From a virus, in the IMG/VR virus record IMGVR_UViG_3300021959_000360, positions 1 to 25,125 of that record: a DNA stretch of 25,125 bases; one strand, 5' to 3'. Shown one piece after another: positions 1 to 25,125 of the stretch. Numbering within the stretch: position 1 is the stretch's first letter; every line of letters begins with the position of its first letter. The position numbers were made by a program, and so were the translations under genes. The notes beneath the pieces are model-generated. The model did no database searches, was not told the DNA's origin, and saw only the letters and a program-made list of their open reading frames with translations.

Positions 1-1
1 G

Positions 2-112
2 TTCTTAACTGCTGGAGATATTCCTTCAATAGATACGAGTCAGTTCTTAACTGCTGGAGATATTCCTTCAATAGATACGAGTCAGTTCTTAACTGCTGGA
101 GACTTACCTTCA
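2..112 (+). repeat. 42-bp in-frame tandem repeat, about 2.6 copies
   Basis: Two identical 42-bp units at 2-43 and 44-85 are followed by a partial third copy (86-112) that diverges after GCTGGAGA. Each unit encodes 14 residues, so copy number changes would keep the reading frame. The array may continue upstream of the window. Confidence 0.95.
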
Positions 113-1108
113 TTTAATATAGATGATTACAGAGATGATTTTCTTTCTATAGCCAGAGAGGGTGTAGATATTCCTGAGTTTGAGCAACCAGATTTATCAG
201 GATTTGCCAGAATAGAAGACATACCTAGTTTTGATTTCGACCAAGATTTATTCAGAGACCAACTATTTGATGATATAACAGGAAGTATTAATATTCCAAA
301 ACCTCCTCCTGTGTTTGATGAAGACGCATTTAGAGATAATTTATTTGAAGATATTATGGGTAATATTCCTCAACCTCCACAACCACCTCAACCACCTGCG
401 TTCAACGAAGATGAGTTAAGAGAAAGTATCTATAATGATATTATCGGTGATTTGCCTGGATTGTTTGAAGATTTTGATTTTCCTATTCCTGGGGTTCCTG
501 GAGACTTACCTCCTATGACTCCTCCAACAGATATTCCTGGAGGAGGTAATCCATATGAAGGTATTTTTGGTCCAGGACAAGGAATGTTTCCTCCTATAAA
601 TTTCCCTCCTGGATTTTTTGATGGTATTGGTTTTCCACCAGACGATGGAGGAGGATTGCCGCCGTTTCTTCCACCAATCACCCCTCCGAACGACCCAATT
701 ACTCCACCACCTCCCGTGGACAACAAACCAACAGGTCCTATAAATCCGTACACAGGTCAACCAATCAGTAATCCTTATACACCGTACTCAACAGAGAGCG
801 GAGCAACACCATTAAGGAAAGCAATAAGTCCTAGGGATTTTGGTCAAGCTCCTGGATTTGAACGTCCTATAGGAGGTCCTCCTGTTAAACCAATAGACCC
901 ACCAAGAAAAGTACCTCCTAAACCACCTTCGATTGGAGGAATAGGTGGTGGTGGAAGAGTCTATCTAGACGATGAACTAAGATTACCGCCCCCAGAAGAT
1001 ATTCGCAGATTAAAAGGTGGTGGAGGTATTTCTATGTTGCCGATGAACGGACAAGGTGATACACTAACAACACAGGTATTCCAAAGCGGATTCCGACCAA
1101 GGAGATAA
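2..1108 (+). CDS. 5'-truncated Pro/Gly/Asp-rich repeat protein, probable virion protein
   Basis: The frame is open from base 2, so the gene starts outside the window; a GTG at 311 is an internal valine with no ribosome site. 368 residues are visible. The N-terminal part begins with about 2.6 copies of a 14-residue repeat (FLTAGDIPSIDTSQ), followed by diverged units around acidic motifs such as DEDAFRDNLFEDI and NEDELRESIYNDI separated by IPxPP linkers. The middle is proline- and glycine-rich. The last about 50 residues are less repetitive (LPMNGQGDTLTTQVFQSGF, ending FRPRR). No enzyme motif is visible. It ends 2 nt before the next low-complexity gene, so the two are probably co-transcribed. 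A minor structural or tail-associated role is inferred only from composition and position. Confidence 0.75.
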   Translation, partial: FLTAGDIPSIDTSQFLTAGDIPSIDTSQFLTAGDLPSFNIDDYRDDFLSIAREGVDIPEFEQPDLSGFARIEDIPSFDFDQDLFRDQLFDDITGSINIPKPPPVFDEDAFRDNLFEDIMGNIPQPPQPPQPPAFNEDELRESIYNDIIGDLPGLFEDFDFPIPGVPGDLPPMTPPTDIPGGGNPYEGIFGPGQGMFPPINFPPGFFDGIGFPPDDGGGLPPFLPPITPPNDPITPPPPVDNKPTGPINPYTGQPISNPYTPYSTESGATPLRKAISPRDFGQAPGFERPIGGPPVKPIDPPRKVPPKPPSIGGIGGGGRVYLDDELRLPPPEDIRRLKGGGGISMLPMNGQGDTLTTQVFQSGFRPRR

Positions 1109-1110
1109 TT

Positions 1111-1788
1111 ATGGACCCAAATGAAAAATTAACAGGAATAACACAAATGGCACCTCCGTCTATGATGGCGGGTGGAATGGGTGGTGGACAGCCTCCTATG
1201 CCTCCTATGCCTCCTAGGGGCGGCGGACAACCTCCTATGCCTGAACCAGGGGTGGGAGAAATGGCTATGCAAGGTCAAGAACCCCCTATGGAAGAACCTG
1301 CGATGAATGTAGAACAAGATTCAGCCGCATTAGCACAAGCCGTTGTAGGTAGAACACAAGGAGATATAGGTGCAGCAGTTGCTGTATTAGATAATGCAAA
1401 AGCTTTATTAATCGCTAGTACCGAACAACAAGAGCCTCAGATGATGATGCATGGTGGTGAAGTTCATTATAAGAAAATGGGTGGACCATTATACCGTGAA
1501 GGCGGTGGTGCATTAAAACCAGTTCCTGAAGATAATAAAGGTTTATCTAAGCTTCCACAAGAAGTTAGAAATAACATGGGCTTTATGAACATGGGTGGAC
1601 CTTTGTATCGTAAAGGCGGTGGTGGTATGTCTGATAGTGATGTACTAAGACAAATGATTATGGAAAATTTACAAAAACCTGCTGTTCAAGAACAAGCTAT
1701 GGCAAAAGCTATGAATCAAATGAGTCAGCCTCAACAAGTTTCTAAGGCAGACGCTATGTCCGACCTTATGAACTATAGAATGTCTTAA
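1111..1788 (+). CDS. Met/Gly/Pro-rich low-complexity phage protein
   Basis: 225 aa. ATG is preceded by AAGGAGATAATT, a good ribosome site, 2 nt after the previous stop. Residues 13-65 are rich in PPMP, GGG and MP; about 66-105 is an alanine-rich, probably helical segment (AALAQAVVGRTQGDIGAAVAVL); two copies of a MGGPLYR-E/K-GGG motif follow (about residues 123-132 and 161-170), with a methionine/glutamine-rich C-terminus. No catalytic motif is visible. Similar glycine-rich GGxxYR proteins occur beside structural genes of marine phages (from memory), so a virion role is inferred. Its TAA overlaps the stop of the convergent helicase gene. Confidence 0.75.
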   Translation: MDPNEKLTGITQMAPPSMMAGGMGGGQPPMPPMPPRGGGQPPMPEPGVGEMAMQGQEPPMEEPAMNVEQDSAALAQAVVGRTQGDIGAAVAVLDNAKALLIASTEQQEPQMMMHGGEVHYKKMGGPLYREGGGALKPVPEDNKGLSKLPQEVRNNMGFMNMGGPLYRKGGGGMSDSDVLRQMIMENLQKPAVQEQAMAKAMNQMSQPQQVSKADAMSDLMNYRMS

Positions 1789-3227
1789 CCTATCCAGTCT
1801 TTCCACTTTTCATCACCTAGCACTTCTTGTGCTAGGTCGAGTTTATTTCGTAAAGCTTTTACAATTTTTTCATCAACCGTGCCTTTAGCAACTAAATCGA
1901 TATAAGTTACTTTGTTGGTTTGCCCTATACGGTGTGCACGGTCTTCGGATTGTAAACGTTTTTCAAGGTCATAGTTATTACTATAATAAATAACAGTATT
2001 CGCTTCTGTTAGGGTAATACCATAACCACCTGTTTGAGTATTACTGATTAAATACTGTAAATCTGAAGTAGGGTCTTGAAACCTTTTAATTATTTCTTGT
2101 CGTTCTTCGTCAGGTGTTTCTCCGTAGTATGTAGCTACGCTATCTACTCCTGCTATATCATGAAGTTTCTTTAATATTCTTTTTATATCGTATTGATAGT
2201 TAGCCCATATAATAGTTTTGCCTTGTACTTCTTGTAAAACATCTACAAGTTCGTCTAACCGATTACTTTTTACTTCTACTTCTTCTCCGTTATCATGTCT
2301 AACAAAACCACATACTACTTGGTGTAGTCTCAATATTTGAGTAAGAACAGAAGTTACACTAACTATTTCATGTGAGTCCAGTTCTGCTATAGCATAATCA
2401 GTAAGTTGTTTATAGACTTTCTTTTGTTCAGGGGTTAGTTCTACTTCCCTACGCTGATACACTTTATCGGGGAGGTCTAAACATTCTTTCTTTAGCACCC
2501 TGTATGAGAACTCATTTACATTAGATGTAAGTTCTTCTAAATTTTGATAGCCGACTACTTGTCTAAAAGACCTAGTTCCCATTTTACGATTAATTAATTT
2601 AGCGTATCTGTTTTGAAACGAATAAAAAGATGTATAACCTAATAGTTGTGGGGATAGGAAAGTGCTTTGACTATATAAATCTAGGGGTGATTGGGTGACA
2701 GGGAAACCTGTAAGTATTCTTCTGTATTTAGTATTGATGGCTAGTTTTAATAAATTCTTAGTTCTTTGTGCTTTAGGGTTTTTTATAGTTGTTGATTCAT
2801 CAACCGCGATTAGTGCATTATGAGCTAAGATAAATTTTTCTACAAACGCTACACCTTTTTTGGTACTAAACGCTTCTACGTTTATTACTAATATTTTTAA
2901 ATCATGCGTAACTTCAAATAATTTAGTTAGTTCTCTTTTTTGTTTTATTGTTGGTGCTGGATTCCATACACCTATATGCTTTTCTATATGGTCTGGCATA
3001 TGAGCAGGTATTTCTTTTTCTGACCAGTTCCTATACACGCCCTTGGGGGCTATGATTATAGCACCGTTGATACCTCCTTTATCATAAAGGATAGATATAT
3101 TATCTATAAGAACTTTAGATTTACCAGTACCCATTTCCATAAAATAAGCATACTCACGCTTGTTCCATGATTTATTTAACGCCAGAAGTTGATGTTCATA
3201 CGGCTTCGTTTTAAACTTATATTTCAT
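1785..3227 (-). CDS. SNF2-like superfamily 2 DNA helicase/ATPase
   Basis: 480 aa, the only leftward gene in the window. Motifs in order: Q-like EHQLLAL (11-17), Walker A MGTGKSK (32-38), Ia region IIIAPKGVYRNW (57-68), motif II DEST (143-146) in place of DEAH/DEAD, motif III LTGFP, and motif VI SEDRAHRIGQ (427-436), typical of SNF2-family translocases. The length is that of a bare two-lobe motor without accessory domains. It is expected to remodel or unwind DNA using ATP, in replication, recombination or repair. The start is supported by AAAGG upstream on the minus strand and by a TTTAAT-N17-TATAAT promoter in the divergent intergenic region. The stop shares TTAA with the convergent rightward gene. 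Confidence 0.9.
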   Translation of the reverse strand: MKYKFKTKPYEHQLLALNKSWNKREYAYFMEMGTGKSKVLIDNISILYDKGGINGAIIIAPKGVYRNWSEKEIPAHMPDHIEKHIGVWNPAPTIKQKRELTKLFEVTHDLKILVINVEAFSTKKGVAFVEKFILAHNALIAVDESTTIKNPKAQRTKNLLKLAINTKYRRILTGFPVTQSPLDLYSQSTFLSPQLLGYTSFYSFQNRYAKLINRKMGTRSFRQVVGYQNLEELTSNVNEFSYRVLKKECLDLPDKVYQRREVELTPEQKKVYKQLTDYAIAELDSHEIVSVTSVLTQILRLHQVVCGFVRHDNGEEVEVKSNRLDELVDVLQEVQGKTIIWANYQYDIKRILKKLHDIAGVDSVATYYGETPDEERQEIIKRFQDPTSDLQYLISNTQTGGYGITLTEANTVIYYSNNYDLEKRLQSEDRAHRIGQTNKVTYIDLVAKGTVDEKIVKALRNKLDLAQEVLGDEKWKDWIG

Positions 3228-3253
3228 ATTAACCTTTCTAATTTCTAATTGAG

Positions 3254-3282
3254 ATTATATATTACAAACTAGTAGAATTAAA
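3254..3282 (-). promoter_or_regulatory. Leftward sigma70-like promoter for the SNF2 helicase gene
   Basis: Read on the minus strand: TTTAAT (3282-3277), a 17-bp spacer, then a perfect TATAAT (3259-3254). The expected start is about 20 nt upstream of the helicase ATG, leaving room for its AAAGG ribosome site. Confidence 0.55.
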
Positions 3283-3297
3283 AGTACAACGTAATAC

Positions 3298-3460
3298 TTT
3301 CTCATGCCCTCTAATAGATTCATTGAGTTTTTAATACTGACATCTTTAAATCTAATATTGGTTTACCCTCTAAAACATTGTGTTTTACTATAGTCAGTAT
3401 TAGTATATTAGTTATATTAGTAGTTCTTAAAATATTTTTTCACAAAAAATTTTTAATTTT
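3298..3460 (-). repeat. Left copy of paired inverted intergenic element
   Basis: This stretch shares ordered blocks with the reverse complement of 22925-23100: a perfect 16-nt block (3298-3313, TTTCTCATGCCCTCTA), CCTCTAA (3367-3373), a 23-nt block with one mismatch (3398-3420, three ATTAG units) and a T-rich/A-rich tail. Spacings are similar (84 versus 94 nt and 24 versus 23 nt). It also holds a perfect 10-bp inverted repeat of its own (TAATACTGAC 3332-3341 with GTCAGTATTA 3393-3402). It lies upstream of the outward, leftward helicase gene. Promoter control, an origin or a recombination site are all possible. Confidence 0.7.
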
Positions 3461-3482
3461 AAAAAGACATATCGGTAATAAC

Positions 3483-3511
3483 TTTACTTTGCCTTTATTC
3501 GTATATATTAT
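3483..3511 (+). promoter_or_regulatory. TTTACT-type promoter for the DNA metabolism operon
   Basis: TTTACT (3483-3488), 17-bp spacer, TATTAT (3506-3511). It is the first member of a recurring GTTTACTTT-like promoter set in this window and sits about 20 nt before the leader and ribosome site of the 3547 gene. Confidence 0.6.
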
Positions 3512-3531
3512 TTAAAACGTAACTAGAAATA

Positions 3532-3543
3532 AGAAAGGAGAAA
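3532..3543 (+). promoter_or_regulatory. Shared 12-nt ribosome-binding leader AGAAAGGAGAAA (copy 1)
   Basis: This perfect 12-mer ends 4 nt before a GTG start codon and decides that start. Other perfect copies lie at 3851, 8903, 16398, 17758, 18640, 19612, 21249, 21842 and 23955, each 4-5 nt before a start. Confidence 0.85.
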
Positions 3544-3546
3544 AAA

Positions 3547-3873
3547 GTGACAGTATATGTTGTACAAGAAGTTCAAGGACGAAATATCGCCTCTGCTAGG
3601 CAGTATGGTGATTTTGAAGTTCTATTACCTTCTAACACACAAATTATGTTAAGTGCGTCTCCTTCAGTCCGTAGGATGAAAAGTCTCTTACAAGATTACA
3701 AAGAAGGAGATTACTTATTACTAATAGGCGACCCTGCCGCCATAGGAGTAGCGTGTTCTATCGCTGCATTTTATAATCGAGGTAGGTATAGTATATTAAA
3801 GTGGGATAGGCAGGAAGGTATGTACTATCCCGTTGATATTGACCTACACCAGAAAGGAGAAATAGATGAATGA
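3547..3873 (+). CDS. Conserved phage protein of unknown function
   Basis: 108 aa with a GTG start set by the AGAAAGGAGAAA leader. The sequence begins with a beta-rich stretch (TVYVVQEV), has a central segment SVRRMKSLLQDYKEGDYLLL and a glycine/alanine stretch GDPAAIGVACSIAAFYNRGR, and then ILKWDRQEGMYYPV. I recognise the pattern as a small protein common near replication genes of marine phages, but know no function for it. It is the first gene of the rightward block. Its last codons contain the leader and start of the next gene (8-nt overlap), suggesting translational coupling. Confidence 0.8.
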   Translation: MTVYVVQEVQGRNIASARQYGDFEVLLPSNTQIMLSASPSVRRMKSLLQDYKEGDYLLLIGDPAAIGVACSIAAFYNRGRYSILKWDRQEGMYYPVDIDLHQKGEIDE

Positions 3874-4441
3874 AAAACCAACCTTTGAGGACTTAGTCGG
3901 TACGGATGATGTTCAGGAATGGACAAATAATGTAACCGATGGAGAACTCACTATAGTTTCTGATTTAGCCAATAAACAGTTAAAACTAGCTACTGAAGTA
4001 TCAGAGTTAGAGGCTGATTTAAAAGCTAAAAAAGAAGAACTTCGTTTGACTTCGGAGCAAGAACTACCTGATGCTATGCAACAGGCAGGGCTTACACAAA
4101 TAACACTTAGTAGTGGCGAAAAGATTGCTATTAATGAGTTTTATAATGCTCACATATCGAAGGCAAACCAAGAAAAAGCGTATGAATGGCTAGTAACCAA
4201 TGGACACGAAGGACTTATAAAGAACGAAGTTCTATTAAAGTTCGGTCGTGAAGAAACTGAAGTAGTTGACCAAACTGTTTCAGCTCTACAGTCCAGAGGT
4301 TTATCACCAGAGGTACGTCAGAGTGTTCACCCTAGTACATTAAAAGCTTTTGTAAAAGAGCAGATTACAACGGGGAACGATATACCAACCGAGCCATTTG
4401 GTATCTATATAGGTACTAAAGCTACTATTAAAAAGGATTAA
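3866..4441 (+). CDS. Conserved phage protein with N-terminal coiled coil
   Basis: 191 aa. ATG lies 4 nt after a second perfect AGAAAGGAGAAA leader (3851-3862) embedded in the upstream coding end. Residues about 30-65 form a charged heptad-like helix (LKLATEVSELEADLKAKKEEL). The rest contains the pattern EKAYEWLVTNGHEGLIKNEV, then FGREETE and VHPSTLKAFVKEQI. I recognise this as a recurring phage family near primase genes, function unknown to me. Position suggests a helper of replication or recombination, such as a DNA-binding or scaffold protein, but no nucleic-acid-binding motif is visible. Confidence 0.8.
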   Translation: MNEKPTFEDLVGTDDVQEWTNNVTDGELTIVSDLANKQLKLATEVSELEADLKAKKEELRLTSEQELPDAMQQAGLTQITLSSGEKIAINEFYNAHISKANQEKAYEWLVTNGHEGLIKNEVLLKFGREETEVVDQTVSALQSRGLSPEVRQSVHPSTLKAFVKEQITTGNDIPTEPFGIYIGTKATIKKD

Positions 4442-4445
4442 TATT

Positions 4446-5222
4446 ATGGCAGATAATAAAAATGAAATAGCTGAAGCTAAGACTACAGCAGTTAGTACGT
4501 TTGATGATTCGTTACTATCAGGCGGTACTGGGTTAGAGGAAACTACAACGGATGATTTTGCGATTCCGTTTATTAGAGTTCTACAACCTATGTCACCACA
4601 ACTACAAAAACAACACGGAAGCTACGTAGCGGGTGCTAGTGCAGGAGACTTGTACAACACTGTTACAGGTGAAGCTTACGATGGAGAAGCAGGAGTATCT
4701 ATTGTTCCATGTGCTTATAACAAAAAGTATATAGAATGGATTCCTAGAGAAAAAGGCGGTGGTTTAGTAAACGCTAACCACGATATTTCTATACTTTCTA
4801 AGTGTACAAGAGACCCTGAGTCTAGAAGATACTACACACCTGAAGGTAATGAAATTGTAGAAACAGCTCAGTTTTTTGTTCTAGTAGTTCCTGAGGGAAA
4901 AGCTCCTCAACAAGCAGTTCTTGCATTTACGTCTACTCAACTAGGAGTATCTAGGAAGTGGCTAACCATGTTAAGAATGGCTAGAGTACAGAACTCAAAA
5001 GGTGAATCAGTAGAAGCTCCTATGTTTGCTTATACCTATAGACTAACCACAACTACGCAGTCAAATGATAAAGGTAGTTGGAACGCTTATAGTATCAACC
5101 AGGAAGGTGCGACCGATATGTCTGTGGCTATGATGGCTAAAGACTTTATGGGTGCTGCTAAATCTGGAGATGTTGCAGTAAAACAAGAACAGCAGAACGA
5201 TATTGTTAACGACACTATCTAA
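4446..5222 (+). CDS. Conserved phage protein, possible ssDNA-binding-type replication accessory
   Basis: 258 aa, starting 4 nt after the previous stop with AAGGA upstream. The N-terminus (1-35) is polar and likely disordered; the core begins at FAIPFIRVLQPMSPQL (about 38-53) and continues with aromatic-rich strands (KKYIEWIPREKGGG, TAQFFVLVV, TQLGVSRKWLTMLR, MFAYTYRLTT); the C-terminal tail is acidic and polar. The layout of a beta-rich core plus acidic tail, next to a primase gene, resembles phage single-strand binding proteins. This is inference from architecture and position; I see no diagnostic motif. Confidence 0.75.
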   Translation: MADNKNEIAEAKTTAVSTFDDSLLSGGTGLEETTTDDFAIPFIRVLQPMSPQLQKQHGSYVAGASAGDLYNTVTGEAYDGEAGVSIVPCAYNKKYIEWIPREKGGGLVNANHDISILSKCTRDPESRRYYTPEGNEIVETAQFFVLVVPEGKAPQQAVLAFTSTQLGVSRKWLTMLRMARVQNSKGESVEAPMFAYTYRLTTTTQSNDKGSWNAYSINQEGATDMSVAMMAKDFMGAAKSGDVAVKQEQQNDIVNDTI

Positions 5223-5233
5223 GGAGATATTGT

Positions 5234-6757
5234 ATGTCGTTAGCAAAAGAGTTTGCTGTACGCTATGCAGGACTACGTCAAGCGTATGGAACTTTTACAG
5301 CTAACAATGAAACTAGGGAAGATGGAAAGGCAAGTGGTAAAAACATTACTATTTCTAAAGAACTATCAGATAGTGATTTATTAAAGTTATGGGAAGACCA
5401 CTTGTCTGGTCATCAAAGCGTAGGTATTGTAGCGATAGATGAACACAATAAGTGTGTCTGGGGAGCCATAGACGTTGACGAGTATCAGCTAGATTTAAAA
5501 GATTTAGCAATTAAAATAGCGAAGCAAGAATTACCATTAGTCCTTTGCCGTAGTAAAAGTGGTGGAGCACATATTTATATCTTTTTGACCGAGCCAGTAT
5601 CGGCTTCCATGCTTCAAAGAAAACTTAGACAGATTGCAGCAGCTATCGGTTATGGTCAAGTAGAGATTTTTCCTAAACAAACAAAACTATTATTAGATAG
5701 AGGAGATAGAGGCAGTACATTAAATATGCCTTACTTTGGTGGAGAAAACTCCACTAGATACGCTTATGATAAAAAAGGAGCAGCAATGACTCCTGAAGAA
5801 TTTTTAAACTATGCTAAAGAAATAGAACTAACACCCAATGAATTAGAAAAACTAGAAGCTAGTCCTTTAAATGAAACAATGGACTGGTTAGACCAAGCAC
5901 CTCCGTGTATACAACACTTAGTAGTACAAGGCTTTCCTAAAGGCTCACGTAACTCAGGACTGTTTAATGTAGGAGTTTTCCTAAGGAAGAAGTTTCCTGA
6001 TGATTGGGAACGCAGATTAGAAGATGTTAATATAAAGTTCATGCAACCTCCATTAGGTGCACAAGAAGTATTAACCGTTGCTAAACAGCTACAAAGAAAA
6101 GACTACTTTTATAAATGTAATGACCAACCTATAGCGAGCCATTGTAATAGTCCTTTATGTAGAACTCGTAAGTTTGGTATAGGTGCCAACGGTGGCACAC
6201 CTTTATTCAGTAACCTTACAAAACAGGATAGCGACCCACCTATATGGTTTTTAGATGTTGAAGGCGGTAGACTAGAGTTAGAAACAGACGACTTGTTAAA
6301 TCAAAACAGATTTCAACGTAAGTGTATGGACGCTCTTAACAAGATACCACCTAAGGTAAAAGAAAACGTCTGGAATCAGATTATACAGCAGTTATTAGAC
6401 GCTATAACAATAGTAGAGGTTCCTAAAGAAAGTTCTACAGAAGGTTATTTTATGGAACTTTTAGAAGCTTTCTGTACAGAAAGACCCGCTAGAGAACGTG
6501 ATGAACTGTTGTTGCATAAGCCATGGACTAATAACGGTAAAACATATTTTAGGCTTATGGATTTAATGGATTATTTACATAGGAATAATTTCAAAGAATA
6601 TCAAAGAAACAAGCTAACTTCTAAGTTAAAACAGCTTCATGGAGAGCCATACTTTTTTAACATTAAAGGCAAAGGTGTAAACGTTTGGTTTATAGAGGAG
6701 TTTAAAGCACAGGACGAGCCTCATGACTTGCCTGAATTTAACGATAATTTATTATGA
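5234..6757 (+). CDS. Archaeo-eukaryotic-type primase (AEP/PrimPol, TOTE-like)
   Basis: 507 aa, with TAAGGAGATATTGT before ATG. The AEP catalytic signature is visible: acidic pair in AIDVDEY (D80, D82), SGGAHIYIFL (109-118) with the conserved His, and EIFPKQ (144-149) before a basic GDRGSTLNMPYF segment. The arrangement matches primase domains known from TOTE conflict systems and many phages. A cysteine cluster (KC-x8-C-x4-C then RKFGIG, about residues 295-315) looks like a zinc site of the C-terminal primase region. A helical C-terminal domain may bind DNA or partners. It probably makes primers for the phage polymerase. Its stop overlaps the next start by ATGA. Confidence 0.88.
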   Translation: MSLAKEFAVRYAGLRQAYGTFTANNETREDGKASGKNITISKELSDSDLLKLWEDHLSGHQSVGIVAIDEHNKCVWGAIDVDEYQLDLKDLAIKIAKQELPLVLCRSKSGGAHIYIFLTEPVSASMLQRKLRQIAAAIGYGQVEIFPKQTKLLLDRGDRGSTLNMPYFGGENSTRYAYDKKGAAMTPEEFLNYAKEIELTPNELEKLEASPLNETMDWLDQAPPCIQHLVVQGFPKGSRNSGLFNVGVFLRKKFPDDWERRLEDVNIKFMQPPLGAQEVLTVAKQLQRKDYFYKCNDQPIASHCNSPLCRTRKFGIGANGGTPLFSNLTKQDSDPPIWFLDVEGGRLELETDDLLNQNRFQRKCMDALNKIPPKVKENVWNQIIQQLLDAITIVEVPKESSTEGYFMELLEAFCTERPARERDELLLHKPWTNNGKTYFRLMDLMDYLHRNNFKEYQRNKLTSKLKQLHGEPYFFNIKGKGVNVWFIEEFKAQDEPHDLPEFNDNLL

Positions 6758-7344
6758 TAGTTTATATTAAAAAACATTTTAAAAACGCTAATCCTGGAAT
6801 CGAGTACAACCAATGGGACGAGCCTAGAGAAAGAGAGTTCAATGGCTCTATGGTAAAAGGAAGAAAAACAAAAGGCTTCGGCAGTTCTTCTTTCAACTAC
6901 GCAGGAAAACTTTATGAACCAACGCCATGGACTAAAGCTATGTACGATATAAAACAACAGGCGGAAAGATTGGTATGGGAAGAACTAGAAGTAGATAAAC
7001 AGTTTACGTTTTGTCTATGTGGTTATTACGGTATCGATGGCAAAGGTATACCACACCACTCGGACACAGTACCGACACTAGACGACATAGTTGTCTCTAT
7101 ATCTTTAGGTGCACCAAGAGTATTTGTACAAAGAACATACCAGAATGAAGTAAAGAAACACACCAATACTAGTGAAATAGAAACAAAAATAGAAAACTTT
7201 GTGATAGATGAAAAACATTACATATTAGAACACGGAGACGTACTGATATTTGATGGTCGTAACCAAATGACTTCTACTCATGCTGTACCTAGTTTAGAGT
7301 CAGCAGGAGAAAGAATCAATTTAACTTTCAGGAGTGGTCTATGA
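6754..7344 (+). CDS. AlkB-like 2-oxoglutarate/Fe(II) dioxygenase
   Basis: 196 aa. The iron-binding triad is visible: H102-S103-D104 in IPHHSDTVPTL and the distal His176 in QMTSTHAVPS, followed by ERINLTFR, whose arginines match the 2-oxoglutarate-binding RxNxTxR of AlkB proteins. GDVLIFDG (161-168) is the usual strand before the distal histidine. The SFNYAGKLYEPTPWT segment fits the nucleotide-recognition lid of AlkB. Known members oxidatively remove alkyl groups from DNA or RNA. Here it lies between primase and helicase with ATGA overlaps on both sides, so a DNA role is likely. Repair is the default reading; oxidation of a modified base is an alternative. Confidence 0.88.
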   Translation: MIVYIKKHFKNANPGIEYNQWDEPREREFNGSMVKGRKTKGFGSSSFNYAGKLYEPTPWTKAMYDIKQQAERLVWEELEVDKQFTFCLCGYYGIDGKGIPHHSDTVPTLDDIVVSISLGAPRVFVQRTYQNEVKKHTNTSEIETKIENFVIDEKHYILEHGDVLIFDGRNQMTSTHAVPSLESAGERINLTFRSGL

Positions 7345-8837
7345 CCCTACCAAGCCACACACAAGTTATTCTTGGACCACCAGGAACAGGAAAAACGAGT
7401 ACGTTGCTTGGTCTTATAGAAGACGAACTACAAAACGGAACACAGCCTGAAAGCATAGGGTTTTTTACATTTACTAAAAAAGCAGTAACCGAAGGTAAAC
7501 AAAGGGCTATGGCTAAGTTTAGTATAAGTGATAGAGATTTACCTTTCTTTAGAACATTACATTCTCTAGCTTTTAGACAACTAGGATTAACTAGGGAAAG
7601 TGTTGTAAGTAATACAGATATAAAAGATTTAAATGAAAAATTAAACTTACGACTTACTGGTAGAACGACCACGGACGACGGTCATTTGTTCGGTATGACT
7701 CATGATGACCGTTTAGCCTTTATAGAAAATCTTGCTCGTATGCGTAATATACCATTAGAGCAGCAGTGGCATGAAGTAGAAGACGCAGTAGGGTGGTTTG
7801 AATTAGAAAGGTTTGCTAGAGGGCTTCAATTATTTAAAGAGGACAGGCTGTTAGTTGATTATACAGACATGCTACATAAGTTTTTACACGAAGGAGATGT
7901 GCCATCGTTAGATGTTATGTTTGTAGATGAAGCTCAAGACTTGTCTCCTTTACAGTGGGCTGTGGTTCGCAAGGTTGCAGAAAAAGCTAAAAAGATATAT
8001 GTAGCAGGAGATGATGACCAAGCTATTTATAAATGGGCAGGTGCGGATGTTGATTATCTTATAAACAACTCTAAAAACGCAATGGTATTAAAACAATCGT
8101 ACCGCGTACCATCGTCTGTTCATGAAGTAGCTAGTCGTTGTATAGGTCAAGTTCGTTCTAGAATACACAAAGAATGGACTCCTAGGAAAGATGAGGGTAT
8201 TGTTCGTTGGGAGCCTACAATAGAATTAGTCAATATGGAAAAAGGGGATTGGTTAGTATTGGCTAGAACAAATTATCTTTTAAACGAGGTCGATGAATAC
8301 TGTAGAAACGAAGGATGGTTTTTTGAAGTTAAAGGCAGACCTAGTATATCAGAAGCTAAAGTACGAGCCGTGATATATTGGGAAAGGTTACGAAAAGGAG
8401 AAGCTGTTAGCTTAAATGAGTGTGCAAATATATTAAAGTTCGTTAAGGTAGATAAACATAAAAAACTAGATATGTTAGACTCTGATTTAGTAATGCAATA
8501 CGAAGACCTCAAAAGTCATTTCCCTGATTTACCTGAAGGCAACTGGTACGATGTTTTTACTCTACTGAGTCCTAGCGAAGTAAGTTATATAAGAGCCATG
8601 TTGCGTAGAGGAGAAAAAATAACCAAACAACCTAGAATACGTTTATCGACTATACATGCCGCCAAGGGAGGAGAAGCTACAAACGTTGTACTGTTAACAG
8701 ATATAACAACAAGAGTATATAAAAACTATCAACAAAACCCTGACGATGAAAATAGAGTATTCTATGTTGGAGTAACGAGAACAAAAGAAAACTTGTATCT
8801 GATAGAACCAAAATCGCCCCGCTGCTATCAGATATAA
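7341..8837 (+). CDS. UvrD/PcrA-like superfamily 1 helicase
   Basis: 498 aa. Motifs in order: Walker A GPPGTGKT (12-19), Ia FFTFTKKA, motif II VDEAQD (D196, E197), motif III GDDDQAIYKWAGAD, motif IV QSYRVP, motif V STIHAAKGGEA and motif VI FYVGVTRTKENLYLI. These define an SF1A 3'-5' helicase, shorter than bacterial UvrD (about 720 aa) and close to phage versions. It would unwind duplex DNA for replication, repair or recombination. ATG overlaps the previous stop (ATGA). It ends the first sub-operon, since a promoter region follows at 8838-8917. Confidence 0.93.
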   Translation: MTLPSHTQVILGPPGTGKTSTLLGLIEDELQNGTQPESIGFFTFTKKAVTEGKQRAMAKFSISDRDLPFFRTLHSLAFRQLGLTRESVVSNTDIKDLNEKLNLRLTGRTTTDDGHLFGMTHDDRLAFIENLARMRNIPLEQQWHEVEDAVGWFELERFARGLQLFKEDRLLVDYTDMLHKFLHEGDVPSLDVMFVDEAQDLSPLQWAVVRKVAEKAKKIYVAGDDDQAIYKWAGADVDYLINNSKNAMVLKQSYRVPSSVHEVASRCIGQVRSRIHKEWTPRKDEGIVRWEPTIELVNMEKGDWLVLARTNYLLNEVDEYCRNEGWFFEVKGRPSISEAKVRAVIYWERLRKGEAVSLNECANILKFVKVDKHKKLDMLDSDLVMQYEDLKSHFPDLPEGNWYDVFTLLSPSEVSYIRAMLRRGEKITKQPRIRLSTIHAAKGGEATNVVLLTDITTRVYKNYQQNPDDENRVFYVGVTRTKENLYLIEPKSPRCYQI

Positions 8838-8842
8838 AAGTT

Positions 8843-8882
8843 CTTTACTTTGCATATAAAAGTAAAGTATAAAAGGTATAAT
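8843..8882 (+). promoter_or_regulatory. Promoter with overlapping perfect palindrome (operator candidate)
   Basis: TTTACT (8844-8849) with TATAAA (8868-8873) at 18-bp spacing, and a second perfect TATAAT at 8877-8882. Across the -35 and spacer lies a perfect 9-bp inverted repeat, CTTTACTTT (8843-8851) and AAAGTAAAG (8859-8867), centred 16 bp apart, a spacing that suits a dimeric repressor. It drives the cluster starting at 8918. Confidence 0.6.
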
Positions 8883-8902
8883 TTTTAATTATTTATGTTT
8901 AA

Positions 8903-8914
8903 AGAAAGGAGAAA
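8903..8914 (+). promoter_or_regulatory. Shared 12-nt ribosome-binding leader (copy 3)
   Basis: Perfect AGAAAGGAGAAA ending 4 nt before the ATG at 8918. Confidence 0.85.
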
Positions 8915-8917
8915 ATT

Positions 8918-9400
8918 ATGAACATATTTTATTTTAGTGAAGACCCTGTGACTTCTGCTAAAGCACAACCTGACAAGATGTTAGTTAAGATGCCTTTAGA
9001 GACTGCACAGATGTTATGCACCGCTCACCGCATATTAGATGGAGACGACTATGCAGATGAAGTTGGCTTATATAAAAAAGCTTACATGAACCATCCTTGT
9101 ACAATATGGGCTAGGGAGTGTAGTGGTAATTATTGGTGGCTCTACAAACATTTTTTAGCGTTAGGTAATGAATATACTTACCGCTACAAGCGTACTCATG
9201 CTAGTCTTACAAAACTAGCTGATGCTTTATACGTAATGCCTAAAAACATTACTAGAGGTCTTATGACCGATGTAGCACAGGCTATGCCTGATGAATACAA
9301 AAACGAGGACTCTACTTTGGCTTATCGTAATTACGTGATAAACGAAAAACATTACGCTAAGTGGGAGAAGGGTAGAAATAAACCAAGTTGGTGGAGGTAA
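8918..9400 (+). CDS. Conserved phage protein next to base-modification genes, function unknown
   Basis: 160 aa, start fixed by the shared leader. It has the shape MNIFYFSEDP...VKMPLETAQMLCTAHRIL, then MNHPCTIWARECSGNYWWLYKHF, and a C-terminus with QAMPDEYK...AYRNYVINEKHYAKW. I recognise this as a widespread uncharacterised phage family. In the relatives I remember, the N-terminus carries HCDKH before VKM; here it reads QPDKM, so two histidines and a cysteine seem lost (from memory, to be checked). The many conserved H, N, W and R residues look enzymatic. It is the first gene of the unit leading to a methyltransferase, an HMUDK_hel-type protein and a ThyA homologue, so a part in thymine modification is possible but unproven. 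Confidence 0.8.
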   Translation: MNIFYFSEDPVTSAKAQPDKMLVKMPLETAQMLCTAHRILDGDDYADEVGLYKKAYMNHPCTIWARECSGNYWWLYKHFLALGNEYTYRYKRTHASLTKLADALYVMPKNITRGLMTDVAQAMPDEYKNEDSTLAYRNYVINEKHYAKWEKGRNKPSWWR

Positions 9401-9406
9401 AATAAA

Positions 9407-10249
9407 ATGTCATCAATAAGAAAGAAACTACTCGTCAATGAAAACGATAGTAAAAACACAAGAATGGATATTGCTAGTGCGGGTGTACTGGCTAACTGGC
9501 GACCTGATGAGATAGCTCATATGAGCCGTTTCGATAATATAGCTTCTATGTGTATAGAAGAAGCTAAACGATTAGGCAGACCCTTAGATACGTTTGAAGT
9601 AGGTTGTGGAGAGTGTTGGACTCTTAGAAACTTATATAAAGCTTATGTTATTAAAAAGTCTGATGTAATTAAATCATATTATGGCTACGATATAGACCCT
9701 ATGTGCGAGTTAGAAAATCCTTTTTGGTCTAACGCGGGTAATCCGTTAAAAGACTCTACATGGTTTCAAAACTTTAACGGAGAGATAAGAATACAAGACT
9801 TAACAGTAGACCCTGTATTTAAGCTAGAGGATGAAAGTATTGATTTTTTCTGGACTACCGAAGTTATTGAACATATGGGTAGAGAGTTTATCCCTGCATG
9901 GCTAGACGATGCGGCTAGGGTTATGCGACCAAATGCATTAGCTTTTGTCTCTACGCCTAACCACGACGGTTCTAACGACAAGCTTCCTGAAGACCACGTA
10001 TACGAGTGGGGTTTCCAAGAACTAAAAGAAGAATTAGAAAGGAACTTCGAAATACTAGACGTAACAGGAACGTTTATACAACTACCTAACTTAAAGAAAG
10101 CTATGAAAGAAGATTCTAAAACAGGTTGGACTCCTGAACAATATAAGCAACTACAAAGCAGATATGGTAGACAGTTCTTAAGAGTTGTTGCAGCAACATT
10201 CTATCCTGAAGTTGCGAATAACTGTTCTTGGGTGTTAAGGAAGAAGTAA
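9407..10249 (+). CDS. Class I SAM-dependent methyltransferase
   Basis: 280 aa, with GGAGG about 10 nt before ATG. Motif I is FEVGCGECWTL (63-73); GYDID (93-97) fits the ribose-binding acidic motif II; FFWTTEVIEHMG (147-158) fits the motif IV/post-II region of methyltransferase-11-type folds; VMRPNALAFVSTPN follows as in small-molecule and quinone-type methyltransferases. There is no DPPY/NPPY adenine or PC cytosine DNA-methylase motif, so it is not a standard N6-A or C5 DNA methyltransferase. Lying between the 160-aa protein and the HMUDK_hel-type gene, it might methylate a modified base or a precursor; the substrate is unknown. TAATG overlap with the next gene. Confidence 0.85.
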   Translation: MSSIRKKLLVNENDSKNTRMDIASAGVLANWRPDEIAHMSRFDNIASMCIEEAKRLGRPLDTFEVGCGECWTLRNLYKAYVIKKSDVIKSYYGYDIDPMCELENPFWSNAGNPLKDSTWFQNFNGEIRIQDLTVDPVFKLEDESIDFFWTTEVIEHMGREFIPAWLDDAARVMRPNALAFVSTPNHDGSNDKLPEDHVYEWGFQELKEELERNFEILDVTGTFIQLPNLKKAMKEDSKTGWTPEQYKQLQSRYGRQFLRVVAATFYPEVANNCSWVLRKK

Positions 10250-11184
10250 TGACTGAGTTTCTTGCAGAAGAACTAGACCGTTTTTGCTATTGGCAAACTG
10301 AACGTGAAAGTATTAGGGTCAAAAAAGAGGAGTATAAACTCCCTTCCCCCTGGACTGATGACCCTATTCTGCAAGAGTTTAAATTCTGCCAAGTTTTTCG
10401 AGAAGATGATAGAACAACTAGATGGTTTAGAGCACACATAAGAGAGCCTTTAGCCAATAGTTCTGATGTTATTATGGCTACGATTATTTTTCGTTGGTTT
10501 AATTTTATACCGACAGGTAGAACGTTAGTAGAGAATGATTTACATAGAAACTGGGAGGGTGATAAAGCTATACAGCTTATACGAAAACAACCTAAGTGGG
10601 TGACAGGCTCTTATATTATTAAAACGCCAAACGGTATGGATAAAGTAACAGGGGTAGTCGATTGTATTAATAATATCTGGAAAGATAAGGATTGGATAAC
10701 TAAACGTTTAGAGTACGATAAAAAAGAAGGAACAAGTTCTTTAAAGTCTGCATGGACATTACTTAGGCAATATCCTTATATGGGTCCATTTATGGCGTAC
10801 GAGGTTGTTACTGATTTAAGGCACACTTATATATTAGATGAAGCCGAAGATATTATGACATGGGCTAATGCAGGTCCAGGAGCCATGAGAGGACTAAATA
10901 GATTAACAGGCAGACCGCTTGATTTTTCACATCGTAGCCACGACTGGAATACAGAAATGCAAGAATTATATCAAATAGTTATACGCAGATTACCTGCACA
11001 TATTGCAATGCGTAATGATAGAGTATATGAACTACGTGATATCGAAGGAGGACTTTGTGAGTTCGATAAATATTCAAGGATATTTAAAAACGAAGGAAGA
11101 ACAAGGTCTATATATAAAAGTAATAATCTTCCTGAAGTAGAAGATTTAATAGAAGGAGAAAGTAAGTATGGGAAAAGTGAATGA
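10249..11184 (+). CDS. HMUDK_hel / aGPT-Pplase2-family protein (thymine hypermodification)
   Basis: 311 aa from ATG 10249, which has AAGGAAG upstream and overlaps the previous stop as TAATG; a TTG seven codons earlier is less likely. Features match the helical family first called alpha-glutamyl/putrescinyl-thymine pyrophosphorylase clade 2, later named the 5-hmdU DNA kinase helical domain: FCQVFREDDRTT (46-57), FRWFNFIPTG, YMGPFMAYEVVTDLR (177-191) and WANAGPGAMRGLNRL (205-219). No P-loop is present, so this is the stand-alone helical protein, not a fused kinase. In known phages the family accompanies conversion of 5-hydroxymethyl-dU in DNA to hypermodified thymines. A ThyA-like dUMP enzyme lies two genes downstream, strengthening the assignment. 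Confidence 0.8.
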   Translation: MTEFLAEELDRFCYWQTERESIRVKKEEYKLPSPWTDDPILQEFKFCQVFREDDRTTRWFRAHIREPLANSSDVIMATIIFRWFNFIPTGRTLVENDLHRNWEGDKAIQLIRKQPKWVTGSYIIKTPNGMDKVTGVVDCINNIWKDKDWITKRLEYDKKEGTSSLKSAWTLLRQYPYMGPFMAYEVVTDLRHTYILDEAEDIMTWANAGPGAMRGLNRLTGRPLDFSHRSHDWNTEMQELYQIVIRRLPAHIAMRNDRVYELRDIEGGLCEFDKYSRIFKNEGRTRSIYKSNNLPEVEDLIEGESKYGKSE

Positions 11185-11389
11185 ATATTCTCTAGACCTT
11201 TTAGAGAACTACGGAGAAGATGTTGACTGTTATTACACACAGTTTTTAGAAGTAGCTTTCTTTTTAAAAGTTGCCGCTAGTAATGAAATGGCGATAGCGT
11301 TTATAAAAAGAAAATTACCTGTCTTAAACGAAAGCGAAATAAGTTTTCTTATAGGTGAACTAGTAGAAGCACACCAGGAAACATTATGA
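11168..11389 (+). CDS. Small protein of unknown function between modification genes
   Basis: 73 aa, with GAAGGAGAAAG before ATG; the start lies 17 nt inside the upstream gene and the stop overlaps the ThyA-like start (ATGA), so it is tightly coupled to both. The sequence is mostly helical with a hydrophobic stretch (QFLEVAFFLKVAASNEMAIAF) too interrupted by charges for a clear membrane span. No motif recognised. Its position suggests an accessory of the neighbouring modification enzymes. Confidence 0.7.
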   Translation: MGKVNEYSLDLLENYGEDVDCYYTQFLEVAFFLKVAASNEMAIAFIKRKLPVLNESEISFLIGELVEAHQETL

Positions 11390-12426
11390 AAGTAATTAGA
11401 GCAAGAAATGTAAACGACGCTCTACTTTTAGGTATTGATTTGTTTAATGACGATACCTCTTATAGGGTGCAAGAAAGCCGCAATGGTACGACCTACGAAG
11501 CGTTAGAACCAGTAACAACTGTTTATAGTAATCCCTGTGAAAGAGTATGTTTACTAAAAGCAAGAGACGCTAATCCATTCTTTCATTATATAGAAAGTTT
11601 ATGGATGTTAGCAGGACGTAAAGATTTAAAACCTTTGACCTATTTTGTTAAATCTATGGAAGATTTTTCAGATGACGGAGAAACTTTATGGGGTGCCTAT
11701 GGTTGGAGATGGAAAAGTTATTTTCATAAAGACCAAATAGATATTGTCTATAGAATGTTAAAAGAAAATCCTGAAGATAGAAGGGCAGTATTACAGATGT
11801 GGGATGCGAACAAAGACCTTAATAGAAACGGTAAAGACGTACCTTGTAATACGAACATCTATTTTAAGATTAGAGAAGATAAGTTAAATATGACTGTTTG
11901 TAATAGGTCTAATGATATGTTGTGGGGTGCTTATGGTGCTAACGTAGTTCATATGTCAGTATTACAAGAATATCTTGCTGCTCTACTCGGTGTCGAGGTC
12001 GGAACATATAGGCAAGTTAGTGATAGCTTTCATGTGTATCTAAATCCTGTTTGGGATAAAGTAAAAGATATCGAAATAGATGTCTACACTTATAAAGACA
12101 TAATGAATCCTTACGATACATTTTCATCGGCATATGAACACGCTCCTTTGTTTACTAGTCCTGACACTTTAGATTGGGAATTAGATAGGTTTTTCAACAT
12201 ACACTACACTGACCTAGATATGAACGGTTGGGTAAATCCAGCACTCAAAGATATTGCTGTTCCTATGACGTTAGCGTTTAATTCATATAAAGACGGAGAT
12301 TTTAAATTAGCGTATGAACATATAGAAAATATAAAAGCCATTGATTGGAAAACGGCTTGTCTCGGTTGGGTCCGCAAAAGAGACAAGACTATTATTAATA
12401 ACGCGGACGAAGGAGAAAACTTATGA
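11386..12426 (+). CDS. ThyA-family dUMP C5-modifying enzyme (thymidylate synthase or dUMP hydroxymethylase)
   Basis: 346 aa. ThyA landmarks: HYIESLWMLAG with Glu70, RR in DRRAVLQMWD (131-140), catalytic Cys154 in DVPCNTNIYF, phosphate-binding RSND (174-177), Asn186 in GAYGANVV, and FHVYL (215-219) matching the His/Tyr nucleotide site. The Asn equivalent to E. coli Asn177 points to dUMP rather than dCMP, since dCMP hydroxymethylases have Asp there. The LWGAYGAN version is the phage branch that includes both synthases and hydroxymethylases, and sequence alone does not separate them. The HMUDK_hel-type gene nearby favours dUMP hydroxymethylase, making 5-hydroxymethyl-dUMP. ATGA overlaps bind it to both neighbours. 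Confidence 0.85.
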   Translation: MKVIRARNVNDALLLGIDLFNDDTSYRVQESRNGTTYEALEPVTTVYSNPCERVCLLKARDANPFFHYIESLWMLAGRKDLKPLTYFVKSMEDFSDDGETLWGAYGWRWKSYFHKDQIDIVYRMLKENPEDRRAVLQMWDANKDLNRNGKDVPCNTNIYFKIREDKLNMTVCNRSNDMLWGAYGANVVHMSVLQEYLAALLGVEVGTYRQVSDSFHVYLNPVWDKVKDIEIDVYTYKDIMNPYDTFSSAYEHAPLFTSPDTLDWELDRFFNIHYTDLDMNGWVNPALKDIAVPMTLAFNSYKDGDFKLAYEHIENIKAIDWKTACLGWVRKRDKTIINNADEGENL

Positions 12427-12779
12427 GTAAGTGGGAAAATATGAAAGAGGTAGCCCAAAACGATTTAGAAGCTCTAAAACGGGCAGAGACTTCGTACGGT
12501 GACTCTTGGAGACGTCGCGGAGGTGTAGGTGCCTTTATGATGTTGGCACGTAAGTTCGATAGGATAGAACATCAGTCGCAAAAGCACGGATGGGATGTCT
12601 TCGAAGCAGGTGAGGTCTATAAAGGCGAAGCAGGTCTACTAGACGACATCAGAGACTTGCGTAGGTATCTTCTATTAGTAGAGGAATATATATTAACAAA
12701 TACAGATACAGGTTCTGATGTAGAAGAAGCTGAAGATGTAAATTACTCTGTCGAAGAAGATAGAGAAGGAGACTATTAA
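12423..12779 (+). CDS. Conserved phage protein (WRRRGGVGAFMMLARKFDR family)
   Basis: 118 aa, coupled to the previous gene by ATGA, with GAAGGAGAAAA upstream. The motif YGDSWRRRGGVGAFMMLARKFDRIE (about 25-49) and GLLDDIRDLRRYLLLVEEYI (about 71-90) are the hallmarks of a family common in phages beside nucleotide and DNA polymerase genes. The pattern is helical, with charged repeats recalling all-alpha NTP-pyrophosphatase folds, but the expected EExxE set is not clear. The C-terminal 25 residues are acidic. Function unknown. Confidence 0.78.
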   Translation: MSKWENMKEVAQNDLEALKRAETSYGDSWRRRGGVGAFMMLARKFDRIEHQSQKHGWDVFEAGEVYKGEAGLLDDIRDLRRYLLLVEEYILTNTDTGSDVEEAEDVNYSVEEDREGDY

Positions 12780-12780
12780 T

Positions 12781-13107
12781 ATGGGATTTTGGTCAAAATT
12801 TGTAACATTTTTTACTCCGCCACCTGTTGTAAAAGTGGATGAAGTAAAGAAAGCTAAAGTTATTAAAGAAGCTGTAAAAGAAGCTACGGTAGAATTAGAT
12901 AAGTTTGAAAAGCCTATTAAATCAGCACCTAAACGTGCTAGAACTAAAAAAGGTACATACATAGCTGATGATAAATCTACTCCAGACGTAAACGAAGCTT
13001 GGGTTGGTGGTAAAGCACCTAAAAAGAAAACATCTGTAGCTAAGAAAAAGATAGCTAAAGCAAAAGCAGGTAAAGTTAAAATCACTACCAATAATATAGG
13101 CGAGTAA
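12781..13107 (+). CDS. Basic Lys/Ala-rich phage protein
   Basis: 108 aa, with GAAGGAGA before ATG and TAA one base before it. An N-terminal hydrophobic/aromatic patch (GFWSKFVTFF) is followed by a lysine-rich middle, the conserved-looking core KKGTYIADDKSTPDVNEAW (about 56-75) and a strongly basic tail (KKKTSVAKKKIAKAKAGKVK). The tail resembles histone-H1-like or DNA-compacting tails, so nonspecific DNA binding is plausible. It sits directly before the DNA polymerase and overlaps it by one base. Confidence 0.75.
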   Translation: MGFWSKFVTFFTPPPVVKVDEVKKAKVIKEAVKEATVELDKFEKPIKSAPKRARTKKGTYIADDKSTPDVNEAWVGGKAPKKKTSVAKKKIAKAKAGKVKITTNNIGE

Positions 13108-14975
13108 TGATTTTACAGCATACCTTGTTTGAACCTAAAAGTTCTTGGACTACCCCAGACGTGTTTCCTCAGTTTTCTGAGACAGAAACTATTGCGGTAG
13201 ACTTAGAAACTTATGACCCTCATTTAACGACTTGCGGTCCAGGATGGGCTACAGGTCGTGGTCATGTCGTAGGCATAGGGATAGCAACAAACAACTGGCA
13301 AGGTTATTTTCCTATCCGTCACGAGGGTGGTGGTAATCTTGACGAAGGTATGGTATTGCGTTGGTTAACGAACACACTCAGCTCTACAAAAAGAGATGTT
13401 ATATTTCATAACGCACTCTACGATGTGGGTTGGTTAAGAAGAGAAGGAATTATTGTAAAAGGTAGAATACTCGATACAATAGTTGCTGCTCCTCTTATCA
13501 ATGAAAACAGATATTCTTATTCACTCGATAATCTTGGCAGTTTTTACTGCGATGAAAAGAAAGACGAGTCTTTATTACAAGACGCAGCTTTGGCTTACGG
13601 GGTCAATCCTAAGTCAGAGATGTATAAACTTCACGCTAAATATGTTGGACCTTATGGCGAACAAGACGCTGCTTTAACATTGAAGCTTTGGAATAAACTT
13701 AAAATAGAGATAGACGAGCAAGGGTTGCAAAAAATATTAGACATGGAGTCTAAACTAATCCCTCTACTATTAGAAATGCGATGGAGAGGAGTTAGGGTAG
13801 ATGAAGAAAAGGCTGAACAGGTAAGTAAGAAACTTTCTACCGAAGAACAAAAGATACAGGTAGAAATAAAAAGGAAGTACGGCAGTGATGTAAATCTATG
13901 GGCTAATGCTTCTCTACAAAACATATTCGAAAAGAACAAGATATGGTTTCCGAGAACAGCAAAAGGCATGGCTAGTTTTCAAAAAGACTGGTTAGAAGGA
14001 CATGAACATGAACTTCCTCAATTAATTGTTAGGGCTAGAAAGTTAAATAAAGCGAGAACTACCTTTATCGATAAGATGATTATGGAACACGCTTTTAACG
14101 GTAGAATACATGCAGAAGCTCATCCTATGCGTAACGACCGTGGTGGGACTGTCAGCGGCAGGTTTAGTTATAGTAATCCTAACCTACAACAAGTTCCTGC
14201 ACGTGACCCTGAAATAGGTAATCTGATACGTTCGTTGTTTATTCCAGAAGAGGGTTGTCAGTGGGGTGTATTCGATTATTCTCAACAAGAACCAAGACTT
14301 ACTGTTCACTATGCTAATCAGATGAACTTAAACGGTGCTGAAAAAGCAGTCTCTCAATATAGAGACGATAACGCAGACTTCCACCAAATAGTTGCAGACA
14401 TGGCTAATATACCACGTAAACAAGCTAAGACGATTAATCTAGGATTAAGTTACGGAATGGGTAAAGAAAAACTGATTAACGAATTAGGTATCGATGATAC
14501 AGAAGCAGAGAAACTGTTTCAACAGTATCATGCTAACGTTCCTTTTATTCGTGCTCTACAAGACCAATGTGCAAGAGTAGCGATGGAACGCGGATATATA
14601 AAAACATTTGCAGGTAGGCATTGTCGTTTCAATCTGTGGGAAAGCAGATACGAAAGGACTCTACCTTTGCCTCTAGACGAGGCTAAAGAAAAATACGGCG
14701 ACGACCTCAAAAGGTCATACACTTATAAAGCCCTTAACAGACTAATACAAGGCTCAGCTGCTGACATGACTAAGTTAGCAATGATAGGTCTTTGGGAGGA
14801 AGGAATAGTTCCTCACCTACAGGTTCACGATGAAGTTGATATTTCAGTAGAGAACACAGAACAAGCGAACACGATAACAAGAATAATGGAGAATTGTGTT
14901 GAACTTGCTGTTCCCCTACTAGTAGACCAGGAATTAGGTATGTCATGGGGCGAAACAAAGGAAATAAAAAGATGA
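13107..14975 (+). CDS. Family A DNA polymerase with 3'-5' exonuclease domain
   Basis: 622 aa. The exonuclease domain starts at VDLETYD (D32, E34), continues with HNALYDVGWL and ends near YGEQDAALTLKLW. Polymerase motif A is DYSQQEPR (390-397); the O-helix RKQAKTINLGLSYG (437-450) has Arg, Lys and Tyr as in E. coli Pol I but Leu445 at the place of Phe762; motif C is HDEVD (574-578). There is no 5' nuclease domain. This is the phage replicative polymerase. Its ATG overlaps the preceding TAA by one base and its TGA overlaps the next start (ATGA). Confidence 0.95.
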   Translation: MILQHTLFEPKSSWTTPDVFPQFSETETIAVDLETYDPHLTTCGPGWATGRGHVVGIGIATNNWQGYFPIRHEGGGNLDEGMVLRWLTNTLSSTKRDVIFHNALYDVGWLRREGIIVKGRILDTIVAAPLINENRYSYSLDNLGSFYCDEKKDESLLQDAALAYGVNPKSEMYKLHAKYVGPYGEQDAALTLKLWNKLKIEIDEQGLQKILDMESKLIPLLLEMRWRGVRVDEEKAEQVSKKLSTEEQKIQVEIKRKYGSDVNLWANASLQNIFEKNKIWFPRTAKGMASFQKDWLEGHEHELPQLIVRARKLNKARTTFIDKMIMEHAFNGRIHAEAHPMRNDRGGTVSGRFSYSNPNLQQVPARDPEIGNLIRSLFIPEEGCQWGVFDYSQQEPRLTVHYANQMNLNGAEKAVSQYRDDNADFHQIVADMANIPRKQAKTINLGLSYGMGKEKLINELGIDDTEAEKLFQQYHANVPFIRALQDQCARVAMERGYIKTFAGRHCRFNLWESRYERTLPLPLDEAKEKYGDDLKRSYTYKALNRLIQGSAADMTKLAMIGLWEEGIVPHLQVHDEVDISVENTEQANTITRIMENCVELAVPLLVDQELGMSWGETKEIKR

Positions 14976-15310
14976 AAGGTATCTCTCAACAAAAAGCAAA
15001 AGAAAACTCCATTAGATACAGAGATATGTATGATGAATGGAATAACTCAAATATTACACTAGAACAATTAGGCAAAGCTAATAATCTTACAAAACAAAGA
15101 ATGTGGCAAATTATTACACGTTGTAAGTTAGGTGATGGTGATTACTATTACGGTATTCATGTTGCACGTAACAAATGGTCAGAATTTAAACAACTCTACT
15201 CGGATGTCAATCAGACAAAAAGAGCTTTTGATGAGTGGCTAAAAGCACGCGAGATTAAATTAATTGAAAATAATCAAAAAGTTGCCCCTCATACGGGTTG
15301 GGATTGGTAA
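14972..15310 (+). CDS. Small HTH protein, sigma-region-4-like
   Basis: 112 aa from ATG 14972, which overlaps the polymerase stop (ATGA) and follows AAAGGAAATAAAAAG; an in-frame ATG nine codons upstream is inside the polymerase gene and less likely. Residues about 28-52 (ITLEQLGKANNLTKQRMWQIIT) match a helix-turn-helix of the sigma region 4 type, TLEELGxxxxVSxQRVxQI. The C-terminal half is rich in aromatic and charged residues (DYYYGIHVARNKWSEF). It may be a transcriptional regulator; as last gene of the DNA metabolism block it is well placed for timing control. Confidence 0.75.
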   Translation: MKGISQQKAKENSIRYRDMYDEWNNSNITLEQLGKANNLTKQRMWQIITRCKLGDGDYYYGIHVARNKWSEFKQLYSDVNQTKRAFDEWLKAREIKLIENNQKVAPHTGWDW

Positions 15311-15312
15311 TC

Positions 15313-15443
15313 GGTAAATTTTTAGGTTTTTCTAAAAAATCGGCTTTACCAGACTCCACAGGTTAAACGAACGGCTAGTAGTTAAGGGTTTTACTTCAGA
15401 ACTATATAAAAGCCCTTAGAACGTCCCAGCTTAGCTTAGCTGG
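15313..15443 (+). ncRNA. Run of hairpins, possible structured RNA or 3' UTR
   Basis: Three stem-loops follow each other: GGTAAA (15313-15318) with TTTACC (15345-15350) enclosing TTTTTAG/CTAAAAA; an 11-bp stem TAAGGGTTTTA (15383-15393) with 15407-15418, one bulged G; and CCAGCT (15426-15431) with AGCTGG (15438-15443). A fourth, terminator-like hairpin follows. No open frame of note lies here and no tRNA T-arm consensus or CCA end is seen. Either a layered transcription stop or a distinct small RNA. Confidence 0.45.
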
Positions 15444-15448
15444 TGTTT

Positions 15449-15482
15449 AGGCTCTAAACGAGGTTTCTGAGGAGCTTTTTAT
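15449..15482 (+). terminator. Rho-independent terminator-like hairpin after the polymerase operon
   Basis: AGGCTC (15449-15454) pairs with GAGCTT (15472-15477), with an inner AAAC/GTTT stem, followed by a T run (15476-15480). Weak in GC but correctly placed before a new promoter. Confidence 0.5.
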
Positions 15483-15494
15483 TCTATTTACTAG

Positions 15495-15523
15495 TTTACT
15501 TTCGCTTTTTTCTCCTTTACCCT
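15495..15523 (+). promoter_or_regulatory. TTTACT-type promoter, apparently leaderless output
   Basis: GTTTACTTTCGC begins at 15494; TTTACT (15495-15500), 17-bp spacer, TACCCT (15518-15523), which is a poor -10. The predicted start site coincides with the A of ATG at 15530, and no Shine-Dalgarno sequence precedes that ATG. Confidence 0.5.
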
Positions 15524-15529
15524 ATTTAT

Positions 15530-15964
15530 ATGGCTAAAAAAGACAAAGTTACATACCTACGATGCAGTCTTCCAGGATGCGATAATCCTCTTGTAGGACA
15601 ACAAAGAAAATTTTGTAGTAGAAAATGTACCGTGAAAAATAATTGTTTAGATAGAAAAGGCATTTATAAAGAACTTGACTCACTCGGTGGACCTAGAAGT
15701 TTATCAAAAGTTGAAAGCTCTATCAAAAAAGACGAAACTTTTGTAATGGGTGATGGTCGTTTTACTTTAGACGATATACCTATTGATAATGATATATGGG
15801 AAGCTGTAGAATTACGCGACGAACAACATAGGCTCGATTGTATTGAACATGAAAATAAAAGGGTCATAGCAGGATTCGAAGAATTTATAAAATCTTATAA
15901 CGAACACCATGATGTTGCTTATGCAACGATGAAAGCTAGACAACTAAAAGAACAAAATGGCTAA
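15530..15964 (+). CDS. Zinc-knuckle-like protein, probably leaderless
   Basis: 144 aa. The N-terminus has four or more cysteines in a zinc-finger layout (C12-x4-C17, then FCSRKC about residues 28-33), of the CxxxGCxxxxxxxRxxFCSxxC type seen in small phage and plasmid DNA-binding proteins. The remainder is acidic and helical. The ATG is preceded by TTTATAT with no ribosome site; a promoter at 15495-15523 would start the RNA at the ATG itself. Its last bases overlap the nuclease gene by 8 nt. Confidence 0.75.
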   Translation: MAKKDKVTYLRCSLPGCDNPLVGQQRKFCSRKCTVKNNCLDRKGIYKELDSLGGPRSLSKVESSIKKDETFVMGDGRFTLDDIPIDNDIWEAVELRDEQHRLDCIEHENKRVIAGFEEFIKSYNEHHDVAYATMKARQLKEQNG

Positions 15965-16346
15965 AGAAAAGAATCTTTGGCTTCTACTTAGAACAAATCT
16001 ACCACATATCCATCTACAGAGGATTGAAACAGGAATGACAGGAGCAGGTGTTCCTGATGTCAACGGTTGTGCAAAAGGTAAAGAGTTCTGGATAGAACTA
16101 AAAGAAATACATTCAGGTAATCAACTTACTCTACGACCCATGCAAATTTCCTGGTTGGCTAAACGTGCATCAAACGGTGGACAAGTTTTTGTAATGGCTA
16201 GAAAAAATGACGAAATCAAGCTCTACCATATTGACAGTCTTACAGGAATAAAAGACCTAGTAAAAGGTGGCTATAACTCTGACGCTCTACTAACGCTGAC
16301 AATACCCTACGATTGGGACGCTCTTACTACTGCTTTACTTTCTTAA
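15957..16346 (+). CDS. VRR-NUC-type PD-(D/E)xK nuclease
   Basis: 129 aa. Pattern of a small phage VRR-NUC or resolvase-like nuclease: GVPDVNGC (31-38) with Asp34, EFWIELKEI (43-51) with Glu47 and Lys49, and LRPMQISWLAKR (59-70) with the trailing Gln63, followed by GGQVFVMAR. These correspond to the D...ExK...Q metal-dependent nuclease core. Stand-alone VRR-NUC proteins cut structured or damaged DNA and are common beside phage replication genes. Translation is probably coupled to the upstream gene, with an 8-nt overlap and no strong ribosome site. Confidence 0.85.
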   Translation: MAKEKNLWLLLRTNLPHIHLQRIETGMTGAGVPDVNGCAKGKEFWIELKEIHSGNQLTLRPMQISWLAKRASNGGQVFVMARKNDEIKLYHIDSLTGIKDLVKGGYNSDALLTLTIPYDWDALTTALLS

Positions 16347-16362
16347 CCTTGGTACGTATAAT
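16334..16362 (+). promoter_or_regulatory. TTTACT-N17-TATAAT promoter
   Basis: TTTACT (16334-16339), 17-bp spacer, perfect TATAAT (16357-16362), the clearest member of the promoter set. The predicted transcript begins near 16369, at the base of a hairpin AGTAGT/GCTACT (16369-16374 and 16381-16386) with AATTAA loop; an outer AATGAC/GTCATT pair lies at 16360-16365 and 16387-16392. Confidence 0.75.
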
Positions 16363-16397
16363 GACCCTAGTAGTAATTAAGCTACTGTCATTAACTT

Positions 16398-16409
16398 AGA
16401 AAGGAGAAA
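16398..16409 (+). promoter_or_regulatory. Shared 12-nt ribosome-binding leader (copy 4)
   Basis: Perfect AGAAAGGAGAAA ending 4 nt before the ATG at 16413. Confidence 0.85.
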
Positions 16410-16412
16410 TAT

Positions 16413-17441
16413 ATGGCACATCAAGTAGAAACAATGGCTTGGGCAGGTGACAAACCTTGGCACGGATTAGGTGTTGAAGTTGACGCTAACCTCACCCCAT
16501 TGGAAATGCAAAAAGCTGCACAGTTAGACTGGACAGTTAGTAAGCGTCCTAGTTATACACTAGACGCCCCTGAATGGAGCGACGACGTTGGTCTTATCCA
16601 AGCGGAGAATACCTTCCACATCGTTCGTGATTCTGATAATAGAATATTATCTCATTGCGGTAGAGACTACGTCCCTATTCAAAACGAGGACGTGTTCAAG
16701 TTCTTTAAACGCTTTACGGAAGCAGGTCATATGACCATGGAAACCGCAGGTAGTTTAAAAGATGGCGGAGAAATATGGGGTTTAGCTAAAATCTCAGAAG
16801 ACTTCGAACTGGCGGGAGACGACCTTATAAAAGGTTATCTTCTTATTAATCAACCGCATATAGTTGGTAGGTCGATGACCATAAAGCTAACGCCTATAAG
16901 AGTTGTATGTAATAACACTCTTACGATGGCATTACAGCATGGTGGAACGGCTTCATTCCGTATGCCACACGTAAAAGAGTTCGGCGACGACGTTATACAA
17001 GCTGCAGAAGAAGCATTAGGTTTATCTGCATCGGCTATGACTGAGTTTAGAAACAACTCTACTATCTTGTCTAAAGCGAAAGCTAAGCATTCAGATGTTC
17101 TTGATTATGTTAGTGAAATATACCAGCCAACGATGCTTGCTGAGTATAGGCTAGAAGAACAACTACGAGCCCAAGGCAAAGCCGTAGGTATACAAGAACC
17201 CTTGAAGGATAGGCTGAACAAGTTTCCTTCATTAGTAATGGAAGCTTTAGAAGAGAGTCCAGGTGCAAACCTGAAGTCTGCTAGAGGTACGTGGTGGGGT
17301 GCATTGAATGCTGTCACCTACGTAGAAGACCATTTACGTGAGTCGCAAACTGAAGGCAATGCTCTACATAGTGCATGGTTCGGTGCCGCAGCCAATCGTA
17401 AGAGCAAAGCTTTAGAACTTGCTATACAGAGGGCTGCTTAA
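16413..17441 (+). CDS. DUF932 phage/plasmid-like protein (TIGR03299 type)
   Basis: 342 aa, the normal length for the family. The N-terminus MAHQVETMAWAGDKPWHGLGVEV is the family hallmark, followed by AAQLDWTVSKRPSY, HCGRDYVPIQNEDVFKFF, VGRSMTIKLTPIRVVCNNTLTMAL and a C-terminal GTWWGALNAVTYVEDH. Members are frequent on phages and plasmids; biochemical function is unknown. It has its own strong promoter and leader, so it is probably highly expressed. TAATG overlap with the next gene. Confidence 0.9.
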   Translation: MAHQVETMAWAGDKPWHGLGVEVDANLTPLEMQKAAQLDWTVSKRPSYTLDAPEWSDDVGLIQAENTFHIVRDSDNRILSHCGRDYVPIQNEDVFKFFKRFTEAGHMTMETAGSLKDGGEIWGLAKISEDFELAGDDLIKGYLLINQPHIVGRSMTIKLTPIRVVCNNTLTMALQHGGTASFRMPHVKEFGDDVIQAAEEALGLSASAMTEFRNNSTILSKAKAKHSDVLDYVSEIYQPTMLAEYRLEEQLRAQGKAVGIQEPLKDRLNKFPSLVMEALEESPGANLKSARGTWWGALNAVTYVEDHLRESQTEGNALHSAWFGAAANRKSKALELAIQRAA

Positions 17442-17671
17442 TGGAAAACCCTAAACAATACAAAATAGACGCTGATGTCTTAGGTATGGTTTGGGAAAGG
17501 TTATTCGAGTCAGGCAACGATGAACTGGCTCGATTAATCTCCGATACCATGATAGCCCAAGGTTGTCAGGAGTTGGTGGGTGTAGATGACCCATCATTAA
17601 TATTAATGTTTTGGAAAAATTATCTAGAGGAAAATGACCTAGTTAGTTTTTCTGATGGTAAGCTACATTGA
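17441..17671 (+). CDS. Small acidic protein of unknown function
   Basis: 76 aa; ATG shares its A with the upstream TAA, so translation is probably coupled. Acidic and helical with no motif recognised (ADVLGMVWERLFESGNDELARLI...). It is followed by a promoter rather than a terminator. Confidence 0.7.
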   Translation: MENPKQYKIDADVLGMVWERLFESGNDELARLISDTMIAQGCQELVGVDDPSLILMFWKNYLEENDLVSFSDGKLH

Positions 17672-17688
17672 CGCTTATCCTATACTGG

Positions 17689-17717
17689 TTTACTTTCGCG
17701 TTATTCGAAGGCATACT
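17689..17717 (+). promoter_or_regulatory. TTTACT-N17-CATACT promoter
   Basis: GTTTACTTTCGCG begins at 17688, nearly identical to the copy at 15494; the -10 is CATACT (17712-17717). Confidence 0.6.
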
Positions 17718-17726
17718 AGAAACTGG

Positions 17727-17744
17727 TTCTACCGCAAGGTAGAG
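17727..17744 (+). promoter_or_regulatory. 5' UTR hairpin with GCAA tetraloop
   Basis: TCTACC (17728-17733), GCAA, GGTAGA (17738-17743): a 6-bp stem closed by a GNRA loop only a few nt from the predicted transcript start, upstream of the leader at 17758. It may stabilise the mRNA or bind a regulator. Confidence 0.55.
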
Positions 17745-17757
17745 TTTATTAACTAAA

Positions 17758-17769
17758 AGAAAGGAGAAA
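17758..17769 (+). promoter_or_regulatory. Shared 12-nt ribosome-binding leader (copy 5)
   Basis: Perfect AGAAAGGAGAAA ending 4 nt before the ATG at 17773. Confidence 0.85.
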
Positions 17770-17772
17770 GAT

Positions 17773-18150
17773 ATGCAAACTGCAACATCTACGCCCTCTA
17801 AAAAGAGAGCACCAATAGCAACTACTGTGAAAGCAGCAGCTGCAAAGCCACTTAGCAAAGCTAAAGTGAATGCTGTTCCTAAACCTATGAAAAGTGGTAA
17901 AGGCTCAGCGAGAACGTTATACAAGTACACTGGTAAAGCACCAGAAGGCAAGACTCCGCAAATGAATGCGTTGATTGCTACTTGTGTTGAGTGTAAGAAA
18001 ACTGAGCTTGATATAGCTAGTTTCACTGCACAAGACTTAGTCGCGTTAGCTGTGAAAAAAGGTACTTTGACTACAGGTCAAGACCCGCTTAGAATCTTCA
18101 GGTTTTATGCAAAAAGACTTGTTGACGAAGGCTACTTCGCGAAAGCGTAA
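17773..18150 (+). CDS. Basic-tailed accessory protein, paralogue of the 23971 gene
   Basis: 125 aa. The first about 50 residues are Lys/Ala/Pro-rich and basic (KKRAPIATTVKAAAAKP), likely disordered and DNA- or RNA-binding. The C-terminal about 65 residues form a helical domain whose end, QDPLRIFRFYAKRLVDEGYF, aligns with QTPAKIWQFYKNRLIKSEFI of the protein at 23971-24306; the central parts (ALIATCVECKKTELDIASFTAQDL versus CIISALATADNNSLTVEDL) also align by pattern. A small winged-helix-like fold is possible. It stands as a single-gene unit between its own promoter and a terminator hairpin. Confidence 0.78.
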   Translation: MQTATSTPSKKRAPIATTVKAAAAKPLSKAKVNAVPKPMKSGKGSARTLYKYTGKAPEGKTPQMNALIATCVECKKTELDIASFTAQDLVALAVKKGTLTTGQDPLRIFRFYAKRLVDEGYFAKA

Positions 18151-18156
18151 TCTACT

Positions 18157-18189
18157 AGGTGCATAGGGAAACTTGTGCACCTTATTTTT
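18157..18189 (+). terminator. Terminator hairpin between 18150 and 18201
   Basis: Perfect 7-bp stem AGGTGCA (18157-18163) with TGCACCT (18176-18182), then TATTTTTA. It lies just before the ribosome site of the next gene, so it may also limit read-through translation. Confidence 0.6.
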
Positions 18190-18200
18190 AGGAGAAAACT

Positions 18201-18380
18201 ATGCAAATAGAAATACAGAAAAAAGACGGCACGACTTTTACAACAAACGTGACTACCCTAGCTAAAGCGATATATCCGCACGTGACAGCCGATACATCGT
18301 TTCACTATTCATTAGAAACAGACTTTATAAACGGCGTTTATGATGCTATCGAGCAGATGATGGGGGACAACGATGAGTAA
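18201..18380 (+). CDS. Small protein of unknown function
   Basis: 59 aa (MQIEIQKKDGTTFTTNVTTL..., ending QMMGDNDE), with AGGAGAAAACT before ATG. Beta-strand-like N-terminus, acidic C-terminus. The stop overlaps the next start by 8 nt. No motif recognised. Confidence 0.7.
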   Translation: MQIEIQKKDGTTFTTNVTTLAKAIYPHVTADTSFHYSLETDFINGVYDAIEQMMGDNDE

Positions 18381-18549
18381 AAATAAAGTATGGGAAATAA
18401 CAGTAAGCACAACTGTTCAGATAGATTCTGAAGATGATTATTGTGAAAACCAAGAACATGCTGAAGTTATTATGTGGGATAGATGGAATGTTTATAAACA
18501 CAATTTAGAAATAACTAAGGTAAAAACATGGGAGTATGAAAGTGAATGA
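18373..18549 (+). CDS. Small acidic protein of unknown function
   Basis: 58 aa (MSKNKVWEITVSTTVQIDSEDD..., ending VKTWEYESE). ATG lies inside the end of the previous gene, with GGGGGA upstream. The pattern of an initial beta strand, an acidic middle and a final KVKTWEYE strand recalls small phage beta-alpha-beta proteins; no function can be given. Confidence 0.68.
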   Translation: MSKNKVWEITVSTTVQIDSEDDYCENQEHAEVIMWDRWNVYKHNLEITKVKTWEYESE

Positions 18550-18619
18550 CCGAGATAAAATAATTCTCGCTTTTGCGTGGTTTCTTTTAGTAGTTTACTT
18601 TGCCCTTTATGGTATATAA
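18536..18619 (+). CDS. Possible 27-aa single-span membrane peptide
   Basis: MKVNDRDKI followed by a hydrophobic run ILAFAWFLLVVYFALYGI, one membrane span with a charged N-terminus. It overlaps the previous gene and its last codons coincide with the TTTACTTTGCC promoter motif, so the reading may be partly by chance. The ribosome site is weak (GGGAG only 2 nt away); a GTG at 18542 is an alternative start. Confidence 0.4.
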   Translation: MKVNDRDKIILAFAWFLLVVYFALYGI

Positions 18620-18622
18620 ACT
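18594..18622 (+). promoter_or_regulatory. TTTACT-type promoter
   Basis: GTTTACTTTGCC begins at 18593. TAAACT lies at 17-bp spacing (18617-18622), and TATAAA (18615-18620) at 15 bp is an alternative -10. It precedes the leader of the 18656 gene. Confidence 0.5.
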
Positions 18623-18639
18623 ATAGGTATAACTATTAA

Positions 18640-18651
18640 AGAAAGGAGAAA
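18640..18651 (+). promoter_or_regulatory. Shared 12-nt ribosome-binding leader (copy 6)
   Basis: Perfect AGAAAGGAGAAA ending 5 nt before the ATG at 18656. Confidence 0.85.
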
Positions 18652-18655
18652 TGTT

Positions 18656-18919
18656 ATGAATTATACAAAAATTGAAGACGGCATGTATCGAGGCTCTGAT
18701 GGTAATCTATACCACGACGAGCGAGTCTTGAGGTATAGAGTTTTATACCAAAATGTTGATACACCACATAGCGAGAACTGGATGTTACACACATCTCATA
18801 GCAAGTTTGAGTCTGCACAAGCCGAAGTCGAAAAACAAAACGAAAAGTGGAAAGGCTGGAACGTATATAAATTACGTGATGCAGGCGAAGCTACTAATAT
18901 TAAGAGGTTGATGTACTGA
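18656..18919 (+). CDS. Small conserved-looking protein of unknown function
   Basis: 87 aa. Polar and aromatic-rich (MYRGSDGNLYHDERVLRYRVLYQN), with a lysine/glutamate-rich C-terminal half (AEVEKQNEKWKGWNVYKLRD). Start fixed by the shared leader. TGATG overlap with the next gene. No motif recognised. Confidence 0.72.
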   Translation: MNYTKIEDGMYRGSDGNLYHDERVLRYRVLYQNVDTPHSENWMLHTSHSKFESAQAEVEKQNEKWKGWNVYKLRDAGEATNIKRLMY

Positions 18920-19242
18920 TGAAAATTAAAGAACTAATGGCGGAAACATCAAGACTAGTTGATTTTTTCAATACTTTAACAGATAAAGATATCGAAATGA
19001 TTACCTTTATTGATGCTGCGGTAGACGAGGGTAAACGCCCCAATTTAGCGGAGTTCGAAGAAGAGTTTTCTCACGATAACAGACCTCGTAACGAACTATT
19101 GTCCGATATATCTAGAAAATATTTAGATTATTGGCATAAATACAAACCTGAGACAGCAGGATTAATTAAACCTACATTATCTTGGTACGACCCTCATCAC
19201 GAGGGTTATCACGAAATTGGCTCTAACAAGGGGCTCCATTAA
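18919..19242 (+). CDS. Small acidic helical protein of unknown function
   Basis: 107 aa, ATG sharing a base with the upstream TGA, so translation is probably coupled. Helical and acidic N-terminal half (LMAETSRLVDFFNTLTDKDIEM), His- and Pro-containing C-terminus (YDPHHEGYHEIGS). No known motif. Confidence 0.7.
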   Translation: MKIKELMAETSRLVDFFNTLTDKDIEMITFIDAAVDEGKRPNLAEFEEEFSHDNRPRNELLSDISRKYLDYWHKYKPETAGLIKPTLSWYDPHHEGYHEIGSNKGLH

Positions 19243-19248
19243 TCGTGT

Positions 19249-19289
19249 ATTATAAGACTGGTTTATAATCGTATGCTGTATTATATAAT
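19249..19289 (+). promoter_or_regulatory. Promoter with overlapping inverted repeat
   Basis: ATTATAA (19249-19255) and TTATAAT (19263-19269) form a perfect 7-bp inverted repeat with 7-bp spacer, overlapping the -35 region (TTTATA 19262-19267) of a promoter whose -10 is TATAAT (19284-19289). The predicted transcript start equals the A of ATG at 19296. Confidence 0.5.
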
Positions 19290-19295
19290 TTACTT

Positions 19296-19406
19296 ATGTT
19301 AAAACTATACAAGAACGATTTTACGAGTCCCGATAAAGGTTTTTATAGTTTATCTTTATCAGGCACAAGTGTGGTGCTGACAAAATTCACGAGGTCAGTT
19401 AAATGA
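19296..19406 (+). CDS. Possible 36-aa leaderless small protein
   Basis: MLKLYKNDFTSPDKGFY, then a serine-rich stretch and a basic end (KFTRSVK). No ribosome site; a perfect TATAAT ends 6 nt before ATG, so the mRNA would be leaderless. The stop overlaps the next ATG (ATGA), which supports it being translated. Function unknown. Confidence 0.5.
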   Translation: MLKLYKNDFTSPDKGFYSLSLSGTSVVLTKFTRSVK

Positions 19407-19558
19407 GACTTGTTAAATACTACAACCACACTGAGTCAGCCATCGGGTGCGAGAGAGTTATCCCGAGAAGTGACGTTAAACTACTAGACTCTCACGTGTG
19501 GCTACAAATGAGCTCTGTAAATCCTGACTGCGTTCGCGTAGAGGTCGGTCTGAGATAA
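19403..19558 (+). CDS. Small protein of unknown function
   Basis: 51 aa (MRLVKYYNHTESAIGCERVIPRSDV..., ending CVRVEVGLR). ATG overlaps the upstream stop (ATGA), with GAGG about 9 nt before it. Two cysteines; alternating hydrophobic residues at the C-terminus suggest a beta strand. No motif recognised. Confidence 0.6.
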   Translation: MRLVKYYNHTESAIGCERVIPRSDVKLLDSHVWLQMSSVNPDCVRVEVGLR

Positions 19559-19611
19559 AATGCGAATAAGTGCTAGAAACCATCACGCAATAGCCACACA
19601 CCTATTTCATA

Positions 19612-19623
19612 AGAAAGGAGAAA
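19612..19623 (+). promoter_or_regulatory. Shared 12-nt ribosome-binding leader (copy 7)
   Basis: Perfect AGAAAGGAGAAA ending 4 nt before the ATG at 19627. No clear promoter is visible just upstream, unlike most other copies. Confidence 0.82.
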
Positions 19624-19626
19624 TAT

Positions 19627-19869
19627 ATGAAAAACCTAGAAGAAAACTTAGTTAAGATAGTTGATTCTATTGAAACTATTATCCAAACACAGCGTAGTGT
19701 TCAGGAGTTTATGCACGGTCAGATGGAAGCTAATGAGTTTCTAGCTAAACGTATAAAAGAACTAGAAGGCAGAGTCGCTATTGCTGAAAACGAGAAAAAC
19801 GTGATGAATGCTGTTTCTGGCATTATACCAACTCAGGAGGTGTTCAATGCTGAGCCTAAACGAGATTAA
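19627..19869 (+). CDS. Small coiled-coil protein
   Basis: 80 aa. Residues 1-60 are a nearly continuous charged amphipathic helix (NLVKIVDSIETIIQTQ...FLAKRIKELEGRVAIAENEKN), likely a coiled coil for oligomerisation. Start set by the shared leader. The last codons contain the AGGAGG ribosome site of the next gene. Confidence 0.72.
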   Translation: MKNLEENLVKIVDSIETIIQTQRSVQEFMHGQMEANEFLAKRIKELEGRVAIAENEKNVMNAVSGIIPTQEVFNAEPKRD

Positions 19870-20119
19870 GAAACAAACTCTACCGCATATCAGCAGTTTA
19901 ACGCGTTGGCTACAGCTGACTGATGAAGACATACTTGCGGCATACGACTGGGTTGTCGAAGTTATGTATGACTATCACCGAGTTTACGAGCCCTATCAAT
20001 CTATCAAACGTAGCGACGTAGAATACTTTTTTGAACTATGGTGCGACGATTATTTCGAAGACCCTGCACCTGCAGAGCCTCACGATGAGTGGGGTGCACC
20101 CTTACAGGAGGTAAACTAA
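19847..20119 (+). CDS. Small acidic protein of unknown function
   Basis: 90 aa from ATG 19847, which has CAGGAGG upstream; a TTG 13 codons earlier opens the same frame but has no ribosome site. Rich in aromatic and acidic residues (DEDILAAYDWVVEVMYDYHRVYEPY, FFELWCDDYFEDP). Overlaps the previous gene by 23 nt and shares a base with the next start (TAATG). No motif recognised. Confidence 0.68.
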   Translation: MLSLNEIKKQTLPHISSLTRWLQLTDEDILAAYDWVVEVMYDYHRVYEPYQSIKRSDVEYFFELWCDDYFEDPAPAEPHDEWGAPLQEVN

Positions 20120-20235
20120 TGATTGAAGAACTACTAGACAAATACCACGTAGATGATTTTGATAAATTATTAATTGAGATAATTAATCACATGATAGAAG
20201 TTAAAAAAGATAGGGAGATGGAAGATGGCGAATAA
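20119..20235 (+). CDS. 38-aa acidic small protein
   Basis: MIEELLDKYHVDDFDKLLIEI... ending KKDREMEDGE. AGGAGG lies 7 nt before ATG, which shares its A with the upstream stop. Overlaps the next gene by 11 nt. Amphipathic helix, no motif recognised. Confidence 0.6.
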   Translation: MIEELLDKYHVDDFDKLLIEIINHMIEVKKDREMEDGE

Positions 20236-20488
20236 ATATTACTACGGCAACGGTTTCAACAGCGAAAACTCTATTGCGATTATATGGTCAATAGAAGATG
20301 TCAAAGACCAACTAGATGAATGGTTTCCGCAACTAAAATATACAGAAGATGATTGTATGGAAGTTTTATATAGTATGCAAGATAACCATGATGCTAATTA
20401 TGGGATAAGTTGGGAAACTATACACGCTCAGATAGAGAACCATTGGTACGATGAACTTAAAAAATTAAAGGAGGAAAATGATGGGTGA
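20225..20488 (+). CDS. Small conserved phage/plasmid protein
   Basis: 87 aa. The pattern IIWSIEDVKDQLDEW, LKYTEDDCMEVLYSMQDNHDANYGISWETIHAQIE resembles a small family of phages and plasmids in which WxxEDV, acidic TxEQxxEVL and D-A-x-G-(I/V)-x-W are conserved. No biochemical function is known to me. The ribosome site GGGAGATGGAAG lies within the upstream gene. Confidence 0.7.
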   Translation: MANKYYYGNGFNSENSIAIIWSIEDVKDQLDEWFPQLKYTEDDCMEVLYSMQDNHDANYGISWETIHAQIENHWYDELKKLKEENDG

Positions 20489-20579
20489 TATAGATAGAAA
20501 TAAAATACCACCGCATTTACGTCATTTATCAGAATGGCGATTACAAGCATTACTTTATTTATTTAGGGGAACTTTATGA
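20481..20579 (+). CDS. 32-aa basic small protein
   Basis: MGDIDRNKIPPHLRHLSEW... ending LLYLFRGTL. AAAGGAGG lies 6 nt before ATG 20481; ATG 20478 is an alternative. Overlaps both neighbours (8 and 4 nt). Function unknown. Confidence 0.5.
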   Translation: MGDIDRNKIPPHLRHLSEWRLQALLYLFRGTL

Positions 20580-20674
20580 AAAAAGAATTTAAAGAGATAG
20601 GTTTGATGTTAGAGGGTTTAGACGCCGATTTACGCAAACTAGGAGGTTGGATATGTCGTCTATTTACAAAGTGA
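20576..20674 (+). CDS. 32-aa small protein
   Basis: MKKEFKEIGLMLEGLDADLRK... ending WICRLFTK, amphipathic. ATG overlaps the upstream stop (ATGA), with AGGGGA upstream. Its own sequence contains the AGGAGG ribosome site of the next gene. Function unknown. Confidence 0.5.
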   Translation: MKKEFKEIGLMLEGLDADLRKLGGWICRLFTK

Positions 20675-20823
20675 CCATAGTATTAGAATTTGATACGTTT
20701 CCAACAGGAGATGAAATAAAACAAAAAGTTGAAAAACATAACTATATGGCTGAAATAAAAGAAGTCAAAGGAGAAAAAACATGGCAACAGAAAAAACTAT
20801 CTGGTATCAACAAAACCATATAA
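20653..20823 (+). CDS. 56-aa small protein of unknown function
   Basis: MSSIYKVTIVLEFDTFPTGD... with TAGGAGGTTGGAT before ATG. Begins with a beta strand, then a lysine-rich helix. Its last 43 nt overlap the MazG-like gene in another frame; a KGEKTWQQKK segment comes from the same DNA as the MazG start. Confidence 0.55.
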   Translation: MSSIYKVTIVLEFDTFPTGDEIKQKVEKHNYMAEIKEVKGEKTWQQKKLSGINKTI

Positions 20824-21194
20824 GTCACGGACGAGCAACGTCTAAACTACCATTTAGACGAGGTGCTGGAGGACGTTGGGGTTCTATCAGCAGGGTTGAG
20901 GAATGGGCAGAACAACGCGGACTTATAGATGAGAACGGTCCTCTACCATTACCTGATAAACAAATGATAAAATTTTTAGAAGAAGTAGGCGAAACTGCTA
21001 GAGCTCTACTTTACGACGATATGGATGAACTCCGCGATGGTATTGGGGACTGCGTAGTATGTTTGATAGTATTAGCAGCACAATGTAATATGACTCTAGA
21101 AGAGTGTATGGACGCCGCATGGGACGAAATAAAAGACCGTAGTGGTAAACTCGAAAATGGCTTGTTCAAAAAGGATGGCGACTTCGATAGCTAG
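20781..21194 (+). CDS. MazG-like nucleotide pyrophosphohydrolase
   Basis: 137 aa, with CAAAGGAGAAAAAAC before ATG. The helical MazG signature is visible in the C-terminal half: KFLEEVGETARAL (64-76) with E67, E68 and E71, then DELRDGIGDCVVCLIVLA (82-99) with E83, D86 and D90, which bind Mg2+. The N-terminal 55 residues are an extension (HGRATSKLPFRRGAGGRWG). Family members hydrolyse (d)NTPs to NMP and pyrophosphate; phage versions are proposed to clear unwanted nucleotides or modulate host alarmones. In a phage that may use modified thymine, removing unwanted dNTPs is a possible role (inference). Confidence 0.83.
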   Translation: MATEKTIWYQQNHISHGRATSKLPFRRGAGGRWGSISRVEEWAEQRGLIDENGPLPLPDKQMIKFLEEVGETARALLYDDMDELRDGIGDCVVCLIVLAAQCNMTLEECMDAAWDEIKDRSGKLENGLFKKDGDFDS

Positions 21195-21200
21195 GGTACA

Positions 21201-21228
21201 TTGGCGTTGCTCTTTTATATAATATAAA
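21201..21228 (+). promoter_or_regulatory. Sigma70-like promoter before the 21264 gene
   Basis: TTGGCG (21201-21206), 16-bp spacer, TATAAA (21223-21228), with an overlapping TATAAT at 21218-21223. This -35 differs from the TTTACT set. Confidence 0.5.
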
Positions 21229-21248
21229 GGTACGTTAATCAAACTATT

Positions 21249-21260
21249 AGAAAGGAGAAA
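21249..21260 (+). promoter_or_regulatory. Shared 12-nt ribosome-binding leader (copy 8)
   Basis: Perfect AGAAAGGAGAAA ending 4 nt before the ATG at 21264. Confidence 0.85.
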
Positions 21261-21263
21261 TAT

Positions 21264-21599
21264 ATGAGTAAACCTACACTTCAAAAAGTATACGAAAAAA
21301 TGCAAATGATTAAGAAATACCCTGACGGGTTGGTCTTAGCGACTGCTTACGATAACGGCAGTCCCGCATTAATTTTAGGTCTGACAACAGGTGATGCTGT
21401 CGAGGGTGATACCTTTACACCACTAGCTATTATGCTCGACCAAAATAGAATCGATACGTTAAAGCCCGACTGGAGCACTTTTGACAATATTCAGCATATT
21501 ATAAAAAATGCTGAAAAACTCGATAACAGAGAAGAACCTGACGAGTTCGACTATCAACATCTCACTATAGATAAGTATTTTGAAAATGCTAACTTCTAA
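21264..21599 (+). CDS. Protein of unknown function, 111 aa
   Basis: Start set by promoter and shared leader. N-terminal helix KVYEKMQMIKKYP, then strands LVLATAYDNGSPALILGLTT and FTPLAIMLDQNRIDTLKPDW, and an acidic C-terminus. The alternating helix and strand pattern suggests a compact alpha/beta domain. No family recognised. Its end overlaps the next gene by 14 nt. Confidence 0.72.
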   Translation: MSKPTLQKVYEKMQMIKKYPDGLVLATAYDNGSPALILGLTTGDAVEGDTFTPLAIMLDQNRIDTLKPDWSTFDNIQHIIKNAEKLDNREEPDEFDYQHLTIDKYFENANF

Positions 21600-21786
21600 G
21601 TGTAATTTATGTTACGAACCAATACCTGAGGGCAGATTGTCCTTAGGTTATGTGACTTGTTTGGTATGTGGAGAAGCCGCAGCCAACAAGTTAGCGGAGA
21701 TTCGCAAAAAGCAAAGTGCACCTGCTTACAATAAAGGTGCGTATCAATATATAACTATTAATGATACTAAGACTATTGGGCGGTAA
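21586..21786 (+). CDS. Zinc-ribbon mini-protein, DksA/TraR-like finger pattern
   Basis: 66 aa from ATG 21586; a TTG two codons earlier is less likely. C6-x2-C9 (CNLCYEPIPEGRL) and TCLVCGEAAA give a CxxC...CxxC zinc site with the IPEGRL spacing seen in DksA/TraR-type C4 fingers, but the RNA-polymerase-contacting coiled coil of DksA is absent. The C-terminus SAPAYNKGAYQYIT is a motif I associate with small marine phage proteins. It might bind host RNA polymerase or DNA; function unknown. Confidence 0.7.
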   Translation: MLTSKCNLCYEPIPEGRLSLGYVTCLVCGEAAANKLAEIRKKQSAPAYNKGAYQYITINDTKTIGR

Positions 21787-21818
21787 GTATGCTGGTATAT
21801 AGTCAGCTTGTTCTTAGC

Positions 21819-21824
21819 TATAAT
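21819..21824 (+). promoter_or_regulatory. -10 box TATAAT before the 21857 gene
   Basis: Perfect TATAAT about 18 nt before the leader at 21842; no good -35 is seen at 17 bp (TATATA), so it may need an activator. Confidence 0.45.
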
Positions 21825-21841
21825 ATACTTAGTAATAAATA

Positions 21842-21853
21842 AGAAAGGAGAAA
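21842..21853 (+). promoter_or_regulatory. Shared 12-nt ribosome-binding leader (copy 9)
   Basis: Perfect AGAAAGGAGAAA ending 4 nt before the ATG at 21857. Confidence 0.85.
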
Positions 21854-21856
21854 TTT

Positions 21857-22051
21857 ATGAATAATGTGACGAAATTAGATGACCGCAAGTGTTGTATTTG
21901 CGACGGTCATATCGAGCCGCTGAGAAATGACAGCGGTGAGGTTGTGTGGGAAGGTGGCAACAATGCTTTACCAGTGCAAGATGGTAGGTGTTGTGATAAT
22001 TGTAATATGATGGTTGTGATACCCGCACGTATCGCAACGATGGAGGGGTAA
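21857..22051 (+). CDS. Four-cysteine zinc-binding mini-protein
   Basis: 64 aa. KCCICDGHIEPL near residue 11 and DGRCCDNCNMMVVIPARI near residue 43 give a CxxC...CxxC zinc site flanking a loop with VVWEGGNNALPV. I recognise the DGRCCDxCNxxVVIPARL ending from small proteins of marine phages; function unknown, possibly a nucleic-acid or protein-binding knuckle. It is separated by 1 nt from the next gene. Confidence 0.75.
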   Translation: MNNVTKLDDRKCCICDGHIEPLRNDSGEVVWEGGNNALPVQDGRCCDNCNMMVVIPARIATMEG

Positions 22052-22052
22052 T

Positions 22053-22244
22053 ATGGCTAGAGAACAACTAACTAATGACCGCGAATATTATTTCGAAATA
22101 CTGGACACTATGCAAGAACTAGGTAGTGTGAATATGTATGGAGCACCCGCAGAACTTACAAAACATTTTGATGTTCCGAGACGCGAGGCTATGTCTATTG
22201 TGACCGACTGGATGAAGTCGAAGGTGGTGAATGATGGGTCTTGA
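22053..22244 (+). CDS. Small helical, possible winged-helix protein
   Basis: 63 aa, with GGAGGGGTAAT before ATG. The sequence REYYFEILDTMQELGSVNMYGAPAELTKHFDVPRREAMSIVTDWM reads as three helices with TKHFDVPRREAMSIV resembling a helix-turn-helix (ELxxxFxVxxxxAxxIV). A DNA-binding regulator is plausible. Its end overlaps the next gene by 14 nt. Confidence 0.65.
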   Translation: MAREQLTNDREYYFEILDTMQELGSVNMYGAPAELTKHFDVPRREAMSIVTDWMKSKVVNDGS

Positions 22245-22680
22245 TTGTTATATAGTACACGCGAACGACCGTGATAAATCATTTACTCACGAAGATGACG
22301 AACGTTTGAAAGATATCAACTTGTGTGGAGGTATGTTGAGCGGTGGTGGTAGCGACGGCTCTTTTAGGGGCAAGGTCTACGAACCTTTGATAGATGAACT
22401 TATGCAACACGACGGAGGTATTTGGCATAAACAAGAAGAAGATGACTACGTTGTGCTGACCGATGAACTAAAAGAACAGGCTCATGCTCTAGGTGATTTG
22501 ATGACTGATTTGTTATTAGATGCCGAGGGTGATGGGACAGTGCTTAACGATGATGATGTAGTTTATAAAACGACTACGTCATATTACGAAAACGAGTATA
22601 CATGGAAGGAGATATGTGACCTCGAAAGGCTGCTCCGTGTTGCTTCAGAGCGTCGTGCCGTTATGCAAACATGGTGGTGA
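22231..22680 (+). CDS. Conserved phage protein (MGLDCYI...NLCGGMLSG type)
   Basis: 149 aa; two adjacent ATGs (22231, 22234), the second giving the MGLDCYI start usual for the family. NLCGGMLSGGGSDGSFRGKVYEPLIDEL (about 30-57) is the conserved core I associate with a recurrent phage family; the C-terminal half is acidic and helical and ends LERLLRVASERRAVMQTWW. Function unknown. Overlaps the upstream gene, and the next gene starts 3 nt after its stop. Confidence 0.75.
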   Translation: MMGLDCYIVHANDRDKSFTHEDDERLKDINLCGGMLSGGGSDGSFRGKVYEPLIDELMQHDGGIWHKQEEDDYVVLTDELKEQAHALGDLMTDLLLDAEGDGTVLNDDDVVYKTTTSYYENEYTWKEICDLERLLRVASERRAVMQTWW

Positions 22681-22683
22681 TTT

Positions 22684-22842
22684 ATGAGTGAAGAACTGCT
22701 ACGATTAAATAAACTATACGACTCGGTCTACGAGAAGTTTGAAACTAAAATAGATAAGCTCAAAGCTAAACGAGATTATGAACTTAGTTATATTTATGAC
22801 GCAATCAATAAAGAAAAACAAATAAAGAATTCTTCTCCATAA
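22684..22842 (+). CDS. 52-aa coiled-coil-like small protein
   Basis: MSEELLRLNKLYDSVYEKF...: highly charged, almost all helix (ETKIDKLKAKRDYELSYIYDAINKEK). No ribosome site beyond the GGTGGTGA of the preceding stop, so translation is probably coupled. Last gene before the terminator. Confidence 0.62.
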   Translation: MSEELLRLNKLYDSVYEKFETKIDKLKAKRDYELSYIYDAINKEKQIKNSSP

Positions 22843-22870
22843 ATGCTCCTTATAAATGAAGGGTTCTTTG

Positions 22871-22894
22871 ACCTCGCTTCGTGCGGGGTTTTTT
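22871..22894 (+). terminator. Rho-independent terminator ending the accessory block
   Basis: ACCTCGC (22871-22877) pairs with GCGGGGT (22883-22889), allowing one G-T, around TTCGT, followed by six T (22889-22894). Confidence 0.85.
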
Positions 22895-22924
22895 ATTGCC
22901 CTATTATTCTATGTGTATTGTTAT

Positions 22925-23100
22925 TCTGTAAAATAAAAAAGTTTTTGAAAAAAGTTCTCTACATTGGCTAATATCACTAATATACTAATAGAATCAAGCT
23001 ACAAGGCTCTTGGTTAGAGGATTGTTAGTAATAGCAAAAGTAATAGATTTCTATTAGTCTATTACAAATGAGTGGTAAGATACCTAGAGGGCATGAGAAA
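22925..23100 (+). repeat. Right copy of paired inverted intergenic element
   Basis: Related to the reverse complement of 3298-3460: the T/A-rich end at 22936-22960, a 23-nt block 22968-22990 (three CTAATA units, one mismatch), TTAGAGG (23014-23020) and the perfect 16-nt TAGAGGGCATGAGAAA (23085-23100). It also contains GTAATAGA/TCTATTAC stems near 23039-23065. It lies upstream of the rightward terminase gene, in the same orientation relative to that gene as the left copy has to the helicase gene. Confidence 0.7.
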
Positions 23101-23105
23101 AAGTT

Positions 23106-23127
23106 TATAATATGATAAATATATAAT
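23106..23127 (+). promoter_or_regulatory. TATAAT boxes upstream of terminase small subunit
   Basis: Two perfect TATAAT hexamers (23106-23111 and 23122-23127) 5 and 21 nt after the conserved block ending at 23100. No sigma70-like -35 lies at 17 bp, so the upstream repeated block may be an activator or alternative sigma site (late-type promoter, inference). Confidence 0.45.
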
Positions 23128-23164
23128 ATTATTGTAATATCATTTGCTAAGTCTAGGAGACACA

Positions 23165-23698
23165 ATGAAACAACTAACATATACATCATTAGTTCCGACA
23201 GAAGATGGTAAAGCCTATGTTGATGACAAGGGTAAGATATGGCAACCGCTCAACTCAAAACAAAAACTATTTTGTAAAGAGTATTTGAAAGGTCAAACAG
23301 CTACAGAAGCAGCGATTAAAGCAGGGTATACAAAGGACAGGAAGGGTGCTAAGACACAGGGAAGTGTTCTACTAAATCATAACCCAGTTGTACGAAACTA
23401 CCTCATCGACTTGGAAATCGCAGCCTCAGAGAGGGACGCAGTTTCTCTAGAGAATCATTTGTCAACTCTACACGACCTACGAGAAGAGGCAAAAGACCAA
23501 GGTCAGATATCCGCAGCCATCACAGCCGAGGTTCATCGAGGGAAGGCAGGCGGACTCTACATTGATAGACGCGAGATACTAACCGCGAAAATCGATATGA
23601 TGTCCAAGGACGACATACTCACTCGACTTGAACAGCTAATCAACAAGCGAGCAAGCGAGTCTAACGTGATTGAGGGAGAGTTTTCCGCTAAAGATTGA
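23165..23698 (+). CDS. terS: Terminase small subunit (terminase_2-like)
   Basis: 177 aa from ATG 23165, with AGGAG 4 nt before it; the frame is open to TTG 23144 but that start is weaker. The N-terminal core LNSKQKLFCKEYLKGQTATEAAIKAGYTKD...GSVLLNHNPVVRNYLIDLEIAA (about 32-86) is the small-terminase HTH signature (KQxxFxxEYLxxxxATxAAxxAGYS...A...LLxxPxVxxYI). It recognises the packaging site and recruits the large subunit, which would be expected nearby but is not within the window. Its second half is clearly GC-richer than neighbouring genes. It marks the beginning of the packaging/late region. Confidence 0.88.
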   Translation: MKQLTYTSLVPTEDGKAYVDDKGKIWQPLNSKQKLFCKEYLKGQTATEAAIKAGYTKDRKGAKTQGSVLLNHNPVVRNYLIDLEIAASERDAVSLENHLSTLHDLREEAKDQGQISAAITAEVHRGKAGGLYIDRREILTAKIDMMSKDDILTRLEQLINKRASESNVIEGEFSAKD

Positions 23699-23704
23699 TT
23701 GAGC

Positions 23705-23830
23705 CCAATCACTCTACTCTACTCTATCACTCACTCTACTCTACTCTACACCTTCACTACATTCCCCTACCCATGTACTGTTCTCTTCTTCAGTTCGTCT
23801 CTTCGTCTCTTCGTCCAATGTTCGTTGTCC
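23705..23830. repeat. Pyrimidine-rich tandem-repeat spacer after terminase gene
   Basis: The + strand carries many CTACT/CACTCT units (23711-23752) and about 2.75 copies of the 8-mer TTCGTCTC (23794-23815). No gene is supported here. Position next to the terminase small-subunit gene makes it a candidate packaging-site region; this is inference. Confidence 0.55.
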
Positions 23831-23888
23831 GTTGTTATCTGTCCATTATTAGTGCATAAAATAAAAGTAAATTAGTTTCTCTAAATGG

Positions 23889-23916
23889 TTGTATTCTTAA
23901 AGTAAAGTAGTATAAT
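23889..23916 (+). promoter_or_regulatory. TTGTAT-N16-TATAAT promoter
   Basis: TTGTAT (23889-23894), 16-bp spacer, perfect TATAAT (23911-23916). The predicted transcript starts near 23923, followed by a stem GTTCAGC/GCTGGGC (23926-23932 and 23939-23945, with two G-U pairs) around AATTAA, then GGTTTTT, which could act as 5' UTR hairpin or attenuator. Confidence 0.65.
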
Positions 23917-23954
23917 GATATGTAAGTTCAGCAATTAAGCTGGGCGGTTTTTCA

Positions 23955-23966
23955 AGAAAGGAGAAA
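23955..23966 (+). promoter_or_regulatory. Shared 12-nt ribosome-binding leader (copy 10)
   Basis: Perfect AGAAAGGAGAAA ending 5 nt before the ATG at 23971. Confidence 0.85.
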
Positions 23967-23970
23967 TACT

Positions 23971-24306
23971 ATGAAAAACAAAACTATAGAAAAGAAAGCA
24001 ACTAATAACTTCACTTCATTTAAAGTGCAAGGTAATGGCAGAAGATTTGACAAGACTTCTACTATCACTTTGAACAAAGTTGATGGTGCTAATACATTAC
24101 CTCATCAAGCACAGTGCATCATATCCGCACTTGCTACTGCTGATAATAACAGCTTAACTGTTGAGGACTTAATAGGGACTGACGCATCTGGTCTTAACTC
24201 TGCATTAGACAAGGTTGCTGAGTTTAACACAGTCCAGACTCCAGCAAAGATATGGCAGTTCTACAAGAACAGGCTAATCAAGTCTGAGTTCATCACAGTC
24301 GAGTAA
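23971..24306 (+). CDS. Paralogue of the 17773 accessory protein
   Basis: 111 aa. The N-terminal about 35 residues are basic and polar (KNKTIEKKATNNFTSFKVQGNGRRF); the helical C-terminal domain (HQAQCIISALATADNNSLTVEDLIGTDA ... NTVQTPAKIWQFYKNRLIKSEFITVE) aligns in pattern with the C-terminal domain of the protein at 17773-18150 but lacks most of its Lys/Ala tail. Both are single-gene units with own promoter, 5' hairpin, shared leader and downstream terminator. Function unknown; DNA binding is plausible. Confidence 0.75.
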   Translation: MKNKTIEKKATNNFTSFKVQGNGRRFDKTSTITLNKVDGANTLPHQAQCIISALATADNNSLTVEDLIGTDASGLNSALDKVAEFNTVQTPAKIWQFYKNRLIKSEFITVE

Positions 24307-24322
24307 TCTCGACTGACCTCTG

Positions 24323-24351
24323 AGCCCGCTGATTCCAGTGGGCTTTTCTTT
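24323..24351 (+). terminator. Rho-independent terminator after the 23971 gene
   Basis: 8-bp stem AGCCCGCT (24323-24330) with AGTGGGCT (24337-24344), one G-T pair, followed by TTTTCTTT. Confidence 0.85.
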
Positions 24352-24370
24352 GCTTGTAAGTCTCTCTTGC

Positions 24371-24480
24371 TCCGCTGTTCGCGGACTCTACTCCACTCCC
24401 TTATTCTCGAAATCAGACCCCCATTCCCCCCTTTTTCGCGTGCTCGCGGGTCCCACCCGCCCGCCCCTGGACTTGCATCC
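24371..24480. other. GC-rich, C-rich island without a gene
   Basis: In an AT-rich genome this stretch is markedly C-rich and holds several small inverted repeats: CGCG-TGCT-CGCG (24437-24448), and GCGGGT-CCC-ACCCGC (24446-24460). It is followed by TTGCAT twice (24473 and 24485) and then by two copies of an A7-T4 type motif at 24515-24541. No coding signal. A cos/pac or replication-related site is possible but unproven. Confidence 0.5.
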
Positions 24481-24524
24481 GCTTTTGCATGTAGTTTTCA
24501 AATAAGTCCCTAGTCAAAAAAATT

Positions 24525-24552
24525 TTGCGAAAAAAATTTTTACGATTATACT
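24525..24552 (+). promoter_or_regulatory. Promoter for apparently leaderless spanin gene
   Basis: TTGCGA (24525-24530), 16-bp spacer, TATACT (24547-24552). The hexamer ends 6 nt before the A of ATG 24559, and no Shine-Dalgarno sequence is present. Confidence 0.5.
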
Positions 24553-24558
24553 TTTGTG

Positions 24559-24945
24559 ATGGGATATAAAATAAGCATGGTTCTCGGAGTCCTATTGGTA
24601 GCTTCTTTGGCAGGTTCGAAATACCTGTTCGACCAATTATCTCAGTCTAAAGCCAATCAAATGCTTTTAGAAGGTAAAATAACCGAGCAAAATGATTCAA
24701 TTAAACAATACCTAGCTAAACAAGAACAACTATCCGCGGACCTCGGTAAGTTGGAAACTCAAAAACAAGACGCTCTCCGTGAGGTCAATAAATTAAGACA
24801 AACATTTGCTAAGCACGATTTAGATAACCTTGCGTTAAACAAACCAGGATTAATAGAAAAGATTGTTAATAAAGGCAGTAAACAAGTCATGGATGACTTA
24901 GTAGACCTAACTTCGGTCCAGAAGGAAACCCCCTCAAATGAATAA
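24559..24945 (+). CDS. Inner-membrane spanin (Rz-like)
   Basis: 128 aa from ATG 24559; a GTG directly before is an alternative. An N-terminal membrane segment (ISMVLGVLLVASLAGSKYLF) is followed by a long coiled coil (about 25-80: QSKANQMLLEGKITEQND...LGKLETQKQDALREVNKL) and a C-terminal LNKPGLIEKIVNKGSKQVMDDL, which matches the KPGxIxKxVNKGxxxVxDxL ending I know from Rz-like proteins of marine myoviruses. Type II signal-anchor topology with periplasmic coiled coil is that of i-spanins, which act with an outer-membrane lipoprotein to fuse the membranes at lysis. The following lipoprotein overlaps it by 8 nt. Confidence 0.8.
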   Translation: MGYKISMVLGVLLVASLAGSKYLFDQLSQSKANQMLLEGKITEQNDSIKQYLAKQEQLSADLGKLETQKQDALREVNKLRQTFAKHDLDNLALNKPGLIEKIVNKGSKQVMDDLVDLTSVQKETPSNE

Positions 24946-25125
24946 ACCCTTCCATTTAGTTCTACTAAGCTCATTCTTCTTTATAACTAGTTGTTCGCTA
25001 TTACCAACTAAACCTGTTGAAGTAAATACTATTGCGTTACCTGCACCCATGTACCACCCACCGCTGCCCATGGAAATACAAGCTGTTGGTGTTGAATGGA
25101 AAGTCCTCACACCAGAAATCATGGA
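24938..25125 (+). CDS. Lipoprotein, probable outer-membrane spanin (Rz1-like), 3'-truncated
   Basis: 62 codons visible, no stop before the window end. A classic lipoprotein signal peptide: MNKPFHLVLLSSFFFITSC with the lipobox Cys at residue 19, then a proline-rich mature part (SLLPTKP, PAPMYHPPLPM) and EWKVLTPEIM, like the W-x-V-x-TPEN ending of partners of Rz-type proteins in marine phages. It starts inside the end of the Rz-like gene, the usual nested or overlapping arrangement of spanin pairs. Endolysin and holin genes are not in the window. Confidence 0.75.
   Translation, partial: MNKPFHLVLLSSFFFITSCSLLPTKPVEVNTIALPAPMYHPPLPMEIQAVGVEWKVLTPEIM

Follow-up and report, generated by a model that had tools for sequence, protein, structure and literature searches.

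A cassette of three genes in a 25,125-nt stretch of viral DNA (the window) encodes a SAM-dependent methyltransferase (MTase), an HMUDK_hel protein and a ThyA-fold protein. Our confidence is evenly balanced that this cassette makes a modified thymine, in which 5-hydroxymethyl-deoxyuridine (5-hmdU) would be presented by the HMUDK_hel protein and capped by the MTase in a kinase's stead. The cap is probably a methyl or other SAM-derived group, added instead of the known phosphate-and-amino-acid route, and the resulting base would be one not yet described. In the original prediction, a thymine-modification cassette starting from 5-hmdU, an HMUDK_hel protein (PF18723), a hydroxymethylase-like ThyA and a possibly new final base are supported.

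The window comes from a pelagiphage of the HTVC023P type, one of the abundant ocean phages of SAR11-type bacteria, and covers part of its genome; its PolA is closest to those of the phages 023Pt_psg01 and HTVC023P. A near-identical phage has a complete genome of 61,952 b with a 127-b terminal repeat. TS and aG/PT-PPlase1 partner genes are already known in HTVC023P-type pelagiphages of clades V, VIII and IX (Wittmers et al. 2022, PMC9599517). Based on the PolA affinity and the naming of PF18723 proteins as aGPT-Pplase1 in other records, these are almost certainly identical to genes of the window cassette, within one phage group. The main text of that paper assumes M6-like chemistry, nowhere contains the word "methyltransferase" and does not appear to remark on the missing kinase and amino-acid transferase.

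Gene content and conservation of the cassette

All five open reading frames of the original prediction were confirmed in position. Together with the upstream element, they are:

8843..8881, + strand: promoter-like element with the palindrome CTTTACTTT-n7-AAAGTAAAG (inverted repeat; conserved motif)
8918..9400, + strand: 160-aa PF03013/phrog_624 protein (Pfam E=2.5e-8, PHROG E=4e-56), a passenger that lies behind the promoter and ahead of the cassette, outside the core
9407..10249, + strand: class I SAM-dependent MTase of the HMase-associated family (PF13489/PF08241), core; proposed methyl transfer to the 5-hydroxymethyl group
10249..11184, + strand: HMUDK_hel (PF18723) protein without a kinase domain (Pfam, residues, AF2), core; proposed 5-hmdU-DNA presenting subunit
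11168..11389, + strand: 73-aa protein, orphan and dispensable (49/80 relatives)
11386..12426, + strand: ThyA-fold protein, predicted dUMP 5-hydroxymethylase (PF00303, phrog_5131, PDB match, residues), core

Among 80 related viral contigs, with identities down to 60%, 79 retain the core trio of MTase, HMUDK_hel and ThyA-fold genes, and the MTase lies immediately upstream of HMUDK_hel in 79/80. Every cassette gene has a dN/dS of 0.03-0.24, indicating purifying selection on each. The predicted linkage of the genes by overlaps holds from the MTase through ThyA (MTase/HMUDK_hel, 1 nt; HMUDK_hel/73-aa, 17 nt; 73-aa/ThyA, 4 nt), and ThyA overlaps the next gene by 4 nt; it does not extend to the 160-aa gene, which is separated from the MTase by a 6-nt gap. 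In 64 of 74 relatives, the MTase stop overlaps the HMUDK_hel start by 1-4 nt, and in about ten relatives HMUDK_hel overlaps ThyA directly. No MTase-HMUDK_hel fusion was seen. A co-evolution test did not favour the MTase-HMUDK_hel pair: evolutionary distances of the two correlate at r=0.70, compared with 0.84 for MTase and unrelated replication genes, and HMUDK_hel tracks ThyA best (0.87).

The HMUDK_hel-type identity proposed for the second core protein was borne out by a profile search, in which the whole PF18723 domain matched residues 9-282 (E=1e-40, 140 bits against a curated cut-off of 25). All family-invariant residues are present (R19, R51, D54, GPG209-211 and CE..KY270-275). The AF2 model (pLDDT 88.8) gave a weak fold match (E=0.7) to 5-PmdU glycinyltransferase and HhH DNA glycosylases, and profile-profile comparison found no significant relation to the amino-acid transferase. 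In older records, the PF18723 family carries the name aGPT-Pplase1.

The ThyA-fold protein matches PF00303 (E=8.5e-23) and phrog_5131 and, as originally proposed, has the Asn for dUMP at E. coli position 177. Equivalents of the catalytic Cys and the nucleotide-binding residues are kept (C146, R166, S167, D169, N177, H207 and Y209), with a gap at synthase W80, a residue pattern that fits a ThyA-fold 5-hydroxymethylase. Its best PDB match is a CMP 5-hydroxymethylase (E=1e-20), followed at a distance by the best thymidylate synthase (E=1e-12), so that it matches the hydroxymethylase better than true synthases; it scores under every cut-off of the NCBIfam synthase models and shares 45% identity with M6-type phage enzymes. 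With Asn177, no Trp80 and a hydroxymethylase as best solved relative, it is predicted to be a dUMP hydroxymethylase.

The class I methyltransferase assignment was likewise upheld (Methyltransf_23, E=2e-8). The SAM-binding motif is intact (EVGCGE, YGYDIDP), and the AF2 model (pLDDT 85) matches Rossmann methyltransferases, the fold neighbours being mostly small-molecule methyltransferases. Relatives of the MTase are confined to five of 50,697 phage records (four phages). A pyrimidine hydroxymethylase adjoins in all three neighbourhoods read (AXL3, ctUtU524 and ct3Et533), and the two hydroxymethylases that were aligned carry Asp177 (dCMP type). The near full-length profile match to AXL3_31-like proteins (hhalign 99.4%, E=5e-22, 232 columns), combined with adjacency to a pyrimidine hydroxymethylase, assigns the MTase to the HMase-associated (AXL3_31-like) family. 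Stenotrophomonas phage AXL3, like its relatives, resembles the cassette in having a homologous MTase beside a ThyA-fold pyrimidine hydroxymethylase, but differs in the Asp177 of the latter, the presence of nucleotide-pool enzymes and the absence of HMUDK_hel. AXL3 DNA resists 35/37 restriction enzymes (PMC7504290), and a further difference is that this resistance falls on G/C-containing sites.

Absence of a kinase and exchange of partners beside HMUDK_hel

The original prediction had noted the lack of a P-loop kinase in the window, which now extends to the complete genome and 47 records. The 5-hmdU kinase profile PF18748 had no match in these 47 related records, with canonical controls positive, and a 13-sequence kinase profile found none in 25 related records while recovering all kinase-type records. 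The complete 61,952-b genome yielded no kinase with the broad profile, and its Walker A motifs are confined to helicases and chance occurrences. Attempts to uncover a hidden kinase with PF18748, with a profile of three sequences, later with a broad iterated one, and with a relaxed Walker A scan covering five long records were all negative; the best Walker A candidate, GSSLSGKS (G002:46021-46593), was rejected because it falls within the over-extended N-terminal part of a lysozyme. The amino-acid:DNA transferase PF18724 was found in 0/47 related records (controls, 3/3), and a search for a hidden one gave none; beside the cassette, PLP, radical SAM and flavin tailoring enzymes were likewise not found. 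The proposed link to alpha-glutamyl and putrescinyl thymines is unsupported, since PF18724, the transferase that does such chemistry, is missing. The 47 records have neither the P-loop 5-hmdU DNA kinase nor the PF18724 protein that define M6/ViI/SP10-type systems. The sequence features of the ThyA-fold protein would be compatible with the dUMP hydroxymethylase step of such systems.

The M6/PaMx11/ViI type (Mesyanzhinovviridae, Ackermannviridae) has the identical gene order, in which a ThyA-fold hydroxymethylase comes after HMUDK_hel and PolA lies downstream of both, M6/PaMx11-type proteins being 35-45% identical to those of the cassette, but it encodes PF18748 and PF18724, whereas the cassette has neither and carries a methyltransferase in the kinase position. 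The kinase is fused to HMUDK_hel in Goe26 and adjoins or lies near it in PaMx11, MP1412, Sonora, RHph_I72 and Koji; kinase and cassette-type MTase never occur together in one locus. Other metagenomic HMUDK_hel phages encode a TET-associated glycosyltransferase (TAGT) or an FkbM methyltransferase in place of the kinase, which is absent from these records too. Such loci share with the cassette the combination of HMUDK_hel, a ThyA-fold enzyme and a group transferase that is no kinase, and differ in that the neighbour is a glycosyltransferase or belongs to another methyltransferase family. On the tree, well-supported branches require the glycosyltransferase label to have changed at least four times. 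An AU test rejects the MTase and FkbM classes held as one clade, a result that is not informative because the FkbM label takes in the distant mixed locus L273. This comparison suggests that the MTase takes the kinase's place beside HMUDK_hel, a substitution and not the add-on originally proposed.

Proposed route and alternative explanations

The ThyA-fold enzyme, to judge by homology and active-site residues, would convert dUMP to 5-hydroxymethyl-dUMP, which host kinases would carry to the triphosphate for incorporation by the phage polymerase. In M6/PaMx11/SP10-type phages, HMUDK_hel is taken to present 5-hmdU beside the kinase. Domain fusion, gene neighbourhood and fold suggest that the pelagiphage protein likewise recognizes and presents 5-hmdU in replicated DNA, possibly in a complex with the MTase, which would act on the presented 5-hydroxymethyl group. 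In the simplest chemistry, an O-methyltransferase would give 5-methoxymethyl-deoxyuridine, which would need no further enzymes, would be closed to amino-acid chemistry and may hide phage DNA from restriction enzymes. We tentatively hypothesize, as a possibility somewhat short of even, that HMUDK_hel is a general presenter of 5-hmdU DNA with exchangeable partners (kinase, methyltransferase or glycosyltransferase), and that the pelagiphage partner is an O-methyltransferase yielding DNA with 5-methoxymethyl-deoxyuridine. To our knowledge, this has not been described as a natural base, and a literature search returned no paper joining methoxymethyl, hydroxymethyluracil and bacteriophage. If true, 5-hmdU would be a common anchor capped in several ways by single-gene swaps, and a widespread ocean phage group would bear a base invisible to routine sequencing. 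It would also suggest a role for HMUDK_hel and a first function for a methyltransferase family found beside pyrimidine hydroxymethylases in unrelated phages, and it predicts that LC-MS would show +14 Da on the 5-hmdU of pelagiphage DNA; applied to AXL3 DNA, the reasoning predicts +14 Da on 5-hmdC.

HMUDK_hel need not be the MTase's partner, as the AXL3-type relatives work without it. In an alternative that we regard as unlikely, the MTase acts on nucleotides (5-hm-dUMP or the triphosphate) before replication and HMUDK_hel has a separate task, e.g. protecting or processing 5-hmdU DNA. The AXL3, ctUtU524 and ct3Et533 homologues, which lie amid pool enzymes (MazG-like pyrophosphohydrolase, dCMP deaminase) with no HMUDK_hel and, in two of the three, also near a dNMP-kinase-like protein, point this way, as do the small-molecule fold neighbours. 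The pelagiphages, however, are without such accompanying pool enzymes, HMUDK_hel is invariant and directly overlaps the MTase, and its partner elsewhere is the 5hmdU DNA kinase, a DNA-acting enzyme. A bulkier base, formed if the MTase-fold enzyme added another SAM-derived group to 5-hmdU (e.g. aminocarboxypropyl, carboxymethyl or aminopropyl), appears quite improbable, with plain methyltransferases as the best family matches, although fold and sequence leave the transferred group unfixed while the SAM motif is intact. AXL3 DNA equals glucosylated T4 DNA (94.3%, PMC7653180) in the breadth of its resistance, so a larger group is possible.

It is very improbable that the phosphorylation route persists through a host or unrecognized kinase, giving phospho- or amino-acid-linked thymines that the MTase merely decorates. 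HMUDK_hel has kept all its invariant residues and is related to proteins of the kinase route, yet complete or near-complete genomes yielded no kinase to PF18748, the broad profile or the Walker A scan, and PF18724 is missing as well. Pfam, PHROG and NCBIfam models do name the ThyA-fold protein a thymidylate synthase, as expected if leftover genes accompanied an ordinary synthase and the DNA held canonical T alone; the missing Trp80, the hydroxymethylase as best PDB match, scores below the NCBIfam synthase cut-offs, the co-retention of the trio in 79/80 and the purifying selection on each of its genes make this highly improbable.

Flanking genes and promoter-like element

The 160-aa and 73-aa genes had been counted as members of the set. 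Present in just 47/80 and 49/80 relatives, respectively, they are dispensable and outside the invariant core. The PF03013/phrog_624 protein, with 608 phage records, is a frequent one in marine phages, and its gene lies elsewhere in the genome in some relatives; the 73-aa protein has no significant family in Pfam or PHROG.

The palindrome predicted upstream of the 160-aa gene is real, spanning 8843-8867 as CTTTACTTT-7nt-AAAGTAAAG. It overlaps a -35-like TTTACT (8844-8849), followed after an 18-nt spacer by a -10-like TATAAA (8868-8873); a consensus promoter scan did not list the 8843..8881 element. In 73 of 74 relatives, the motif TTTACTTT lies no more than 800 nt ahead of the MTase (about one expected after shuffling), and the second palindrome arm is conserved in most, though not all, of those examined. 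Where a relative lacks the 160-aa gene, TTTACTTT stands immediately before the MTase.

A three-gene cassette in HTVC023P-type phages

The cassette and its surroundings comprise:
8843-8881, promoter-like element with a palindrome
8918-9400, 160-aa protein
9407-10249 (+), methyltransferase (MTase)
10249-11184 (+), HMUDK_hel protein (PF18723)
11168-11389, 73-aa protein
11386-12426 (+), ThyA-fold protein

All flagged genes are real, each being under purifying selection (dN/dS 0.03-0.24). The overlaps said to link them are found between neighbouring frames as described, except that the 160-aa gene is followed by a 6-nt gap. Among 80 viral contigs carrying a HMUDK_hel relative (60-100% identity), 79 have the MTase gene as the immediate upstream neighbour of HMUDK_hel, and 79 have the ThyA-fold gene as the next or almost the next gene downstream; contigs breaking this pattern end at that very point. 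In 64 of the 74 cases where it could be measured, the end of the MTase frame runs 1-4 nt into the start of HMUDK_hel. The 160-aa gene (PF03013/phrog_624, proteins common in marine phages) is present in 47/80 relatives and the 73-aa gene in 49/80.

The promoter-like element upstream of the cassette contains CTTTACTTTGCA, and its second arm, AAAGTAAAG, is found in most relatives inspected. TTTACTTT occurs upstream of the cassette in 73 of 74 relatives (about 1 expected), directly preceding the MTase gene in relatives without the 160-aa gene. Copies of (C/G)TTTACTTT(G/C) at 3483, 8844, 15495, 16334, 17689 and 18594 of the window lie ahead of genes, within or close to intergenic stretches, and are mostly followed by an A/T-rich -10-like stretch. 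Since TTTACTTT precedes several other window genes, it probably serves as a promoter motif throughout the phage; the palindrome, not TTTACTTT alone, is the special part of the cassette element.

Because its DNA polymerase is closest to those of phage 023Pt_psg01 (53%) and then Pelagibacter phage HTVC023P (50%), the window, a virus record of 25,125 bases, is placed on sequence similarity within or close to the HTVC023P-type group of SAR11 phages. The contig G002 (IMGVR_UViG_3300021960_000001; 61,952 bases) shares the cassette genes at 100% identity and is a complete circularised genome, judged by the 127-base direct terminal repeat at its ends. At 48603-52938 (locus L087) it encodes the curli-secretion (T8SS) genes CsgG, a FecR-domain protein and a CHASE2-adenylate/guanylate cyclase; curli-secretion genes are also a reported trait of HTVC023P-type pelagiphages.

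Predicted hydroxymethylation and partner exchange

In alignments, the ThyA-fold protein retains the catalytic Cys and nucleotide-binding residues. The position that selects dUMP (E. coli 177) holds Asn, and Trp80, which thymidylate synthase requires for hydride transfer, is missing. Its best solved relative is a CMP 5-hydroxymethylase (E=1e-20, versus 1e-12 for the best synthase), it scores under every NCBIfam synthase cut-off, and its full length shows 45% identity to M6-type phage enzymes. These comparisons are best read as indicating a predicted dUMP hydroxymethylase. DNA of M6-type phages contains 5-hmdU-derived bases (PMC6449724; PMC11946847).

In the M6-like phages MP1412, PaMx11 and Sonora, a P-loop kinase directly precedes HMUDK_hel and an amino-acid:DNA transferase lies further upstream; the kinase is just upstream in RHph_I72 and Koji, and forms a single polypeptide with HMUDK_hel in Bacillus phage Goe26. 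Neither PF18748 (kinase) nor PF18724 (transferase) had any match in 47 pelagiphage-group records, with 3/3 controls positive for each. As PF18748 has poor sensitivity for certain kinases, the search was repeated with a 13-sequence kinase profile, which matched 0/25 MTase-type, 0/11 TET-associated glycosyltransferase-type and 0/3 FkbM-type records, and 7/7 others, among them all six known kinase-type records. Broad profiles found nothing in the complete genome or in four other long ones; the Walker A motifs there belonged to helicases or were chance occurrences. The lack of a visible kinase noted in the window extends to these 47 records and the complete genome.

A wider scan revealed four kinds of neighbour beside HMUDK_hel-ThyA; a kinase and a cassette-type MTase occurred together in none of its loci.

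Neighbour classes of HMUDK_hel, counted after removal of near-copies
Kinase with or without amino-acid transferase: 31 loci
Cassette-type MTase: 39 loci
TET-associated glycosyltransferase (PF20691): about 14 loci
FkbM methyltransferase and GT4-type glycosyltransferase: 4 loci
No such neighbour: 20 loci, mostly distant chromosomal homologues

In the HMUDK_hel tree, the MTase class forms a single clade and the kinase and glycosyltransferase classes are interleaved, well-supported branches forcing at least 4 changes of the glycosyltransferase label. Such partner exchange would be expected if HMUDK_hel handles 5-hmdU in DNA while the partner decides the group added. The best PDB match of HMUDK_hel, statistically weak, is a Pseudomonas phage enzyme, the 5-phosphomethyl-dU glycinyltransferase, and the next include HhH DNA glycosylases; the modelled fold would be compatible with 5-hmdU-DNA handling.

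In six marine phage loci (L207, L208, L211, L213, L214, L215), the genes following HMUDK_hel encode an FkbM-family methyltransferase (PF05050), a protein homologous to the 118-aa one of the window, a GT4-like glycosyltransferase and a ThyA-fold protein. Loci L199, L204, L205, L209, L212, L216, L226, L230, L237, L238, L262 and L265 combine HMUDK_hel with PF20691 and mostly ThyA, without a kinase; several encode a protein that clusters with a weak match to the UDG superfamily (PF03167), and some encode a radical SAM protein. In L212, one phage contig carries a pair of HMUDK_hel paralogues separated by a few kilobases. Most contigs with distant HMUDK_hel homologues (L290-L306) are of Patescibacteria-type bacteria, and most of these homologues lack a ThyA-fold neighbour.

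Methyltransferase and proposed modification

The cassette MTase belongs to the class I SAM enzymes (PF13489) and its SAM motif is intact; the AF2 model (pLDDT 85) matches Rossmann methyltransferases. Only five of 50,697 phage records hold relatives, matching over nearly full length (hhalign 99.4%, E=5e-22, 232 columns): Stenotrophomonas phage AXL3 (two records), PW916, whose MTase matches in the same way, ct3Et533 and ctUtU524. In the three neighbourhoods examined, those of AXL3, ct3Et533 and ctUtU524, the MTase gene has beside it genes for a MazG-like pyrophosphohydrolase, a ThyA-fold pyrimidine hydroxymethylase and a dCMP deaminase, and in two of them also a kinase-like protein. Of 37 enzymes, only 2 cut AXL3 DNA, and the sites of both consist of A/T alone (PMC7504290). 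The AXL3 and ct3Et533 hydroxymethylases carry Asp at position 177 (dCMP type), whereas the window enzyme has Asn (dUMP type); by sequence, one MTase family accompanies hydroxymethylases of either base. As the feature common to both types, the 5-hydroxymethyl group is the likely MTase target.

We hypothesize that the ThyA-fold enzyme would convert dUMP to 5-hm-dUMP, to be incorporated into DNA as 5-hmdU, and that the MTase would move a methyl group onto the hydroxymethyl oxygen with HMUDK_hel as DNA-handling subunit. The resulting 5-methoxymethyl-dU would shield the DNA from restriction. Since AXL3-type MTases work without HMUDK_hel, methylation may occur at the nucleotide level instead of on DNA; co-variation analysis did not single out the MTase-HMUDK_hel pair. 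The MTase could also transfer a SAM-derived moiety other than methyl.

Earlier reports and other window genes

In their main text, Wittmers et al. 2022 (PMC9599517) describe thymidylate synthase and aG/PT-PPlase1 in HTVC023P-type pelagiphage clades V, VIII and IX and infer M6-like hypermodification; the word methyltransferase is absent from that text. New here are the MTase as invariant third cassette member, the finding that these pelagiphages lack both kinase and amino-acid transferase, the connection with AXL3-type hydroxymethylase operons and the pattern of partner exchange beside HMUDK_hel.

The window also encodes an SNF2-type helicase on the opposite strand (1785-3227, -) and an AEP-TOTE family primase (PF22548; 5234-6757), both conserved across the phage group. 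An AlkB-like 2OG-Fe(II) oxygenase gene (6754-7344), upstream of a UvrD helicase gene, diverges faster than its neighbours and is located elsewhere in some relatives.
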